The position numbers were made by a program, and so were the translations under genes. A stretch of DNA of 64,000 nucleotides from Candidatus Avelusimicrobium intestinale. Lineage in GTDB: Bacteria > Elusimicrobiota > Elusimicrobia > Elusimicrobiales > Elusimicrobiaceae. Under the pieces are notes generated by a model that did not search any database, had not been told where the DNA came from, and worked only from the letters and a program-made list of their open reading frames with translations. Shown here piece after piece: positions 1 through 64,000 of this stretch (position 1 is the first letter of the stretch; each line of letters begins with the position of its first letter). The DNA lies in contig CACWYV010000001.1 in NCBI GenBank assembly GCA_902765225.1, forward strand, positions 372,001-436,000. Reading direction: 5' to 3'.

Positions 1-1774
1 TTTTTTGAATAGTTTTAGGAGTAATATGATGCTCTTTATTGTAGGCCTCTTGTAATTGGCGGCGGCGATTCATTTCGTTAAGGGCATATTTGATGGAATC
101 GGTTTTTCGGTCCGCGTACAAAATTACTTCGCCTCCGGCGTTGCGTGCGGCCCGGCCGGAGATTTGAATAAGCGTAGTCGTGTTGCGCAAAAAACCTTCG
201 TTATCTGCACCCAAAATGGCTACCAACCCCACTTGCGGGATATCTATCCCTTCGCGCAGTAGGTTAATTCCTACCAGCACATCAAATTTTCCTTGCCGAA
301 ATTCTTTTAAAATTTCCACGCGGTCCAGTGCATCAATATCCGAATGTAAATAGCGCGTTTTGATGTTATGCTCCGTAAAATAAGTACTTAAATCTTCGGC
401 CGTTTTTTTGGTAAGTGCAAGCACCAACGTCCGTTCGTGTTTGGCGGTATGCTCGTTAATTTTTTCCACCAAATGGTCAATTTGTCCGGCGGTAGGATGG
501 ACTTCCACTTTCGGATCTACCAGCCCGGTCGGACGGATAACTTGTTCCACAATGTTGTTGCCGCATACAGTCAGTTCATACGGCCCCGGGGTGGCGGACA
601 CAAAAACAGTAGCAGGCATTAACTGTTCAAATTCCTCAAATTTAAGAGGCCGGTTATCTAAGGCTGAAGGCAAGCGGAATCCAAAATCCACCAGCATCTG
701 TTTGCGGGCGCGGTCTCCATTAAACATGCCGCGCACTTGCGGCAACGCCACGTGGGACTCATCCACCATCAGCAAGAAGTCGTCATACCGTTTGAAATAA
801 TCTATCAGGGTAGAAGGCCGCTCTCCGGGTTGGCGGCCGTCCATATAACGGGAATAATTTTCAATGCCGGAGCAAAATCCTGCTTGCGTCAGCATTTCCA
901 AATCGTATTCCGTACGTTGTTTTAAACGATAGGCCTCCATCTCTTTGCCTTGTGCCAGTAATTCGGCATGACGCACTTGTAAATCAGCCCGGATTTGTTC
1001 CAGTGCATTTTGGGTATCTTCATCCGTTGCCACAAAATGTTTGGCCGGATAAATCCACGCTTCTTTTAATTCCGCTACTATATTGCCGGTGATGGGGTGA
1101 ATTTCGTAAATATGGGTAATGGTGCGACCCGTAATTTCAATGCGAAGAGCGTTTGAACTGTAAGGGGTCATAATATCTATATTGGGCCCGCGTGTGCGGA
1201 ACTGACCGGAAGAAAATTCCATTTCGTCGCGGTGATATTGAATTTTAATTAACTGGCCCGAAAGTTGCGCCCGTGTCATTTCCATTCCCGGTTTTACATA
1301 AATGCGCATTTCACGGAAACTGTCCGGCGAGCCGATATTGTAAATGCACGATACAGAGGCCACTACCAGTACGTCTTTGCGGGATATCAAAGAGGTGGTT
1401 GCCTTTAAACGCAATTTGTCAATTTGTTCGTTGATGGCGGAGTCTTTTTCAATGTAAGTATCGGTTTGTGGGATGTAGGCCTCGGGCTGGTAATAGTCGT
1501 AATAAGAGATAAAATATTCCACGGCATTGTGGGGGAAAAATTGTTTGAACTCGCCGTACAGTTGGGCCGCCAATACCTTGTTGGGGGATAAAATTAGTGT
1601 GGGTTTATTCAGCCGCGTGATGACATTGGCCATGGTGAATGTCTTGCCCGAGCCCGTTACTCCCAGAAGTGTTTGGCGTTTTTTGCCGTCTAAAATACCT
1701 TGGGTAAGCGTGTCAATGGCTTTGGGTTGGTCGCCGGCCGGTTTAAAATGAGAAACAAGTTCAAAATGGTCCAT
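1..1774 (-). CDS. uvrB: Excinuclease ABC subunit B (UvrB), 3' end missing
   Basis: UvrB is the DNA-damage-verifying helicase of nucleotide excision repair; it receives damage from UvrA and recruits UvrC in the cytoplasm. My translation of the minus strand from the ATG at 1774 starts MDHFELVSHFKPAGDQPKAI and carries the Walker A GVTGSGKT, the beta-hairpin region YYDYYQPEAYIP, the DESH Walker B variant, and the late motifs LREGIDIP and QISGRAARN. It stays open for 591 codons to the window edge, so roughly the last 70 residues, including the UVR domain that binds UvrC, lie outside. The start is 7 nt downstream of the marC stop, which suggests a marC-uvrB transcript. The identification is secure from the motifs. 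Confidence 0.97.
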   Translation of the reverse strand, partial: MDHFELVSHFKPAGDQPKAIDTLTQGILDGKKRQTLLGVTGSGKTFTMANVITRLNKPTLILSPNKVLAAQLYGEFKQFFPHNAVEYFISYYDYYQPEAYIPQTDTYIEKDSAINEQIDKLRLKATTSLISRKDVLVVASVSCIYNIGSPDSFREMRIYVKPGMEMTRAQLSGQLIKIQYHRDEMEFSSGQFRTRGPNIDIMTPYSSNALRIEITGRTITHIYEIHPITGNIVAELKEAWIYPAKHFVATDEDTQNALEQIRADLQVRHAELLAQGKEMEAYRLKQRTEYDLEMLTQAGFCSGIENYSRYMDGRQPGERPSTLIDYFKRYDDFLLMVDESHVALPQVRGMFNGDRARKQMLVDFGFRLPSALDNRPLKFEEFEQLMPATVFVSATPGPYELTVCGNNIVEQVIRPTGLVDPKVEVHPTAGQIDHLVEKINEHTAKHERTLVLALTKKTAEDLSTYFTEHNIKTRYLHSDIDALDRVEILKEFRQGKFDVLVGINLLREGIDIPQVGLVAILGADNEGFLRNTTTLIQISGRAARNAGGEVILYADRKTDSIKYALNEMNRRRQLQEAYNKEHHITPKTIQK

Positions 1775-1781
1775 GTATGGC

Positions 1782-2462
1782 TTATTTCACGCCGGTGTGA
1801 ATGAAGGCCGTATCCAATACGCCGGGGAATAACTGGGCAATGCCGTCAATCATAAACTGCATAGCAATGGCGCACAGAATCATTCCCATAAAGCGGATGA
1901 CAATTTGCGTGCCGTTGCGTCCGATTTTATCAAAAATATATTGTGAACTTACCAACACCATTGCCACAATGCAGGAACTGAGAAATAGCATTAAAATCAT
2001 CATAACGGACATCAGCCACGTTTCGCATTTTTCGGCGTACAAAATAACGGTAGTGATACTGCCCGGGCCGATAAAAAGCGGCATGGCTACCGGGACTAAA
2101 ATATGGCTTAAACTATCGCGGGCTTTATCAAAGGTATTGCCGGTGGCGGCGGCCGTTTCAATGCCGTGTTGTTCAAATTTGCTTTTCCCTTGTAACATGC
2201 GTAGCCCGATGAGCAAAATCATAATAGACCCGGCTAATCTAAAAGCCGGCAGCGTAATGCCGAACATGGTTAAAATGCGGTTCCCAAACAAGAAGAAAAC
2301 AGACATGAGTACAAAAATGGAGAACGACATGAGCAAGGCTACAGCCCGCTGCACGTTGGGGGATTCGTTTTCTACGTACTCCAAAAAAATGGGCATATTG
2401 CCGATAGGGTTTAAAATGGCCAATATACCGATAAACGAGTTAAACAGTAAACTCCATTCCAT
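1782..2462 (-). CDS. MarC family integral membrane protein
   Basis: This 226-aa protein has about six hydrophobic segments and the MarC/UPF0056 hallmarks: an N-terminal LNPIGNMPIFL and a central VPVAMPLFIGPGSITTVIL. MarC proteins are inner-membrane proteins whose transported substrate, if any, is unknown; the old link to multiple antibiotic resistance was not upheld, so no transport function is claimed here. A strong ribosome binding site (AAGGAG) sits just upstream of the ATG. The gene probably heads an operon with uvrB, since only 7 nt separate them. A candidate promoter with extended -10 (TTTGTTATACT) is at about 2523-2535 on the minus strand, and a small GC hairpin (about 2487-2507) lies in the leader. 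Confidence 0.9.
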   Translation of the reverse strand: MEWSLLFNSFIGILAILNPIGNMPIFLEYVENESPNVQRAVALLMSFSIFVLMSVFFLFGNRILTMFGITLPAFRLAGSIMILLIGLRMLQGKSKFEQHGIETAAATGNTFDKARDSLSHILVPVAMPLFIGPGSITTVILYAEKCETWLMSVMMILMLFLSSCIVAMVLVSSQYIFDKIGRNGTQIVIRFMGMILCAIAMQFMIDGIAQLFPGVLDTAFIHTGVK

Positions 2463-2522
2463 ATTCTTGTTGGGCTCCTTGGTTTATTGCCCGGTTATGT
2501 ACGGGCACATACCGTCACTTAT

Positions 2523-2535
2523 AGTATAACAAATT
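2523..2535 (-). promoter_or_regulatory. Extended -10 promoter of marC-uvrB
   Basis: The minus strand reads AATTTGTTATACT here, a TGnTATAcT extended -10 about 60 nt upstream of the marC start. The same TTTGYTATAAT pattern precedes many other genes in the window. No convincing -35 is visible. This is inference from pattern only. Confidence 0.5.
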
Positions 2536-2593
2536 CAAGAGAAACAGATAGAGGAATGATTTAGGCGGCTTTACGTTTCATTTCGGGATATGA

Positions 2594-2599
2594 TATAAT
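2594..2599 (+). promoter_or_regulatory. -10 box of the tRNA-Val promoter
   Basis: A perfect TATAAT lies about 125 nt upstream of the mature tRNA-Val and about 24 nt upstream of a truncated copy of the same tRNA's 5' end. If it is used, the precursor RNA would include that truncated copy. The -35 region (TTTACG-like at about 2570) is weak. Confidence 0.45.
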
Positions 2600-2622
2600 A
2601 AATATGTTGTATAGAAATTTTA

Positions 2623-2639
2623 GGGCAGTTGGCGCAGTG
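2623..2639 (+). repeat. Truncated copy of the tRNA-Val 5' end
   Basis: These 17 nt, gggcagttggcgcagtg, are identical to the first 17 nt of the intact tRNA-Val at 2726. The copy diverges in the D-loop. It is followed by GC-rich inverted repeats: GTCCGC-TTC-GCGGAC, and GCCAACTG, which is complementary to CAGTTGGC inside the copy. It is either a tRNA pseudogene remnant or a relative of the tRNA-linked element found downstream of the gene. Confidence 0.7.
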
Positions 2640-2725
2640 CTTGTAACATAAGTTCGTCCGCTTCGCGGACCGCGCGAAAGAAGCCAACTGACGAAGTGAA
2701 TTTGTAGAGATTTGATTTGTTTTCA

Positions 2726-2797
2726 GGGCAGTTGGCGCAGTGGTAGCGCGTCCGCCTCACACGCGGAAGGTCACAGGTTCAAATCCTGTACTGCCCA
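2726..2797 (+). tRNA. tRNA-Val (anticodon CAC)
   Basis: A full cloverleaf can be folded by eye. The acceptor stem is GGGCAGT/ACTGCCC with discriminator A, the D-arm starts GCGC-AGTGGTA-GCGC, and the anticodon stem is TCCGC/GCGGA with loop CTCACAC, so the anticodon is CAC and reads GUG. The T-arm is ACAGG-TTCAAAT-CCTGT. CCA is not encoded. An intrinsic terminator follows six nt later. The gene is flanked on both sides by partial copies of itself (2623-2639 and 2989-3008). Confidence 0.96.
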
Positions 2798-2802
2798 AAT
2801 TT

Positions 2803-2833
2803 AAAAAAAACACCTTTAAAAAGGTGTTTTTTT
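2803..2833 (+). terminator. Intrinsic terminator of tRNA-Val
   Basis: The hairpin CACCTTT/AAAGGTG with a 2-nt loop is extended by an A-tract pairing with a T-tract. It starts just past the tRNA 3' end, so the tRNA precursor should end here. Confidence 0.85.
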
Positions 2834-2836
2834 AAT

Positions 2837-2997
2837 GGCAGTAAGCGGGCAAACTGCTTTGCCCGCGTCAGGATTTGAAGCCCGGAGCGATGTTTTTGTT
2901 TGAGGGCGAAGCGCGAAAGGCAAAAACCGCGAGGGCGGGCCCGGGCGAAATTTCCGTCAGGAAATTTACGCAGGGCAAATCGTGTATAGTACTGCCC
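2837..2997 (+). repeat. tRNA-linked element, Val copy
   Basis: A 161-nt element lies between the tRNA-Val terminator and a second terminator. It opens with GGCAGTA (2837-2843) and closes with TACTGCC (2990-2996), perfectly complementary and matching the acceptor stem of tRNA-Val. Inside is a 9-bp hairpin with a CTGC loop (2845-2866), then a T-arm-like stretch (GGATTTGAAGCCC), a GC-rich body with further hairpins, and a perfect AAATTTCC/GGAAATTT hairpin. The body aligns by eye with the element behind tRNA-Ser. The last 20 nt with flank (2989-3008) repeat tRNA-Val 3' end plus flank (2788-2807) exactly. No protein is credible here. Function unknown: RNA family, cryptic integrated element or decayed tRNA duplication. 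Confidence 0.7.
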
Positions 2998-3003
2998 AAA
3001 TTT

Positions 3004-3029
3004 AAAAAGCACCCGGGAGGGTGCTTTTT
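3004..3029. terminator. Second, bidirectional terminator
   Basis: A perfect 11-bp hairpin, AAAAAGCACCC/GGGTGCTTTTT with a GGGA loop, works on both strands. On the plus strand it closes the tRNA-linked element; on the minus strand it lies just beyond the stop of the gene ending at 3049. Confidence 0.85.
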
Positions 3030-3048
3030 AAAATGGTGCTATATCTTG

Positions 3049-3780
3049 TTAATCTACTTTTTTATCCTCTAAATTCCAATACATCCAATTTTGGTGTTGT
3101 TCCTGTACCGGGCCGAAAATAGATTCCGCCAGTCGCTGCCCTCGTTCATATTCTTTATTGGACCGGATTTGAAGCCGTCCGTTTGCTGTAGATACGATAT
3201 CCAGATGATATCCTCCGCCTCTGTCGTGCATTTCCATGAAAGCTTCCCAATAACATCCCTGCGGGGCGCATTGGTAATGTTCCAAACGAAAGTTAAAAAA
3301 TGGGCCGAGGGAATAAGTGTCCGGCCGGGATATGAAATTCCCGCCGGGACTTATTTGTATATTAAAATTAATTTCGTCCCACGCGCACCAACGGCCTTTT
3401 TCCTCTATGCAGCGTGTGGTAGCCCGGTTAAGCTCTTTCATGATCGGCATCATGGAAAGAAATCGTTTGCCATAGGGGTCGTCTGTTTTAAAGACTAAAT
3501 CGGAAGAAAAGGAGTCCCGGTGGGAAGGGTTGGGGTCGGTTGCCAATTCGGTTGATTCCGGTGAAAGTTCCATTTCGCGGGCGGTTTGCGGGGGGACCTC
3601 AAGAGGTGCCGGCTCGTTGAATGCTTCCGGGGTGGTTGGCTCGTCCTGTTGTGTGATTTTTGCCGTTTGTACGGATTTTCCCAGGTGACTTGCTTCCCAC
3701 AGCAAAACTCCGAGCATGAGAATAAAAAGACAAGAAAAAATACTGACCCAAAATAACACGGCGCGCTTTTCGTCCGACAT
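3049..3780 (-). CDS. Membrane-anchored hypothetical protein, paralogue of the next gene
   Basis: I do not recognise a named family for this 243-aa protein. Residues about 9-29 form one N-terminal membrane anchor, followed by a Pro/Glu/Thr-rich linker (about 40-85) and a globular C-terminal domain of about 140 residues that is presumably outside the membrane. That domain has four cysteines (TRCIEEKGRWCAW and CAPQGCYWEAF) and ends NWMYWNLEDKKVD. The same domain, clearly homologous over its full length, forms the lipoprotein encoded 138 nt upstream at 3919-4470, so the pair arose by duplication with different membrane attachment. The ATG at 3780 follows a GGAG ribosome binding site. Function unknown. 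Confidence 0.8.
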   Translation of the reverse strand: MSDEKRAVLFWVSIFSCLFILMLGVLLWEASHLGKSVQTAKITQQDEPTTPEAFNEPAPLEVPPQTAREMELSPESTELATDPNPSHRDSFSSDLVFKTDDPYGKRFLSMMPIMKELNRATTRCIEEKGRWCAWDEINFNIQISPGGNFISRPDTYSLGPFFNFRLEHYQCAPQGCYWEAFMEMHDRGGGYHLDIVSTANGRLQIRSNKEYERGQRLAESIFGPVQEQHQNWMYWNLEDKKVD

Positions 3781-3918
3781 TTTTCACTCCTGTTTTATTC
3801 AGAATATATCATATTATTCAAAAAAGAAGGTGTGGTGTCAATCTATAAGAGTTCACAAAACCGGGCGAACGGAGTATTTGTCCATTCGCCCGGAACTGGT
3901 TGGGAAGTCTTTGTTGTA

Positions 3919-4470
3919 TCAATCTACTTTCTTATATTCTAAATTCCAGTACATCCAATCTCCGTGTCGTTCCTGTACCGGGCCGAAAAGAGATTCTGCT
4001 AATAGTTGCCCTTGTCTGTACTTTCTGTTAGACCGGATCTGAAGCCGTCCGTTCCCGGTAGATACAATATCCACGTGGTAATTTCGGCCTTCGTGCATTT
4101 CCATGAATGCTTCCCAATAATATCCTTGGGGCGCCCATTGATCATAATAATAGGTCAAACGGAAATCAAAAATTTGATTAACGCGGTAAGTCCCCGGGGT
4201 GGTAATTAATTGTCTGTTTGCATCCCGCACAGAAAAATTGACTTCGTCCCAGGTGCACCAGCGGCCTGTTTCCCTAAGGCAATGCGTAGTTGCACGGTTA
4301 AGTCCTTCCATGAAAGGCAACATTGAAAGCAATTGTTGTTCATAAACTTCCGGTGGGTATAAAGGATTTGTTTCATACAAGAAATCATTGGATTCCGGCA
4401 TGCCATTTACAAAACCCATACAACCTGTCAGTAATAGAATTATCGGCAAGCAACACATTATCTTTTTCAT
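3919..4470 (-). CDS. Lipoprotein, paralogue of the preceding protein
   Basis: This is a predicted 183-aa lipoprotein. I start it at the ATG at 4470 because AAGGAG lies eight bases upstream and the product then begins MKKIMCCLPIILLLTGCMG, a signal peptide with lipobox LTGC. The mature part is one domain of about 140 residues sharing long blocks with the protein at 3049-3780, for example YWEAFMEMH, VSTxNGRLQIRSN and WMYWNLEYKKVD. The paired cysteines of the paralogue's APQGCYWEAF are replaced here (APQGYYWEAF). The paralogue is membrane-anchored by a helix, this one by lipid. Role unknown. Confidence 0.8.
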   Translation of the reverse strand: MKKIMCCLPIILLLTGCMGFVNGMPESNDFLYETNPLYPPEVYEQQLLSMLPFMEGLNRATTHCLRETGRWCTWDEVNFSVRDANRQLITTPGTYRVNQIFDFRLTYYYDQWAPQGYYWEAFMEMHEGRNYHVDIVSTGNGRLQIRSNRKYRQGQLLAESLFGPVQERHGDWMYWNLEYKKVD

Positions 4471-4600
4471 ACTTAAACTCCTTAACAACGTGGGATTCTA
4501 TATATGGAACACCCAATTGTAACAAATTATTGCAGAAATAGGATAATGGAAAGTCATTCTTGAGGGTTTGCGTTTTTGTGACTTTTAGTAGTGGCTGTTC

Positions 4601-4628
4601 AAAAAACCCCGCTGGTGGCGGGGTTTTA
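4601..4628 (-). terminator. Terminator downstream of the 4653-4988 lipoprotein gene
   Basis: The minus strand shows AAAACCCCGC/GCGGGGTTTT followed by a T-run, 25 nt after the stop of the lipoprotein gene. Confidence 0.85.
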
Positions 4629-4652
4629 ACTTGCGCACTTGTAGGAAGCACT

Positions 4653-4988
4653 TTATGACACGGGACAAGCGCGTATGGTTTTCTCCAGGATAATTCTATT
4701 GTTTTCATTGACCTGGACTAAAATTTCTTCTTGTCTGTGTGAATGTGCACAATTTTTAACAAATGAATAATTGGTGATGCCATTTGCCTGAGTATAGGAC
4801 GAGGTAGGCACTCCGTGCTTAATTACATAATCATCAAAATTATGCTTGATGTCCTCGTGCGCTTCCAGAATGGCTCCCGTTACCACCATGACGCCTAACG
4901 TTCCTTTTCCAATGCCGGCCCATGTGCTTCTGGTGCATCCTGTCAAGAAAAATGGGATTGTTGTAAATAAAATAATTATCTTTTTCAT
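4653..4988 (-). CDS. Small lipoprotein of unknown function
   Basis: The ATG at 4988 is preceded by AAAGGAGCC, giving a 111-aa product that begins MKKIIILFTTIPFFLTGCTR: a signal peptide with lipobox LTGC. The mature part begins with a Gly-rich hydrophobic stretch (GIGKGTLGVMVVTGAIL). It then reads EDIKHNFDDYVIKHGVPTSS and a region with two cysteines (NCAHSH and RACPVS). The HGVPTSS-plus-later-Cys layout resembles small outer-membrane lipoproteins that compare a current and previous residue pattern, but I cannot assign a family. It has its own terminator and appears monocistronic. Confidence 0.75.
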   Translation of the reverse strand: MKKIIILFTTIPFFLTGCTRSTWAGIGKGTLGVMVVTGAILEAHEDIKHNFDDYVIKHGVPTSSYTQANGITNYSFVKNCAHSHRQEEILVQVNENNRIILEKTIRACPVS

Positions 4989-5158
4989 ACAAGGCTCCTT
5001 TTGGGTTAAGATACTCATATAACCCGCAGAGGAAACGAATTATTGCAAAATGGCAAAAGAGCAGAGTCTCTTGCTTCTATTTTGTGACGGAAATAGTACT
5101 CTCCATCTCTCATGTGACAAAAAGTAGTTGAGGCCGGGGTTATTCTTTTATGAGGAAC

Positions 5159-5181
5159 AAAAAACCCCCTTGCGGGGGTTT
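5159..5181 (-). terminator. Second terminator behind the tRNA-Ser-linked element
   Basis: On the minus strand AAAACCCCC-GCAA-GGGGGTTTTTTG forms a strong hairpin with T-tail directly after the repeated tRNA-Ser 3' end, mirroring the arrangement behind tRNA-Val. Confidence 0.85.
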
Positions 5182-5191
5182 TCAAATTCAT

Positions 5192-5368
5192 ACGGAGAGG
5201 GAGAGATTCGGTCACAAGTCGCCTTACTGACGTGCGGCGCTCGCGACCCCGCCTCGCCATGCTCGCCTTTCGTGCTTGCCGGTACGGCTCGCACTCAAAC
5301 TCGCATAAGGCTCCGGCTTTCGAATCTCTACGCCACACCAAGCAGTTGGTATGGCTTCCATTTCTCCG
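5192..5368 (-). repeat. tRNA-linked element, Ser copy
   Basis: Read on the minus strand, this 177-nt element starts CGGAGAA (5368-5362), resembling the tRNA-Ser acceptor, and ends CTCTCCG (5198-5192), which can pair with it over 6 bp. Next to the 5' end is a 10-bp hairpin with a CTGC loop (5355-5332), then GATTCGAAAGCCGGAGC, a near copy of GATTTGAAGCCCGGAGC in the Val element. Further shared blocks are GTTTGAG-GCGA, CGAAAGGC and GGCGAGG-GGGG. The final 18 nt (5192-5209) are an exact direct repeat of the tRNA-Ser 3' end (5405-5422). Open frames across it are artefacts of GC-rich sequence. Confidence 0.7.
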
Positions 5369-5373
5369 AAAAT

Positions 5374-5397
5374 CAAAAACCCCCTTACGGGGGTCTT
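5374..5397 (-). terminator. Intrinsic terminator of tRNA-Ser
   Basis: The minus strand reads AAGACCCCC-GTAA-GGGGGTTTTT eight bases after the tRNA 3' end. It separates the mature tRNA from the downstream repeat element. Confidence 0.85.
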
Positions 5398-5405
5398 AAA
5401 TTTTC

Positions 5406-5491
5406 GGAGAGGGAGAGATTCGAACTCTCGATACGGTTTCCCGTATGCAGTCTTTCCAGGACTGTGCCTTAAACCGCTCGGCCACCTCTCC
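5406..5491 (-). tRNA. tRNA-Ser (anticodon GGA)
   Basis: An 86-nt class II tRNA. The acceptor is GGAGAGG with CCTCTCC-type closure, the anticodon stem is CAGTC/GACTG with loop CTGGAAA, so the anticodon is GGA and reads UCC/UCU. The long variable arm is ATACGGGAAACCGTAT and the T-loop is GTTCGAATC. CCA is not encoded. A TATAAT box lies about 33 nt upstream. Confidence 0.96.
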
Positions 5492-5523
5492 AAATCGGTG
5501 TTGCGGCTATCAGTATCCCTCTC

Positions 5524-5535
5524 ATTATAGCAAAT
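5524..5535 (-). promoter_or_regulatory. Extended -10 promoter of tRNA-Ser
   Basis: The minus strand reads ATTTGCTATAAT, an extended -10 (TGnTATAAT) about 33 nt before the tRNA. It matches the recurring promoter pattern of the window. Confidence 0.6.
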
Positions 5536-5572
5536 TCTTACTTCCTTGAAAATCCGTCTTACCTAACTGGAT

Positions 5573-5854
5573 TTATTTGTCCTGGCGGTGAGGTTGCACG
5601 CCAAACAGCCGGCCGATGAGCATCAGCGGAATAACAACCACGATGCTGAACAAGATTACGGCTACAGTCGCCAGAAAGCCAAAGACCATGACAAAAATGC
5701 CGCTGAAAATACCGCCCGTATCTCCCTGCGCGCGGGCTTGGTCCTGCTGAAAATAACGGTCAAAATCGTCCGGTTCGTCGGCGGGCTCTTGCGGGGCAAT
5801 GACTCTTTCCTCAATCATTTCAGTTTTTAAGATTTCTTTTTCAGGTATATGCAT
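5573..5854 (-). CDS. Small membrane protein with acidic N-terminus
   Basis: An unrecognised 93-aa protein. Residues 1-45 are acidic and charged (for example EPADEPDDFDRYFQQDQ); residues about 48-83 are continuous hydrophobic sequence, enough for one long or two short membrane helices; the tail is short and basic. It is encoded alone between tRNA-Ser and luxS. No ribosome binding site stands out upstream of the ATG, so the start is less certain than the frame. Function unknown. Confidence 0.6.
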   Translation of the reverse strand: MHIPEKEILKTEMIEERVIAPQEPADEPDDFDRYFQQDQARAQGDTGGIFSGIFVMVFGFLATVAVILFSIVVVIPLMLIGRLFGVQPHRQDK

Positions 5855-5903
5855 ATTTATTATCGTACGGTTTTATACGTTCCTTGGAATATTTAAAATT
5901 ACA

Positions 5904-6392
5904 TTAGTTGGATCGGAGCGGATATACACTATTCTGCGGCGTCCAACGGGCTAATATCTCGGCAAAGGCGCGGGCCTCGCGTTTAGCTCCCAGCAAATCG
6001 TGCAAACGGAAATTGCCGCATTCCGCAGCGCATTGGGCCCCCGGGATTTGTCCTTCAAAATTGGCAATATAAAGAAATGTCTCACACAACAAGGGCACGG
6101 CATCTGTAGCTTGCCAAGTACCGGCAATCAGTAAATTAAACCCGGTTTGGCAACCCATCGGTCCCCAGTAAATTACTTTATCCGCCCAGGAAGAATGTTC
6201 CCGCAAATACACAGCCCCTAAATGCTCCAACGTGTGAATGACGGCGGGGCTTAACGGGGTTTGCCGATAGGGGGCTTTAAGACGCACATCAAAGGTAGTA
6301 ATAGTCTTTTTGTCCCAACTGTCTTGCCGTTCTACATAGACGCCGGGAGTTAGTTTTTCGTGATCTACGTTAAAACTAGCTATCTTATTCAT
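5904..6392 (-). CDS. luxS: S-ribosylhomocysteine lyase (LuxS)
   Basis: LuxS splits S-ribosylhomocysteine into homocysteine and DPD, the precursor of autoinducer-2, in the cytoplasm. The sequence has the metal site HTLEH and the second cysteine region CAAECGN, with MGCQTGFNLL between them. I start it at the ATG at 6392 (MNKIASFNVDHEKL), which has AGGAG upstream and matches the usual LuxS N-terminus; this gives 162 aa. The gene overlaps the end of mtnN by 8 nt, and MtnN makes the LuxS substrate, so the two form a complete SAH detoxification route. Whether AI-2 serves as a signal here cannot be read from the sequence. Confidence 0.96.
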   Translation of the reverse strand: MNKIASFNVDHEKLTPGVYVERQDSWDKKTITTFDVRLKAPYRQTPLSPAVIHTLEHLGAVYLREHSSWADKVIYWGPMGCQTGFNLLIAGTWQATDAVPLLCETFLYIANFEGQIPGAQCAAECGNFRLHDLLGAKREARAFAEILARWTPQNSVYPLRSN

Positions 6393-7101
6393 GGCGAAAC
6401 TCCTGTGTAAGAGCTGTAAGTAACGTCCAAGTACGTTCAAAACCGGTATCGGCCATATGTGCCCAAAAATTTTCGTATTGGGACATATTAGTCTGTTCTT
6501 TCCCGGCTACATCGCTGATGAGCCGCATACTTAAAAACGGTACTTGATATCGGTAACAAACTTGCGCGATAGCGGCCGATTCCATATCGCACGCCAGTGC
6601 TTGCGGAAAATATTTTAAGATTTTTGCAACGGGTTCCGGACCGGAGATAAATTGGTCGCCCGTACAGATGAGTCCCATGTGCACGGCATGAGGGGTTTTG
6701 GCGCGCAGTTTTTCGGCCGCTGCCAGTAAGGTTTTGTCGGCGCGGAAGAAAGTGGGAAGTTCTTGTACTTGGCCATACTCGTTGCCGTTTCCGCACCACA
6801 CATCGTGGTAAACGTATTGCGTTCCCACGACGCTATCCAGCGTGTTTAATTGAGGGGAAAGACCGCCGGCTACTCCGGAATTAAGAATATAGTCTGGTGA
6901 AAAATTTTTAATCAGTTCCAACGTGCCCAAGGCGGCGTTTACTTTGCCGATGCCGCTTTGCGCCAAAACAATTTCGCACCCGTTGAGTTGTCCGTGGGTA
7001 AACGTAAACGGTCCGGCGTGCACCGCATGGGAGGACTGCAACCGCGCCAGCAGTTGCTTTTCCTCATTGGATAATGCACAAATAATACCTATCTTTTTCA
7101 T
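6385..7101 (-). CDS. mtnN: 5'-methylthioadenosine/S-adenosylhomocysteine nucleosidase
   Basis: MtnN (Pfs) removes adenine from methylthioadenosine and S-adenosylhomocysteine. The family signatures are GIICALSNEEKQLL at the N-terminus, GVAGGLSP, TGDQFISGPE, and the catalytic/substrate region ACDMESAAIAQVC followed by LISDVAG. I choose the ATG at 7101 (MKKIGIICAL), with GGAAGGG upstream; a TTG further upstream would add five residues. The product is 238 aa, slightly longer than E. coli MtnN. It is the first gene of a two-gene operon with luxS (8-nt overlap). Confidence 0.95.
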   Translation of the reverse strand: MKKIGIICALSNEEKQLLARLQSSHAVHAGPFTFTHGQLNGCEIVLAQSGIGKVNAALGTLELIKNFSPDYILNSGVAGGLSPQLNTLDSVVGTQYVYHDVWCGNGNEYGQVQELPTFFRADKTLLAAAEKLRAKTPHAVHMGLICTGDQFISGPEPVAKILKYFPQALACDMESAAIAQVCYRYQVPFLSMRLISDVAGKEQTNMSQYENFWAHMADTGFERTWTLLTALTQEFRHE

Positions 7102-7232
7102 GTGACCCTTCCCCAAAAGTGACCTCTCTATATTTTTGCATAAATTTTGCCGGTGTGCAAGAAAATAGTAAAATATACATAGGTTACGCGTGAAGTCACA
7201 TCACGCAATTTTACAAAACCGAGGAAGAAAAT

Positions 7233-9944
7233 ATGTTACCCAAAGCGTATGAACCGCAGGAAGTAGAGCAAAAACTAGCCGAAAAATGGCAAAACGCCAA
7301 ATTGTTCGCCGCCAAGGCCGATAAAACCAAAAAACCGTTTGTGATTGTTATTCCGCCGCCTAATATCACGGGGGCGTTACACATGGGGCATGCCTCCACG
7401 AATACGTTGCAGGATGTGCTTATCCGTGCTCACCGGATGTTCGGTGAGGATGCCTATTGGGTGCCGGGTACAGACCACGGCGGTATTGCCACACAAAACG
7501 TGATTGAAAAGAAACTGTCCAAGGAGCAACACAAATCCCGCCACGATTTGGGCCGTGAAGAATTTGTTAAAACCGTGTGGGAATGGTACAACGAGTGCGG
7601 TAACGCCATCTATACGCAATTTCGCAAAATGGGTTGGGCGTTAGACCTATCCGATATCCGTTTTACCATGGATGAAAAACGAGCCAAAGCCGTTTATGAA
7701 TGTTTTAAACAGTGGTGGGAGAAAAAATATATCTACCGCGGCAAACGCTTAATTAACTGGTGCGTGCGTTGTTCCACTGCCTTGTCCGATATTGAAGTAG
7801 AACACGAACAGCACAATGGCAAGCTCTGGCATCTGCGTTACAAAGGCGAAGACGGCTCCGACGGAATTGTGATTGCCACCACCCGCCCCGAAACGATTTA
7901 CGCGGATGCGGCCATTGCCGTTAATCCCAAAGACAAACGTTTTGAAAAAATGATTGGCCAGAAAGTGGTTATTCCGCTAGCTAACCGCGCTATTCCGATT
8001 ATTGCGGATGAAGCGGTGGAAATGGAGTTTGGTACAGGTGCGCTGAAAATCACTCCGGCACACGACGCGACCGACTACGAAGTCGGCAAACGCCACAACT
8101 TGCCCATCTTGACCGTTATCAACGACAAAGGCAAGATGATTAACTGCCCCGAAAAATACCTGGGTATGGACCGCGACCTCTGCCGCACACAAACGGTTAA
8201 GGATTTAGAAGCCGCCGGTTTGCTGGTGAAGGAAGAAAAATACAACAATGCCGTTTCCACTTGTTACCGCTGCCACAGTACTATTGAGCCGTTTATGAGT
8301 GAGCAATGGTTTGTCAAAATGGACAAACTGGCTGCTCCGGCTATTGCGGCGGCCGAGTCGGGCGAACTCGCTTTTCATCCGGCTAACTGGAAAAACCCGT
8401 TTTTAAATTGGCTTAAAAATATACAGGATTGGTGTATTTCGCGCCAAATTTGGTGGGGGCATCGTATCCCGGTGTGGTATTGCCGTTGCTGTAGCGGAAA
8501 GGGGCTTACCTTTGCTACCGACCAACAAGGCCGCGAACAGTTGACGAAAGTATCGTTTGAAGACGGGGCCCAACCGATTGTTTCTTTTGATAAACCGACC
8601 GCTTGCCCACATTGCGGCGGGCATGATTTGGTGCAAGACCCGGACGTATTAGACACGTGGTTCTCCTCTGCCCTGTGGCCGATGTCCGTTTTCGGCTGGC
8701 CGGAAAAAACGGTGGATATGGAGCATTTTTATCCCACCAGCGTGATGGTTACCGGGTATGAAATTTTGTATTTGTGGGTGGCGCGTATGGTGATGACGGG
8801 GCTTGATTTTACCGGAAAATTACCGTTTAAAGATGTATATTTGAACGGAATCGTACGTGATAAAAGCGGACAGAAAATGAGTAAGTCCAAGGGAAACGTC
8901 ATTGACCCGTTGGATATGACGGCCAAATACGGTACGGACGCGGTGCGCTTTTCGTTACTGATGCAGGCCGTTCCCAGCAAAGATATTCCGTATGCCGAAG
9001 AAAGCATCACGGGGGCACGTAATTTCTGCAACAAATTATACAATGCTTCGCGCTTTATCTTAATGAATATGGAGGGGATCCAAGGTCCCTTATCTATACC
9101 CAAACAGGTAACCGAATTGGCTGACCAATGGATCTTGGACCGTTTTGCCAACGCTATCAAAACGGCCCGCGAAGGTATTGAAAAATATAATTTAGCATTG
9201 ACAGCCAACGCATTGTATCATTTCTTATGGGGTGATTTTTGCGATTGGTACATTGAATTGGCCAAGCAACGTTTCCAAACCCAAGAAAAAGAACACGTCA
9301 TGGCCTTATGTGTACATATTTTGTATAACACGTTGAAAGCCCTTCATCCGTTGATTCCTTTTGTGACGGAAGAAATCGCCGCATCACTGCGGGATTATGT
9401 GGGAGAAACGGAAGAGTTTTTGCTCAACCAAACGTACCCGTCTTTTGAGCCGGCCCTTTGTTGTCCGCAAGCGGTAGCCAAGATGGATATTATTCAAGGG
9501 GTTACCCGGATGATACGCACAATCCGCTCGCAATTCAATGTACCGCCGGGATTAAAAATCTCTGTGGTGGTTACTGCCCAAAACGAGGCCGATTTGGCGG
9601 TCGTGCGCGAATATGCCTCGTATATTGAGTTAATGGCCAAAGTAGATAATTTAACCGTGGAAGTCCATGCGGCTAAACCGCACCAAACGGCGACGGCCGT
9701 GTTTGAAAATATAACGGTGTATGTGCCGTTAACGGGGCTGATTGACTTTGACAAGGAGCGCAAACGGCTGGACAAAGAGTTGGCACAGGCAAAAGCCAAT
9801 ATTGCGTCACGGCAGGCGCGTTTATCGCAAGAGAATTTCCTCAAGCATGCGCCCGCAGAACAGATTGAAAAAACAAAAGAAGAATTAGCCGCTGCGCAGT
9901 CTGCGTTAGCGCAGGTAACGGCTTCATTGGAGGACTTAAACTAA
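7233..9944 (+). CDS. valS: Valyl-tRNA synthetase
   Basis: A 903-aa class I aminoacyl-tRNA synthetase charging tRNA-Val. Visible signatures are the HIGH motif in PPNITGALHMGHA, the editing domain (about residues 190-340, with TTRPETIYAD), the tryptophan-rich block WCISRQIWWGHRIPVWYC, the KMSKS motif in GQKMSKSKGNV, the anticodon-binding domain, and a C-terminal coiled coil (DKERKRLDKELAQAKANI onward), as in typical bacterial ValS. GAGGAAG lies upstream of the ATG. The stop overlaps the start of the next gene (TAATG), so the peptidase-like gene is probably cotranscribed. A tRNA-Val gene is elsewhere in the window but not linked. Confidence 0.98.
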   Translation: MLPKAYEPQEVEQKLAEKWQNAKLFAAKADKTKKPFVIVIPPPNITGALHMGHASTNTLQDVLIRAHRMFGEDAYWVPGTDHGGIATQNVIEKKLSKEQHKSRHDLGREEFVKTVWEWYNECGNAIYTQFRKMGWALDLSDIRFTMDEKRAKAVYECFKQWWEKKYIYRGKRLINWCVRCSTALSDIEVEHEQHNGKLWHLRYKGEDGSDGIVIATTRPETIYADAAIAVNPKDKRFEKMIGQKVVIPLANRAIPIIADEAVEMEFGTGALKITPAHDATDYEVGKRHNLPILTVINDKGKMINCPEKYLGMDRDLCRTQTVKDLEAAGLLVKEEKYNNAVSTCYRCHSTIEPFMSEQWFVKMDKLAAPAIAAAESGELAFHPANWKNPFLNWLKNIQDWCISRQIWWGHRIPVWYCRCCSGKGLTFATDQQGREQLTKVSFEDGAQPIVSFDKPTACPHCGGHDLVQDPDVLDTWFSSALWPMSVFGWPEKTVDMEHFYPTSVMVTGYEILYLWVARMVMTGLDFTGKLPFKDVYLNGIVRDKSGQKMSKSKGNVIDPLDMTAKYGTDAVRFSLLMQAVPSKDIPYAEESITGARNFCNKLYNASRFILMNMEGIQGPLSIPKQVTELADQWILDRFANAIKTAREGIEKYNLALTANALYHFLWGDFCDWYIELAKQRFQTQEKEHVMALCVHILYNTLKALHPLIPFVTEEIAASLRDYVGETEEFLLNQTYPSFEPALCCPQAVAKMDIIQGVTRMIRTIRSQFNVPPGLKISVVVTAQNEADLAVVREYASYIELMAKVDNLTVEVHAAKPHQTATAVFENITVYVPLTGLIDFDKERKRLDKELAQAKANIASRQARLSQENFLKHAPAEQIEKTKEELAAAQSALAQVTASLEDLN

Positions 9945-11281
9945 TGTATCGTACTTCTATCAAATTGATTGCTTTATGGGTGGGGTTATTACTCCCCGTA
10001 GGGGCATTTGCCGTGCCGGAAGATTGGAAGGCGCTTACGCTTTACGAAAAAGCCCCCGTAAAAAAACAATTAACCAATCGCTTAACGGATTATGTTAAGT
10101 TTGACACCGCGGCCAAGTTCTCTTCTTCTGTGCCCAGTACACCGGGACAATTGAAATTTGCCAAGGCCTTGGCAAAAGAATTAAAAAAGAACGGGGCTGC
10201 GCGTGTACGGGTGGATAAATCCGCCGTTGTGACGGCAGAAATACCCGCTAATTCGGATAAGCCTATTCCCGTTATTGCCCTTCTGGCGCGCTTGGACACG
10301 GTACCTGGGATTTCGGGACAGGAAGTCCGTCCGCAAGTACACAACGGATACAAGGGCGGGGATATTGTCGTTTCGGCAGATAAAAAACTATCGCTTACTA
10401 CGCAGAATTCTCCGCAATTGTTGCGTGCCCACGGTCACGATATTATTACCGCTTCCGGCGATACGTTGCTAGGAGCCGATGCTAAAGCCGGGGCCGCTGT
10501 TTTACTGACTGCCGTACAATATTTTTACGATCATCCGCAGTTGCCGCACGGAACAATTAAGTTGGTTTTTGTGCCGGACGGAACCACCGGTATCGGTGTG
10601 AATCAATTAGACATAACGTCGTTGGGGGCAGATTACGCCTATACGTTAGACGCGGCGGACATGGGGCAACTGGTGGACGAAACTTTTTCCGCCAAACATT
10701 TTACGGCGGTGTTTGAAGGGAGCCGAACGGAAGATATCGGTTATGCCATGAATACTTCGTTTGCGGATAATATTTTAATGGCGTCCGATTTTCATACATT
10801 GCTGCCCCGGCACAAACGGCCGGAAACGACGGCAGATAAGCGCGGATTTATTTGGGTGAACGGTATTACTACCCAAGGTAACCGCAGCGAAGTAACGGGG
10901 CTGATTCGGGCTTTTTCCGACGAAGAAATGCATACTTTAACGCAAGAAGTTTCGCAGGCCTTCCAGACCGTAAAAGCCATGAATTATAAAGGAAAGAATT
11001 TTTCGCTTACCTTCGCAGACGAAGGAAAGAATATGCAAGCGGCGTTGCCGGAAGTGTCGTTGCGGGCTGCGCAAGCGGCTATGGAGGCCGAAGAGATTTC
11101 ACCGAACCGTACGGCTTTACGCACCCTGACAATGGGGGCTCGCCTGGCCGAACGGGGCTTGCCGGCACCGGGTCTATTTACGGGGTATTACCACGCGGGC
11201 ACGGTGTTGGAGTATGCGGATGTGGACGTAATGGAAGCCGCTTTCCGCACGGTAATGCGGTTGACAACATCGGGTATGTAA
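9944..11281 (+). CDS. Exported M20/PepT-like protein, probably inactive
   Basis: This 445-aa protein has a signal peptide (about residues 1-23, ending VGAFA) and aligns along its length with peptidase T of family M20, including its own neighbour at 11458. Key metal and catalytic positions are changed: the first ligand motif is ARLDT (neighbour AHYDV, so His to Arg), the bridging Asp of SADDKSG is Ala here (GADAKAG), and the acidic pair of PNEDVG is PDGTTGIG. The dimer-domain GKGGH is SRTEDIG. Asp in TLDAAD and a C-terminal His (YYHAG) remain. I infer loss of peptidase activity, perhaps leaving a binding or partner role. It is translationally coupled to valS. Confidence 0.85.
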   Translation: MYRTSIKLIALWVGLLLPVGAFAVPEDWKALTLYEKAPVKKQLTNRLTDYVKFDTAAKFSSSVPSTPGQLKFAKALAKELKKNGAARVRVDKSAVVTAEIPANSDKPIPVIALLARLDTVPGISGQEVRPQVHNGYKGGDIVVSADKKLSLTTQNSPQLLRAHGHDIITASGDTLLGADAKAGAAVLLTAVQYFYDHPQLPHGTIKLVFVPDGTTGIGVNQLDITSLGADYAYTLDAADMGQLVDETFSAKHFTAVFEGSRTEDIGYAMNTSFADNILMASDFHTLLPRHKRPETTADKRGFIWVNGITTQGNRSEVTGLIRAFSDEEMHTLTQEVSQAFQTVKAMNYKGKNFSLTFADEGKNMQAALPEVSLRAAQAAMEAEEISPNRTALRTLTMGARLAERGLPAPGLFTGYYHAGTVLEYADVDVMEAAFRTVMRLTTSGM

Positions 11282-11356
11282 ATGCTTCTCTGCGCCTAAT
11301 CTAATAGTTTATGGAGAAGCGTGCCGTCCGGTTTCCGTCGGATGGCGTTGGGGTAA

Positions 11357-11385
11357 AAAAGGCCTAGATGAAAAGTAGGTCTTTT
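11357..11385 (+). terminator. Terminator-like hairpin between the two PepT-like genes
   Basis: AAAAGGCCTA and TAGGTCTTTT pair over 10 bp (one G-T pair) around a 9-nt loop. It lies 76 nt after the first PepT-like gene; its T-tract is inside the stem, so termination strength is uncertain. Confidence 0.5.
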
Positions 11386-11457
11386 GGCCCTTGCGGCGCA
11401 GCGCATAGATTACTACAATAAAAGCGTGTTGTGTATCTAAATGTGAAGGAGAACAGA

Positions 11458-12909
11458 ATGAAAAAACGAATTGTTTTGCTAATAACCTTGCTGTCAGTGG
11501 GGTTATTCCCGGGGGTTGTTTCGGCTGCTTCCCATACCGATTCTTTATCTTATGCAATTGAACGGGCTGTCGCCGCGGCCCAATTATCCGGGACCAGAAA
11601 GATTGGTCCTAGTAATGAAAAACTGGCCAAACAGTACCGTTCGGCTTTGTTGCAACGCTTTCTAAAGTACATCAAACAGGATAGTCAAAGCCAGTATGAT
11701 AAGGACATCACGCCGGGCCAGATAGAAATGGCCAATCAATTGCTTCAGGAAATTAGGACCATGAGATTGCCGGAAGGCAGTGAGGTATATAAATCGGAAC
11801 ATCACTACGTTTTTGTGAATATCCCCTCTAACTTGTCCCGGCCGGTGCCGATACTCGGTTTCAGTGCGCACTATGACGTTACCCCGGATACCAAAGCCAC
11901 AGACATTAAGCCGCAGGTAATTACCAATTATCAGGGCGGGCCGATTGTACTGCCGCAACCGTATAAAGGAGAAAAGCAAGTAATTGATCCGGAAACTTTG
12001 GAAGGGGCCTATTTGAAAACCCAAATTGGCAAAACGATTGTAACGTCCGACGGCTCTACCTTGCTTAGCGCAGATGATAAATCCGGCGTGGCGATTTTGA
12101 TGACGATGTTGCAAACGCTGGCCGAAAATCCCACCAAACCACACGGGCAAATTCAAATCATTTTGGCCCCGAACGAAGACGTCGGTCGGGCTGCCGAATA
12201 TGTGGACGAAACCCCGTACCGCCCGGAAATCGCCTACGACTTTGACGGCGAAACCGGCGGGGAAGTTATGATAGCCAACTTTAATGCGTATCAGTATTTC
12301 TGCACATTCATTGGAAAAGGCGGCCACCAGATGTACGCTGCGACCAACGGATACCGCAACGTAGAATATCCCATGTCTTTATTTATTGAAAGAGTATGTT
12401 CCATTGATCCGAAAAATCCGCTGCCGTTACCGAACTACACTTCGGAAAAGGGTTACGTGGAACCTCACCATGCTGTTTATGATGAAGAGGGTAACTATTA
12501 CAAAAAGACGGAAGATTTCCGCCTGCGCAGTTTCAGCGAAGCGGAACTCCAAGCGTGGGTGAAAATGGCTGACAAAACAGCGCAGGAAATTGCTGAAATG
12601 TGCGGTGTAAAAGCCGAGACTAAGTTGGTCTGCAACTACCGCAACGTAGCCGAAGTAGCCCATCCCAAAACACAAGAAGTTATCCGGGCGGCGTTTGCCC
12701 GCGCGGGTGTGCCGATAAACGAAGTCACGGTGCGTGCCGGTACAACGGCTTCTATGTTTGTAACCAAAGGATTGGTAGGTGCTTATACGATTTTTACGGG
12801 TCAGAATAATCCGCACGCGCCGACGGAATGGCTCAGTGAAGACGATATGTTCAAAGGTTATATAGTTGGGTTGAATATTATTGACGAAGTAGTTAAGTTA
12901 GGTAAGTAA
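11458..12909 (+). CDS. Exported peptidase T-like tripeptidase (M20B)
   Basis: This 483-aa zinc aminopeptidase is related to PepT, which releases the N-terminal residue of tripeptides. The start at 11458 has a good AAGGAG site and gives a signal peptide (MKKRIVLLITLLSVG...VVSA), unusual because PepT is normally cytoplasmic. Metal and catalytic motifs are intact: SAHYDVTPD, SADDKSGVA, PNEDVG, the aspartate in DFDGET, GKGGHQM in the dimerisation domain and NNPHAPTEW near the C-terminus. Only 8 nt separate it from rdgB. The preceding gene is a degenerate paralogue. The likely role is processing of peptides in the envelope, which fits a peptide-fermenting gut organism. Confidence 0.9.
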   Translation: MKKRIVLLITLLSVGLFPGVVSAASHTDSLSYAIERAVAAAQLSGTRKIGPSNEKLAKQYRSALLQRFLKYIKQDSQSQYDKDITPGQIEMANQLLQEIRTMRLPEGSEVYKSEHHYVFVNIPSNLSRPVPILGFSAHYDVTPDTKATDIKPQVITNYQGGPIVLPQPYKGEKQVIDPETLEGAYLKTQIGKTIVTSDGSTLLSADDKSGVAILMTMLQTLAENPTKPHGQIQIILAPNEDVGRAAEYVDETPYRPEIAYDFDGETGGEVMIANFNAYQYFCTFIGKGGHQMYAATNGYRNVEYPMSLFIERVCSIDPKNPLPLPNYTSEKGYVEPHHAVYDEEGNYYKKTEDFRLRSFSEAELQAWVKMADKTAQEIAEMCGVKAETKLVCNYRNVAEVAHPKTQEVIRAAFARAGVPINEVTVRAGTTASMFVTKGLVGAYTIFTGQNNPHAPTEWLSEDDMFKGYIVGLNIIDEVVKLGK

Positions 12910-12917
12910 GTTTAGGT

Positions 12918-13526
12918 ATGAAGATTTTAATTGCAACGGGGAATCCGCATAAATTACGCGAATTAACGGCTATCTTGCCGGACAAACTGCGCGCGGGTAC
13001 CCCGTTGCAATATGTAAGTCTTGCCGATTTTCCCCAGTTGCATCTTCCGCCCGAAACGGGAAAGACGTTGGAAGAAAATGCCGCTTTAAAAGCCTGTTAT
13101 GCCGCCAAGCAGACGGGCTTGATAACGGTGTCCGACGATACGGGGTTGGAAGTAGAGGCCTTGAACGGTGCCCCCGGCGTGCATACTGCCCGTTATGCCG
13201 GTGAAGATGTGGACGCGGACGAAAATAACCGTAAACTGTTACATGCGTTGGAAGGCAAGTTATTACCGCAACGCAAGGCCCGTTTTCGTACCGTGGCCTG
13301 TTTGGTAACTCCGCAAGGAGAAGTGCGCACCTTTGAAGGTGTTTTGGACGGATACATTGGTTTTGGTTACCGCGGAACGAACGGTTTTGGCTATGATCCG
13401 CTGTTCTTGATAGCCGGTACCACAAAAGCCCTGGCCGAACTAACCGAAGCGCAAAAGAATAAAATCAGCCACCGCGGCCAAGCATTCAAAAAACTGGCTA
13501 CCCAACTGGCCGCCGTCTTCCCTTAG
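12918..13526 (+). CDS. rdgB: RdgB/HAM1 non-canonical purine NTP pyrophosphatase
   Basis: This enzyme hydrolyses dITP, dXTP and ITP to monophosphates, keeping deaminated purines out of nucleic acids. Family motifs are the N-terminal ATGNPHKLRELTAIL, SDDTGLEVEALNGAPGVHTARYAG, the glycine-rich GYRGTNGFGYDPLF and the closing ISHRGQAFKKL. Its 202-aa length is normal. The gene begins 8 nt after the peptidase stop and is probably the last gene of that transcript. The next gene is convergent, with 32 nt between the two stops. Confidence 0.95.
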   Translation: MKILIATGNPHKLRELTAILPDKLRAGTPLQYVSLADFPQLHLPPETGKTLEENAALKACYAAKQTGLITVSDDTGLEVEALNGAPGVHTARYAGEDVDADENNRKLLHALEGKLLPQRKARFRTVACLVTPQGEVRTFEGVLDGYIGFGYRGTNGFGYDPLFLIAGTTKALAELTEAQKNKISHRGQAFKKLATQLAAVFP

Positions 13527-13558
13527 TTGAAGTTACAACTATCAAATTTGCGGGCGTA

Positions 13559-14548
13559 TTATTCAAATACCATTTTCTCGTAAATATCGGCCGGATCTTG
13601 CGGCGAAGAGGGGCGTTTGCGCCATAATTTAAAATAGAAAACTTGTTTTTGCCGTGCTTGGAAATTTTCATTGAAATTCAGCTCCGGCTGATTGGGGGAA
13701 CCGTTGTTGCACCCGCCCGGCACCCGGCATCTTCCGCCGGTATGAAAGAAATCTTGGAATTTGTGGACACGGTTGGTAATATTTACCGCTTGAGCAAATT
13801 TGGCCTGCGTGCGTGAGCGGGATAAGTCCAAATATGCGTAATCATACCCCAAATCCCGCGCATTTTTCCCGTTGAAAAAGAAGAACTCCGCAGAGGATTT
13901 GCTGAAAAAAGACGGTTTAGGATAGATAACGGTGATTTCTTTATCATCGGCGTCGTAATAAATTTTTTTAGGAATGTAATTGGCGGCCGGTGAAGTGCAA
14001 AAAGATTTATTTAGTAAGTGGGCGTCTTCCGGGTCCAATACAAGCAAATTGGACTCCAATCCAATAAGTATAGCCGGGTTATTGATAAACCGGGTTTCTT
14101 CGGAAGGGCCTTGCGTGGGGAAAGGCTCATCGCGAAGGTAGCAAAAGGTCACGGCAATCCACGGTTTGCGGTCTTCTATTTGCCCGTACACTTCCGCGGA
14201 AGGCGTATAACCCGGAATATGGAAAATGGATTCTTGCACAAACAGTTTACGAAGTTCAAAAATTTCTTTGCGGGTTTTTCCGCTTAGCGAGATTAATGGG
14301 TTGATCTCTACCGGGCCCGACGTAGAGGACAGCGTAACTTGGGGGCGTCTAGGGGCCAGTTGTTTTTTAGGAGAAGAGGGACGTTGCGCAGAGGGCTGTT
14401 GGGCGGCTCGCTCATTTTTCCAGGTTTCCCAGGCTTGCCGCGGGTGAAACGGCCCGCCGGGGGCGTTGTCCCACGTTACTTTAATAATTGCCACCCCGGC
14501 TATGGCCAGGCACAACAACATGATGAAATTGTTTTTAAAATTATTCAT
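13559..14548 (-). CDS. Hypothetical protein with N-terminal membrane anchor
   Basis: Not a family I recognise. From the ATG at 14548 the product is 329 aa: a short N-terminus, one membrane helix (FIMLLCLAIAGVAIIKV), a basic Pro/Gln/Ser linker to about residue 70, then about 250 residues presumably in the periplasm, including FTCxL-like beta-rich sequence, a CRVPGGC cysteine pair and a basic C-terminus. I prefer this start because it lies 4 nt after the stop of the upstream flavoprotein gene, suggesting coupling; an upstream GTG/ATG in frame would add 19 residues overlapping that gene. Length and layout resemble the other envelope proteins of unknown role in this window. Confidence 0.7.
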   Translation of the reverse strand: MNNFKNNFIMLLCLAIAGVAIIKVTWDNAPGGPFHPRQAWETWKNERAAQQPSAQRPSSPKKQLAPRRPQVTLSSTSGPVEINPLISLSGKTRKEIFELRKLFVQESIFHIPGYTPSAEVYGQIEDRKPWIAVTFCYLRDEPFPTQGPSEETRFINNPAILIGLESNLLVLDPEDAHLLNKSFCTSPAANYIPKKIYYDADDKEITVIYPKPSFFSKSSAEFFFFNGKNARDLGYDYAYLDLSRSRTQAKFAQAVNITNRVHKFQDFFHTGGRCRVPGGCNNGSPNQPELNFNENFQARQKQVFYFKLWRKRPSSPQDPADIYEKMVFE

Positions 14549-14552
14549 GGGG

Positions 14553-15089
14553 TTAGCAATTCTTGCCCGCCAGATAGGCCTCTTTAAAGGCAGGGGTTTC
14601 CACAATTTCGCCTTTTTGCCAAGCTCCTACGCCGTAAATAATACCTTTTTCGTGGGCGTCTTCCAGGCAATCTTCGGTAAATCCGCGTAAGGATTCCACG
14701 GTGCGTTTGAGGTTTTCGCGGTCCTTATCTGCGGCGGTTAAAATGAAATAAAAATCTTTATTAACCAGTTCTGTGTAGCGGGGAACGGTACGGTCAATGA
14801 AAGTTTTTAATTGGCCGCTCATGGAATAAAAATAGACCGGCGTTGCCAACACAATTACATCCGCTATGACTAATTTGTCCAATAGGGGGGCCATTCCGTC
14901 TTGCTGGACGCAAGCGTGATTGGGGTAACATCCGCCACACCCCAGACAATAGTTGATTTTTTGATTTTGCAGATAAACGATTTCCACCGTATGGCCGGCC
15001 TCGCGTGCGCCTTTGGCAAATTGGTCGCACAACAAGTCGCAATTTCCCCCGCGGCGCGGACTGGCAGAAACAATAAGAACATTTTTCAT
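14553..15089 (-). CDS. Flavodoxin-family NAD(P)H-dependent oxidoreductase
   Basis: A 178-aa flavodoxin-like protein of the NADPH-dependent FMN reductase / iron-sulfur flavoprotein group. The phosphate-binding loop SASPRRGGNCDLL binds FMN, and CLGCGGCYPNHAC carries closely spaced cysteines typical of this group, which in some members bind a 4Fe-4S cluster. The flavin-contact segment is ATPVYFYSMSGQLKTFIDR. These are cytoplasmic redox enzymes; substrate is unknown. It is the first gene of a two-gene unit with the membrane-anchored protein downstream. Confidence 0.9.
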   Translation of the reverse strand: MKNVLIVSASPRRGGNCDLLCDQFAKGAREAGHTVEIVYLQNQKINYCLGCGGCYPNHACVQQDGMAPLLDKLVIADVIVLATPVYFYSMSGQLKTFIDRTVPRYTELVNKDFYFILTAADKDRENLKRTVESLRGFTEDCLEDAHEKGIIYGVGAWQKGEIVETPAFKEAYLAGKNC

Positions 15090-15285
15090 GATTTCATTTT
15101 CTCCTACAGAATAGACTTACGCGTGCGGATTTTATTTGACCGTTGTGGTTAGTTTTCTTTCCGCGCGTGCGTTTGTGACCATAAATGGACCTATCTTTTA
15201 CATTGTAGAATTGCGGGCGGTTGTAAGTCAAGCCAGGGCGTGAGCCGGTTGCCCTTTTCGGCGGGGAATAAAGTAGAATATAATT

Positions 15286-16281
15286 ATGTATATTCCGGGA
15301 TTATTTCGTAAAGTTTTTATCGGAGCTGCGGCGTTAGGTTTGGCAGCCCTGCCGGCGGTTGCCCAAGTTCCTGCCCCGTTTGGGAAAGGGGCCCGCGCGT
15401 TGGCCCGGTACGAAGCCAATGTGTGGCCCAAGTGGGTAGCGCCGGGCCGATTTTCGGCTCCTCGGCGAAACATGCCTGCTTTATCGGTTAAAATAGATAG
15501 GGGGCCGGGCTCGTACGCCCCCTTGCGTTTTTTGCGTGTACAGGCCAGACCCAGCTATCAGCCTCCTCGGCAGGGGCAGTTTCCCATGCGGGAATGGCAC
15601 GAGTTTCCGCGTCGCAATGTTTTCCCCGACAAAGACCGCGTGGATGCTGTTATTTTTGATATGGACGGCACGTTGTTGGATTCGCTGACGGCGTGGGACC
15701 GGGCTGCTGCCAAGTACCTGTTGCAAACTTATGGAATTGAATTGCCGGAAACGGTGGAACAAGAAATTAAGCAAATGTCACTTATCGGTGGGGCCCGTTA
15801 CATTCGTGAAAAATTTAATCTACCGCAAACGCCCGAGGAATTACTGGAGGGAACTTTGCAACAGGTCCGGCAACGTTATTTGACGGATATTTCGCCCAAG
15901 CCGGGGGTGCGGGAATTATTGCAAAAACTGCAGAAACAAGGCATTAAAATCAGCGTGGCGACGGCGTCGGATAAAGAGTTGGCCGTGCAGGCATTTGAAC
16001 GGCTTGGGTTATTGAACTATGTAGATTTTATCATTACCTGTGACGAAGTGGGGGCAGGGAAAAGTTCGCCCCAAGTATACGAAGCAGCCTTGGAGCGGTT
16101 GGGAACGCAAAAAACACGCACTTTGGTGGTAGAAGATGCGTTGTATGCGTTGCAAACGGCTAAAAAAGCCGGGTTTTTAACAGCTGGAGTGGATGACCCT
16201 TACCACGACGAGCAACATCGCCAACAGGCCCGGTTGGTGAGTGATTATTTTTTTACCTCGTTTACAAATAGTTTAGAATAG
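15286..16281 (+). CDS. HAD-superfamily phosphatase with signal-peptide-like N-terminus
   Basis: The C-terminal 210 residues are a HAD subfamily IA hydrolase (phosphoglycolate phosphatase / beta-phosphoglucomutase type): motif I FDMDGTLLDS at about residue 125, a helical cap, motif II VATAS, motif III GAGKSSPQVY, and motif IV LVVEDALYAL, with the acidic position conserved. What is odd is the first 120 residues: a hydrophobic signal-like segment (FIGAAALGLAALPAVAQV) followed by a basic, Pro-rich, low-complexity region. Such phosphatases are normally cytoplasmic, so this one may be exported or membrane-tethered. TATAAT lies 1-2 nt before the ATG and there is no ribosome binding site, so the start needs care. 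Confidence 0.8.
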   Translation: MYIPGLFRKVFIGAAALGLAALPAVAQVPAPFGKGARALARYEANVWPKWVAPGRFSAPRRNMPALSVKIDRGPGSYAPLRFLRVQARPSYQPPRQGQFPMREWHEFPRRNVFPDKDRVDAVIFDMDGTLLDSLTAWDRAAAKYLLQTYGIELPETVEQEIKQMSLIGGARYIREKFNLPQTPEELLEGTLQQVRQRYLTDISPKPGVRELLQKLQKQGIKISVATASDKELAVQAFERLGLLNYVDFIITCDEVGAGKSSPQVYEAALERLGTQKTRTLVVEDALYALQTAKKAGFLTAGVDDPYHDEQHRQQARLVSDYFFTSFTNSLE

Positions 16282-16288
16282 ATATAAT
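16261..16288 (+). promoter_or_regulatory. Promoter of the DUF3592 gene array
   Basis: TTTACA (16261-16266) and TATAAT (16283-16288) with 16-nt spacing lie across the end of the HAD gene, 26 nt before the first DUF3592 gene. AAGGA precedes its ATG. Confidence 0.6.
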
Positions 16289-16314
16289 AATTATTTAAAA
16301 CAAGGAACATTAAA

Positions 16315-17040
16315 ATGAAAAAATGGATATTTTTCTATGTTTTAATTATTTTCACGGTGCTTGGAATAGGTATATCTATCCACCAAAATAAAGTTACCGC
16401 AAACGAAGTTATTGTGTCCGGAACGGTGGTAGATGCAGCACGCAGGAGCACCAGTAAGGGCGGAACTACGTATGCCGAAGTGATTTCGTTTGAATTAAAC
16501 GGACAAACGCACCGATTCGCGCGTGGTTTTTCGTCCGGCAGATACCCTAAAATGGGCCGCGTGCGTGAGGTGGCGGTCAATCCCGACAATCCGCAACAAG
16601 CGCGCGTGCGGATGTGGCCGTGGTTAGAAAAATTAATGCCGTTGACGCTTAAACAATACCCAGTCATTATCTTTATGTGGTTAATGGGGTGTGCGTTTTT
16701 TGGCCTGGGGTGGTTTCTATTCTTGTATCACTACGAATTTTTCCGCCGGGCGATTATAGTGCCGGGGCGTGTTACTTCCTACGAGGAACGGCGAGGTGCT
16801 AAAGGCGGTACTACTTATGTAGAGGTTGTTTCTTATGAGTTGGACGGTCAGACCTGTACGGTTAGTGGAACAGTCGGTCTGCCGATTAAGCCCAAAATGG
16901 GAACCCCGCGCGAGGTGGGTATTGACCCGCAAAACCTACAACGGGTTCGGGTCCGTTCCGGCAGATGGTTTGGGGTTGTATTTATGGTGGCGGGGCTGGC
17001 GTTGTGGGTTTTGATAGTGTTGGCCGATAAATTCCATTAA
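16315..17040 (+). CDS. DUF3592-like membrane protein 1 (two domains)
   Basis: This 241-aa protein has three membrane helices (about residues 3-20, 116-138 and 218-237) separating two related soluble domains of about 70 residues. Each domain has the layout V-x-G-x-V ... TYAEVISFELNGQ ... G-x-x-REVAVNPDNPQQARVR, typical of DUF3592. DUF3592 proteins are widespread bacterial membrane proteins without known function. It is the first of five tandem paralogues and the only one in the MKKW subgroup with a clear ribosome binding site. The gene at 18085 is a close copy, for example GRVREVAVNPDNPQQARVR is identical in both. Confidence 0.85.
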   Translation: MKKWIFFYVLIIFTVLGIGISIHQNKVTANEVIVSGTVVDAARRSTSKGGTTYAEVISFELNGQTHRFARGFSSGRYPKMGRVREVAVNPDNPQQARVRMWPWLEKLMPLTLKQYPVIIFMWLMGCAFFGLGWFLFLYHYEFFRRAIIVPGRVTSYEERRGAKGGTTYVEVVSYELDGQTCTVSGTVGLPIKPKMGTPREVGIDPQNLQRVRVRSGRWFGVVFMVAGLALWVLIVLADKFH

Positions 17041-17060
17041 GCGTGAAAAAGAGGAACAAG

Positions 17061-17546
17061 ATGGAAGAGAATAAAGCTTTCAAGCGGATTATACCTATTG
17101 CTGTGGTAATTATGGCACCTTTTGTCCTGCTGTTGACCATAGGTCCCATGGTGTTGGGTGGGAATGTGGCACTGGCTTGTTTTGCGGGATATATGCAATT
17201 GCTAATGGTAGTAGGCATCATTTGGGATACTATTAGAAAAGTGAAGATACGGCGGGGGTTATGGGTCCGTCAAGGACGGGTCTGTTCTTGTAAACAGGTT
17301 GGGAGTTACTACTTTGATGTAGTGGAGTATGAATTTGACGGGCAAATGTATCAAGCGGACGCGGACCCGTCGGACTTTCACTACACGCCCTCTCCTATCG
17401 GTGCGCCTAGGAAAGTGTACATTGACCCCCAAAATCCCTCTGTGGCTAAACAGGTGGGGAGTTTGCATATAGTAAAAGCAATAATAGTCATAATAGGGGT
17501 ATCCTTGTTTTTAGATACCATGATATTCTTGTTACTTTTTCTTTGA
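17061..17546 (+). CDS. DUF3592-like membrane protein 2 (one domain)
   Basis: A 161-aa paralogue with two N-terminal hydrophobic segments (about 10-55), one DUF3592-like domain (YYFDVVEYEFDGQMYQAD ... GAPRKVYIDPQNPSVAK) and a C-terminal helix. I start at the ATG at 17061 because AGAGGA lies seven bases upstream; an in-frame GTG at 17043 would add six residues right behind the previous stop. Its layout differs from its MKKW neighbours and resembles the gene at 18824. Directly after its stop lies a copy of the helicase 3' end. Confidence 0.75.
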   Translation: MEENKAFKRIIPIAVVIMAPFVLLLTIGPMVLGGNVALACFAGYMQLLMVVGIIWDTIRKVKIRRGLWVRQGRVCSCKQVGSYYFDVVEYEFDGQMYQADADPSDFHYTPSPIGAPRKVYIDPQNPSVAKQVGSLHIVKAIIVIIGVSLFLDTMIFLLLFL

Positions 17547-17578
17547 TAATCACCGCGCCCCGCGGACGTAATCAAAAA
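17545..17578 (+). repeat. Helicase 3'-end repeat, copy 1
   Basis: A 34-nt segment identical to 19508-19541, which is the 3' end and stop codon of the PIF1-like helicase gene. Here it lies between two DUF3592 genes and has no coding role. It continues into the leader of the next gene, so it marks a duplication junction. Confidence 0.95.
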
Positions 17579-17586
17579 CAAAATTT

Positions 17587-18042
17587 ATGAAAAAATGGAT
17601 ATTCTTATACTTTGTAATTATTTTTGCAGCCCTAGGTATTGATTGGTGTTTTTTGGGAGAGGGGAGGCCTGTTTGGGAAGGTCTGTCTTTTTGGTTGGTT
17701 GGTGGATTGTTTCTCGGGATAGGGTGGTTTCCCTTCGCAAGCCAGTATGAATTTTTTCGCCGGGCGATTGTGGTACCCGGTCAAATAGAGGGAAATCATA
17801 AGGACCCTAAAGGGATTAGGTTGACCATTGTTTCATTTCGTCTTGACGGAGAATTGCAGACAGCGCGGATAAGAGTATTTGCTCCGGGGACGCCAACTAT
17901 CGGGGCTACGTGCGAAGTGGGGCTGGACCCGACTAATCCCCAAAACATTCGTATTCGTACGGCAACATGGTTTTGTTGGATATGGGGCGGGATTGGCTTG
18001 CTGGCGCTATTGGGGCCGGCATTATCTCATTGGTTTGGTTAA
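17587..18042 (+). CDS. DUF3592-like membrane protein 3, internally deleted
   Basis: This 151-aa paralogue starts with MKKWIFLYFVIIFAALGI, nearly identical to the gene at 18085. It then jumps to the second membrane helix (GGLFLGIGWFP), YEFFRRAIVVPG and a single C-terminal DUF3592 domain plus helix. Compared with its two-domain neighbours the first soluble domain (about 90 residues) is missing, so it looks like an in-frame deletion product. There is no ribosome binding site before the ATG; the leader is the helicase-end repeat followed by AACAAAATTT. It may be poorly translated. Confidence 0.75.
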   Translation: MKKWIFLYFVIIFAALGIDWCFLGEGRPVWEGLSFWLVGGLFLGIGWFPFASQYEFFRRAIVVPGQIEGNHKDPKGIRLTIVSFRLDGELQTARIRVFAPGTPTIGATCEVGLDPTNPQNIRIRTATWFCWIWGGIGLLALLGPALSHWFG

Positions 18043-18048
18043 CGTGTT

Positions 18049-18076
18049 ACCCGCGCCCCGCGGACGTAATCAAAAA
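18049..18076 (+). repeat. Helicase 3'-end repeat, copy 2
   Basis: Contains ccgcgccccgcggacgtaat and the following A-run, the core shared with 17545-17578 and 19508-19541. As with copy 1, the homology runs on through AAAATTTATG into the following DUF3592 gene, so one duplicated unit comprises this repeat, the leader and the gene start. Confidence 0.93.
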
Positions 18077-18084
18077 TAAAATTT

Positions 18085-18807
18085 ATGAAGAAATGGATAT
18101 TCTTATACTTTGTAATTATTTTTGCAGTACTTGGAATGGGTATACATGTTCACCAGGATCAAGTAACTGTAGATGAAGTTATCGTGCCCGGAACGGTGGT
18201 GGATGCTATCAGTTACCAGGAGAATGGGGAAACCACGTACGCAGAGGTCATTGCCTTTGAATTAGACGGAACAAAACATCGTTTTACGCGCGGAGAGACT
18301 TTTCATTGGGTACCCCAAAAGGGCCGCGTGCGTGAGGTGGCGGTAAACCCCGATAATCCGCAACAGGCGCGTGTGCGGACGTTTCCGTGGTTGGAAAAAT
18401 TAATTTCGCCGGTACTTAGGCAATACCCGGTCATTATTTTTCTTTGGCTGTTTGGTTGTGTGTTTTTTGGATTTGGCTGGTTGGGAAGTATGAATTACTA
18501 CGAATTTTTCCGTCGGGCGATTATTGTACCCGGAGTGGTAACGTCCTATACTAGCCTTCCCGGTCATAAGGGCGGTACTGTCTATCAGGAAATTGTTTCT
18601 TGTGAGTTCGGAGGACAAACACGAATGGTCCGGGCTCGCGTGGCTACTTCCCGGAAACCCAAGATGGGTGTTACGCGTGAGGTGGGTATAGATCCGGAAG
18701 ATACACAAAAGGCCTATATCCGTTACGGTATGCCGGATGAAATCATGTTCGCTATTGCCGGTTTAGTGTTATGGGCACTTATATTGATAGCCCCTGCATT
18801 TCGTTAA
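18085..18807 (+). CDS. DUF3592-like membrane protein 4 (two domains)
   Basis: A 240-aa close paralogue of the first gene of the array: three membrane helices and two soluble DUF3592-type domains, with VPGTVVDAI ... GRVREVAVNPDNPQQARVR and YEFFRRAIIVPGVVTSY ... GVTREVGIDPEDTQKAY. The start and first helix are almost identical to the deleted copy at 17587. The most variable parts among the copies are the segments between the beta strands, as would be expected for proteins diversifying a binding face, though that is inference. No ribosome binding site is visible in the leader. Confidence 0.82.
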   Translation: MKKWIFLYFVIIFAVLGMGIHVHQDQVTVDEVIVPGTVVDAISYQENGETTYAEVIAFELDGTKHRFTRGETFHWVPQKGRVREVAVNPDNPQQARVRTFPWLEKLISPVLRQYPVIIFLWLFGCVFFGFGWLGSMNYYEFFRRAIIVPGVVTSYTSLPGHKGGTVYQEIVSCEFGGQTRMVRARVATSRKPKMGVTREVGIDPEDTQKAYIRYGMPDEIMFAIAGLVLWALILIAPAFR

Positions 18808-18823
18808 TGTAAAAGGAAAAATA

Positions 18824-19501
18824 ATGAAAAAAACATCCAACTACTCATTGTCTCAAATATTTCTAGCGTGGCTGCCTTCTTTTGGATTGCTTTTGATGTT
18901 GGCGGCAGCTCCCCGGTTGTGGCCCATATTGGGTACAGTGTGGTTGCTGGGGGCTGTGTCTTTGTGCCGTGTTTTGTGGGGAGCAAAAAATGCCCGGGAT
19001 CCTCTGGTTGGCATCGTAATTGTACTGCACTACGGGGCCATATTGGTACTTTCGTTTGTATTGGGAGAGTATGACAGCCGATTATTTGCCGTGGGTTTTG
19101 GTTTCTTTATAGGAACCATCGGATTAGCGATATTATGGGGGCTGGGGCAGGAATTAGTTTTGCGTTTTTTGCGGCCCTATTTTTGTGTACAAGTGCGCGG
19201 ACATGTAACGGGTAGTGTAGAAAAGGGGAATGGGTTTTATGATGTGGTATCTTACGAATATAATGGAGAAAAATATCACATAACAGATAAAATATGGCGG
19301 CCGAGGCCCTCCACGCAGGGGATGTTACGCACCGTGACTCTTAATCCAAAACGCCCTGAAAAAGCGTTAGTTTTACAAGAGCAAATGGTAAATACGCCTA
19401 CTTGGCAATTAGTATTGTGGTTGGTTTTCGTCGTAGTGCTGATAGGGACCATCCTATGTGTGTTGTTCGGCAAAGTTGTTTATGAATATTTAGCCAGGTA
19501 A
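18824..19501 (+). CDS. DUF3592-like membrane protein 5
   Basis: A 225-aa protein with four or five hydrophobic segments in its first 115 residues, one soluble DUF3592-like domain (YDVVSYEYNGEKYHITD ... GMLRTVTLNPKRPEKALV) and a C-terminal helix. It is the most diverged member and resembles gene 2 in domain pattern. AAAAGGA precedes the ATG, 16 nt after the previous stop. Its 3' end converges on the helicase gene, with 11 nt between the two stops. Function unknown. Confidence 0.78.
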   Translation: MKKTSNYSLSQIFLAWLPSFGLLLMLAAAPRLWPILGTVWLLGAVSLCRVLWGAKNARDPLVGIVIVLHYGAILVLSFVLGEYDSRLFAVGFGFFIGTIGLAILWGLGQELVLRFLRPYFCVQVRGHVTGSVEKGNGFYDVVSYEYNGEKYHITDKIWRPRPSTQGMLRTVTLNPKRPEKALVLQEQMVNTPTWQLVLWLVFVVVLIGTILCVLFGKVVYEYLAR

Positions 19502-19507
19502 TTGGCG

Positions 19508-19541
19508 GATAATCACCGCGCCCCGCGGACGTAATCAAAAA
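19508..19541 (+). repeat. Helicase 3'-end repeat, source copy
   Basis: The parent copy of the repeat found at 17545 and 18049. On the minus strand it encodes the last residues of the helicase (FDYVRGAR) and its stop. That these bases are coding here shows the direction of copying: from this junction into the array. Confidence 0.9.
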
Positions 19542-20817
19542 ATTGTTTGACGCGTTTATCACACAGGATATCTTGCACAGAGATATCCTTTTTTAAATGC
19601 ACGCCGCTAAGCGTGCGGCAACGGCTCAAGGCCACATACGTTTGCCCCGGGGCAAACGCACCGCGCCCGATGTCCAAATAAATGTTATCAAACGTTAGCC
19701 CTTGCGATTTGTGAATCGTAATGGCCCACGCTAATTTGAGCGGGTATTGTTTGAAGAATCCTTTTACTTTCGGCTCTAACTTTTGGGTGAGGGGGTTTAG
19801 CTCGTAACGTACGTCTTCCCACACGTGCGGCTCTACTTGATACACGCAACCTTTTAGTTCAATCCGGATAAAATTTTCGCCTAAATCGTGCACGGTGCCA
19901 ATGTCCCCGTTTACCCAATCGTCCGTATTGGTGAGCATCATAATTTTGGCACCCTTTTTCAGTTTCAGTTCCGGCTCTGCCGGGGTAATTTTAGGATTAA
20001 ACCCTTCATCCCGGTAGGCCGTATACGTAAATTCCGGTCCCGGCAAACGCGTCAAGTAATGCAGGTTACGCCAGGCGGCTTCGCGGTTAGTGGGGGATAA
20101 AATAATACAGTTCTCAAACTGCTCCGGCACTTCCGGGGTTTTGTGCGTGTTGAGTAAACTGTCCAGTTGCGGCTGGGTGACTTGCCCTTCGCGAATCAAG
20201 TTGAGTAGCTGGGCAAAATCCGGGTCGGCTTTCTGGCGGAAAATACGTTTGAGTTCAAATACTTCCAGTGGTATTTGTTTTAACACATGTGCTTCAAAAA
20301 AATACGGGCTGGCATAATGCTCGCGGAAGAGATCAAATAGCCCGCCGGTTTCTTTTTCTTCCACGGGGGGGAGTTGGAATAAATCGCCAAACAAAATAAC
20401 TTTTTTGCCACCGAACGGCAAATCGCTATGGGCGGAAAGTTGTAAGATGTAATCCAAAGCGTCTAATAAATCCGCGCGGAGCATAGAGGCCTCATCAATA
20501 ATGAGTGTGTCAAAGGCCTCCACGGTTCTGCGCGGCAAACGGCGCAGGTTGGCCGGGTCTAATAAATTACCCGGTTTTAGACGAAAGAAAGAATGAACGG
20601 TTTGCCCGCGGACATTAATGGCGGCTAGCCCCGTGGTGGCCAAAACCACCGTATTTTGTGCGGTATGTTGGGCAAAGTATTTAAGTAGGGTGGTTTTACC
20701 GGTGCCCGCGCGTCCCGTAATAAAAATAAGCGGCTGGATGGCGGGCTTGGCTTCCAACAGGGCCAAGGCATCTTTAAATTCGTCCGTTAAAATAATGGGA
20801 TTTTGTTCGGCAGACAT
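19513..20817 (-). CDS. PIF1-like ATP-dependent DNA helicase
   Basis: A 434-aa superfamily 1B helicase of the PIF1/RecD-like group. Motifs in order: Walker A GRAGTGKTTLLKY, the Ia region TTGLAAINVRGQTVHSFF, Walker B LIIDEASML, GDLFQLPPV, the basic FELKRIFRQ, a late region AITIHKSQGLTFDNIYLDIG, and YVALSRCRTLSGVHL. Such helicases unwind 5'-3' and act on G-quadruplexes, replication forks or mobile DNA. I start at the ATG at 20817 (MSAEQNPIIL), where the conserved part begins; a longer frame extends 20 residues upstream. The 3' end has been copied twice into the neighbouring DUF3592 array. Confidence 0.93.
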   Translation of the reverse strand: MSAEQNPIILTDEFKDALALLEAKPAIQPLIFITGRAGTGKTTLLKYFAQHTAQNTVVLATTGLAAINVRGQTVHSFFRLKPGNLLDPANLRRLPRRTVEAFDTLIIDEASMLRADLLDALDYILQLSAHSDLPFGGKKVILFGDLFQLPPVEEKETGGLFDLFREHYASPYFFEAHVLKQIPLEVFELKRIFRQKADPDFAQLLNLIREGQVTQPQLDSLLNTHKTPEVPEQFENCIILSPTNREAAWRNLHYLTRLPGPEFTYTAYRDEGFNPKITPAEPELKLKKGAKIMMLTNTDDWVNGDIGTVHDLGENFIRIELKGCVYQVEPHVWEDVRYELNPLTQKLEPKVKGFFKQYPLKLAWAITIHKSQGLTFDNIYLDIGRGAFAPGQTYVALSRCRTLSGVHLKKDISVQDILCDKRVKQFFDYVRGAR

Positions 20818-20913
20818 ATTCTCATTATAACTTTTTCCGGTTTTGGTGCGATACAAAAATAAGGCCACCCTAAACAAAACAAAGGATATTGTTGGTATAG
20901 TTGGGCCGGGTGC

Positions 20914-21786
20914 CTATTTTTGTTTCGAGTCTTCCTTTTCTCGGCGCAGTTGGGCCAGGCGCTCTGCCTTTTGATTCTCTTTGCGACAGCGGCAACGGTA
21001 AAGCCAACAAATAAATCCGACGAAGAGAGTTTGTGCAATTATCCCAATTATCACACTAGATAGGCCTGATTTTTCCCGGGCGGGAGCATAAAACAAGAAG
21101 GGAAAACCAAATAGTATGAGGAGTACGGTAATATAACTCCAAGCGAACGAACGTAGACTTAGGCCTTGGCGTGCGGCGGGTGTCATGGTTACCATTTGTT
21201 TATAATCCAAATAGTTTTGAATCTGCTCTTGTATAAAAAACACCCGGTCTTGTTGCTCTTTAGTAGTTATATTTTCATCAGGTAATACCTGTACATCATA
21301 CTGTTGAAAGCGGCGGATATTATCTAATAATTGACGGGTGAAGGGGGATGCCATGTGCCAATATCCTGTTAATTCTATTTGGTAGGTTTGTTCCTGTGTA
21401 AAGGATAAGGTGATATGGGAAATGCTTACTGGGCTATCTTCGTCAAAAATTTCCGGCTTAAAAGATAGGGATACTTGCGTTTTATCATATGGTAAGGTGT
21501 GTGTTTGAGTGGGGGTCGGGTGACCTAAAGTGACCGCTGTATCCGAAAAATCCAGATAGGTATAATCGGTAATTGATTTGGGTGTAGCCGTAGTAATGGA
21601 AAGCCATATAAAAAAACAGCCAAAGCACCCCAGGAACAAAAGGAGAGAAACAATGCTCAACACAGGGGCGTAAAGCAAATAAGAAGAAATTAGATAAACT
21701 ACCAACAGAGGGATAGAGGCCCATCCCAAAGCATTGCGCCATTTGCGTAGATTTTCGTTGGATTTACCGGGTAATGTAATTCGCAT
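20914..21786 (-). CDS. Membrane protein of unknown function (pair member A)
   Basis: A 290-aa protein, not a family I can name with confidence. Two close hydrophobic helices (about residues 20-65) are followed by a soluble domain with TYLDFSDTAVTLG and a beta-rich stretch, then two more helices (about 205-262) and a charged C-terminal helix (RLAQLRREKEDSKQK). Order and motifs parallel the protein at 22627-23430, so they are paralogues flanking zupT. The layout resembles YcxB-like proteins, but this is a guess. TATAAT is 8 nt from the ATG and no ribosome binding site is present, so the mRNA may be leaderless. Confidence 0.7.
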   Translation of the reverse strand: MRITLPGKSNENLRKWRNALGWASIPLLVVYLISSYLLYAPVLSIVSLLLFLGCFGCFFIWLSITTATPKSITDYTYLDFSDTAVTLGHPTPTQTHTLPYDKTQVSLSFKPEIFDEDSPVSISHITLSFTQEQTYQIELTGYWHMASPFTRQLLDNIRRFQQYDVQVLPDENITTKEQQDRVFFIQEQIQNYLDYKQMVTMTPAARQGLSLRSFAWSYITVLLILFGFPFLFYAPAREKSGLSSVIIGIIAQTLFVGFICWLYRCRCRKENQKAERLAQLRREKEDSKQK

Positions 21787-21870
21787 ATATATGTATTATA
21801 ACTTTTTACCGGGTGGGAACTAATGTTTTTTTGCGCGAGGAAATGGGGTGTGTTTTTGATACGATGAGGT

Positions 21871-22635
21871 ATGACAACTTCCGTATGGATCGCGTTAGGA
21901 CTCAGTGCCTTGGCGGGGGCGGCTACGGCAGTGGGTGGCGTGCTGTCTTTTGCGATTAAAAAAGAAAATTTGGCAACGCTGGCCGTTGGGCTTGGCCTAT
22001 CGGCCGGCGTGATGATTTATGTATCGTTTATGGAATTATTGCCACAGGCCCAAAACGTGTTGCAGATGTATCCGCACGGGGGGTGGTTAAGCACGGGGTT
22101 GTTTTTTGGCGGGATTTTTGTGGCGGGAGCGGTTGATTACTTCTTGCCTTCCCACCACGTGGAAATGCGCACGCTGAATCCGGCTGATAAACTCAAAAGA
22201 TTGGGATTGTTCACGGCTTTGGCTCTCACCATACATAATTTCCCCGAAGGTCTGGCTACGTTTATGGCGGCACTGGATAGTCCGGCCCTTGGCGGCAGTG
22301 TGGCGTTGGCGGTGGCGTTGCATAATATTCCGGAAGGAATAGCGGTGGCGTTGCCTATTTTCCACGCTACAGGCAACCGCCGAAAAGCGTTTTTGTACAG
22401 TGTGCTTTCCGGACTGGCCGAGCCGGTGGGGGCACTTGTCGGATTTCTAGTATTACGGCAATTTTTACACGAAAATATTTTTGGCATTTTGTTTGCCGTT
22501 ATTGCCGGGATTATGGTGTATATCGCGCTGGATGAACTTATTCCCACCGCGCACGAATACGGAGAAGGACACCACGTCATTGGCGGAGCAGTGGCGGGTA
22601 TGGCGGTAATGGCCGTGTCGCTGGAGTTATTTTGA
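21871..22635 (+). CDS. zupT: ZIP-family divalent metal transporter (ZupT-like)
   Basis: ZIP transporters import zinc, iron and other divalent metals across the inner membrane. This 254-aa protein has about eight hydrophobic segments and both metal-site helices: HNFPEGLATF and HNIPEGIAVALPIF, followed by GLAEPVGAL. GATGAGG precedes the ATG. Its 3' end overlaps the convergent gene at 22627 by 9 nt. It sits between two paralogous membrane proteins, which may only be coincidence. Confidence 0.94.
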   Translation: MTTSVWIALGLSALAGAATAVGGVLSFAIKKENLATLAVGLGLSAGVMIYVSFMELLPQAQNVLQMYPHGGWLSTGLFFGGIFVAGAVDYFLPSHHVEMRTLNPADKLKRLGLFTALALTIHNFPEGLATFMAALDSPALGGSVALAVALHNIPEGIAVALPIFHATGNRRKAFLYSVLSGLAEPVGALVGFLVLRQFLHENIFGILFAVIAGIMVYIALDELIPTAHEYGEGHHVIGGAVAGMAVMAVSLELF

Positions 22636-23430
22636 AGAGGGGTTATAGGTGTTGGCGGCGCGGACCGTTTGTTTTTGCAGGATAGAAGCCAGTTGCTGCA
22701 ACGCGCGTTCTTTTTCCCGGCGCAGTTGTTTCAATTGCCGGGCCAGGCGGATTTCCCGGTAATAAGTCATGCCAAAAAACAGCGTAGGGAGTAATAAAAG
22801 AAATTCCCAAAGCCAAAAATAACCTGCAATAGGTGCAGCGTTACGTAGCCAATAGCCCAGGGGCAGTAATAAAAATAATAAACCGATTAAGCCGATTCCG
22901 TTTCGTATCTTCTCCGGCATACGTAACATACAACCGTAGTCCAACTGGTTTTGGATTTGCTCCCGGAGGAAGTCCGCCGTATATGTATTGGTAGGGTTTT
23001 GGGAGATAACTTCAAACCCATAACTTCTAAACCGCGGTGCATACGTAAAGACCGCCGGCAGGAAGGGGCCGTCGCTAAACCAGGTGTTCGTTTCCAAGCG
23101 AAAAGTTTGCTTGCCTTGGGTAAATAACAGGGATATTTTTTGGTACCCGATTTTGTTAACGGAAATTCGGACGAGAAAAGCCGTTTGCTGATAAGAAAGA
23201 GAGCGCCTTAGGGCGGGAGTTGTGTTCCATAGAGCGACGTTTGTTTCAGTAAAATTAAGATGAGTATATTGATTGACCAGTAATAACTTCTGCGTGACAA
23301 GGAACGCAGCCCCGCCAATTAGCAGGGGAATGGTTATATAAGCCTCGTCAATGGAAATTACGAACGGAACACAAATGCACAGGAAGATCAGTTGGGCAAC
23401 CGAGTGACCGTTTGGGATTTTAACAAACAT
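22627..23430 (-). CDS. Membrane protein of unknown function (pair member B)
   Basis: A 267-aa paralogue of the protein at 20914-21786: two N-terminal helices, the matching strand THLNFTETNVALWNTTP, a soluble domain, two helices near residues 180-225 and a charged helical end (RQLKQLRREKERALQQL). Identity is low but the order of elements and the QLRREKE end are shared. The start is 10 nt downstream of the stop of the gene at 23441, so the two are probably cotranscribed. Function unknown. Confidence 0.7.
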   Translation of the reverse strand: MFVKIPNGHSVAQLIFLCICVPFVISIDEAYITIPLLIGGAAFLVTQKLLLVNQYTHLNFTETNVALWNTTPALRRSLSYQQTAFLVRISVNKIGYQKISLLFTQGKQTFRLETNTWFSDGPFLPAVFTYAPRFRSYGFEVISQNPTNTYTADFLREQIQNQLDYGCMLRMPEKIRNGIGLIGLLFLLLPLGYWLRNAAPIAGYFWLWEFLLLLPTLFFGMTYYREIRLARQLKQLRREKERALQQLASILQKQTVRAANTYNPSSK

Positions 23431-23440
23431 AGTTGTGCCC

Positions 23441-24199
23441 TTAAAAAATCAGTTCTGCCAACCAAAACGAGAAAATCATACCGATGGAGTAACTGGTAAC
23501 GTTCATGGCTACACTTAACGTGAAAGCATCTTGAAGGGATAGTTTTTTGATATTCATGAGCCGTATAATCAACATCTCGGCAATGACATAAAATACCCAC
23601 AAGAAAGCCGTGTCCGACGCATACCAGGCCAAGAGCACCCACGAAATTCCCATCGTTAGTACGTTGGCTATCACCACGCTATACAAAATAGTAAAACTTT
23701 TTTGCGTGTACATTAAATACGCCACCGCGGCTACCAATTCCAATATCAGTACCAACAGAAGCGAGAACAACGCATCCGTCCGTGCCCAAGCGGCCAGATC
23801 CGGCGTTACGCTGGAAGGCTCTACGCTTAGCGTATCTTCGTTTACATACACGTTGTAACGGGCGCGTAGTTTGTGCGCGGCAGGAAAGATGTTGCTTTCA
23901 CGCCGGGTGCCGTCTTCAAAAGAAATGAGCAATTTCTGAAAGTCGGCATACTCATACGCTACGGAAAAACAACTGCCTGCCGAGCAATACAATTTTTGCA
24001 GCCCGTAATGTCCCAACGGTTTACTTTCCAGACATTGGTTGTCTTGACACTGGATTTGTTCGCTATGCAGTGGGTCAATAAGCGGTTTCTTTTCGGTATT
24101 ATAAATAAACGAAAATTCCATTTCCGGTTTGGGGGAAACATCCGCCCACGCAAGTCCGGCCGGCAAAAATAAAACAATCGCCCAAAGTAATTTTTTCAT
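23441..24199 (-). CDS. Signal-peptide protein with four C-terminal membrane helices
   Basis: Unrecognised, 252 aa. A signal peptide (MKKLLWAIVLFLPAGLAWA) is followed by about 115 extracytoplasmic residues with four cysteines in two pairs (QCQDNQC and YCSAGSC), likely disulfides, then four membrane helices (about 140-250). AAAGGACC lies just upstream of the ATG. It is followed in the same direction by the pair-member-B protein. A receptor-like or channel-like role would fit the layout but nothing in the sequence proves it. Confidence 0.75.
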   Translation of the reverse strand: MKKLLWAIVLFLPAGLAWADVSPKPEMEFSFIYNTEKKPLIDPLHSEQIQCQDNQCLESKPLGHYGLQKLYCSAGSCFSVAYEYADFQKLLISFEDGTRRESNIFPAAHKLRARYNVYVNEDTLSVEPSSVTPDLAAWARTDALFSLLLVLILELVAAVAYLMYTQKSFTILYSVVIANVLTMGISWVLLAWYASDTAFLWVFYVIAEMLIIRLMNIKKLSLQDAFTLSVAMNVTSYSIGMIFSFWLAELIF

Positions 24200-24252
24200 A
24201 CGAAAGGTCCTTTTTTTGTATTATAACATTATAAGAGAAAAGGGGGAACAAA

Positions 24253-25458
24253 ATGTTACTGACCAATACACAACTGGAAAAATATGCCCAAGTGATGATT
24301 TGGGCTTTGTATGCGGCCCGCCGCAACGGAAAATTCAAACCGTATGATACGGTTTTGTTACGCACGGACGTAGGGGCTTTCCCGTTGGCAGAGCAGATTT
24401 ATAAACAATTACTCACGCGCCGCCTGAACCCGGTGTTACGTGTGCAAGCACCCGAGCCGATGGCAAAAGATTTTTACAGGCTGGCCGATAAAAAACAACT
24501 TGCTTTCCTAGCTCCCGGTGAAAAAGAATTTCAAAACGGGCTAAACGGCTTGATTGCCCTGCACGCTCCGCAAGATTTAACGCATTTGAAAAATGTAAAT
24601 CCTTCGGCCATTGCCGCCGCTGCCGTAGCGCGCAAACCGTTGCGCGAAATTTTGGACGTGCGCGAACAAGCCGGGCAATTTTCCTGGACGCTTTGTAATT
24701 ATCCGACGGAAGAACTAGCTAAGCGCGCCGGACTTTCCGCCAAAGAATATGCCAATCAAATCGTGCGGGCGTGCTTTTTAAATGAAAAAGATCCCGTTAA
24801 AAAATGGAAAGAAGTAACGAAACAAATTGATGAAATCGGTGCGTGGCTTTCTTCTTTGCCGATAGATACTTTGCACATTGAATCGGCACACATGGATTTT
24901 GAAGTGTTGGTCGGTGAAAAACGAAAGTTTATTGCCGGTGGCGGGTGCAATGTGCCGTCGTTTGAAATTTTTACCTCGCCCGATTGGCGCGGTACGAAAG
25001 GCGTCTATTTTGCCGATTTATCTTCTTACCGCAGCGGTAATTACGTCAAGGGTGTTCGCTTGGAATTTAAAAAGGGTCGCGTTGTCAAAGCCGATGCCGA
25101 AAAGGGCGGCGAGTTCGTGCGCAAAATGTTGGCTATGGACCGCGGCGCCAGCCAAATCGGCGAGTTTTCGCTCACGGACCGGCGATTTTCCAAAATTACC
25201 AAATTCATGGCCGATATTTTGTACGACGAAAATTTTGGCGGTAAATACGGCAACTGCCATGTAGCCGTCGGTGCCAGTTACGCCGATACATACACCGGCC
25301 CGCAAAGCGATATGACGAAGGAATTTAAAAAGAAACTGGGCTTTAATGATTCTTCGTTACATTGGGATCTTATCAACACCGAAGATAAACGCGTAACGGC
25401 TAAACTCAAAAACGGTACGACTGTTACTGTATATGAAAAAGGTGAGTTTAGTTATTAG
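24253..25458 (+). CDS. M29 family metallo-aminopeptidase
   Basis: A 401-aa cytoplasmic aminopeptidase of the thermophilic metalloprotease family M29 (AmpS/PepS/aminopeptidase T). Signs are GGGCNVPSFEIFTSPD with its Glu, IGEFSLTDRR, YDENFGGKYGNCHVAVGASY and SSLHWDLI, the regions holding the dimetal-site Glu, His and Asp residues. No signal peptide. AGGGGGAA precedes the ATG. Its 3' end overlaps the convergent MATE gene by 11 nt. Together with the PepT-like proteins it supports peptide or amino acid use. Confidence 0.92.
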   Translation: MLLTNTQLEKYAQVMIWALYAARRNGKFKPYDTVLLRTDVGAFPLAEQIYKQLLTRRLNPVLRVQAPEPMAKDFYRLADKKQLAFLAPGEKEFQNGLNGLIALHAPQDLTHLKNVNPSAIAAAAVARKPLREILDVREQAGQFSWTLCNYPTEELAKRAGLSAKEYANQIVRACFLNEKDPVKKWKEVTKQIDEIGAWLSSLPIDTLHIESAHMDFEVLVGEKRKFIAGGGCNVPSFEIFTSPDWRGTKGVYFADLSSYRSGNYVKGVRLEFKKGRVVKADAEKGGEFVRKMLAMDRGASQIGEFSLTDRRFSKITKFMADILYDENFGGKYGNCHVAVGASYADTYTGPQSDMTKEFKKKLGFNDSSLHWDLINTEDKRVTAKLKNGTTVTVYEKGEFSY

Positions 25459-26836
25459 AGGGTTGTTTATTTTTCCTTAAAAACAACGTAAGGCCGTGTT
25501 GGGCAAAGAACCGGTGTAATAAATACATTGCCAGTAGGGTGGCTACGAAATCGGCCACTACCGGTGCGTAAAGTACACCGTCCAGCTTCCAAAATAACGG
25601 TAAGATAAGCACCAGAGGAATTACCAACAGTACTTGGCGGGACAAACTCAAAAAGGCGGCTTTAATCGGTTGGTTGATAGCTTGGAAGAAACTGGTTGCC
25701 ATAATTTGTAGCGGCAAGATGGGAAGTAAAATGTTCAAAATACGCAGCACGCGCGCGGCCAAGGTAACCAGGGCAGTGTCGCTATTGTTAAAAACGGAAG
25801 CAATCGGTACGGCAAATATTTCTATCACTACAAAACCGAGGGTCGTAATTCCAATTCCCCACCGCAAAGCCATCTTAAGTGTTTGAATGGACGTTTTGTA
25901 TTTTCGTGCACCGTAGTTGTATCCGATAAGCGGCTGCGCCCCTTGGGAAATGCCGAGTAGCGGCATCAGTACCAGCGTATTGACGCTGACGGCGATACCC
26001 ATGGCGGAAACCGCCAAATTCCCGCCGTACGTCAACAGCGCGTGGTTTAAAATAAAATTAAGCACGCTGGAAGCCAATTGAAACGCAAATTGGGAAAACC
26101 CGATGGCCATACATCCCAGCACGATGCGTTTTTTGAGTTTACAGTAGTTTAACCGCAAGCGGTACAACGTATTGCCGCGCAGGAAAAACCACATCACCCA
26201 TAGAAACGAAATCCCCTGTCCCAGTACCGTGGCCGCGGCGGCCCCGCGTATGCCCCAATGAAAAGAAAAAATAAACAATGGGCCGAATACCAAATTGATA
26301 AACGCTCCGATAAGTTGGGTGGCCATGGCGGTTTTCGGACGGCCCGAAGAACGGATAAAATGGTTCATTCCCGCCCCGATACCAAAAAGCAAATACCCCG
26401 GGAATACGACCTGTGCATATGCCCGCGCCAACGGTAATACTTCCGCATCTGCCCCGAGCAATGCCAAAATCGGGTCCAAAAAAATATAACTCAATACGGT
26501 TAATACAGTGGAAACAATCGTCAGCAAGATAAAACCGTTGCCCAAAATACGGCGGGCTTCTTCCGTCCGTTTTTCCCCCAAACGAATGGAAAATAATGCA
26601 TTACTGCCCACCCCGATGAGCGCACTGAAACCCATGTAGAGAATGCCGAGCGGGAACAACAGTGTAATACCCGCCAACCCAGCAGCTCCGACATCTTGCC
26701 CCACATAAATGCGGGAAATGATGTTGTACAACGCATTGGCAAACATACCCGCCACGGCCGGTGCCGAAAAGCGCACCAACAACGGGGCCAATTTTTTGCT
26801 TTTAAACGGGTTTTGGGTGGTATCCGTGGTATCCAT
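25448..26836 (-). CDS. MATE family efflux transporter
   Basis: A 462-aa inner membrane transporter with twelve hydrophobic segments and the internal two-fold repeat of MATE proteins; it starts in the usual way (LLVRFSAPAVAGMFANALYNI, then IYVGQDVGAAGLAGIT) and has the second-half GISQGAQPLIGYNYGARKY. MATE pumps export drugs or metabolites using Na+ or H+ gradients; the substrate is not readable. It is monocistronic with a probable extended -10 (TTTTGCTAAAAT) at about 26864-26876 on the minus strand. Confidence 0.94.
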   Translation of the reverse strand: MDTTDTTQNPFKSKKLAPLLVRFSAPAVAGMFANALYNIISRIYVGQDVGAAGLAGITLLFPLGILYMGFSALIGVGSNALFSIRLGEKRTEEARRILGNGFILLTIVSTVLTVLSYIFLDPILALLGADAEVLPLARAYAQVVFPGYLLFGIGAGMNHFIRSSGRPKTAMATQLIGAFINLVFGPLFIFSFHWGIRGAAAATVLGQGISFLWVMWFFLRGNTLYRLRLNYCKLKKRIVLGCMAIGFSQFAFQLASSVLNFILNHALLTYGGNLAVSAMGIAVSVNTLVLMPLLGISQGAQPLIGYNYGARKYKTSIQTLKMALRWGIGITTLGFVVIEIFAVPIASVFNNSDTALVTLAARVLRILNILLPILPLQIMATSFFQAINQPIKAAFLSLSRQVLLVIPLVLILPLFWKLDGVLYAPVVADFVATLLAMYLLHRFFAQHGLTLFLRKNKQPSNN

Positions 26837-26986
26837 GGTATTACTTCCGGGGGTATTACTCTTATTTTAGCAAAAAAGGAGCAATCCGTTTGGGGGCGGT
26901 TCGGTTGAAAAAAAGGACTTGTTTTTTTGCTTATCATCTTGTACACTTATAAAAGAGGGAGGTTTCTCCCCACAGAGGAGTTGCTT

Positions 26987-27838
26987 ATGAAGAAATTTTG
27001 TGTCTTGTTTTTGTTGGTGTGTACATTGCCGGCGGGGGCGGAATTGATTTCGGAAGTCACTTACAACCCGTCTCGCTTGGGGAAATACAGAGTTTTAAAG
27101 GTGGCCGAGGAGGCTACTTTGCCCGGTGGGCTACAAATCCCCGCGAACGGCTCAATGACTGTGGATAGTAATTCTAGTGTTGGGCTACGCTATACACCTG
27201 CCGGTCCAAATGCGCCGGCTACGCCGTCTTTCGTGGTGCGTTCGGTAGAAACAGCAGCATCGACGCCCCAACGCCCCTTAACCCCTTCCAATAAAGTCAC
27301 GGTGGACATGCCCAACACAACTTTTATGGGAGTCACAGGACACGTACCGGGATGGAACGGTGACGCCGATTGGTCTATTGACTCGAATACGAGCCCGAAC
27401 AGCACTTTCTATAATCCCATTCATAGCGTGGAAATGCACGGTGGCGACGTGACTGCAGAGAGAGCAGACTCTTTTATTCTCAATTTAGGTAGTTCAACAA
27501 ATGATAAAATATATGTAACAACTGACAAAATGATGGTAAATGGAATGCTGTCCATTGTTGGAGTTGACCCCTCTGAGGAATCCCAAGCGATAGACTATTA
27601 TAAGCAGGGGAATCTACAAAACGCCCACACCGCGCCGCCGTTTGACTTAGGTCTTAAAGGATTTGAATTACACGGGGTGCACATTGGAAGATGGATTCCG
27701 TCTTCTACGCTCGGCGTTTGCCGGTTGGCGTGGGTGGGCCGCTATGCAGCAGACTCCGGCGGGAACCCGGTCAAAAAATGTGTATTAGCGCGGGTATGTG
27801 GTTCGGGGGCGGATTCCAACCTTACACCTTGCCAATAA
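26987..27838 (+). CDS. Secreted protein of unknown function
   Basis: From the ATG at 26987, preceded by GAGGAG, the product is 283 aa with a clear signal peptide (MKKFCVLFLLVCTLPAGA). The mature part is rich in Ser, Thr, Asn and Gly and has a run of predicted strands; MPNTTFMGVTGHVPGWN and three C-terminal cysteines in CVLARVCGSGADSNLTPC are the only striking features. It looks like a surface or extracellular protein. An in-frame start 20 codons upstream would put basic residues ahead of the signal peptide and is unlikely. A terminator follows. Confidence 0.75.
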   Translation: MKKFCVLFLLVCTLPAGAELISEVTYNPSRLGKYRVLKVAEEATLPGGLQIPANGSMTVDSNSSVGLRYTPAGPNAPATPSFVVRSVETAASTPQRPLTPSNKVTVDMPNTTFMGVTGHVPGWNGDADWSIDSNTSPNSTFYNPIHSVEMHGGDVTAERADSFILNLGSSTNDKIYVTTDKMMVNGMLSIVGVDPSEESQAIDYYKQGNLQNAHTAPPFDLGLKGFELHGVHIGRWIPSSTLGVCRLAWVGRYAADSGGNPVKKCVLARVCGSGADSNLTPCQ

Positions 27839-27861
27839 CCTCTTTGTCCTTTTGTTTGTGT

Positions 27862-27896
27862 ATCAGCGGTCCACTTTCCGGGCCGCTGATTTTTTA
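27862..27896 (+). terminator. Terminator of the secreted-protein gene
   Basis: ATCAGCGGTCC and GGGCCGCTGAT pair over 11 bp with one G-T pair, followed by a T-run. It separates the gene from the carboxyltransferase downstream. Confidence 0.9.
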
Positions 27897-27956
27897 TCCG
27901 GTGCGCGCCGCAGGCCGTTTATTTAGTAAAATATACATATACGAAACGGAGGGAAT

Positions 27957-29561
27957 ATGATAGAACTTTTTGAAGACCCGCGGCTGGATAAACCGTCCAA
28001 CGAACCGGCCCCGGCCGGCCTTGTAAAATTCAGACAAATTTCCCAAGATGCCTTAAAAGGCGCCGGTGAGGCCCGTATTAAAGCCCAAAAAGATAAGGGC
28101 AAAATGACGGCGCGCGAGCGTATCTCTTACCTGGTAGATAAAGACAGTTTTATAGAAATTCAAAGTTTATTGGAAAGCGCCTGTACGGACTTTGGTGTGA
28201 AAGAAAAACACATCAAAGGTGACGGTGTAGTAACGGGGTTTGGCCGTATCAACGGGCGCGAAGTCGCGTTGTTTGCGCAGGATTTTACCCAATTGGGCGG
28301 CTCGCTCGGTTTGGCGCACGCCCGTAAAATCGCCGATATTATGGACAAGGCCATAGAGGCCAAAATCCCGATTATCGGTCTGTTTGATTCCGGCGGGGCG
28401 CGCATCCAAGAAGGGGTAGATAGTCTAAACGGGTTTGGCGAAATTTTTTACCGCAACGTAAAAGCATCCGGCGTGGTACCGCAAATTTCCGTGATTTTAG
28501 GTCCTTGTGCGGGCGGGGCGGCGTATTCTCCGGCACTGACCGATTTTATTTTTATGGTGGACGGCATCAGTCATATGTTTATTACCGGCCCGGGAGCTGT
28601 GAAAGCCGCTACCGGAGAGGAAGTAGATTTTGACTCTTTAGGCGGTAGCCGCCCGCATAGCGAAAAAAGCGGTGTGTGCCAATTTGTAGCCAAATCGGAG
28701 CAGGATTGTTTCCGCCAAGTGCGCGAGTTGCTCTCCTTTTTGCCGCAAAATTGCGAGGAAAACCCACCCCTGGAGACCACTAGCGATTTAGCTGACCGCA
28801 GTGTACCGGTGTTGGAGCGTATTTGCGAAATGGACCCCAAAAAAGCGTTCCGTATCCACCATGTGATTTGGCGGTTAGCGGATGACTTTGGGTTTTTTGA
28901 AATCCACCAAAATTTTGCTAAGAACGTAGTAATTGGGTTCATCCGTTTGGGCGGGCGTGTAGTAGGCGTAGTAGCCAACAATCCGGCCCATCTGGGGGGC
29001 GCTTTGGATTGTGACGCCAGCGATAAAGCCGCCCGGTTTATCCGGTTTTTAAACGCGTTTAATATCCCGCTACTGACATTGGTGGACACGGGGGGATACT
29101 TGCCCGGTGTAGAGCAGGAACACGGCGGCATTATTCGCCACGGGGCTAAATTGTTGTATGCGTATGCCGAGGCCACCATCCCCAAAATTACGCTCGTTTT
29201 ACGTAAAGCATACGGAGGGGCGTATATCGCAATGGGGTCCAAGATTTTAAAAGGCGATTTTAACTTTGCTTTCCCCAGCGCGGAGATCGCCGTTATGGGG
29301 CCGCGCGGCGCGGTGGAAATTTTGTATTCGCGCGCTTTGAAAGAGGAAAAAGACCCGGCGAAACAAGAAGCCCTGAAATTAAAAATGACGAAGGAATATT
29401 CCGATAAGTTTGCCTCGCCCTATCAGGCGGCTACGAACGGATCTATTGATGAAATCATTGAGCCGGCCGAAGCGCGTGCTAAAATTATACGGGCTTTTCA
29501 GGTATTGCGTACCAAGCGCGATCCGAAACGTAGCCCGCGCCGGGGCAATATTCCGTTGTAA
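27957..29561 (+). CDS. Acyl-CoA carboxyltransferase subunit (MmdA/PccB type)
   Basis: A 534-aa carboxyltransferase of the propionyl-CoA carboxylase beta / methylmalonyl-CoA decarboxylase alpha family, which moves a carboxyl group between an acyl-CoA and biotin. Both crotonase-like halves are present: N-half with GLFDSGGARIQEGVDSLNGF and GPCAGGAAYSPALTD, and C-half with LVDTGGYLPGVEQEHGGIIRHGAK and KAYGGAYIAMGSK. In anaerobes this subunit often belongs to a sodium-pumping decarboxylase in a propionate pathway, but no biotin carrier, membrane beta subunit or mutase is in this window, so carboxylase versus decarboxylase is undecided. GGAGGGA lies upstream of the ATG. Confidence 0.93.
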   Translation: MIELFEDPRLDKPSNEPAPAGLVKFRQISQDALKGAGEARIKAQKDKGKMTARERISYLVDKDSFIEIQSLLESACTDFGVKEKHIKGDGVVTGFGRINGREVALFAQDFTQLGGSLGLAHARKIADIMDKAIEAKIPIIGLFDSGGARIQEGVDSLNGFGEIFYRNVKASGVVPQISVILGPCAGGAAYSPALTDFIFMVDGISHMFITGPGAVKAATGEEVDFDSLGGSRPHSEKSGVCQFVAKSEQDCFRQVRELLSFLPQNCEENPPLETTSDLADRSVPVLERICEMDPKKAFRIHHVIWRLADDFGFFEIHQNFAKNVVIGFIRLGGRVVGVVANNPAHLGGALDCDASDKAARFIRFLNAFNIPLLTLVDTGGYLPGVEQEHGGIIRHGAKLLYAYAEATIPKITLVLRKAYGGAYIAMGSKILKGDFNFAFPSAEIAVMGPRGAVEILYSRALKEEKDPAKQEALKLKMTKEYSDKFASPYQAATNGSIDEIIEPAEARAKIIRAFQVLRTKRDPKRSPRRGNIPL

Positions 29562-29587
29562 CGGCGTAAGGATATTTTCGGAGTGAA

Positions 29588-29622
29588 AAAATGCGGCCCC
29601 CTGTTAGAGAGGGCCGCATTTT
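29588..29622. terminator. Bidirectional terminator between carboxyltransferase and pilin genes
   Basis: A perfect 12-bp stem AAAATGCGGCCC/GGGCCGCATTTT lies between two convergent genes and carries A and T runs on both sides. Confidence 0.92.
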
Positions 29623-29630
29623 AGTCTTTG

Positions 29631-30206
29631 TTAAGGTAATGTATAATGCCGGGCGGAGTTTGTTTTATATAACGTTCCGCGAAATAATTTTACGCAGTAA
29701 TCATTTGGATTCTTTTGGAAAGAAGCGACACTTTCAATACAAGTAATGCCTTTTCCTCGGTCTATTTCGGAAAGAATATGATCCGGGCGATAGATGAAAC
29801 CGGCCCACGCATAAGGGCCGGTGGCTCTGAACATCAACAAAGTTCCTTCCAAATCAGGATTCGTTTGTATATAAAGATTCCATTGTTGATTGGTGTGAGG
29901 ATCTGTCGAGCCACTTCTTTCCGAGGTACCTGTCCAACCGGGCGGAAAATTCACGTCTAGTACATCAAAAGAAGTGGCATATGTCCCGTTTGTCATATAA
30001 TATGCTTCTTGCGCTTGGCCGAGTGATTTGAGTAACGTTAGCGCATGCGTAGCACGGCTTTTTTCCACCGCTTTTTGGTATTGCGGTGCGGCAATAGAAG
30101 CTAAAATACCAATAATGAGAACGACGACCAATAATTCAATAAGGGTAAAACCCGCATATGAATGTCGGAAAAGGGCAATCCGGATTGTCTTTTTGAGGGG
30201 AGCCAT
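29631..30206 (-). CDS. Type IV pilin-like protein 1
   Basis: A 191-aa prepilin. The N-terminus has the prepilin peptidase site AG|FTLIELLVV with the conserved Glu at +5, a hydrophobic helix to about residue 40, then QYQKAVEKSRATHALTLLKS, the usual amphipathic spine, and a C-terminal globular domain with two cysteines (GITCIES and NDYCVKL) likely to form the pilin disulfide. I start at the ATG at 30206, preceded by TTTTGGAGA. No pilus assembly gene is nearby; the window has two more orphan pilins (37883 and 60825) with nearly the same helix. It may be a minor pilin or a pseudopilin. Confidence 0.93.
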   Translation of the reverse strand: MAPLKKTIRIALFRHSYAGFTLIELLVVVLIIGILASIAAPQYQKAVEKSRATHALTLLKSLGQAQEAYYMTNGTYATSFDVLDVNFPPGWTGTSERSGSTDPHTNQQWNLYIQTNPDLEGTLLMFRATGPYAWAGFIYRPDHILSEIDRGKGITCIESVASFQKNPNDYCVKLFRGTLYKTNSARHYTLP

Positions 30207-30245
30207 CGTTTTCTCCAAAACAATATCTACAATTGTAATCACTCC

Positions 30246-30258
30246 AGTATAACAAATT
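30246..30258 (-). promoter_or_regulatory. Extended -10 promoter of pilin 1
   Basis: The minus strand reads AAATTTGTTATACT, about 40 nt upstream of the pilin start; same pattern as other promoters here. Confidence 0.5.
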
Positions 30259-30272
30259 TATGTAATGAAAAA

Positions 30273-31775
30273 CTATTTTTCTAACCGCGGGAAAAGCGGC
30301 GGGTATTTTTCTATCTTCCCGGCTTGTAAACGGCGGGCCATCTCCGGCCCGATAGTCGGCATAAACGGCGTAAGCCATTTAGCCACGTAGCGTAAGCAAG
30401 CCACTAATTCCAATAATACGGCTTTTGTGGCGGCCGGGTCCGTCTTGGCCAGTTCCCAGGGCTTCTTTTCATCTACCAGTTTGTTTAAATCACTGGCGAA
30501 ACCGTAAATCTGTTCTAACACTTTATCAAACGCCAAATCGTTATAAGCGGCGTCAATAATTTTTTCCACATCCGCGGTTTTGGCAAGGAGTGGATAATCG
30601 CCTTCAATTTTTTCCGGCAGTTCGCCGATATTCTTGGCCGCCATATTCAGCGTGCGGGATAACAAATTGCCGATATTGTTGGCTAAATCGGAATTATAGC
30701 GGTTTTTAAAACTGGCCATGGAAAAGTCGCCGTCTTGTCCGAAAGGAACTTCGCGGAATAAAAACGCGCGCACCGGGTCCACGCCGTATTTTTCGGCTAC
30801 TTCGGCCGGGTTTACAATGTTGCCTAACGATTTGGACATTTTTTCGCCTTCCACGGTCCACCAACCGTGCGCAAATACTTTTTGGGGTAACGGCAGGTTT
30901 AAGGCCATCAGTACTGCTGGCCAAATGACGGTGTGAAAGCGGAAAATTTCTTTTCCCACCATGTGCAATTCGGACGGCCACAAATCTTCAAATTTCTCTA
31001 CGCCGATTTTTTTCAGTTGTGCTTCGTGTTCGGCTTTGTCTTGGCAGATGTGAGTACCGTAGCCGGCGCCGGAAATATAGTTGATGAGTGCATCAAACCA
31101 TACATAAATTGTGTGTTTGGGGTTACTGGGTACCGGGATGCCCCACGCCACTTTGGTACGCGTGACGGATAAATCCTGCAGGCCGCCTTTCACAAAATTG
31201 ATAATTTCGTTCGCGCGGATTTTGGGACTTAAAAAATCCGGGTGTTCCTCGTAATATTTTAAGAGCGGTTTTTCGTAACGCGAAAGTTTAAAGAAATACG
31301 TTTCTTCGTGTACTTCGGTCAGCGGGCGTTTGTGAACGGGGCACAAATTGCCTTCCAAGATTTCGCTGTCGTTATAGTATTGTTCGCACGATAAGCAATA
31401 TTTCCCGGTATAAGACCCTAAATAAATATCGCCTGTTTGGAGCAATTTCTCAAAAATAGCCTGTACAACGTGTTCGTGGTAGGGGTCGGTGGTGCGGATA
31501 AAATCATCATAAGAAATGTTAAGCGTTTTCCACATTTCTTTGTATTTTTCGGCTACTTGGTCGGCCCATTGTTTGGGTGAAACATCGTTAGCCGCGGCTG
31601 TTTTTTCTATGTTGGCGCCGTGCTCATCTGTACCGGTTAAATAATGTACGTCAAACCCCTGTTGGCGTTTGTAACGGGCCAAAATGTCTTGGGCAATCGT
31701 TGTATAGGCGTGGCCGATATGCGGCACGGAATTTACGTAATAAAGTGGGGTGGTAATATAAAATTTCTTAGTCAT
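30273..31775 (-). CDS. metG: Methionyl-tRNA synthetase
   Basis: A 500-aa class I synthetase with the HIGH motif in YYVNSVPHIGHAYTT, a zinc knuckle CLSC...CPVH in the connective peptide, KMSKS in GEKMSKSLGNIV, and the helical anticodon-binding domain. It ends after about 500 residues, so the C-terminal EMAP/Trbp111-type domain found in many bacterial MetG is absent; short forms are known. It is the last of four genes, kdsC-tmk-holB-metG, and overlaps holB by 4 nt (ATGA). Confidence 0.97.
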   Translation of the reverse strand: MTKKFYITTPLYYVNSVPHIGHAYTTIAQDILARYKRQQGFDVHYLTGTDEHGANIEKTAAANDVSPKQWADQVAEKYKEMWKTLNISYDDFIRTTDPYHEHVVQAIFEKLLQTGDIYLGSYTGKYCLSCEQYYNDSEILEGNLCPVHKRPLTEVHEETYFFKLSRYEKPLLKYYEEHPDFLSPKIRANEIINFVKGGLQDLSVTRTKVAWGIPVPSNPKHTIYVWFDALINYISGAGYGTHICQDKAEHEAQLKKIGVEKFEDLWPSELHMVGKEIFRFHTVIWPAVLMALNLPLPQKVFAHGWWTVEGEKMSKSLGNIVNPAEVAEKYGVDPVRAFLFREVPFGQDGDFSMASFKNRYNSDLANNIGNLLSRTLNMAAKNIGELPEKIEGDYPLLAKTADVEKIIDAAYNDLAFDKVLEQIYGFASDLNKLVDEKKPWELAKTDPAATKAVLLELVACLRYVAKWLTPFMPTIGPEMARRLQAGKIEKYPPLFPRLEK

Positions 31776-32806
31776 TGGTTATTCTCCCTATCAAAAATCG
31801 GTACGGATATTCCATCCAAGCTCCATAGCGCGGTTTCCACTACTAGCGCGGGGGAAACGTTGCGCGTTAAACTATGTTTGTATTTTTCCAGTTGTTGCAA
31901 GGTGGCGGCGTAACGGCGTTGGGTTGGTTCATCCGGTGTACGGGCCCACGTTTGGTGTAAAGATTGCAGGAGTACATCCAATACGGCTTGGGCTTCTTGC
32001 CGCGCGGCGGTTAGCGTGCGCGATAAATTGGCTGCCACTTGGCCGGGTCCTTGCGGACTACAACCGTTGGGCCCCAACTCGGCTTCTTGTAAAAGAGCCA
32101 GGGCTTCATCTGCTTTCAGTGCACCGGAAACCGAACCTGCCCCATAAGCGGCACATAGGGACGGATAACGGGTTTCCAAGTGGTTATCTTGCAAAATTTG
32201 TTCCAAGTGTTCGCGGGACAGCGGTGCGAACGCCAGCGGTTGGCAACGCGACAAAATCGTACGCAACATGGCGGTACGCTTGCTGGTAATTAAAATCCAT
32301 ACGGTCCGGGGCGGCGGTTCTTCTATAAACTTCAAGAGCGCGCTGGCTGCAGCACTTTGCATGGATTGGGCTTCATCTATAATCATCACTTTCCAACCGT
32401 TTCCGACGGATTTCTGCTGGGATTTAGCGGTGATGTCGCGGATGGTGTCAATGTTGATGTGTTGTTGCCTGGCTAATTCTTTTTCCAATTCTTCTTCGTA
32501 GGAACTGGAAGAAAAATCTTTCTTCACCGTGAGGCGCGCTTGGTATAAAAAATCGGCGAATACGACATCCGGATGAGTTTGTTGGCGGATGGCTTTACAG
32601 GCGGCGCATTGACCACAGGCCTCGCCTTGCGCGCGAGCTTGCGGGTCCAAACAGTTGAGTGCTTGTGCAAATTCCAACGCGGTTTTAGCTTTCCCTACAC
32701 CGTCCGGCCCGTAGAAAAGTAACGCCCCCGGTACCCGTCCGTTTTGGACGAGTGTTTTTAAATAAGCGGTGGCCTTTTCCTGGCCTAGGATATCGGCAAA
32801 AGACAT
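31772..32806 (-). CDS. holB: DNA polymerase III delta' subunit
   Basis: A 344-aa AAA+ clamp-loader subunit. It opens FADILGQEKATAYLKTLV, has a Walker A-like GPDGVGKAKTALEF, the zinc-binding cysteines NCLDP ... CGQCAAC, the VMIIDEAQSMQ Walker B region and SRCQPL sensor segment. The P-loop Lys-Ala ending, with no Thr/Ser, suggests weak or no ATP hydrolysis, as in other delta' subunits. It directly abuts tmk, a common bacterial pairing (tmk-holB), and overlaps metG by 4 nt. Confidence 0.92.
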   Translation of the reverse strand: MSFADILGQEKATAYLKTLVQNGRVPGALLFYGPDGVGKAKTALEFAQALNCLDPQARAQGEACGQCAACKAIRQQTHPDVVFADFLYQARLTVKKDFSSSSYEEELEKELARQQHINIDTIRDITAKSQQKSVGNGWKVMIIDEAQSMQSAAASALLKFIEEPPPRTVWILITSKRTAMLRTILSRCQPLAFAPLSREHLEQILQDNHLETRYPSLCAAYGAGSVSGALKADEALALLQEAELGPNGCSPQGPGQVAANLSRTLTAARQEAQAVLDVLLQSLHQTWARTPDEPTQRRYAATLQQLEKYKHSLTRNVSPALVVETALWSLDGISVPIFDRENNQ

Positions 32807-33421
32807 TTAAATTCCGTATTGTTTTAAAATTTCGCGCACTTGGGTTTGAATTTCGGGGATGGTTTTGTCGGCATCTACCAAGAAGGCATTGGGCGTGCGC
32901 TCAATCATGGCCAAATAACCTTTGCGCATTTTTTTACGAAAAGCCAATTCTTCCCGTTCTAAACGGTCAGAATATAAGTATTCGCCGCGTTCGGTAAAGT
33001 ATTTGTCCGACATTAAAAAAACTAAGGTCAAATCGGGTACTAAATCTTGCGTAGCAATCCGGTTTAACGTGTGGATGGTTCGCAGGTTAATCCCGCGGCC
33101 GTATCCTTGATACGCGCAGGTGGACATGGTGTAGCGTTCGCACAACACGGTCTTTCCCGCTTCCAGCGCGGGGCGAATTTTTTCTTCGGTGTGTTGGGCG
33201 CGGGAGGCTTCATATAATAACAATTCCGTCATGGGAGTTACACTTAACTCCGGCTCCAAAACAATCTGGCGGATGCGTTCCGCCGTGGGAGTCCCTCCCG
33301 GTTCCCGGGTCAGCAGCACATCCCGTCCCTGTTCAATTAAATAATTGAGCAGTAATTTGGCCTGCGTAGATTTACCACACCGGTCAGGGCCTTCCAAAAC
33401 GATAAAAGTTCCTTTGTTCAT
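32807..33421 (-). CDS. tmk: Thymidylate kinase
   Basis: This enzyme phosphorylates dTMP to dTDP for DNA synthesis. The 204-aa protein has the P-loop EGPDRCGKSTQAKLL, the DR(E/Y)-type substrate loop in LLTREPGGTPTAERIR, CERYTMSTCAYQGYGRG and a lid region FTERGEYLYSDRLERE. It abuts kdsC upstream and holB downstream without any gap, so the three are translationally coupled. Confidence 0.96.
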   Translation of the reverse strand: MNKGTFIVLEGPDRCGKSTQAKLLLNYLIEQGRDVLLTREPGGTPTAERIRQIVLEPELSVTPMTELLLYEASRAQHTEEKIRPALEAGKTVLCERYTMSTCAYQGYGRGINLRTIHTLNRIATQDLVPDLTLVFLMSDKYFTERGEYLYSDRLEREELAFRKKMRKGYLAMIERTPNAFLVDADKTIPEIQTQVREILKQYGI

Positions 33422-34015
33422 TTAATTCAATCCTTCCCGGGAAGTAATAATCTGTAGAGGAGATTTGGCGGGTATAGTCCACCCGTTATGCGCTTCTTGC
33501 GTGAGCGTATCCAGTTTATGTTGGGCCGTTAAGATAAAATCCACAATTTCCCGGTAGGCTCCGTCCCCTCCGTTGCGGGCGGAAATAAAATGGGCTGCTT
33601 TTTTTACTTGCGGTACAGCCCCCGGAACGGTAGCGGCAAAACCCACGGCTTTTAATAAGGGCAGATCGGTTAAATCATCCCCGATATAAGCCACCTGGTC
33701 GGCGGTTAAATGTTCCCGTTTTAAGATATCTTCCAACGGGCCCAGTTTAGAAAGAAAACCTTGATAGATGTAATGGTATCCCAATATATCGGCCCGGCGG
33801 ACGGTTGTTTCGTGCCGCCGCCCCGTGATAATACCCAGTATGATTCCGGCTTTGCGGCACAAAAGGGCGGCAATCCCGTCTTGCGTGTGAAAAGATTTAA
33901 ATTCATCCAGTTGCCCGTTTTGGAAAAAGAAATTCACTTTCCCGTCCGTTAAAATACCGTCAACATCGGTTAAAATAGCTTTGACCTTTTGGGCCCGTTC
34001 GGTTGCGTTTTGCAT
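33422..34015 (-). CDS. kdsC: KdsC-like 3-deoxy-D-manno-octulosonate 8-phosphate phosphatase
   Basis: A 197-aa HAD phosphatase of the C0 (cap-less) KdsC type, which makes Kdo for lipopolysaccharide, pointing to a diderm envelope. Motifs are LTDVDGILTDGKV, the ITGR...R region (GIITGRRHETTVRRADI), and the aspartate loop YIGDDLTDLPLLKAVGFAATVPGA. I start at the ATG at 34015 (MQNATERAQK), the conventional start just ahead of motif I. TATAAT lies only 9 nt upstream and no ribosome binding site exists, so the message may be leaderless. YrbI-like phosphatases of CMP-sialate pathways are close relatives and cannot be fully excluded. Confidence 0.85.
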   Translation of the reverse strand: MQNATERAQKVKAILTDVDGILTDGKVNFFFQNGQLDEFKSFHTQDGIAALLCRKAGIILGIITGRRHETTVRRADILGYHYIYQGFLSKLGPLEDILKREHLTADQVAYIGDDLTDLPLLKAVGFAATVPGAVPQVKKAAHFISARNGGDGAYREIVDFILTAQHKLDTLTQEAHNGWTIPAKSPLQIITSREGLN

Positions 34016-34024
34016 ATTATATGT

Positions 34025-34037
34025 ATTATAGCAAAAA
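34025..34037 (-). promoter_or_regulatory. Extended -10 promoter of kdsC-tmk-holB-metG
   Basis: The minus strand reads GTTTTTGCTATAAT, with nine bases between the box and the kdsC ATG. With normal spacing, transcription would begin within a few bases of the start codon. Confidence 0.6.
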
Positions 34038-34108
34038 CGGGGAAGGGACAAATAGGGGGCGGGGGTGGTGGTTGTGGGAAGTTTTGCCCGCCCGTGCAGT
34101 TATTTTTA

Positions 34109-34114
34109 TATAAT
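34109..34114 (+). promoter_or_regulatory. -10 box of clpC
   Basis: TATAAT 33 nt upstream of the clpC ATG; AAGGGG is the ribosome binding site. No CtsR-like or CIRCE-like inverted repeat is visible around it. Confidence 0.5.
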
Positions 34115-34146
34115 AGAGGTACTTGTTTTAGTAAGGGGTCACACGC

Positions 34147-36690
34147 ATGGCAAAACGGTTTACAGAAAACGCACAAAAAATTATTCTTATCGCACAAGAA
34201 GAAGCCAAACGGCTCAATCACGATTACGTCGGCACGGAACATATTCTACTGGGGTTAAGTGCCATTGATGGTACGGTGTCACATAAAATCTTAACGGGTT
34301 TGGGGGTTACGTTCCGCAAGGTCCGCCAAGAGATTGAAAAGATGGTCGGCATTGGGGATACGATTATGTTACTGGGGGAAATCCCTTTCACGCCGCGCGC
34401 CAAAGCAGTGTTGGAATTTTCGGTAGAAGAATCGCAACTGTTAGGTACGGAACATATCGGTACGGAGCATATTTTACTGGGGTTGGTGCGTGAACAGGAA
34501 GGAATGGCCGGAAAAATTTTGGAAAATTTAGGGCTCACTTTGGATACCGTGCGCGATAATGTGTTGACTTTTTTGGGCAGTGCCACGGCGGAAGATTTGG
34601 CGGAAAAAGCGGCCGGCACGCAACAGGAGATTAATTTTTCGGCGGCGCAACCGCCCGCCGGCGCCCAAGAACGTCCCACCCACAAAAAGAGCAAAACTCC
34701 TACGCTAGATGAATACACGCGCGATTTAACCCGCCTGGCGGCCCAACATAAATTGGATCCGGTCATCGGCCGCGAAGAAGAAATTGAACGGGTAGTGCAA
34801 ATTTTGGCCCGTCGCACCAAAAATAATCCGGTGCTGATTGGGGAACCGGGGGTAGGTAAAACATCTGTGGTGGAAGGGCTCGCCCAAAAAATTGCCCGCG
34901 GTGAAATTTCGGATGTGCTTTCCGGCAAGCGGTTGTTGGCATTGGATATGGCCTCTGTCATCGCCGGGACTAAATACCGCGGCGAGTTTGAGCAACGGCT
35001 TAAAAACATCATTGATGAGATGGCGGCCGCACAGGATGCCATTATTTTTATTGACGAATTACACACGATTATCGGTGCGGGTGCGGCTGAAGGGTCTATG
35101 GATGCTTCCAATATGCTTAAACCGGCCCTGGCCCGCGGCGAAGTGCAATGTATCGGGGCTACGACATTTGATGAATACCGCAAATATGTGGAGACCGATA
35201 CCGCTTTGGAACGCCGTTTCCAACCGGTGGTGATTGAACCGCCGGATGTGGAAGAAACGGTGGCTATTTTAACCGGAGTCCGCTCCAAATACGAACAGCA
35301 CCATAAAGTGAAATATACCGATGGAGCCGTTCGGGCTGCAGCCGCTATTTCAGACCGGTATATTTCCGACAGGGCCCTGCCGGACAAGGCGTTGGACTTG
35401 TTTGATGAAGCCGGTGCCCGTGCGCGGCTTAAAAATGCGGCACTCCCGCCGGAAATCAAACAAAAACAGGCCGAATACAATCAAGCAATTTTAGAAAAAG
35501 ACGAGGCGATGGCCAATAAAGAATTTGAAAAAGCCGCCGCCGCTAAAGATACGGAAGACCGTTTGAAATCGTATATAGACCACCTCAAACAAAAATGGCA
35601 GGAAGAACACGGCCAAGAAGTTCCCCAGGTGACGGAAGAAGATATTGCGCTTGTGGCTTCCAAATGGACGGGTATTCCCGTTACGCGCATGACGCAAAGC
35701 GAAACCGAAAAAATCTTGCACATGGAAGAACTCCTGCACGAGCGTATCATTGGGCAGGATGATGCAGTGCGGGTGGTATCGCAGGCCATTCGCCGCAACC
35801 GTACCGGGTTAAGCAATCCGCACCGGCCGATTGGCGGGTTTCTGTTTTTAGGACCGACGGGCGTGGGAAAAACGGAACTGGCCAAAAGTTTGGCTATGTT
35901 TTTGTTCGGAGATGAAGACGCTATGGTCCGGTTGGATATGTCGGAATATATGGAGAAGTTTGCGGTGTCGCGGCTTATCGGGGCGCCGCCCGGCTATGTA
36001 GGCTATGAAGAAGGCGGCCAATTAACCGAGGCCGTCCGCCGCCGTCCGTATAGTGTAGTCGTATTGGACGAGTTGGAAAAAGCCCACCCGGATATTTACA
36101 ACATCTTACTGCAAGTATTGGATGAAGGAGCCCTGTCGGACAATTTGGGGCACAAAGTCAGTTTTAAAAATTGCGTGGTGATTATGACGTCTAACGTCGG
36201 TGCGCGCGAGATTACCAACAAAGGCAACCAACTCGGTTTTGCCGCTAAGCAAAATGCCGAACAGGAATACCAAGATATGCGCCAAAACGTGATGGACGAA
36301 GTTAAAAAGACTTTTAATCCGGAGTTCATTAACCGTATTGACGAGATTGTGGTTTTCCATTCGTTATCTAAGGAAAACATCAGCGCTATTTTGGACCTGG
36401 GGCTGCGGGAAGTAAACCGCAAACTCAAAGAAAAAGAACTTTCCTTGGAATTAACCGACGGGGCAAAATCTGTTCTGCTGGAAAAAGGATTTGATGAAAA
36501 ATTCGGCGCGCGTCCGCTACTGCGCACGTTACAGCGTGAATTAGAGGACCCGCTGGCGGAAAATATTTTGATTAACCATTATCCCGCCGGAACGACTATC
36601 CGCGTGGATGTGGATAAACAAACACATAAATTGATTTTTGCCGGGAAAGAAACTAAAAAGACGGCGCACAAAGAGCCGGCTGCCGTTTAA
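34147..36690 (+). CDS. clpC: ATP-dependent Clp protease ATPase subunit ClpC
   Basis: An 847-aa Hsp100 unfoldase that feeds substrates to ClpP. The order is a duplicated Clp N domain (residues 1-150, [16 protein letters not shown] and its repeat), AAA-1 with [13 protein letters not shown] and [12 protein letters not shown], a middle domain with a UVR-like helix pair (about 435-480, [16 protein letters not shown]), AAA-2 with [14 protein letters not shown] and [12 protein letters not shown], and the D2-small domain with [17 protein letters not shown]. The short middle region identifies ClpC rather than ClpB. recA follows 14 nt downstream. A 418-codon frame on the opposite strand is an artefact. 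Confidence 0.96.
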
Positions 36691-36704
36691 ATTTGGAGGA
36701 ACGT

Positions 36705-37751
36705 ATGGACGCAAACAAACAAAAAGCATTGGACCTAGCTTTAGGGCAAATTGAAAAGGCCTTCGGTAAAGAAGCCATTTGCAAATTGGGAAGTGGTTCT
36801 GTACAAAAAGTAGAAGCCATTCCTACGGGGGCACTATCGTTAGATTTGGCATTAGGTGTGGGGGGATTGCCCCGCGGGCGCGTCATTGAGATTTACGGTC
36901 CGGAAGCCGGCGGGAAGACGACGCTTTCCTTGCACGTGGCTGCGCAAACACAAAAAATGGGCGGAACGGTGGCTTTTATTGATGCCGAACACGCGTTGGA
37001 CCCGGTGTATGCGGCTCATTTAGGCGTTGACGTGGACGAACTATTGGTCTCGCAGCCCGATTCCGGGGAACAAGCGTTGGAAATTGCCGAAAAGTTGGTA
37101 CGTTCCGGCGCCATTGATTTGATTGTGGTGGATTCCGTGGCTGCTCTCGTGCCGCAAGCGGAAATTGAAGGCGAAATGGGGGATGCGCACGTCGGTTTAC
37201 AAGCGCGGCTCATGAGCCAGGCCTTGCGTAAACTAACCAGTTTGCTTAATAAAACGAAAACGAGTATCATTTTCATCAACCAATTGCGCCAAAAAATCGG
37301 CGTGATGTTTGGTAACCCGGAAACAACCCCCGGCGGACTGGCCCTTAAATTCTACGCTTCCGTACGCATTGACGTGCGCCGCATTGAAAATTTGAAGAAA
37401 GGCGACGAGGTAATCGGCACCCGGGTACGTGCCAAAGTTACCAAAAACAAAGTCGCCCCGCCTTACCGCCAAGCCGAATTTACCATGATTTTAGGTCAAG
37501 GTATTTCGCGTGAAGCGTGCATTTTGGACAAAGGTGTGGAGTCCGGCATTTTGGAAAAAAGCGGCAGTTGGTTCTTGTACGGAGATGAAAAACTCGGGCA
37601 AGGGGCCGAAAATGCCCGCCAGTATCTAAAGGACAATCCGGAATTGGCGGCTGAAATTGAAGACAAGTTGTACGTGAAGTATTTGGGTCATCATTATGAC
37701 GGTAAGCCCGCAGATGAAGAAACCAAAGCCGAAAAGAAAACAAAGAAGTAA
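36705..37751 (+). CDS. recA: Recombinase RecA
   Basis: RecA forms filaments on single-stranded DNA, drives strand exchange and activates SOS cleavage. The 348-aa protein has [19 protein letters not shown], Walker [23 protein letters not shown], the DNA-binding loops with [19 protein letters not shown] and [19 protein letters not shown], and a Lys-rich C-terminus. In Walker A the usual Ser-Ser before Gly-Lys is Ala-Gly; the catalytic Lys is kept. ATG at 36705 has GGAGGA five bases upstream; a TTG four codons earlier overlaps that site and is rejected. No LexA-type SOS box is evident in the 14-nt gap, so recA appears to be read from the clpC promoter. Confidence 0.98.
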
Positions 37752-37781
37752 CGGTTCTGTTGACTTATGTTTTCACCTAAC

Positions 37782-37810
37782 GCACCCCCGGGATAATAAC
37801 CCGGGGGTGC
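37782..37810 (+). terminator. Terminator-like hairpin behind recA
   Basis: GCACCCCCGGG and CCCGGGGGTGC pair perfectly around ATAATAA. The T-run afterwards is interrupted (CTGTTTCT), so it is a strong hairpin with a weak tail. Confidence 0.75.
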
Positions 37811-37882
37811 CTGTTTCTATAAAAGGTTGTCCTGCTTAAACGGGAGGTGCTTGTTTCGGTGGGTATTAGGGCGCACCAAGCA

Positions 37883-38389
37883 TCACAAGGTGCCACTTGC
37901 ATCTAGCTCTTGGCACAATTTGCGCTGAACAGCTTTCAGACCCGGAGAATCTTGATAAAAATGACAGTGGATACGACCGGGATCGTCCCGGTTGATATAG
38001 ATGTAGTATCGTTGGGCATAAGGGATCCGTTGGGCGACTGCCAGATTGGAATTTCCGGTTCCGCCGCCACGGGGAGAATAGAAAAAATAGGCCGTCTTTT
38101 TACGCCCGATAAAATTACCGGATGTCATCAGTTCTCCCGGAATATCAATATCCAATAATTCCAGTTCGTCCTGATCGGCATATCTTCCTCTGGTCATATA
38201 AAATACTTGGCTTGCGTTGGCAATAGTGCGAATAATGGAAATGGCTTCCGTCATACGGGCCTTTTCCACTATTTTTTGGTATTGCGGCACGGCGATAGCG
38301 GTCAGTATGCCAATGATAAGTACAACGACTAATAATTCAATGAGGGTAAAACCGGATCTTACGCGGGTAGAAGCAGAGGTATTCCGCAT
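37883..38389 (-). CDS. Type IV pilin-like protein 2
   Basis: A prepilin with the cleavage site SG|FTLIELLVV, Glu+5, helix, QYQKIVEKARMTEAIS and a globular C-terminal domain with two cysteines (IHCHFY and RKLCQEL). The start is uncertain: the ATG at 38389 gives a 168-aa protein with a 12-residue basic leader (MRNTSASTRVRSG); an in-frame GTG at 38437 would add 16 residues. No ribosome binding site supports either. The promoter (38530-38542) is about 140 nt upstream, and an 11-G tract lies in that leader. It is one of three orphan pilins in the window. Confidence 0.9.
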   Translation of the reverse strand: MRNTSASTRVRSGFTLIELLVVVLIIGILTAIAVPQYQKIVEKARMTEAISIIRTIANASQVFYMTRGRYADQDELELLDIDIPGELMTSGNFIGRKKTAYFFYSPRGGGTGNSNLAVAQRIPYAQRYYIYINRDDPGRIHCHFYQDSPGLKAVQRKLCQELDASGTL

Positions 38390-38441
38390 CTGGCACGGAA
38401 TAACACTTCTTTTATTTACGATGGGAGAGAGCCCCACCGTC

Positions 38442-38452
38442 GGGGGGGGGGG
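38442..38452. repeat. 11-nt poly-G tract in the pilin 2 leader
   Basis: Eleven consecutive G on the plus strand (C in the pilin sense) lie between the pilin promoter and the candidate starts. Such tracts slip during replication and are classic phase-variation switches. It is the longest homopolymer of G or C that I noticed. Confidence 0.9.
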
Positions 38453-38529
38453 TATGAATAAAGTAATTTCCTTTTTTGGACGATAACATAATAACTTCCA
38501 GAATCCATGTGTAAAATTATGACAGTACT

Positions 38530-38542
38530 AGTATAGCAAATT
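38530..38542 (-). promoter_or_regulatory. Extended -10 promoter of pilin 2
   Basis: The minus strand reads GGAATTTGCTATACT, matching the recurring extended -10 pattern; it is the nearest promoter-like site upstream of pilin 2. Confidence 0.5.
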
Positions 38543-38578
38543 CCAGCCGATACGGTCCAAAAAAGGTACAATGGACGT

Positions 38579-38806
38579 ATGGAACAGTATCTAAAAGTCA
38601 AAGTTCATGCCGGGGAAAGACAAAATAAATTGGTGGAAAAATCTCCGGATACGTATGAAATTTGGGTCAAAGCCCCGGCCGAGCAAGGCCGCGCCAACGA
38701 AGCCGTCCGCGCGCTTCTGGCGGCACACCTGCAATTGCCCGAAAATAAACTCTCTCTTATCAAGGGTGCCACCAGCCCGGCCAAAATTTTTCTTAAGCGC
38801 GGGTAA
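38579..38806 (+). CDS. DUF167 (YggU-like) family protein
   Basis: A 75-aa protein matching the small DUF167 fold: LKVKVHAGERQNKLVEKSPDTY, VKAPAEQGRANEAVRALLA and the closing KLSLIKGATSPAKIFLKRG. The family is widespread and cytoplasmic, with no established biochemical role. The ATG at 38579 follows a short AT-rich leader; the stop is 26 nt before the promoter of the rpsF operon. Confidence 0.85.
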   Translation: MEQYLKVKVHAGERQNKLVEKSPDTYEIWVKAPAEQGRANEAVRALLAAHLQLPENKLSLIKGATSPAKIFLKRG

Positions 38807-38825
38807 GCCCCCCAAATCTCCCAAA

Positions 38826-38837
38826 TTTTGTTATAAT
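38826..38837 (+). promoter_or_regulatory. Extended -10 promoter of rpsF-ssb-rpsR-rplI
   Basis: TTTTGTTATAAT, a perfect extended -10, lies about 75 nt ahead of the rpsF start. Confidence 0.65.
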
Positions 38838-38853
38838 ATACAAGGGTAAAGAA

Positions 38854-38876
38854 ACCGCCGGGTTTTGCCTAGCGGT
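38854..38876 (+). promoter_or_regulatory. Leader hairpin of rpsF, possible S6:S18 binding site
   Basis: ACCGC (38854-38858) pairs with GCGGT (38872-38876) around CGGGTTTTGCCTA. Leaders of rpsF operons in many phyla carry a hairpin with a CCG-containing loop bound by the S6:S18 complex for feedback control. The position and CCG content fit, but I did not verify the consensus. Confidence 0.4.
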
Positions 38877-38912
38877 ATTTTTTGCCCTGTAAAACGCAAA
38901 AAAGAGCAGTCT

Positions 38913-39233
38913 ATGAAAACGTACGAAAGTGTAATTATCGTAAAACCCCAACTCTCCGACGGAGAAGTAGGGGAATTTGTGAATAAGGCCAAAGCCCTTA
39001 TCACTAGCAAAGGCGGAGAAGTAACCAGCGAAGAAAAATTGGGCAGAAGAAAATTCACCCACGAAGTAAATCACGTTCGCGATGGGTTCTATCTCTACTT
39101 GAAATTTAAAGCCGAACCTTCGTTTGTCAAAGAATTTGAAGGGGCTTTAAAACTCAACGAAAACGTCCTGCGCTCCATGACGATGAACGCCGTGGAAGTA
39201 AAGGCCAAACCGGCCCCCGTAGCCGGCAAATAA
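38913..39233 (+). CDS. rpsF: 30S ribosomal protein bS6
   Basis: bS6 binds bS18 on the platform of the small subunit. The 106-aa protein begins MKTYESVIIVKPQLSDGEVG and has KLGRRKFTHEVNHVRDGFYLYLKF. I start at the ATG at 38913; the frame extends 16 codons further upstream but that part is leader sequence and out of line with the family. The gene heads the conserved order rpsF-ssb-rpsR-rplI. Confidence 0.97.
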   Translation: MKTYESVIIVKPQLSDGEVGEFVNKAKALITSKGGEVTSEEKLGRRKFTHEVNHVRDGFYLYLKFKAEPSFVKEFEGALKLNENVLRSMTMNAVEVKAKPAPVAGK

Positions 39234-39243
39234 AAGGTTAGTT

Positions 39244-39693
39244 ATGCCAGCATCCATTAAATTACCGGAGCAAAACATAGTCCTTCTGGTCGGACGGTTA
39301 ACGCGCGACCCTAACGTGGCATTTACACAGAAAGGTCAGGCCGTGTGCCGTTGTAGTATTGCGGTGAACCGCCGGTATTTGGACCCGACTACAAACGAGT
39401 GGAAAGATGATACTGTGTTTGTGCCGATTGTAGTTTGGGGTGCGGCAGCCGACCGGTGTAAAGACCGTTTGAAAAAAGGTACGCCCGTCAGTGTGGAGGG
39501 CCGCTTAACTTCCGACGAATACACCGATAAGGCCACGGGCCAGGTCCGCAAAAGTTTGCAAGTGACCGCCCGGCGGATTCAAATTTTGGAATCCGCAGCC
39601 GCCGCAGGAGGCGCCTACAATGACGGCGCACAAGCGGCGCCAAAGGACGACGTCCCGACGACTGAAATCCCGGAAGACGACGTGCCTTTTTAA
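39244..39693 (+). CDS. ssb: Single-stranded DNA-binding protein
   Basis: A 149-aa SSB: OB fold with NIVLLVGRLTRDPNVAFT, FVPIVVWGAAADRCKDRLKKG and VEGRLTSDEYTDKATGQVRKS, a Gly/Ala/Asp linker, and the acidic tip EIPEDDVPF that recruits repair and replication proteins. It lies between rpsF and rpsR, as in many bacteria. Confidence 0.97.
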   Translation: MPASIKLPEQNIVLLVGRLTRDPNVAFTQKGQAVCRCSIAVNRRYLDPTTNEWKDDTVFVPIVVWGAAADRCKDRLKKGTPVSVEGRLTSDEYTDKATGQVRKSLQVTARRIQILESAAAAGGAYNDGAQAAPKDDVPTTEIPEDDVPF

Positions 39694-39717
39694 CCGAGAA
39701 TTATAACGAGGAATCAC

Positions 39718-40035
39718 ATGTCTGAAGAAATGACAACTACTCCCTCTGCCGAAACGACTCCCGCCGCTGCGGCCGCCCGTCCGGAAAAACCGGCCCGTGC
39801 GTTTGGGAAAAAGCGCTTTGAAAGCAGACGCAAAGTTTGCAAAGTATGCGCTGAAAAAATTGATAACGTAGACTATAAGAACTTCCAGTTCATTAAGTCT
39901 TTTACGATGGAAAGCGGCAAGATTTTATCGCGCCGCATTACCGGCACTTGCGCCAAGCACCAACGCCAAATCACCAAAGCGATTAAGCGCGACCGCAACT
40001 TGGCTATTTTGCCGTATTCCCTGCCCAAAAAATAA
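39718..40035 (+). CDS. rpsR: 30S ribosomal protein bS18
   Basis: The core KVCKVCAEKIDNVDYKNFQF ... RRITGTCAKHQRQITKAIKRDRNLAILPYS is typical bS18 with a CxxC pair and a later Cys-x2-His. The 105-aa length comes from an Ala/Pro/Thr-rich N-terminal extension of about 30 residues, longer than in E. coli (75 aa). It partners bS6 from the same operon. Confidence 0.97.
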   Translation: MSEEMTTTPSAETTPAAAAARPEKPARAFGKKRFESRRKVCKVCAEKIDNVDYKNFQFIKSFTMESGKILSRRITGTCAKHQRQITKAIKRDRNLAILPYSLPKK

Positions 40036-40049
40036 GTTGGAGGACGAAC

Positions 40050-40550
40050 ATGAAAGTTATTTTGAAAGAAAACGTCAAAAATTTGGGTATGGTGGGATCC
40101 ATCGTAGATGTAAAACCCGGGTATGCCCGTAACTTTTTAGTGCCGCACCGTCTGGCGGAAATCGCCACGGAAGGGGCTATTAAGAATTGGCAATTGGGAG
40201 CTGAGCGCCGCCAAAAACGCATTGAAGCGGAATTGGCCGAAGCCCGCCAAATCGCCGAGAAATTGACCGGCGTGGTGTTGCCGTTTACCAAAACGGTCAA
40301 TGCAGACGGGGTCGTATTCGGTTCTGTCAACAAAGCCGATATTTTTAAGGCCTTGAGCGCTTTGGGGCACAACATATCCAAAGATGCCATTGAACTCAAT
40401 ATGCCGATTAAAGCCCTGGGCGAAACGGAAGTTGGTATCTATTTGAAACCGACCGTAACCGCCACCATCAAGGTACAAATCAATCCCTTGACCACGGTGG
40501 AAGAAAAAATCGGTGATGCTAAACCTGCTGAAAAGGCAGAAGAAAAATAA
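40050..40550 (+). CDS. rplI: 50S ribosomal protein bL9
   Basis: A 166-aa bL9 with N-domain VILKENVKNLGMVGSIVDVKPGYARNFLVPHRLA, the long connecting helix (about 45-80) and a C-domain with FGSVNKADIFKALSALG. A Glu/Lys/Ala-rich tail adds about 15 residues. Last gene of the operon, followed by a strong terminator. Confidence 0.97.
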   Translation: MKVILKENVKNLGMVGSIVDVKPGYARNFLVPHRLAEIATEGAIKNWQLGAERRQKRIEAELAEARQIAEKLTGVVLPFTKTVNADGVVFGSVNKADIFKALSALGHNISKDAIELNMPIKALGETEVGIYLKPTVTATIKVQINPLTTVEEKIGDAKPAEKAEEK

Positions 40551-40572
40551 GCGAGCCGTTTGCGTTTTACAC

Positions 40573-40603
40573 ACTCCCCGCGCTAAAGCGCGGGGAGTTT
40601 TTG
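40573..40603 (+). terminator. Terminator of the rpsF-rplI operon
   Basis: ACTCCCCGCG and CGCGGGGAGT form a perfect 10-bp stem around CTAAAG, followed by a T-run. Confidence 0.93.
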
Positions 40604-40617
40604 TAATAGATAGATAT

Positions 40618-40651
40618 AAAAAGACACCCTGCGTAAGCAGGGTGTCTTTTT
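40618..40651. terminator. Terminator of rpsT, bidirectional
   Basis: AAAAAGACACCCTGC/GCAGGGTGTCTTTTT is a perfect 15-bp palindromic stem with a GTAA loop, lying 8 nt beyond the rpsT stop on the minus strand. Confidence 0.93.
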
Positions 40652-40659
40652 AAAGCTTT

Positions 40660-40938
40660 TTATTTGGCTGCTTTATTAGCGGCTTTGGCTAAACGCGATT
40701 TTTTGCGGGCGGCCGTTTTCCAATGGATTACTTTTTTCTTGGCGGCTTTATCAATGCACGCATTTGCCTTTTTCAAATCTTCGTTAAGCGTAGCGGACTT
40801 CTTCGTCGCGGATGCTTTAACAGTCTTTGTGGCCAAGCGAACTTTTTTGATTAAGCCTTTGTTGGCGGAAGTTCTTTTTTCGGCTTGGCGTTGCGCTTTG
40901 ATGGCGCTTGTGTGTCTACCAGTTTTCAATTTTGCCAT
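40660..40938 (-). CDS. rpsT: 30S ribosomal protein bS20
   Basis: A 92-aa basic, all-helical protein: MAKLKTGRHTSAIKAQRQAEKRTSANKGLIKKVRLATK ... KKVIHWKTAARKKSRLAKAANK, the standard bS20 pattern. AGGAACTATTAC lies upstream of the ATG. Transcribed alone, convergent with the bS6 operon. Confidence 0.95.
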   Translation of the reverse strand: MAKLKTGRHTSAIKAQRQAEKRTSANKGLIKKVRLATKTVKASATKKSATLNEDLKKANACIDKAAKKKVIHWKTAARKKSRLAKAANKAAK

Positions 40939-41033
40939 TTGTAATAGTTCCTCTATAAAAAATCGGTATTTATATTGTAGTTAATTTGCGGGGTGACGGT
41001 CAAGCCCTATATGCGGCAAAGAGTTTGCCGGGG

Positions 41034-41552
41034 CTAGCGGTATTGTTTGCTTTTTGTTCCGCCCTGGTAAGCATATCCTAAATCGCGTTTGATCAATTCG
41101 CGCGCCAAATCTTCCCCGTCGCCGTTTTCAACGTCGCAAAGCAGCCGGAAGTATTTATCCCGCCCGCAATTAGAAAGTGAAATGGGCGTTTTTTGCAAAA
41201 AATGTTCCGTAAACTGTTTGGACCGTTGGGCTAATTTTTTTTCACGGGCGGTTTTCCCTTTTATTTCGGGCGTATCTACGCCTCGTACGCGCACGGGTAC
41301 TTTTTCGCAATATACTGCCAGAGAACAGTTTAAATTGATTTTAAACGTATCTCCGTCGTAAACGGAAGCCACGGACACATCTTCAAAAACCCGCTGTTCG
41401 GCCGCGGGACCTGTTTTAGTTAGCGGTTTGCCTTGCTGTTGCATAATATACAAAATAAGAGTCGCTAATAAAGAGACCCAATATTTGATTTGCTTGGAAG
41501 AAAATCCTTTGCGTGAGCGGCGGGGAGTCCTTTTGCGGGAAAGTGTTTTCAT
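41034..41552 (-). CDS. Membrane-anchored thermonuclease-like protein
   Basis: A 172-aa staphylococcal nuclease family protein. A basic N-terminus and one membrane helix (about residues 24-42) precede an SNase domain with VYDGDTFKI (metal-binding Asp), VPVRVRGVDTPEIKG (catalytic Arg and Asp) and RDKYFRLLCDVE (second Arg). C-terminal sequence LARELIKRDLGYAYQGG is typical. The active site should face outward, cutting extracellular DNA. Two extra cysteine pairs may form disulfides. It overlaps the lipid kinase gene upstream by 4 nt. Confidence 0.9.
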   Translation of the reverse strand: MKTLSRKRTPRRSRKGFSSKQIKYWVSLLATLILYIMQQQGKPLTKTGPAAEQRVFEDVSVASVYDGDTFKINLNCSLAVYCEKVPVRVRGVDTPEIKGKTAREKKLAQRSKQFTEHFLQKTPISLSNCGRDKYFRLLCDVENGDGEDLARELIKRDLGYAYQGGTKSKQYR

Positions 41553-42430
41553 TTTTCTTTCGGGAATAATACGTTTAAAGCGCGTGGTTTCACCACAATC
41601 TCTAGAGTCTTTTCTGCTTGCCGCGGTTCGCCGTCAATGTGATAAACAAACGGCTCCTTCTGCGTAAGTTGCACATGCCGTACACGTAGCATGCGGGTTA
41701 CCCCAAATGGGGGTTTTTTATCGGTGAAAAATCCGGGAAGGGCCAACGCCAATTTCCACTTGGATACATTTTGTACAACTACCAAATCTAATAATCCGTC
41801 GTTCAAACTGGCTTGTGGGGCGATTTTAAAACTACTTCCGTACTGGCGTCCGTTCGCCAACACCAACGTAAGAGGAGCTATAGTCATTTGGGCCCCGTCG
41901 GCTTCCAGCGTCCACTGCGGAGGTTGATAGGTCAGTATGGTTTGCGCGGCAATACTAAAATAAGGCCACTTACCGCGCATGCCGCTTTTCCCGTATTGCA
42001 TAAATTGCCAAGCTACCTCCGCTTCCAGTCCAACTCCAGCCACGTTTAAAAATAATTCTCCGTTAGCATATCCCGCATCACACGGGCGCGGAGCGGCCGA
42101 TTTTAATTGTTTGACAGCTGTTTGAAAATCAAGTTGCATACCCACTTCGCGGGCAAATCCGTTACCGGAACCGCGGGGAATAATTCCTAGCGGGGTTTGC
42201 CGTCCCACTAACCCACGGGCCGTTTCGTTAATGGTTCCGTCTCCGCCGGCAGCAATTACGGCATCCACTTTAGCTCTGGCGGCTTCTGTTGCCAGAACGG
42301 TGGCATGGCCGGGGGCTTGCGTCCAATAAATCTCAGCATCCGAAAAATGTTCCCGGATACAGGCCTCGGCAGATGCCCTGTTCAAAGGACGTTTCCCACT
42401 GATAGGATTTAAAATAAAACATATACTCAT
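41549..42430 (-). CDS. Diacylglycerol kinase-family lipid kinase
   Basis: A 293-aa YegS/DgkB/sphingosine-kinase family protein: NPISGKRPLNRASAEA, the nucleotide loop AAGGDGTINETARGL, GIIPRGSGNGFAREVGM, and the C-terminal HIDGEPRQ. Members phosphorylate diacylglycerol or related lipids at the membrane surface; the exact substrate is unknown. The extended -10 promoter (TTTTTGTTATAAT, 42478-42490) is shared in a divergent region with alaS. Confidence 0.9.
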   Translation of the reverse strand: MSICFILNPISGKRPLNRASAEACIREHFSDAEIYWTQAPGHATVLATEAARAKVDAVIAAGGDGTINETARGLVGRQTPLGIIPRGSGNGFAREVGMQLDFQTAVKQLKSAAPRPCDAGYANGELFLNVAGVGLEAEVAWQFMQYGKSGMRGKWPYFSIAAQTILTYQPPQWTLEADGAQMTIAPLTLVLANGRQYGSSFKIAPQASLNDGLLDLVVVQNVSKWKLALALPGFFTDKKPPFGVTRMLRVRHVQLTQKEPFVYHIDGEPRQAEKTLEIVVKPRALNVLFPKEK

Positions 42431-42477
42431 AAGCAGGTATGAGCTGGTGCCGGAAACGGCACGAGCTAGTTTATTTT

Positions 42478-42490
42478 ATTATAACAAAAA
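42478..42490 (-). promoter_or_regulatory. Extended -10 promoter of the lipid kinase-nuclease operon
   Basis: The minus strand reads TTTTTGTTATAAT about 47 nt upstream of the kinase start. The divergent alaS leader begins a few dozen bases away. Confidence 0.6.
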
Positions 42491-42553
42491 GGCAGGCCAG
42501 CCCGTGTATTTGATATACTTTTTATATACCCTAATTATACAGCGGAAGGATTT

Positions 42554-45154
42554 ATGAAAACAAGTACAGAAATCAGAAACAGTTTTTTCCAATTTTTTAA
42601 TCAAAAAGGACTCCCGACGATCCCGTCCAGTTCGCTGATTCCGCATTCCGACCCGACCCTTTTGTTTACTTCGGCCGGGATGGTGCAATTTAAGGCCAAT
42701 TTTTTAGGAATTGATAACTCGCTCAAAAATGCTATTTCCTGCCAGAAATGCGTCCGGACGACGGATATTGACAGCGTTGGGTTTACCGAACGTCACCTGA
42801 CGTTTTTTGAGATGTTAGGGAATTTTTCGTTTGGAGATTATTTCAAAAAAGAGGCCATTTCTTGGGCGTGGGAATATTTGACACAGACACTTGGGTTGCC
42901 GGCCGATAAACTCTACGTTAGTATTTACAAAGGCGGCATTGCCCCACGTGACGAGGAAGCCTACCAAGCGTGGCTTAATTATGTGCCGGCCGAACGGATT
43001 TTTGAATTGGGAGAAGCAGATAACTTTTGGACTATGGGGCCCACGGGGCCTTGCGGGCCGTGCAGCGAAATTTACTACGATTTCGGCGATAAAGGTTGTA
43101 AAAATCCGCATTGTGATATTACGTGCAATTGCGGGCGTTTTGTGGAAATTTGGAATATCGTTTTTGAAAGTTACAACCGCCAACAAGACGGTTCCCTCAA
43201 GCCGCTGCCGCATAACAACATTGATACGGGTATGGGGCTTGAACGTTTGTGTATGGCGATCCAAGGTGCAAAAAACGTGTTCGGTACGGACTTGTTTACT
43301 CCGCTGATTGAACAAGCCAAAAAAGACCTGCACATTTCCGGTAGTACAAAAGAAGAAGATAGTGCTTTGCGTATTATAGCCGATCACGCGCGCAGTTCCA
43401 GCTTTCTAATTGCAGAAGGTATTTTGCCTTCTAACGAAGGACGCGGATATATTTTGCGCCGGCTCATTCGTCGGGCGGCCCGGTACGCTAAACTCATGGG
43501 CAACGAAAAGCCCTATTTATTTACGTTAGTTCCGGTTGTGCAAAAGATTTTTGCGGGCTTATATCCGGAAATTGACAAAAACGCCGCACATATTCAAGAT
43601 GTGCTTAAACAGGAAGAAACTACTTTCTTAAAAACGCTTGTTACGGGCGAAGAAAAACTAGCAGAGATTTTGGCTACCGGAACGAAAATAATTTCCGGCG
43701 CGGATGCATTTCACTTGCATGAAACCTACGGCTTTCCGCTGGAACTCACGCGTGAAATTGCTGCCGCGCGCGGGGTAAGCGTGGATGAAAAGGGGTATGA
43801 AATTGCCAAGGAAGCAGCGCAAGAAAAAAGCCGTTCGTACGCCGATGAGTTTACCAAAGGGAAAGTCATTGTGATGCAGAAACTGGAAAATGCGCTGCCA
43901 GCTACCCGTTTCGTGGGATATGATACGCTAACGGCTGAAGGGAAAGTGCTGGCGCTACTCAACAGTCAATTTGAACAAGCCGATCGGGTCACCGACGGTT
44001 ACGCCGTATTTGATACAACTCCTTTCTATGCCGAATCCGGCGGTCAGGTAGCCGATACGGGAGTGATTGTTTCCAACGGTGAAGAAATTGCTCAAATTAC
44101 TGATGTGCAAAAACCGCTTGGGAAAATTTTCCTGCATAAATTTACGGGCACGCTGAAAAAAGGAGATCCTGTTACCTTGTGTGTGGATGCGCCGCGCCGC
44201 GCACGGTTGCGCGCCAATCACAGTGCGATCCATTTGGTCAATGCTGCCTTGCGGCAGGTATTTGGTACTACCGTGCACCAAAGCGGATCGTATGTGTCAC
44301 CGGAGCGGTTCCGGTTTGACTATACACTTTCCAAAACGCCCAAAGCGGAAGAATTAAACCGCGTGTGGCAAATTGCCAATCAAGCCGCTGCCGATGCTCT
44401 GCCCGTTACGTGTCAAACGCGTCCGTTAGCGGATGCGGAGAAATTGGGTGCGGTTACCCTTTTGGGCGAAAAATATGCCGACCCGGCCCGCTTTGTGCTT
44501 ATGGGAGGCGATTTTGACCACACCGATCAAAAATACAGTTTGGAATTGTGTGGCGGTACGCATGTTAAAAATACGTCCGAAGTGATTACGGTACTTGTAC
44601 TCAAAGAAGGTTCTGTTTCGGCGGGAGTACGGCGCATTGAAGGTATTGCCGGACCGGCTGCTTTAGATTATTTAAAAGAGATTCACCGCCAAGCCGAAAA
44701 GGTAGCGGCGCGGCTGGTCGTACCTGTAAAGGATGTGTTTGCACGCATGGGAGCTTTGGTGGATGAACTGAAAGATGTGAAAAAACAGTACGAAGATTTC
44801 CGCCAAAAAGCATTGTCTGCCGGCGGGGTGAACGAGGTAACGTTGGCCCTTAAAAACGGAACTACCGTCGTTTTACGAAAAGCCGATGAAGCCCAACCCA
44901 AAGAGTTACGCAATATCGCCGATACCATTGCCCAAAAGCATACGCAAGCCCTGGTGATTGTTACGTGTGACCAAGCGGGGAAACGTGCCTTTGTGGTGAA
45001 AACGGCCGGGAAATTACCGCATACGGATGCTGTAACGGTTGCCAAACAATTGGCTGCGCATATTAACGGGCGTGCCGGGGGCCGGGCAGATTTTGCCCAG
45101 GGCGGCGGCGAAGCCAAAGAACCGATGGAAAAACTCTTAAGCGTGTTGGGATAA
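42554..45154 (+). CDS. alaS: Alanyl-tRNA synthetase
   Basis: An 866-aa class II synthetase: catalytic domain with FTSAGMVQFKANF, RHLTFFEMLGNFSFGDYFK and GMGLERL, tRNA-recognition region, editing domain with RANHSAIHLVNAALR and the later CGGTHVKNTSEV, and the C-Ala domain ending in a Gly-rich GRAGGRADFAQGGG and EKLLSVLG. Zinc-type cysteines CDITCNC occur in the catalytic part. AGCGGAAGGA is a good ribosome binding site. It is transcribed alone. Confidence 0.98.
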   Translation: MKTSTEIRNSFFQFFNQKGLPTIPSSSLIPHSDPTLLFTSAGMVQFKANFLGIDNSLKNAISCQKCVRTTDIDSVGFTERHLTFFEMLGNFSFGDYFKKEAISWAWEYLTQTLGLPADKLYVSIYKGGIAPRDEEAYQAWLNYVPAERIFELGEADNFWTMGPTGPCGPCSEIYYDFGDKGCKNPHCDITCNCGRFVEIWNIVFESYNRQQDGSLKPLPHNNIDTGMGLERLCMAIQGAKNVFGTDLFTPLIEQAKKDLHISGSTKEEDSALRIIADHARSSSFLIAEGILPSNEGRGYILRRLIRRAARYAKLMGNEKPYLFTLVPVVQKIFAGLYPEIDKNAAHIQDVLKQEETTFLKTLVTGEEKLAEILATGTKIISGADAFHLHETYGFPLELTREIAAARGVSVDEKGYEIAKEAAQEKSRSYADEFTKGKVIVMQKLENALPATRFVGYDTLTAEGKVLALLNSQFEQADRVTDGYAVFDTTPFYAESGGQVADTGVIVSNGEEIAQITDVQKPLGKIFLHKFTGTLKKGDPVTLCVDAPRRARLRANHSAIHLVNAALRQVFGTTVHQSGSYVSPERFRFDYTLSKTPKAEELNRVWQIANQAAADALPVTCQTRPLADAEKLGAVTLLGEKYADPARFVLMGGDFDHTDQKYSLELCGGTHVKNTSEVITVLVLKEGSVSAGVRRIEGIAGPAALDYLKEIHRQAEKVAARLVVPVKDVFARMGALVDELKDVKKQYEDFRQKALSAGGVNEVTLALKNGTTVVLRKADEAQPKELRNIADTIAQKHTQALVIVTCDQAGKRAFVVKTAGKLPHTDAVTVAKQLAAHINGRAGGRADFAQGGGEAKEPMEKLLSVLG

Positions 45155-45204
45155 ATACTTCGTAAAAGTTGCGAAGAAGTTTGAGTTGAAAAGGATTCCC
45201 TTCT

Positions 45205-47088
45205 TTATCGTCCGAATAGTTTGCCTATATTTTGTAACGGTAACTGTGCTACACACGGCCGTCCGTGCGGGCAGTGCATCCCGTCTTTGCATTTTTTCAT
45301 GTTTTCCAAAAGGGCTTCGGCCTCGGCAGCAGAAATAGCGTCGTGCGCTTTAATGGCTTTTTTGCAAGCCAACAGCGCGACCATTTTGCGTTTTAAAGTT
45401 TCGGTAGACTTGGTAGGGTCACCTACTAATTGCGCCAAAGAAACAATAAACTCTTTTAAATCGTCTTCCTTAAAACGTATCATGTGCGGGCGGGTATGTA
45501 CGAGCACGGTCTTGGGAGAAAACGCAGCAATTTCAAACCCGGCTGTCTGTAGCCACGGGGCCCACGATAAAAGTGTTTCCACATTGGAAACGGGCAAATC
45601 TACGTGCAGCGGGAACAACAATTTTTGCACGGTTACTTTTCGTTGTTCAAAAGCATCCAAATAATGTTCAAACAGTACCCGCTCTTGCGCCGCGTGTTGG
45701 TCAATGAGCACTAGCCCCAACGGATTTTCAAATACCAGGTACGTCCGTTGTAATTGACCTAAATAGTGATACGGCCCGACAAACCATGACGGTGTTGCGT
45801 CGGCGGGATTGTCCGTTGCGGGTTTTTTGGCTGTTTGTGCGGGTAGGGGAGGTGCCGGTTGGACCGGGGTCGTAACCGGGCAGGACGGCGCTACGGTTTC
45901 GCGCAAGGTGGCAGGTGTTTTGTTTTCCCACGGGTGGTGCCAAGAAGCATCCGGCGACGGTTTGCCGACAGTTGCCGGGTGTGCGGAAACCGAAGTTGCA
46001 ACAGGAGCCGTGGGTGTAAACAAATGAGCGGCTGCCGGTTGGGCCGGTGTGGGCAAGGAAATATCCGGTGCGATATCGGCTTGCACCGGCTGGGTGTGAG
46101 AGAAAATAGTTTCCCCGGCGGCGTGCAAGATAAACCCAAACAGTTGGTTTTCGTTTGTAAAGCGGACTTCGCGTTTCTGCGGGTGGATGTTGACGTCAAA
46201 GTCTCCGGGTTGCACGTTCATGTATACCAAAAAAGCCGGATGCCGGTCTTTGGGGCGGGCATTTTGGTAGGCCTTGTAAATGGCTTGTTGAATCGTCTTA
46301 CAATCAATAGGCCGGCGGTTGATAAATATGTACTGCATATCCCGCACGTTAACTAATTTTTCGTTGGGCGTTATAAATAATTCCAGGCCCATCTGATCAA
46401 ATTGTTTGTAGATTAAGCTGTCTGCGACTTCCTCTCCCAAAATGGCCCGTGCACGTTGTCGGACGGCTTGCGGGGCGGAATCGGTTTGCGCGGGCAGATT
46501 ATACACTTCCCGTCCGTTGATATATACCCGATAGGCCACTGCCCAATTGGCCAGGGCGCTTTCCTCTATTACTTTAAGTAAGCAAGCGCGTTCGTAAGAA
46601 TCACTTTTTAAAAATTTGAGCCGGGCCGGTGTGTTGAAAAATAAATCCCGTATTTCTACGGTTGTGCCCTTGATGGCCGGGGCCGGACTTTGGGACACGA
46701 TATTCCCGCCGTGCAGTTCCAGGCGTGTTCCTTCCCCTTCTCCGGCACAACTGGTAAGTGTCATGTGCGAGACGGCTGCTACGGAATATAAGGCTTCCCC
46801 GCGGAAACCGAAAGTGTGCAGTTGTTCCAAATCGCTGAATTGTTTGATTTTGCTGGTGGCGTGACGCAGAACGCAGGCCCTTAGGTCGTCGGCGTTCATC
46901 CCGCAACCGTTGTCGTTGATGCGGATGAGTGTTTTACCGGCTCCTTCTACGTCAATGCGTACCGTGGTAGCTCCGGCATCCACAGCATTTTCCAACAGTT
47001 CTTTAAGCACGCCCGCCGGCCGTTCAATAACTTCTCCGGCGGCAATTTTGGCGGCGGTTTGTTCATCTAAAACGTGTATGTTATTCAT
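45205..47088 (-). CDS. mutL: DNA mismatch repair protein MutL
   Basis: A 627-aa MutL with GHKL ATPase motifs (AAGEVIERPAGVLKELLENAVDAGA, NDNGCGM, TFGFRGEAL) and a long Pro/Ala/Thr-rich linker (about 340-430). The C-terminal domain holds the endonuclease motif DQHAAQERVLFE, plus ACKKAIKAHD and CPHGRP metal-site segments. So this is the nicking type of MutL, as expected where no MutH exists. Its start overlaps the end of mutS by 8 nt. Confidence 0.97.
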   Translation of the reverse strand: MNNIHVLDEQTAAKIAAGEVIERPAGVLKELLENAVDAGATTVRIDVEGAGKTLIRINDNGCGMNADDLRACVLRHATSKIKQFSDLEQLHTFGFRGEALYSVAAVSHMTLTSCAGEGEGTRLELHGGNIVSQSPAPAIKGTTVEIRDLFFNTPARLKFLKSDSYERACLLKVIEESALANWAVAYRVYINGREVYNLPAQTDSAPQAVRQRARAILGEEVADSLIYKQFDQMGLELFITPNEKLVNVRDMQYIFINRRPIDCKTIQQAIYKAYQNARPKDRHPAFLVYMNVQPGDFDVNIHPQKREVRFTNENQLFGFILHAAGETIFSHTQPVQADIAPDISLPTPAQPAAAHLFTPTAPVATSVSAHPATVGKPSPDASWHHPWENKTPATLRETVAPSCPVTTPVQPAPPLPAQTAKKPATDNPADATPSWFVGPYHYLGQLQRTYLVFENPLGLVLIDQHAAQERVLFEHYLDAFEQRKVTVQKLLFPLHVDLPVSNVETLLSWAPWLQTAGFEIAAFSPKTVLVHTRPHMIRFKEDDLKEFIVSLAQLVGDPTKSTETLKRKMVALLACKKAIKAHDAISAAEAEALLENMKKCKDGMHCPHGRPCVAQLPLQNIGKLFGR

Positions 47089-49642
47089 GGATTCTTTTCT
47101 TCCATTCGCAAATGAGTTGCAAAGCCGCTAAGGGAGTTAGTTTGTCCGTATCGGTGAGTTTGATTTCTTCTACAATGGGAGATGAAAACAAATCTTTTAC
47201 CATATCTTTTTCCTTAGCGGAAATTTTAACACCTTGTTTGCTTTCCAAATCTTTGAGTACTTTGCGCGCGCGTACCGTACACGCGGCGGGCAGCCCGGCC
47301 AGTTCGGCCACGTGTATCCCGTAGGAACGGTCAGCCGCTCCGGGCAGAATTTGGTACAGAAACGCCAATTTGCTATGTCCGTTTTCGTCTTGATATTCGC
47401 GGGCTTCTACGTGGTAATTGCATACGTTGTTGTACTTATTATCTAAATCCGTTAACTCAAAATAGTGGGTAGCGAACAGCACTTTTGGGCCATTATGGGG
47501 TTTATGCAGATATTCTACAATAGCCCACGCAATGGAAATACCATCAAAAGTGGAAGTCCCACGGCCCACTTCATCCAGCAAAATTAAACTGCGCGGTGTA
47601 ACCGAAGATAAAATATGGGCGGTTTCATTCATTTCCACCATGAAAGTAGAATTACCGCGGCTCAGGGCGTCATGCGCGCCGATACGCGTCATGATTTTAT
47701 CTACCACGCCGATGTGGGCCTCTTGCGCAGGAACAAAACTGCCCATCTGGGCCATAATTACCAGGAGAGCTGTTTGTTTTAAAAAGACACTTTTTCCTCC
47801 CATATTGGGCCCGGTGATGAGCATAATTTGCAAGTCCGGGGTACCGATATGAAGCGAATTAGGAACAAAGTTTCCGGCGGGCAGAACGGCTTCTACCAAA
47901 GGGTGACGGCCGTTTTGGTAGTGGATTTCCGTTCCGTTATCTACGACGGGTTTGACGTAGTTCTCTTTTAGAGCTACCAGGGCTAACGAGTGGTAAACAT
48001 CCAATTCGGATATGATTTGCGCAAACGATTTGACGTGATTGATTTGGGCGGAAAGCGTTTTGCGGATTTCATCAAACAAACCGCTTTCTAAACGCAAAAT
48101 ACGTTGCTCGGCATTTAAAATTTTATCTTCTAGTTGCTTGAGTTCCTCGGTGATAAATCGCTCGGCATTGACCAGCGTTTGTTTGCGCACATACGAATAG
48201 GGAACTTTGGAGAGTTGCGATTTGGAAACTTCAAAATAAAACCCGTATACGGAATTATACCCCACTTTCATATTGGGGATACCTGTTTCAGTGCGTTCAC
48301 GTGCACAGATTTCTTCCATACGCGCGTTGCTGTTTTGCTTGAGTGAACGGAGTTCGTCCAACTCGGCATTATAGCCGCCGCGAATAATGCCGCCGTCACT
48401 TAAACGGAGAGGAGGGTTTTCCTCTATGGATTCATACAACAGGCGGGACATATCCTGTAGCGATTGCCGGTGTGTTTGGAAATCCTCACACAAGTGTGGG
48501 GTGAGTGTCGGGTATGTTTCAAACCAACGGGCCAAGGCATCCACGTGCAACAAAGAGGTACGTAGCCCTGCCAAATCGCGTGGCGAGGCTGTGCCGGTAG
48601 CGGTGCGCGTCATAATACGCTCCACGTCGGAAATGTTTTCTAGTAGTGCGCCTAGGTCCGCTATGGCCGATTGATTTTTGAAAAAATTTTCTACACAATC
48701 TTGCCGTCGGGAGATTTCAGTTAAGTCCATGAGCGGGTGCAAAAGCCATTCTTTTAGTTTACGGCTTCCGATAGCGGTACGGGTTCGGTCCAATCGGTCC
48801 CACAGACTTCCGCGTCGGCTACCGTCTTGATTTTTGACTAGTTCCAACGCATTGACGGCGTTTTCGTCCATTTGCAAACAATCCTTCAGTTCCCGGTAGG
48901 TCGGAATTAACACTTTGTTGAAATTGGGTTCGGTTAGGTTTAGGTATTTGACAATTTGCAGGGCACAGGCCAGGGCTTGTTGTTTGCCTTTCCAAGTTTG
49001 CAGCGGTGGCCATTGGGCGGGAAGTGTATAATTTCCGTCAAAAGGCGGTTGCTCGCTGAGCGTTAGCGTAGCCGGTAAGACTATTTTTTGTTGCAGGTAG
49101 GCCAGCGTATCTTTATCTCCAATGATTTCGGCCGGGTTGATGGTGGCCAGAGCCGCAGCCAAGTTGGCCAAAGCCGGATCTTTATCATTTTGATTGGCCC
49201 AAAATTCGCCGGTGGACACTTCCACACAGGCTAAAGCCCACCCGGTTGGAGTGGTGCAAATACTGACTAAATAGTTGGCTTGATTGGCGTCCAACAACGA
49301 GTCTTCCATCACCGTTCCCGGGGTGATGATGCGGGTGACACGCCGTTCAAACAGTTTAGAATTTTTATCGGTCACGGAGCTGGTTTGTTCACAAATGCCG
49401 ATTTTTTTACCGGCTGCCAACAAACGCACCATGTAATTGTTGACGGCGTGGTACGGAATGCCACACATAGGAACCCCGTTACGGGCTGTGAGCGTCAGGC
49501 CCAGTAACGCACTGACTTCTTTAGCCTGCTCATCAAACATTTCGTAAAAATCGCCCAAGCGAAAAAACAACACAATTCCGGGATATTGGGAACGGATATG
49601 ATAATATTGTGCCATTAAAGGGGTTTGCTCATTCTTGGCCAT
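47081..49642 (-). CDS. mutS: DNA mismatch repair protein MutS
   Basis: An 853-aa mismatch sensor: N-terminal mismatch-binding domain with GDFYEMF, connector, clamp and lever helices, and an ABC-type ATPase with GPNMGGKSVFLKQTALLVIMAQ, the STFMVEM region, LDEVGRGTSTFDG and ATHYFELTDL. First gene of mutS-mutL; no ribosome binding site as strong as usual is seen (the start lies 9-15 nt after a TACAAT-like sequence). Confidence 0.98.
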   Translation of the reverse strand: MAKNEQTPLMAQYYHIRSQYPGIVLFFRLGDFYEMFDEQAKEVSALLGLTLTARNGVPMCGIPYHAVNNYMVRLLAAGKKIGICEQTSSVTDKNSKLFERRVTRIITPGTVMEDSLLDANQANYLVSICTTPTGWALACVEVSTGEFWANQNDKDPALANLAAALATINPAEIIGDKDTLAYLQQKIVLPATLTLSEQPPFDGNYTLPAQWPPLQTWKGKQQALACALQIVKYLNLTEPNFNKVLIPTYRELKDCLQMDENAVNALELVKNQDGSRRGSLWDRLDRTRTAIGSRKLKEWLLHPLMDLTEISRRQDCVENFFKNQSAIADLGALLENISDVERIMTRTATGTASPRDLAGLRTSLLHVDALARWFETYPTLTPHLCEDFQTHRQSLQDMSRLLYESIEENPPLRLSDGGIIRGGYNAELDELRSLKQNSNARMEEICARERTETGIPNMKVGYNSVYGFYFEVSKSQLSKVPYSYVRKQTLVNAERFITEELKQLEDKILNAEQRILRLESGLFDEIRKTLSAQINHVKSFAQIISELDVYHSLALVALKENYVKPVVDNGTEIHYQNGRHPLVEAVLPAGNFVPNSLHIGTPDLQIMLITGPNMGGKSVFLKQTALLVIMAQMGSFVPAQEAHIGVVDKIMTRIGAHDALSRGNSTFMVEMNETAHILSSVTPRSLILLDEVGRGTSTFDGISIAWAIVEYLHKPHNGPKVLFATHYFELTDLDNKYNNVCNYHVEAREYQDENGHSKLAFLYQILPGAADRSYGIHVAELAGLPAACTVRARKVLKDLESKQGVKISAKEKDMVKDLFSSPIVEEIKLTDTDKLTPLAALQLICEWKKRIHE

Positions 49643-49685
49643 AACAATATTGTAGTAAAAAACTATCTGAAGGTGGGTAAAATTA

Positions 49686-49746
49686 GGATAGACTTTGTTG
49701 AGTGCAGCATCCCAACGCAGGGCAAGCAGTTGCCCTGCTTTCCTAC
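49686..49746 (-). repeat. tRNA-linked element, Tyr copy (short)
   Basis: Read on the minus strand, GTAGGAAA resembles the tRNA-Tyr acceptor (GGTAGGG). Next comes a perfect 9-bp hairpin with a CTGC loop (49738-49717), then GTTGGGATGCTGCACTC. It corresponds to the first third of the Val and Ser elements; their GC-rich body is missing. TATCCTAATTTTACCC at about 49691-49676 may be a decayed copy of the tRNA 3' end plus flank. The hairpin is the shared hallmark; the outer boundary is approximate. Confidence 0.6.
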
Positions 49747-49771
49747 AAAAAAACCCCGCTTGCGCGGGGTT
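49746..49771 (-). terminator. Intrinsic terminator of tRNA-Tyr
   Basis: The minus strand reads AACCCCGC-GCAA-GCGGGGTT followed by TTTTTT, eight bases after the tRNA. Confidence 0.88.
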
Positions 49772-49778
49772 AAATTTT

Positions 49779-49861
49779 GGTAGGGATAGGATTCGAACCT
49801 ATGTAGGGCGTAGCCCGACGGTTTTACAGACCGTTGCTTTTGACCACTCAGCCACCCTACC
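49779..49861 (-). tRNA. tRNA-Tyr (anticodon GTA)
   Basis: An 83-nt class II tRNA with acceptor GGTAGGG/CCCTACC, anticodon stem ACGGT/ACCGT with loop CTGTAAA (anticodon GTA), variable arm CGGGCTACGCCC and T-arm with GTTCGAATC. CCA not encoded. The G34 anticodon is a queuosine site, and the window carries queH. An extended -10 (TTTTTGTTATAAT) lies about 66 nt upstream. Confidence 0.96.
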
Positions 49862-49926
49862 GAAATTCATAAAAACGCCGGAACTTGCGTCCCGGGTTCT
49901 TTTTACTTAAACAACCAGGTACTCTT

Positions 49927-49939
49927 ATTATAACAAAAA
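49927..49939 (-). promoter_or_regulatory. Extended -10 promoter of tRNA-Tyr
   Basis: The minus strand reads TTTTTGTTATAAT between mnmA and the tRNA. It is an exact match to the recurring pattern. Confidence 0.65.
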
Positions 49940-49987
49940 TGGGGAAGATTGTCATTCTCTACTCGGAGAGTAAACTTCCTGAAACCG

Positions 49988-51082
49988 TCAAGCGGTTGTT
50001 CCTGATACGATAATCCCGCCCCCTAGCACAGTTTCTCCGTCGTACATAACGGCACTTTGCCCCGCCGTAATGGATAGTTGCGGTTCGTTAAAGCGGGCCG
50101 CTATGTTCCCATCTTCCCGGAGTATAACGTGTGCGCGCGCCGGTTGGTGTAAATTGCGGATTTTAATTTCACAATCAAATTCATGGGCCGGTGGCTGGCC
50201 GCTAACCCAACACACGCGTTGTGCCGTTAGTTCGTTTTTATACAGCGCTTCTTTGGGACCGATGATGACCTGATTTTTGGGAGCATCAATTTCTACCACG
50301 TACATCGGAACCGCAAACCCGCTAATGCCCAGACCTTTGCGTTTGCCAATCGTGTAACCCCAAATGCCTTGGTGCCTGGCTACTTTCTTTCCATCGGTTG
50401 TAATAATATCACCCGGTTGATTGGGGAAATTGAGTAAATCATTGTAATCCCCGCAATAAAAGTCCTGGCTGTCTTCTTTGTCAGCTACGGCCAGTCCGGC
50501 GGCCCGGGCTACTTCGCGGATCTCCGGTTTTGTTTTTTCACCCAAAGGGAAAAGTACTTGTGCCAGTTGTTTTTGGCCCAACCGGTGCAGGAAATAACTT
50601 TGGTCACGGGAAGAGTCTACGGCTTTTTTTAGTAAGTATTTACCGGTCTGATTATCATAGCAGACGCGGGCATAATGGCCGGTGGCAAATTTATCAAAAG
50701 AAATTCCTTGGGCCCGTGCCGCGGCGGGAAGTACCCCGAATTTAATTAAACAATTACACCACACGCACGGATTAGGCGTACGGCCTTGCGCATATTCGGA
50801 GCGGAAATTGTCCAGCACGGCTTTGCGGTAGGCCTCCCGGCAATCTATGATTGCGTATTCAATCCCTAATTGTTTGGCAATTTGCCGGACTTCCGTTAAA
50901 TCCTCTTTTTCCGGCGATAAACAGGCGTTTTTTTGATGTTCTCCTACCGGAACAGGCAAGGAAGGATCCCATACTTGCATGGTAGCCCCGATAACGCGGT
51001 ATCCTTGTTGTTGAAGCAATACGGCGGTAGCGGCAGAATCCACCCCACCGCTTAAACCTACTAACACGGTCTCTTTTTCCAT
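49988..51082 (-). CDS. mnmA: tRNA-specific 2-thiouridylase MnmA
   Basis: MnmA thiolates U34 of tRNA-Lys, -Glu and -Gln in the cytoplasm. The 364-aa protein has the PP-loop GLSGGVDSAATAVLL, the first catalytic Cys in TPNPCVWCNCLIKF, the second in DFYCGDYNDLL, TGHYARV, and the C-terminal beta-barrel (PGQPGD-like segment replaced by FPNQPGDIIT). Two ATG codons are adjacent; I choose the second (51082) because GTGAGG is then five bases away. A longer frame upstream is leader. Confidence 0.96.
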   Translation of the reverse strand: MEKETVLVGLSGGVDSAATAVLLQQQGYRVIGATMQVWDPSLPVPVGEHQKNACLSPEKEDLTEVRQIAKQLGIEYAIIDCREAYRKAVLDNFRSEYAQGRTPNPCVWCNCLIKFGVLPAAARAQGISFDKFATGHYARVCYDNQTGKYLLKKAVDSSRDQSYFLHRLGQKQLAQVLFPLGEKTKPEIREVARAAGLAVADKEDSQDFYCGDYNDLLNFPNQPGDIITTDGKKVARHQGIWGYTIGKRKGLGISGFAVPMYVVEIDAPKNQVIIGPKEALYKNELTAQRVCWVSGQPPAHEFDCEIKIRNLHQPARAHVILREDGNIAARFNEPQLSITAGQSAVMYDGETVLGGGIIVSGTTA

Positions 51083-51206
51083 CATAACCTCACCAATTGA
51101 AAAATTGTACTTTAGGTTGAAAGCCAAAAGGACTCCTATATTGTAGTATTTTTATCGCCCGAAAAGGTGGGGCGAACTGAGTGGCCGGGGACCTTTTGGG
51201 GTAAAA

Positions 51207-52397
51207 CTAAGATAGTTTTGTTTGATTAGTAGCAGAAGACGGTTGCTGCGTTGGGTGGGGGGAAGAGACCGAGTACAACCGCTTAACGGAAGGATAAACT
51301 TTCAGAAACGCTTCTACGATGTTAGGGTCAAACGCCTGGCCGGCTTGTTCGTTGATGTAAGCCAGGGCTTCCTCGGTTTTCCACGCTTTCTTGTACACGC
51401 GCGACACGCACAAGGCATCAAACACATCGGCTACGGTTACAATGCGGGCTTCCAGTGGGATTTCTTCTCCTTTAAGCCCTTTAGGGTATCCCGAACCGTT
51501 CCATTTTTCGTGGTGGAATAAACTCATCTTATATGCCATTTGTAATACTTTGGAGTGCGCTCCTTCCAGAATGCGTCCGCCGTAAATAGTATGCGATTTC
51601 ATTACTTCAAATTCTTCCGGGGTTAATTTACCGGGTTTAAGTAAAATGTTATCGGCCAGTGCCACTTTGCCAATATCGTGTAACGGACTGGCATTTTTAA
51701 TGAGTTCCGCTTCCGATTTGCTCATCCCCAACGCCAGAGCCAACAGGTAGGAAATAATGCTGATATTTTTGAGGTGTTGGCGGGTGTCGTGTTGGTCGCG
51801 GTATTCGGCGGTGACGGCCAGACGGTAAATCGTTTCCAACTGGGCTACGTGGACTTCCTCGTATAGTTTGGCAATTTCAATGGAACCCGAAGCGAGCGCC
51901 GCTAAAAGCCGTAATAATCCTTCATCGTTTTTATCAAATGGGGTTCCGTCCGATTTATTAGAAGCCTGAAAGACACCTAATACATCACCGGAGTTGTTTT
52001 TAAGCGGAACGGCAATCGTGGCGTGCGTGCGGAAAGCGGTAACGATATCTACGTCCATAGAAAAGCGGGGGTCTTCGTAGGCGTTGGGTAAATTAATGGT
52101 TTGGCCGGTACGGGCAACCAAGGCGATAAAGCCCGCACTGTTAAGAGGGAGGCGGATTTCGGTATGTTCCAGGCCTTTTCCCTGTGCAATTTTGGACCAA
52201 AGTTCGTTGGTGTCTTCGTCTTTGAGGTAAATGGTACAACGACCTACGTCTAACATGTGGGTGATTTGTTGAGCGATAATATCTAGCAGTTTATCCAGGT
52301 GCAATTCGGACGAAATGCGTGCGCCGAAATCTACTAACAAATGTAATTTTTCTTCTGCCGTCAGTTTGCCACTCTGCGCGGGCATGGGTTCTTGCAT
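51207..52397 (-). CDS. GAF and HD-GYP domain protein, probable c-di-GMP phosphodiesterase
   Basis: A 396-aa protein: N-terminal GAF sensor domain (about residues 25-180, GRCTIYLKDEDTNELW ... GVFQASNKSDG) and an HD-GYP domain (about 205-375) with the HDIGKVALADNILLKPGKL core, EFEVMKSHTIYGGRIL, HHEKWNGSGYPKGLKG and ARIVTVADVFDAL. HD-GYP domains hydrolyse cyclic di-GMP. I start at 52397, 4 nt after the stop of the glcF-like gene, with AAAGGTAA upstream. Being in the operon with glycolate oxidase-like genes is unusual and may mean that a carbon-related signal is read by the GAF domain, though nothing shows the ligand. Confidence 0.93.
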   Translation of the reverse strand: MQEPMPAQSGKLTAEEKLHLLVDFGARISSELHLDKLLDIIAQQITHMLDVGRCTIYLKDEDTNELWSKIAQGKGLEHTEIRLPLNSAGFIALVARTGQTINLPNAYEDPRFSMDVDIVTAFRTHATIAVPLKNNSGDVLGVFQASNKSDGTPFDKNDEGLLRLLAALASGSIEIAKLYEEVHVAQLETIYRLAVTAEYRDQHDTRQHLKNISIISYLLALALGMSKSEAELIKNASPLHDIGKVALADNILLKPGKLTPEEFEVMKSHTIYGGRILEGAHSKVLQMAYKMSLFHHEKWNGSGYPKGLKGEEIPLEARIVTVADVFDALCVSRVYKKAWKTEEALAYINEQAGQAFDPNIVEAFLKVYPSVKRLYSVSSPHPTQQPSSATNQTKLS

Positions 52398-52401
52398 GTA
52401 A

Positions 52402-53697
52402 TTACCTTTTTGCGTGTACAATATGTTTCGCTTCTGCCGCCGGATAGAATTGCTTTAGCAAACGATTCATTTCCAAAGCAGCCAGGCCCGATAACGTAAA
52501 AACGCTTTTTGTTTTCGTGCGGGCAATTTTTGCTACCGTTTTGAAATCAATTTCCGCTGCGCGATTGTGCAACGTAAACCCGTAACCGAAAGCCGGAATA
52601 TCTGTATCGGTATAAGAACACTGTACAAAATTTTTTCCAAAAAGGGTAGATAAAATCTGTCGGGCTTGTGTAAAAGGTTTGCCCTGCCGTTCAAATAAAG
52701 CACCACATTCCAACTGTACCCGTTGGCGTGAGGGGACTTTTTCCGTAGCTGGCAGATAGTCAGTTACAAACCGGATTTGAGCGGCAAAACGGCGCGCGCG
52801 TTCTTCCCAGGCAGGTTGTCCGGACAAAACCTGTCCGGCGCGGGTTAGAAAAAGGTAAACATCTATGCTATCTGTAACTAAAGGTAATTTACCGTTTTCG
52901 GTGCGTTCATGGCGCTCTATCAGACGGCATAGCAAGCGGCGGCTTCTGGCCAAGTCGCCGTACACATATTCAAAGAGCCCGCTGGCTGTGTGACGCCAGA
53001 CAAGGACCGGTTGTGGCAACAGCTTGTAAGTGTCGCGGGCTAATTGCGGCAAAATCCATTCCGCTTCCAGAGAGGGAAGGTAGATGCACGCCGGGGGGGT
53101 AACTGCAAAGCGTGCCGCCTGCTTTACAACCGGAAAAAATTTACGTTCCAAAGGAACCACTTGTTCCGGTAATAAATCATCCAACCGGGCCAACCACTTG
53201 AAGGCCGATAGCCGGGTTATCCGCAGCGTGCGCATGATTTGAATAAGGTGGACCTTTCGTAAAAAAATTCCCAGCCGGGCGACAAGAGAAAACAAAAACG
53301 GATGTGAACCGCGCAGTTGCAAGAAAGATTGCAAGAACGAAGGCAATACGGATAAACGCAACATCCGGCGCATTTCCAACACGTGCTCGGCGGTGGGGAT
53401 GTCTCCGGCGCACATCTGTTTACAGCGGCCGCATAATGTGCAAGATTCCAGTAAGGCCAGCAATGTTTTATCCGCTAACGAAGGTTTGATTTTTTGCTCC
53501 AACCATAAGCGCAGTAATTGGTTGCGGCCCCGCGGAGAAGTTGTTTCCCGAGGAAGAATTTGGTAAATCGGGCATACCGGTGCGCACATGCCGCAACGGT
53601 TGCAGTAGGAGACGGAATCGTATAGGTTGCGTTCGCCCATAGCCGTATGAATTTGATGTAATTGGTGCATGGATGTGTCTGTTTTGGGAGAGGTCAT
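52402..53697 (-). CDS. GlcF-like iron-sulfur protein with degenerate C-terminal domain
   Basis: A 431-aa partner of the FAD protein encoded upstream. Two N-terminal ferredoxin motifs, CNRCGMCAPVCPIY and CTLCGRCKQMCAGDIPT, should hold 4Fe-4S clusters. Typical GlcF and related subunits then carry two CCG domains with CxCCGxxG-type ligands; I find no CCG motif in the last 300 residues, only isolated cysteines, so the electron-passing site there is changed or lost. The start overlaps the upstream stop by 4 nt (ATGA), giving close coupling. Probably membrane-associated electron transfer from a 2-hydroxyacid. Confidence 0.85.
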   Translation of the reverse strand: MTSPKTDTSMHQLHQIHTAMGERNLYDSVSYCNRCGMCAPVCPIYQILPRETTSPRGRNQLLRLWLEQKIKPSLADKTLLALLESCTLCGRCKQMCAGDIPTAEHVLEMRRMLRLSVLPSFLQSFLQLRGSHPFLFSLVARLGIFLRKVHLIQIMRTLRITRLSAFKWLARLDDLLPEQVVPLERKFFPVVKQAARFAVTPPACIYLPSLEAEWILPQLARDTYKLLPQPVLVWRHTASGLFEYVYGDLARSRRLLCRLIERHERTENGKLPLVTDSIDVYLFLTRAGQVLSGQPAWEERARRFAAQIRFVTDYLPATEKVPSRQRVQLECGALFERQGKPFTQARQILSTLFGKNFVQCSYTDTDIPAFGYGFTLHNRAAEIDFKTVAKIARTKTKSVFTLSGLAALEMNRLLKQFYPAAEAKHIVHAKR

Positions 53698-55682
53698 CGG
53701 GTTTCCTCCTGAGGCCAGGCAAACACGTTATACGGGTCTACTTCCCGCTTGACGGCATTCCACAAGGGACTTTTTACGAGCGGTTGCGCAGGTAATGGGG
53801 ATAATACCGTGCACGGCAGCGCATAGATTTTGAACGTTAGTTCCGTTACCATTCCCAACGTTCCCTGCGCCCCGGCAAAAAGCCGTATCAAATTATATCC
53901 GGCCGCGTTTTTGGTTAATTTCCCGCCATAGCGCACACTGGAACCGTCTGCCAGTAATGCCCGAATGCCTGTTACGTGGGCGTAAAACCCCGGGAAACAG
54001 CCGGATGAAAAAGCTCCGCCCAGGGTGCCGGGTAGATCCGGTAAGACACTATACACCCCGTGCGAACGGAGCGTTTGCACCAAGGTGTGCAAAGGCACGC
54101 CCGCTTGAGCCATGACCATATAATTGGTCAAATCAATGTGAATAATGCGGTTGAGCCCTAGTGTGGAAAGGGCGGGTTTGGTAGTTTGGAAAACTAAATT
54201 TCTCCCGGTAACGACTACGGAACGGCGTTCCTGCTGCGCTTTTTTAATTTGTTCGGATAATTGCAATAATTCCCCGGTTAGCGGAGCAGTAGTGCCGGCG
54301 GTTTTCAGATAATCGGGCGGAATAATTTTTAAAGGGTTGGCCAACCCTTCCGGGTCAAAGGCGCGTTTGATACGGGCAAATAGATCCAAAGTAGCGCGGC
54401 TATACAAGTAAATCATCCGGTCACGTTTTTCTAAACCAATGCCGTGTTCGCCTGAAATAGTCCCGCCTTGTTCAATGCAGGATTGCAGTATGCCATGAAC
54501 GGCTTGGCGCACCTGATTGGTGCGGACCGTATCACGCTCATCAAAGATAATTTGCGGATGAAAATTGCCGTCCCCCGCATGAAAAAGCAAGCTGGCCTTC
54601 ACTTGGTGCCGGTGTAGAATTTCGCGCACTTGTAACAAGGTGCGCGGCAGTTGACTGCGCGGAACGGTACCGTCGCAGACCAGTACGTTGGGAGCCAACC
54701 GGGCCATTACAGCATAGGCAGCGCGGCGGCCTCTCCACAAACGGGCTCTTTCTTCCTCGTTGTTGGCCGGGATAAATTGTTGGGCTTGGTTCGCGCGGCA
54801 GACAGCTTGTAAAATTTTTTCCTCCTGGCCCAATAATTCCGGGGCATTGTCCAATTCCAGTAATAACACGGCTTGGGCATCTATCGGATATCCGGCTCGG
54901 GCAAAAGATTCAATGGCCCGGGCAGTCAATTGGTCCATGGCTTCCATGCAACGGGCAATCACGCCCCGCGCGACCAAATCGGAAACGGCTTGTACGCACG
55001 ATTCTAACGAGGGAAATGTAATTAAATACGTTTTAACGGTGACGGGTAACGGTAAAATTTTTACCTTTATCCGGGTGACAATTCCTAAGGTTCCTTCGCT
55101 ACCGGTTAACACGCCAATCCAATCCGGGCCGGTTGTTTTCCGTTCCAGCAGCAGTGTCTCCCCGTTGGGAAGGACTACTTCCGCAGCCAAAATATGGTCC
55201 AGTGTGCCGCCGTATTTCAAGCACCGGGCTCCGCTGGCATTTTGAGCCATATTCCCGCCGATAGTACACGCTTTACTGCTGGCCGGATCCGGCGCGTAGA
55301 AAAATCCCAACGGTCGCAAATCGTGTTGCAATTGTTCGGTGATGACGCCCGGTTCCACCCACGCACATTGGTTTTTAGTATCAATTTCTATGATGTGATT
55401 TAACGGAGCCAAATTCAGTATCGCTCCGCCGGAAGGCGCACTGCAACTTCCTGCGTGGTTAGTAGCCGCGGAACGCGCGACGAACGGAATGTGAAACTTA
55501 TATAGAATTTTGACAATGGCAGCCACCTGCTCCGTGCGCTCTACCGTTATTACCAGGTCCGGTTTGCCGCGCGAAAGCGAACAATCATAGGAATTGAGCA
55601 ATAAAGCCAGTTCATCCGTTTGCACATTGGATGACCCTACCTCTTGTTTCAAAGCTAATTTGGCTTCCAAAGGAATCAGCAT
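53694..55682 (-). CDS. GlcD-GlcE fusion, FAD-linked 2-hydroxyacid dehydrogenase
   Basis: A 662-aa flavoprotein. Residues 1-465 are GlcD-like: an FAD-binding type 4 domain (ARSAATNHAGSCSAPSGGAIL, GGNMAQNASGARCLKYG, LTGSEGTLGIVTRIKVKIL) and the FAD-oxidase C-terminal domain (LFHAGDGNFHPQIIFD, GTISGEHGIGLEKR). Residues about 475-640 are a second, GlcE-like FAD-binding region (MVMAQAGVPLHTLVQTL, LPDLPGTLGGAFSSG, GGKLTKNAAGYNLIRLFAGAQGTLGMVTELTFKI). In E. coli GlcD and GlcE are separate subunits of glycolate oxidase. Here they form one chain, with GlcF next. Substrate (glycolate, lactate or other) is not decided by sequence. Confidence 0.9.
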   Translation of the reverse strand: MLIPLEAKLALKQEVGSSNVQTDELALLLNSYDCSLSRGKPDLVITVERTEQVAAIVKILYKFHIPFVARSAATNHAGSCSAPSGGAILNLAPLNHIIEIDTKNQCAWVEPGVITEQLQHDLRPLGFFYAPDPASSKACTIGGNMAQNASGARCLKYGGTLDHILAAEVVLPNGETLLLERKTTGPDWIGVLTGSEGTLGIVTRIKVKILPLPVTVKTYLITFPSLESCVQAVSDLVARGVIARCMEAMDQLTARAIESFARAGYPIDAQAVLLLELDNAPELLGQEEKILQAVCRANQAQQFIPANNEEERARLWRGRRAAYAVMARLAPNVLVCDGTVPRSQLPRTLLQVREILHRHQVKASLLFHAGDGNFHPQIIFDERDTVRTNQVRQAVHGILQSCIEQGGTISGEHGIGLEKRDRMIYLYSRATLDLFARIKRAFDPEGLANPLKIIPPDYLKTAGTTAPLTGELLQLSEQIKKAQQERRSVVVTGRNLVFQTTKPALSTLGLNRIIHIDLTNYMVMAQAGVPLHTLVQTLRSHGVYSVLPDLPGTLGGAFSSGCFPGFYAHVTGIRALLADGSSVRYGGKLTKNAAGYNLIRLFAGAQGTLGMVTELTFKIYALPCTVLSPLPAQPLVKSPLWNAVKREVDPYNVFAWPQEETR

Positions 55683-55741
55683 ACACAGTATATCTTCTGT
55701 TTAAATTTGCTACACTATATTATATTATTTGTGCGGGCAAA

Positions 55742-56536
55742 ATGTTTATGTTCTCATCCAAAAAGAAGAAACGCTTGGTGGTAGTAGGAGACATCCACGG
55801 TCAGTTTGAGCCGTTTGTGTCTATCTTGCAGCATGCCAAACTGATTGACGATAAACTCAATTGGACGGGCTCGCACGATTCGCTGATTCAAATGGGGGAT
55901 GTGTTTGACCGCGGGCCCCGGGCCAAAGAGGCGGATGAACTGTTGGATAAAATCCAAAAGCAAGCAGCGAATTCCAGCGGGGAAGTAATTCGTTTGGTGG
56001 GAAATCACGAATTAGAAATTTTACTATCCAATTTCTCCATTTCCGGTTTAAAAGGGGAAGAAGCCGTTGCCTTGCGTGATAAATTGACGGAGAAAGTATT
56101 ATCCGGCGAATGGCGCGGAGCATACGCCTACAAAGGTTTTCTGTTTACCCACGCGGGGGTAACGCGGCGGTTGTATAAAATTTTTCAAATGCAGTTGGAA
56201 GATGCCAACGCGTACAACGTAGCCGTGTTAATCAATTTAATTTTCCGGGAATCTATTAAACATCAGTTCTTCAAACACCCTATTTTCAATATCAGTGTCA
56301 GCCGTAGCGGTATGGATAAATTCGGTGGAATTTTTTGGGAGGATCTAACGGACTTGGTTCACTCGTATACCCAAAGTCCGATATGGCAGGTGATCGGTCA
56401 TACGCAGGTGGACCATATTGTGGTGGATTCCAAGTCTCATTTCATCCCTGTGGATGTAGGACTGCACCGGAAAATGCAGTACATCGTTATTGAAGATACC
56501 GACCGTCCGCTCATTTGCGAAGTTCCCCGTCCGTAA
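55742..56536 (+). CDS. PPP-like metallophosphoesterase
   Basis: A calcineurin-type metallophosphoesterase of the Ser/Thr protein phosphatase superfamily, 264 aa. Motifs: VVVGDIHGQFEPF, QMGDVFDRGPRAKEADELL, RLVGNHELEIL, FTHAGVT and IGHTQVDHIVV, covering all metal ligands (Asp, His, Asp, Asn, His, His). It resembles bacterial Shewanella-like protein phosphatases. I take the ATG at 55742 (a second is two codons later); upstream frame extension is the intergenic region shared with the divergent glcDE gene. A TATATT-rich promoter lies 15-30 nt upstream. Substrate unknown. Confidence 0.85.
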   Translation: MFMFSSKKKKRLVVVGDIHGQFEPFVSILQHAKLIDDKLNWTGSHDSLIQMGDVFDRGPRAKEADELLDKIQKQAANSSGEVIRLVGNHELEILLSNFSISGLKGEEAVALRDKLTEKVLSGEWRGAYAYKGFLFTHAGVTRRLYKIFQMQLEDANAYNVAVLINLIFRESIKHQFFKHPIFNISVSRSGMDKFGGIFWEDLTDLVHSYTQSPIWQVIGHTQVDHIVVDSKSHFIPVDVGLHRKMQYIVIEDTDRPLICEVPRP

Positions 56537-56559
56537 AATTTCTTTCCGTTCCGACGACT

Positions 56560-57126
56560 ATGGGATACCGAAAATTACTTGTACTTTCTTGCTGTGCGCC
56601 GTGTTCCTGTGCTGCTATTAAACATCTTGTGCAAAGCGGTACGGCGGTGACGGTGCTATTTTATAATCCCAATATTTTCCCGCAAACCGAATATGAAAAA
56701 CGGCGTGACGAACAAGCGCGCGTATGCCGGGCCTTGGGCGCACAGTTTGCGGAACTCCCGTATGAACCTGCGGTATGGGAGAAAGCCGTTTGCGGTTTGG
56801 AAAATGAACCGGAACGCGGGAAGCGGTGTGCGGTGTGTTTTTATATGCGTTTATGCAAGGCGCAGGAATATGCCAAAGAACATCATTTTGATGCGTTGAC
56901 TTCGGTGTTGGGGGTATCGCGTTATAAAGATTTAGGACAAGTCAACGCGGCTGCCCGCCGGGCTTGGATAAAGGTGGGAAAACCTTATTGGGCACGGGAT
57001 TGGCGCAAAGACGGGTTGGAAGAATTGCGCCGTGCGCTCATCAAAGAATTTCAGTTGTATCAGCAAACGTACTGCGGCTGCAAGTATAGCCGGGCGAACC
57101 GACCGGGTAAGCCGCTTCAGCAATAG
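56560..57126 (+). CDS. queH: Epoxyqueuosine reductase QueH
   Basis: QueH (former DUF208) converts epoxyqueuosine to queuosine in tRNA, using a 4Fe-4S cluster and a second metal site; it replaces QueG in anaerobes. The 188-aa protein has the CCAPCSCAAI pair, VLFYNPNIFPQTEYEKRRDEQ, RCAVCFYMRL and the C-terminal TYCGCKYS. I start at 56560 (MGYRKLLVL), 23 nt after the previous stop, because the conserved sequence begins there. It follows the phosphoesterase in the same direction. Confidence 0.93.
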   Translation: MGYRKLLVLSCCAPCSCAAIKHLVQSGTAVTVLFYNPNIFPQTEYEKRRDEQARVCRALGAQFAELPYEPAVWEKAVCGLENEPERGKRCAVCFYMRLCKAQEYAKEHHFDALTSVLGVSRYKDLGQVNAAARRAWIKVGKPYWARDWRKDGLEELRRALIKEFQLYQQTYCGCKYSRANRPGKPLQQ

Positions 57127-57157
57127 TTGAGAATCAGATAGCCGAATTTAGATGTGA

Positions 57158-58258
57158 TTAACCAAACAACTCTTTAAAAAAACTTTTCTTGCCGCCTGTT
57201 TCTTTGGCCAGTTCTTCCAAAAGTTCTTTTTGCCGGGTCGTTGGTTTTTTGGGTACTTCAATTTGGATGTTGACCCGCAAATCCCCAAATCCTTTCTTGC
57301 CGAGTTTGGGCATCCCGTTACCTTGCATTTTTAATACGGAACCAAATTGCGTGCCTTTGGGAATATCCAGTTCCACTTCTTTGCCTTCAATAGTAGGTAC
57401 TTTGATGCTACCGCCCAGCACGGCCTGCGGATACGTGATTTGTGCATCTAAAACTAGATCGTCGCCTTCGCGGCGGAAAATTTTATGTTCTTTAACGTGT
57501 ACTTCTACATACAAATCACCAAAGCCGCCGCCGTTTGTGCCAATATCTCCGCCGTTGGATACACGCAACGTAACCCCGCTGCGTACACCGGCGGGAACTT
57601 TCACCGTAATCTTTTCTTTGACCCGTTGGGTACCGCTGCCTCGGCAAGCGCTGCACGGTTTTTCCACAACCGTTCCTCTGCCGCCACAGTCGGGGCAGAC
57701 TTGACGCATGCTGAAAAATCCTTGGGAGTACGTTACTACACCGGATCCTCCGCACGAGCGGCATGTTTTGCGCGCACTTCCCGGTGCGGCCCCGGATCCG
57801 TCACAGGCGGAACAGTTATCCAGACGGGTATATTCCACGGGGATTTCTTTGCCGGCAAATGCTTCTTCCAACGTGAGGGTAACATCCCATTTTAGATCTT
57901 CCCCGCGTTGGGGCCGCGGCGCACCGCGGCGCGTACCGCCAAAACCGCCACCAAAGACGTCACCAAATACAGAACTGAAAATGTCGCCGATGTCCCCAAA
58001 ACCGTTGGCATTAAATCCGCCAAATCCACCGGCTCCGGCTACGCCTTCATGACCGTATTGGTCGTACATTTGCTTTTTTTGCGGGTCGGACAAGACGGAA
58101 AACGCCTCATTGACTTTCTTAAACTGCTCCTCGGCTTGTTTGTCGCCGGGGTTGCGGTCGGGGTGATATTTCATGGCCTGTTTGCGAAAGGCCGATTTGA
58201 TTTCTGACTCGGTGGCGCTACGCTCAATGCCGAGGATTTTGTAATAGTCTTCTTTCAT
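57158..58258 (-). CDS. dnaJ: Chaperone DnaJ
   Basis: A 366-aa type I J-protein: J domain with HPDRN (about residues 30-36), a G/F-rich region, the zinc domain with four CxxCxGxG repeats (CSACDGSG, CRSCGGSG, CPDCGGRG, CSACRGSG) and the C-terminal substrate domains. It stimulates DnaK. dnaK and grpE are not in this window. I take the ATG at 58258 (MKEDYYKILG) as in the family; an ATG four codons upstream (58270) is also possible and has a TATAGT box about 15 nt before it. No CIRCE repeat is seen. Confidence 0.95.
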   Translation of the reverse strand: MKEDYYKILGIERSATESEIKSAFRKQAMKYHPDRNPGDKQAEEQFKKVNEAFSVLSDPQKKQMYDQYGHEGVAGAGGFGGFNANGFGDIGDIFSSVFGDVFGGGFGGTRRGAPRPQRGEDLKWDVTLTLEEAFAGKEIPVEYTRLDNCSACDGSGAAPGSARKTCRSCGGSGVVTYSQGFFSMRQVCPDCGGRGTVVEKPCSACRGSGTQRVKEKITVKVPAGVRSGVTLRVSNGGDIGTNGGGFGDLYVEVHVKEHKIFRREGDDLVLDAQITYPQAVLGGSIKVPTIEGKEVELDIPKGTQFGSVLKMQGNGMPKLGKKGFGDLRVNIQIEVPKKPTTRQKELLEELAKETGGKKSFFKELFG

Positions 58259-58376
58259 GGTTGTGGGCATATGTAAAATCTATATACTATATTCTATTAA
58301 ATTTTGGGCTTTTGGTAAAAATAGTATAATTAACGTATCCTCTGTGGGTGGAGGGTATTTCTTCCAAAAAGTGATT

Positions 58377-58404
58377 TTGTTTCCCCCTTCATTTATGCTA
58401 TAAT
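58377..58404 (+). promoter_or_regulatory. Promoter of rplU-rpmA-obgE
   Basis: TTGTTT (58377) and TATAAT (58399-58404) with 16-nt spacing, and an extended -10 (ATGCTATAAT). Transcription would begin at about 58411, directly at the leader hairpin. Confidence 0.65.
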
Positions 58405-58410
58405 TATAGT

Positions 58411-58441
58411 AGCGAAATTTCCCTAAACGGAAAATTTCGCT
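58411..58441 (+). promoter_or_regulatory. Leader hairpin of rplU
   Basis: AGCGAAATTTTCC-like pairing: AGCGAAATTTcCC with GGaAAATTTCGCT, about 11 bp around TAAAC, forming the first 31 nt of the predicted mRNA, 12 nt before the ATG. It could stabilise the message or serve feedback by bL21; known bL21 leaders are in other phyla. Confidence 0.4.
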
Positions 58442-58452
58442 GGAAAAAACTT

Positions 58453-58761
58453 ATGTACGCAATTATTGAAACTGGTGGAAAACAGTACTGGGTAAAACCC
58501 GGTCAAGATCTGCAGGTTGAAAAACTGGACGCGAAAGCGGGAGACACCGTAGAACTGAAAGTTCTGTGGGCCGCTGACGAAGACAGTACCTCAGCAGATA
58601 CCAAAGCCGCGCAAGCGGCCAAGGTCACCGCTCAGGTGGTTAAACATCTGAGAGGTCAAAAAGTGATTGTCTATAAACGTCGCCCGAAAAAAGGGTACGA
58701 ACGCACCCAAGGGCACAGACAATACTTAACGCAAATTAAAATCACGGATATCCAGTTATAA
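58453..58761 (+). CDS. rplU: 50S ribosomal protein bL21
   Basis: A 102-aa bL21: MYAIIETGGKQYWVKPGQDLQVEKL, VTAQVVKHLRGQKVIVYKRRPKKGYERTQGHRQYLTQIKI. First gene of rplU-rpmA-obgE, a widely conserved order. No strong ribosome binding site (TGGAAAAAAC) precedes it. Confidence 0.97.
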   Translation: MYAIIETGGKQYWVKPGQDLQVEKLDAKAGDTVELKVLWAADEDSTSADTKAAQAAKVTAQVVKHLRGQKVIVYKRRPKKGYERTQGHRQYLTQIKITDIQL

Positions 58762-58776
58762 ATCGGGAGATAAACC

Positions 58777-59151
58777 ATGGCACATACAAAAGCACAAGGT
58801 TCTTCCTCTAACGGAAGAGACAGCCACGGCCAACGTTTAGGTATTAAACGCTACGGCTCCCAGTTTGTAAATGCTGGGGAAATCATCGTGCGCCAGCGTG
58901 GTACCAAATTCTTGCCCGGTACCAATGTTACGCGCAGCAGTGATGACAGCCTTTTCGCCCGCGTAAGCGGTGTGGTTACCTTTGAATGGGTAAGAAGAGG
59001 CAAACAACAAATTTCCGTGTACCCCAAAGTTGCGGAAACCAAAGCAGCCAAAAAAGCGCCTGTAAAAAAAGCGGCGGCCAAAAAGCCCGCTGCCAAAAAG
59101 GCACCCGCTAAAAAAGCAGCCAAACCGGCCGCCGAGAAAGCGGACAAATAA
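58777..59151 (+). CDS. rpmA: 50S ribosomal protein bL27 with Lys/Ala-rich tail
   Basis: The first 86 residues are bL27 ([31 protein letters not shown] ... [20 protein letters not shown]), whose N-terminus reaches the peptidyl transferase centre. The usual length is 84-94 aa, but this protein is 124 aa: a tail of about 36 residues made of KKA/AKK/PAKKA repeats resembles the C-terminus of histone H1-like proteins. GGAGA lies upstream of the ATG. A terminator follows. Confidence 0.95.
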
Positions 59152-59165
59152 ATTTTTGGCCATAC

Positions 59166-59196
59166 AAAGCGGCAGGGGTTATCCTGCCGCTTTTTT
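59166..59196 (+). terminator. Terminator or attenuator between rpmA and the small ORF
   Basis: AAAGCGGCAGG/CCTGCCGCTTT, an 11-bp stem with a GGTTAT loop and a T-run, lies between rpmA and the downstream obgE. If obgE is cotranscribed it must be read through, so the hairpin would set the ratio of ribosomal protein to Obg messages. Confidence 0.85.
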
Positions 59197-59199
59197 GTT

Positions 59200-59358
59200 A
59201 TGAAACAGGAAGATTTACACGTCGTACAAGATGAATGGGCTTACAACGCCACTAAAACAAGCGCACGCACGAAGGTCAAACGTACGCGTGCGAAGGCCAA
59301 GCGGCGTTTGTCCAAAAAGTTAATCGCTGCCGAACTGGCAAACACGCAAGGTAAGTAG
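59200..59358 (+). CDS. Small basic protein, 52 aa, unrecognised
   Basis: An open frame of 52 codons from an ATG directly after the T-run of the terminator to a TAG 8 nt before obgE. The product starts MKQEDLHVVQDEWAYNATK and continues SARTKVKRTRAKAKRRLSKKLIAAELANTQGK, with about 14 Lys/Arg and an acidic N-terminus. Its composition matches nucleic-acid- or ribosome-binding small proteins. No ribosome binding site is visible ahead of the ATG, which lowers confidence, but it fills the gap exactly and its codon use resembles the neighbours. Function unknown. Confidence 0.55.
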   Translation: MKQEDLHVVQDEWAYNATKTSARTKVKRTRAKAKRRLSKKLIAAELANTQGK

Positions 59359-59366
59359 AGGGATCT

Positions 59367-60749
59367 ATGCAATCGGGAAGTTTTTTAGACCGCGTTAAAA
59401 TTTATATCACCGCCGGAAAAGGCGGCGACGGTTGTTTGTCGTTCCGCCGCGAGAAATTTATTGAATTCGGCGGACCTAACGGCGGTTGCGGCGGGAAAGG
59501 CGGCGATATTATTTTGGAGGCCGACCCCAATTTAACCACGCTTTTGGAATTGGCGTATAATCCGCACATTGAAGCCCAAAACGGAGAAAAGGGCGGCACC
59601 TATAACAAAACGGGTCGTGCCGGAGAGGATAGAATTGTCCGCGTTCCTTGCGGTACCCTTGTACGCCAAGATGGAGAAATATTGGTAGATTTAACGCAGC
59701 CCGGCCAACAATTTGTAGCCGCTAAAGGCGGCATGGGGGGGCGCGGGAACCAATCGTTTAAAACGCGTAATAATACGGCCCCGCACATTGCCGAAAACGG
59801 TCAGCCCGGTCAGGAAGCTACGCTCATTTTGGAATTAAAAGTATTGGCGGATTTGGGATTGGTAGGTTTTCCCAACGCGGGGAAAAGCACTTTTTTGAGC
59901 CGTATTTCCGCTGCGCGCCCACGCATTGCCGATTATCCGTTTACGACGTTAAACCCTAATTTGGGGGTTACGCTACATAAAGGAATCAGTTTCGCTACGG
60001 CTGATATTCCCGGTATTATTGAGGGAGCGAGCGAGGGAAAAGGGCTCGGTCATCAATTCTTAAAACACATTGAACGCACACGGGTGTTATTGCACCTGGT
60101 GGATCCGGACGGATTTGATACAATGAGTGCGGAAGAATCTGTTAAGGTTATTGAAAAAGAATTAAAAGCGTTTGATAAAAAATTGGCGGCCAAGCCGCGC
60201 CTGCTTGCGGTAAATAAAATGGATTTACCGTCTGCAAAAAAGGTGTATGAAACACTAAAAAAGAAATTCAAAAAGCAGAAAGTCTTTTTGATGTCGGCCG
60301 CCACGGGGGAAGGGGTGCCGGCGGTGTTGGATGAAATCGTCAAAATTCTGGCCGTCACGCCGGTAGAAATCAGCCAACCGGAAGAAAAGAAAGCGGTGAC
60401 GCACAAAGTAGAGCCCATTTTTACCATAGAACGCGGTGAGGACGAAATTATTTACATCAAGGGCAAAAAGATAGAAGAATTTATCGCCATGACAAACTTT
60501 GCCCAGCCCGAAGCGGTGGCGAGGCTGAAAGGAATTTTCAAAAAAATCGGATTGGAAAAAGCGTTAAATAAACTGGGCGTGCAGGACGGAGATACGCTGG
60601 TGGTAGGCGGACGTGAGTTTGAATGGAACGGCGACTTGGACGAAGAAGCTCCCACGCAGCCCGAGCACGCCGGCTACAAACGCCGGGCCACCAAGGCCGA
60701 ACGTTTGGCTAAACGTGCCGCCAGGCGGAAGTCCCAAAAGGAAGAATAG
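59367..60749 (+). CDS. obgE: GTPase ObgE/CgtA
   Basis: A 460-aa Obg GTPase, acting in late 50S assembly and stress control. Order: glycine-rich Obg fold (residues 1-155: GKGGDGCLSFRREKFIEFGGPNGG, GGxGGRGN), G domain with GFPNAGKSTFLS, DYPFTTLNPNLG, ADIPGIIEGASEGKGLGHQFLKHIERT and VNKMDLP, then an OCT domain (about 335-430) and a Lys/Arg-rich tail. AGAGGGATCT precedes the ATG. Last gene of the rplU group. Confidence 0.97.
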   Translation: MQSGSFLDRVKIYITAGKGGDGCLSFRREKFIEFGGPNGGCGGKGGDIILEADPNLTTLLELAYNPHIEAQNGEKGGTYNKTGRAGEDRIVRVPCGTLVRQDGEILVDLTQPGQQFVAAKGGMGGRGNQSFKTRNNTAPHIAENGQPGQEATLILELKVLADLGLVGFPNAGKSTFLSRISAARPRIADYPFTTLNPNLGVTLHKGISFATADIPGIIEGASEGKGLGHQFLKHIERTRVLLHLVDPDGFDTMSAEESVKVIEKELKAFDKKLAAKPRLLAVNKMDLPSAKKVYETLKKKFKKQKVFLMSAATGEGVPAVLDEIVKILAVTPVEISQPEEKKAVTHKVEPIFTIERGEDEIIYIKGKKIEEFIAMTNFAQPEAVARLKGIFKKIGLEKALNKLGVQDGDTLVVGGREFEWNGDLDEEAPTQPEHAGYKRRATKAERLAKRAARRKSQKEE

Positions 60750-60769
60750 AAAGTCATTTGAGATAAAAA

Positions 60770-60797
60770 ATAAATCCGGCCTTGGGCCGGATTTATT
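60770..60797 (+). terminator. Terminator of obgE
   Basis: ATAAATCCGGCC/GGCCGGATTTAT with a TTG loop and a T-run, 20 nt after the obgE stop; it also faces the convergent pilin gene. Confidence 0.92.
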
Positions 60798-60824
60798 TTG
60801 TTGAATACAGAAAGAAATTTTTAT

Positions 60825-61376
60825 TTACGGCAAACTGTATGCACGGAAGGTATAGGAATTGCCACGGTCCCAACTGACCCGGGTTCCATCCATAATTTGC
60901 TCGCAATAACTACCTTCTGCCAGCCCGAAGATGATTCCGTGGCTGTATCGTTCCATACAAACTATTTTTCCGGAACTATCAGAGGACATATCAATCCTAA
61001 ATCCACTCCCTTTATATTTTCCGGTCAGACGCGTCATATACAGAGCGTGTCCATCTTCCGCGTCATATAATTGGAAGGACCAATCGTTATTGGAGCGCGT
61101 GTCTTTGATATAAGCAGATCCCCAAGTGCATCCTTTTTCGGTACCGGTCCAAGCGGTACCTAAACTAAGGACGTCAAAAGTTTGGGGATAACTTCCATTG
61201 GCTAGGTGATATTGTACGGTGGCATTCCGCCACGCTTTTAGCCACGTAAGAGCTTGGACAGCCTTAGAACGTTCCACAGCTTTTTGATACTGCGGCACGG
61301 CAATAGACGTCAAGATGCCTATGATGAGGACTACGACAAGTAATTCAATCAATGTAAATCCGGTTTTCGTGTACAT
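60825..61376 (-). CDS. Type IV pilin-like protein 3
   Basis: A 183-aa prepilin with a very short leader (MYTKTG), cleavage site G|FTLIELLVV, Glu+5, helix to about residue 40, QYQKAVERSKAVQALTWLKA, and a globular domain with four cysteines (KGCTWGS, IVCMERY, SYCEQIM). The TACAAT box at 61383 lies six bases from the ATG, so the transcript is probably leaderless. Its N-terminal 50 residues nearly match the other two pilins of the window, while the globular part differs. No assembly genes nearby. Confidence 0.93.
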   Translation of the reverse strand: MYTKTGFTLIELLVVVLIIGILTSIAVPQYQKAVERSKAVQALTWLKAWRNATVQYHLANGSYPQTFDVLSLGTAWTGTEKGCTWGSAYIKDTRSNNDWSFQLYDAEDGHALYMTRLTGKYKGSGFRIDMSSDSSGKIVCMERYSHGIIFGLAEGSYCEQIMDGTRVSWDRGNSYTFRAYSLP

Positions 61377-61415
61377 GCTTTTATTGTAACAAAATTGCTG
61401 GAAAATGGGGAAAAA

Positions 61416-62444
61416 TTATTTTACCCGCGGAGATTTCGCCGCAGGTTTAGGCGTTTTTGGGGGGAGGTTGATGTGGCGGATGCCGTCAATAATTTCTTTG
61501 TAATTTTTCCGAGATTTGGAAACGTAACCGGGATAGGCATCCTTTAGGTCCAGTTTATAAAAATCACTTCCCATGACGTTTTTCATAAATTCTACGGCTG
61601 CTTGGTTGAAGGCGAAGAACATAAATGTTTTTTGAAATTCGGTTTGCTGTTGGGAGGGGGTAGGAGTAATTTGTGTTTTTTGTAAAATGCCGGAAATGAT
61701 TCCCACCAGTTCCCCGGTATTGCTCATAACGCCCGAACCGCTCATTCCGTGAACAATCCCGAAATCTTCGGTAAAAGCAAATCCCAATTCTTTTACGTAG
61801 TGTACCGGATGAGAAGTCTGCCGTACGTTGCGTTGGCCGTCAAAAATAGAAATGACCGATAACTCACGTTCCAATAAATAATTTCCGTCATCAAATACCA
61901 GTAAGGGCGGAAAGGAAGGGCTTTGCACCCGGCGGAATGCACTGCTGGCTTTGCGGTTGTGTTCCAAAAAATTCATAAACTGTTGACGAGTTAGGGCAAA
62001 GGGAGGAATTTGATCGTTCCCGCGGTTATAATAAATCAGGGGGGTATGGTCCAAGTCCAAGCGGATGAGCGCAAAATCATTTTTGACAAACACGTTATAG
62101 GAAAAATCCGGGTTGGCAAATACAGCCGGTTTTTGCGCGGTATGCTGAACACGGGCACGGGCAGAAACGGGATATTCCAATAAATCCATTTCTATCAGGC
62201 ACCCTTTTTGGCAAGATTGCACACAGTGGGCAGCGGTAGCAAACCAGCGGCGGGTGATACGCGTGGCCTGGCATTTGCCGGGTTTAAATTGGGGGTTGTC
62301 TGGCCGGATGAAGTATTCAAAGGTATGGGAAAATTCTTCCTTCTTTTTGTATTGGGCTTCGTCGGTAACGGAAATGACGCTTACCTGCGCTGCGGCTATG
62401 CCGGCCAATAATAACAAACTTGTATAAAAGATCATCCGTTTCAT
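61416..62444 (-). CDS. Secreted trypsin-like serine protease
   Basis: A 342-aa S1-type protease: signal peptide MKRMIFYTSLLLLAGIAAA, catalytic His in WFATAAHCVQSC, Asp in VKNDFALIRLDL, Ser in HGMSGSGVMSNTGELVGI. Cys pairs around the His and in GKC likely form disulfides. It lacks PDZ domains, so it is not a HtrA. The C-terminus is Lys/Pro-rich. Substrate unknown; secreted or periplasmic. Confidence 0.85.
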   Translation of the reverse strand: MKRMIFYTSLLLLAGIAAAQVSVISVTDEAQYKKKEEFSHTFEYFIRPDNPQFKPGKCQATRITRRWFATAAHCVQSCQKGCLIEMDLLEYPVSARARVQHTAQKPAVFANPDFSYNVFVKNDFALIRLDLDHTPLIYYNRGNDQIPPFALTRQQFMNFLEHNRKASSAFRRVQSPSFPPLLVFDDGNYLLERELSVISIFDGQRNVRQTSHPVHYVKELGFAFTEDFGIVHGMSGSGVMSNTGELVGIISGILQKTQITPTPSQQQTEFQKTFMFFAFNQAAVEFMKNVMGSDFYKLDLKDAYPGYVSKSRKNYKEIIDGIRHINLPPKTPKPAAKSPRVK

Positions 62445-62461
62445 GAGTTGTCTCCCAATAA

Positions 62462-62497
62462 AAACAAAAAGCGCGGAAGAAAAATTTTCTTCCGCGC
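62462..62497 (-). terminator. Terminator of mscL
   Basis: GCGCGGAAGAAAA/TTTTCTTCCGCGC is a perfect 13-bp palindrome; on the minus strand it is followed by TTTTTGTTTT. Confidence 0.9.
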
Positions 62498-62505
62498 GGA
62501 CTTAA

Positions 62506-62970
62506 TTATTTTAATTCAGAAGTGCAATGCGGGCAGCGGGTCGCTTCCAGCGCAATTTCGCTGCAGCAGAAGGGGCATTTTTTGGTAGTGGGAGCTGCCG
62601 CTTCTTCTTCTTTTTTAGTAGCGTTTAATTTATTAATGGCTTTGATAAGTAAAAAGATACAAAAAGCCACGATAACGAAACTGATAATGGCATTAAGGAA
62701 CAACCCCAAATTCATGGTGGTGGCTCCGGCGGCTTGTGCATCGGCGATTGTGGTGTAGGGGCCAGCCGTTGTGCCTTGCTTAATGACTACAAACCAATTG
62801 CTGAAGTCTACTTTTCCAATCAACAATCCCAGGGGCGGCATCATCACGTCGGCTACCATGGAGTTTACAATTTTTGTAAACGCTCCGCCGATAATAATAC
62901 CGACTGCCATGTCCAACACGTTGCCGCGCATTACGAATTTTTTAAATTCCGTCAACATATTCTTAATCAT
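62506..62970 (-). CDS. mscL: Large-conductance mechanosensitive channel with zinc-ribbon tail
   Basis: A 154-aa MscL: N-terminal helix and TM1 (EFKKFVMRGNVLDMAVGIIIGGAFTKIVNSMVADVMMPPLGLL), periplasmic loop, TM2, then a tail with CPFCCSEIALEATRCPHC, a zinc ribbon attached to the cytoplasmic bundle, as in some other MscL proteins. It opens during hypo-osmotic shock. I start at the ATG at 62970 because AAGGAG is nine bases upstream. The start overlaps the CofE-like gene by 8 nt. Confidence 0.95.
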   Translation of the reverse strand: MIKNMLTEFKKFVMRGNVLDMAVGIIIGGAFTKIVNSMVADVMMPPLGLLIGKVDFSNWFVVIKQGTTAGPYTTIADAQAAGATTMNLGLFLNAIISFVIVAFCIFLLIKAINKLNATKKEEEAAAPTTKKCPFCCSEIALEATRCPHCTSELK

Positions 62971-63688
62971 TTTTCTTGCTCCTTGTTTGATATCCCACTG
63001 CTTTAAAAAGCGGGGCATAGAGGTCATCCTCTCTAGAATATTGTATTTCATTTGGGGGCACTTCGTCCACAAATTCTACGGGGGCTTGCTCCACCACAGC
63101 CAAAGGTTTTTGGTCGTTACCTTCTCCCATGCATAAAGCGGCTGCAGTGGCCAAACTGTCAGCCCGGTTGACAAGCGTTACTTCCAGTTTCCGCCCGAAC
63201 AAATCCGGGGTGCCGCGCAAATCGCTTACTCCGTTAAAGCCCGCGTACGCTACCGCGGCGGCTATGACGCCGGAACGGAACGGTAAAATCATACTGTCGG
63301 TGATGACGACTCCCAAATTTTGGATATTCCATTTTTGGCACAAGGTGTGGCGTAACTGTGCAGCTAGGGCGTAACAATCGGGGGGGAGTAACAGGAGTTG
63401 CCCGTCCGCATTGGACGCATCAATCCCGGCGTTTGTCATCACCATACCGTCTTTGACGGTTAACCAGGCTTGCGGAGTTTTTAGTGCCCATTCGCTTTCC
63501 CGGCGGATGTAATCATCCTTTTGTTGGGCGGAAACGTACGGTATGATTTTCCCCTTCCACAGACAAAGCAACTTAGACGCTACGGCCAATACCGTTCGGT
63601 CCGGCAAAGCGGAAAGATGCCGTACGATAAATGCCGGTAAATCTTCCCGGGCGTGAAATAAATCGGTTTTGATAGCGGTAATTTTCAT
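62963..63688 (-). CDS. CofE-like (F420-0:gamma-glutamyl ligase family) protein
   Basis: A 241-aa protein matching the F420 gamma-glutamyl ligase fold: SKLLCLWKGKIIPY, TNAGIDASNADGQLLLLPPDCYALAAQLR, VVITDSMILPFRSGVIAAAVAYAGF and SDLRGTPDLFGRKLEVT. CofE adds glutamate to F420-0 in methanogens and actinobacteria; no other F420 gene is here, so the substrate is probably different. It overlaps the hemW stop by 4 nt and mscL by 8 nt, so the three genes are cotranscribed. Confidence 0.8.
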   Translation of the reverse strand: MKITAIKTDLFHAREDLPAFIVRHLSALPDRTVLAVASKLLCLWKGKIIPYVSAQQKDDYIRRESEWALKTPQAWLTVKDGMVMTNAGIDASNADGQLLLLPPDCYALAAQLRHTLCQKWNIQNLGVVITDSMILPFRSGVIAAAVAYAGFNGVSDLRGTPDLFGRKLEVTLVNRADSLATAAALCMGEGNDQKPLAVVEQAPVEFVDEVPPNEIQYSREDDLYAPLFKAVGYQTRSKKND

Positions 63689-64000
63689 GGGTCCTCAAAG
63701 GGAGCTACAAAACTGTAAAATACTTCGTTCGCTAAAAACAAGCCCTCTTCACTTAATTTTACTTTTTTGCCGTCTTTGATTAAAAGCCCGTTTTGAAGAT
63801 GTTTTTGAATTTCTTCATTAAAAAAGCGGTGTTGGGCCGGGGTTAATACGACCCCGTCCAATTGGCGCAGTCCCACCATTAATTTTTCCCCTTCCCGTGC
63901 TTTTCCGGTAAGCGTTTCCGAAAAAGAGACCGGGTCTTTATGTCCCCCTATGCATTGGATGTATTGGGAGAGAGAGGAGATGTTTTGTTTCCGGGTACGG
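63685..64000 (-). CDS. hemW: HemW-like radical SAM protein, C-terminal part
   Basis: Only the last 105 codons lie in the window; the frame is open to the edge. The segment NISSLSQYIQC, the EKLMVGLRQLDGV block, a winged-helix-like region and the ending LSEEGLFLANEVFYSFVAPF match the C-terminal (HemN-C) domain of HemW, the heme chaperone often mis-named oxygen-independent coproporphyrinogen oxidase. The radical SAM motif is outside the window, so the assignment rests on the C-terminus. Confidence 0.75.
   Translation of the reverse strand, partial: RTRKQNISSLSQYIQCIGGHKDPVSFSETLTGKAREGEKLMVGLRQLDGVVLTPAQHRFFNEEIQKHLQNGLLIKDGKKVKLSEEGLFLANEVFYSFVAPFEDP

Follow-up and report, generated by a model that had tools for sequence, protein, structure and literature searches.

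The elements so far known at tRNA genes each have a single target, recognised by the integrase that they carry. Among small palindromic repeats, the CGTC repeats have also been described without a known dedicated transposase (PMC3733652), and template switching has been reported to generate perfect hairpins and to keep them perfect (PMC8794818). The locus presented here lies in a 64,000-nucleotide window (the whole stretch of DNA that was analysed) of Candidatus Avelusimicrobium intestinale, whose genome is 1.41 Mb long and 98.9% complete and whose closest named relatives in the search were rumen and gut Elusimicrobiaceae. An initial annotation had described behind tRNA-Val an element of no described family. 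This statement is upheld, since neither the gathering nor the relaxed thresholds of Rfam 15 gave a family besides tRNAs and no description of the element was found in the open-access literature. The element is a member of a real, large family, undescribed as far as the literature and databases searched show, and its kind is matched to none known.

Organisation of the element behind tRNA-Val(CAC)

The host and target, tRNA-Val(CAC) (window positions 2726..2797, plus strand), was delimited by the tRNA call, the tRNA boundary and the direct repeat. On the same strand it is followed by a proximal terminator (approximately 2804..2833, inverted repeat I3), which is a duplicated copy separating the tRNA from the element, by the element of 161 nt (2837-2997), and by a distal terminator (approximately 3005..3031) to which the single terminator of the empty site L254 in a related genome corresponds. 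The placement between two terminators, the GGCAGTA start at 2837 and the TACTGCC end were already in the initial annotation and are confirmed in the sequence, TACTGCC ending at 2996. The 20-nt repeat reported there (2788-2807 and 2989-3008) is exact, and the insertion-like layout holds, with the tRNA 3' end repeated directly on either side of the element. The point of insertion is the T-loop, adjoining C56 (TTC/AAATCC, the slash marking the junction).

The features described below are all on the plus strand. The outer left arm GGCAGTA (2837..2843) is, by its sequence, the reverse complement of the 3' strand of the tRNA acceptor. The left arm is then split by the P2 hairpin (2845..2866), made of a 9-bp stem and a CTGC tetraloop (GCGGGCAAA-CTGC-TTTGCCCGC in the window copy), of which the loop is kept in 85/99 copies and the stem is variable. 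The inner left arm CAGGATTTGAA (2869..2879), identified by sequence and arm comparison, corresponds in reverse complement to tRNA positions 54-64 (TTCAAATCCTG); GGCAGTA and CAGGATTTGAA form one antisense arm interrupted by the CTGC hairpin. The core comprises the conserved and covarying hairpin P4 (2880..2936; GCCCGGAGCG ... CGCGAGGGC) and the hairpin P5 (2939..2976; tip CCGTCAGG), which was defined from the fold, the covariance model and covariation. The right arm (2976..2997; CAAATC-GTGTATA-GTACTGCCC) repeats the tRNA 3' end in direct orientation from the T-loop onward, and its T-stem part is altered relative to the tRNA. The predicted fold of the 161 nt has -74.2 kcal/mol (z = -5.1), and no shuffled sequence is equally stable. 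These 161 nt contain no gene, and none of the listed ORFs of at least 100 aa falls inside them.

The term "tRNA-mimicking" proved a poor fit, because the parts in question are the tRNA 3' end in reverse complement and in direct copy, and do not make a tRNA fold. The supposed T-arm-like sequence GGATTTGAAGCCC is not a T-arm, and what stands there is the complementary CAGGATTTGAA. Neither a cloverleaf nor an acceptor/T minihelix with a T-loop was found, and ARAGORN detects no tRNA in the element; the inner arm has the tRNA sequence in reverse complement, and in the predicted fold the 3' half of the T-loop is paired. Of the two further copies announced in the window, the one behind tRNA-Ser(GGA) (approximately 5193..5368, minus strand) is intact and built on the same plan, with Ser-specific arms and a second core type. 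The one behind tRNA-Tyr (approximately 49703..49746, minus strand) turned out to be a truncated remnant with the outer arm, P2 and the start of the inner arm.

Other small elements and modules were observed near tRNA genes. Upstream of tRNA-Val(CAC), at 2618-2725 of the window, a different small element contains a copy of the tRNA 5' half (GGGCAGTTGGCGCAGTG), then CTTGTAACATAAG, an anticodon-stem-like hairpin and the fold-back GCCAACTG. Elements of this type occur in tandem, three before tRNA-Val(GAC) (L009) and two in another species (L259), and they are possibly a mirror-image family targeting the D-loop. At tRNA-Glu TTC (L031, G000:C3) a second type of 3' element carries GCCTTCTAGGGCAGAAGCGAACTCC, which is again the tRNA 3' end in reverse complement, altered, and occurs twice around a different core, and partial direct copies of the tRNA 3' half lie about 100-220 nt downstream of tRNA-Ala GGC (L056) and tRNA-Val TAC (L032), without a core. 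Directly downstream of the Val element, two neighbouring hypothetical ORFs of similar sequence (window 3049-3780 and 3919-4488, minus strand) are apparently paralogues; in other species the genes downstream of tRNA-Val loci differ from this pair.

Distribution of the family and comparison of arms with cores

DNA search of the same genome revealed strong copies behind further tRNAs, and on reading of the tRNA loci an element was seen at Val(CAC), Val(GAC), Met, Gln(CTG), Gln(TTG), Ser(CGA) (three times), Ser(GGA), Ser(TGA), Pro(CGG) (twice), Thr(TGT), Leu(CAA) and Arg(CCG), and at Tyr a remnant. In this genome the covariance model R1 gave 18 matches, 14 of them with a listed place. Of these 14, all but one stand behind a tRNA (13 matches), and the last is an orphan. 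This orphan carries tRNA-Asp arms and is located 15.5 kb from tRNA-Asp, the gap being occupied by an island with a large serine recombinase (G000:C1:264117-279818, L186) downstream of tRNA-Asp. Element-bearing tRNAs are on the presumed lagging side in 9/13 cases, against 12/31 for other tRNAs (p = 0.10).

Beyond the three loci on which the initial annotation had proposed to build a covariance model, matches were obtained in dozens of other genomes. R1 matched 52 of the 60 genomes of the family (44/49 good ones), with 0 to 25 copies per genome. With stricter filters than for the family set, matches came from 70/199 genomes of the Elusimicrobiota phylum sample and from 32/287 Patescibacteria; in these three sets almost every match is behind a tRNA. 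In a collection of 84,980 species, 41 stretches contain an exact 22-base core string, 38 from Elusimicrobiota and 3 from Patescibacteria, and one and the same core follows tRNAs with at least 12 amino-acid identities, in two phyla. Three Patescibacteria genomes have 19, 9 and 7 copies, and at 21/21 further Patescibacteria loci read a tRNA stands just upstream. A few copies of this phylum are directly behind the ends of protein genes, and their arms fit the end of the gene concerned (L147, L160, L165), two of these genes being apparently, by eye, ribosomal protein genes. Plasmid and phage collections gave no match to the element, and the lone match among viral contigs reads as a chromosomal tRNA-Ser-type array at the end of its contig, not as a phage.

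Tandem arrays were also seen behind tRNAs, as at tRNA-Asp, where different core types are stacked behind one gene (L099, L102). Single-gene modules between element copies (L078 1-2640, L102 150-1800), ankyrin-, Sel1- and Fic-like by eye, share the leader TATTTTAGTTTT...GGCAGGAAGTCG and the end GCACCTTGCTGCC. A Sel1-like ORF of 156 aa with identical sequence was observed at tRNA-Ser in one species and beside a tRNA-Asp-type copy in the genome studied here.

The arms are specific to the tRNA beside which they lie. In 99 copies anchored on the universal TTC, an average of 6.80 of the eight variable T-arm positions agree with the resident tRNA, whereas permuted tRNA partners gave a mean of 4.78 and a maximum of 5.18 in 2000 permutations over the same positions, kinship among copies inflating the precision of this test and not its direction. 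The cores behave differently from the arms: among 72 distinct cores, the nearest core was in another genome and at another tRNA in 41 cases, in another genome and at the same tRNA in 24, and in the same genome at another tRNA in 7. The Ser(TGA) and Leu(CAA) cores are 98% alike and their arms are unlike. These comparisons between loci support, indirectly, a mobility of the cores, which would move from locus to locus while the arms do not travel along.

Presence and absence were read by eye at the tRNA-Val(CAC) locus of one genus, the loci being found via a neighbouring protein gene as anchor: 12 of the 23 are occupied, 8 are empty (L269 included) and 3 hold remnants, the occupied and empty loci compared belonging to different species. 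Some remnants retain only the terminator, the outer arm and half of P2, a state that loss through recombination between the direct repeats on both sides would be expected to leave.

These data bear on an explanation without any transposition, in which old duplications of tRNA 3' ends had their imperfect palindromes perfected in place by replication template switching, with homologous recombination and gene conversion as the means by which the cores were spread. L089 is an example of the chimeric cores that do exist, and template switching would also account for the missing G.U intermediates considered below. However, a conserved core in two phyla (exact 22-mers) together with empty sites requires a transfer step, and the copying of a whole right arm would erase P2. 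We regard this explanation as quite improbable.

Covariation and DNA-like pairing

In 107 distinct copies, all 44/44 model pairs show changes on both sides and 93.1% of cells are paired. The covariation score is 0.582 versus 0.163 for shuffled and at most 0.094 for slid alignments, figures which lean towards the model to which the alignment was fitted. In three model pairs wobble pairing predominates or is frequent. When these columns are excluded, the element presents 3883 Watson-Crick cells, 43 G.U and 271 other mismatches, so that G.U makes up 43/314 of the non-Watson-Crick cells. In the T and acceptor stems of the tRNAs at the same loci it makes up 84/94 (84 G.U, 10 mismatches; Fisher p about 5e-43). 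G.U being no more frequent than other mismatches, it is not treated as a pair in the element. This suggests that selection or copying acts at the DNA level, on hairpin DNA rather than RNA, and the same pattern could come from template switching (PMC8794818). Under DNA parameters, the fold of the tRNA-sense strand is better than that of its complement in 109/110 cases.

The initial annotation had left a choice between a non-coding RNA and a miniature element, of which the second stands and the first has become less likely on account of this DNA-like pairing. A structured RNA would be produced by read-through from the tRNA promoter, its left arm pairing in trans with the tRNA 3' half as guide, antisense or decoy, and the arm split around P2 would make a three-way junction with the target tRNA. 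The maintenance of the arms and of P2 with strong covariation speaks for such a function, and in a rough parse the left arm of many copies fits the intact tRNA better than their own altered right arm. Nevertheless, G.U pairs are no commoner than other mismatches, unlike in tRNA stems of the same genomes, a terminator stands between the tRNA and the element, the elements are patchy between species and often decayed, and they have no Rfam relative, which together make an RNA of this kind unlikely.

The two arms of a copy are related to each other in a reciprocal manner. When the right arm is an intact copy of the tRNA, the left arm has a mismatch in 23/34 cases, and left arms paired with an altered right arm are perfect in 22/27 (p = 0.0002, the copies not being independent). 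Perfect pairing of left and right arms may thus be disfavoured by something.

Candidate enzymes, proposed mechanism and known systems

The search for an enzyme covered five types of proteins, none of which tracks the element. The Y1 transposase is absent from the genome studied here (G000) and from the element-rich G009, G013, G036, G044 and G210, and is present in G034 and G001, which have zero copies. Reverse transcriptase is absent from G000, G009, G036, G044, G012, G208, G209, G260 and G371, and the IS110 DEDD transposase was found in only 1/20 genomes, which is not the genome studied here. Tyrosine recombinase counts do not track element copy number, and the four examined are Xer-like. 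Integron integrase (TIGR02249) exceeded the curated cut-off in 0/20 genomes, and none is above it in the genome studied here. Single absences are weak, draft genomes being liable to miss genes, and the pattern is consistent over rich genomes that are 94-99% complete. Two other candidates were rejected: a retroviral-type primer binding site, as the outer arm does not begin with the complement of CCA, and an H/ACA-like guide, which has a similar topology with no known modification at the junction. We know of no bacterial H/ACA-like guide system.

The integrase result bears directly on the possibility that the element is the attC-like recombination site of an as yet undescribed gene-cassette system anchored at tRNA genes, whose cassettes, empty or one-gene, would end in the folded site and stack behind the tRNA. 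The arrays, the single-gene modules separating copies in L078 and L102 and the strand-asymmetric folded palindrome with imperfect arms resemble attC (PMC8946536). Most copies are gene-free, though, and the modules may be a separate element sharing the tRNA. Moreover, among 99 copies GTTRRRY boxes were found at only 5 right ends and RYYYAAC at 1 left end. Taken with the integrase result, a cassette system appears doubtful.

The reading that we prefer, and to which we give about an even chance, is a small non-autonomous mobile element that acts as folded single-stranded DNA, targets the tRNA T-loop and has its arms rewritten from the target. Insertion would occur in the T-loop of tRNA genes beside C56 (TTC/RANYC), the tRNA being kept whole by duplication of its 3' end and terminator on both sides; this T-loop insertion with tRNA restoration is well supported. 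The core (P4, P5) and P2 would be the element's own and both arms would derive from the target, the right one as the duplicated tRNA 3' end and the left one as its reverse complement around P2. The core would travel between tRNA loci and between genomes, presumably as single-stranded DNA with an enzyme supplied in trans. Because arms are unlike on near-identical cores, we infer from the sequences compared that arms may be rewritten from the new target at or soon after insertion, probably by repair synthesis or template switching. Against a mobile element, the search described above found no enzyme for mobility, none of the simple steps known would produce a reverse complement interrupted by a hairpin, and the three wobble-rich model pairs would also be allowed by RNA.

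We tentatively consider, as a possible but less than even prospect, that the element is programmed by its target, each insertion leaving within the element a complement of the target that was hit, after which the split left arm would serve as a built-in address. One core could then occupy many tRNA genes without a sequence-specific integrase of its own, and its targets would include some protein-gene ends in Patescibacteria. Rewriting of the arms on insertion would, if it occurs, give mobile elements a new means of target addressing; in the absence of rewriting there is still a large unannotated family, which shapes tRNA loci in Elusimicrobiota and Patescibacteria and, in annotation, mimics island boundaries and tRNA fragments.

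Among known systems, integron attC sites and cassettes share with the element an imperfect palindrome that folds single-stranded, strand asymmetry, tandem stacking at a fixed anchor and some gene-bearing units. The element differs in having no integron integrase over the cut-off, a rare or absent R'/R'' consensus, arms that match the tRNA gene and many anchors per genome instead of one attI. REP and CGTC-tagged palindromes and the RAYT (Y1) systems are likewise small non-coding palindromes in many copies. Those repeats measure 20-40 bp, whereas the element has 161 nt and several helices, is tied to tRNA genes with arms tailored to the locus, and resides in a genome without a Y1 gene. The tRNA-targeting integrative elements (islands, satellites) similarly keep the gene whole through a duplicated tRNA 3' end, but the present element, of about 160-200 nt, has no integrase, hits many different tRNAs in one genome and carries a reverse-complement arm. 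Miniature inverted-repeat transposable elements are also short, non-coding, palindromic and patchy between genomes; here, in contrast, the terminal inverted repeats come from the target and not from a parent transposon, and the ends differ at every locus. On a more cautious view, the family could be a new variant of palindromic bacterial repeats. We rate it as new in kind, since for every known kind tested some defining feature is missing.
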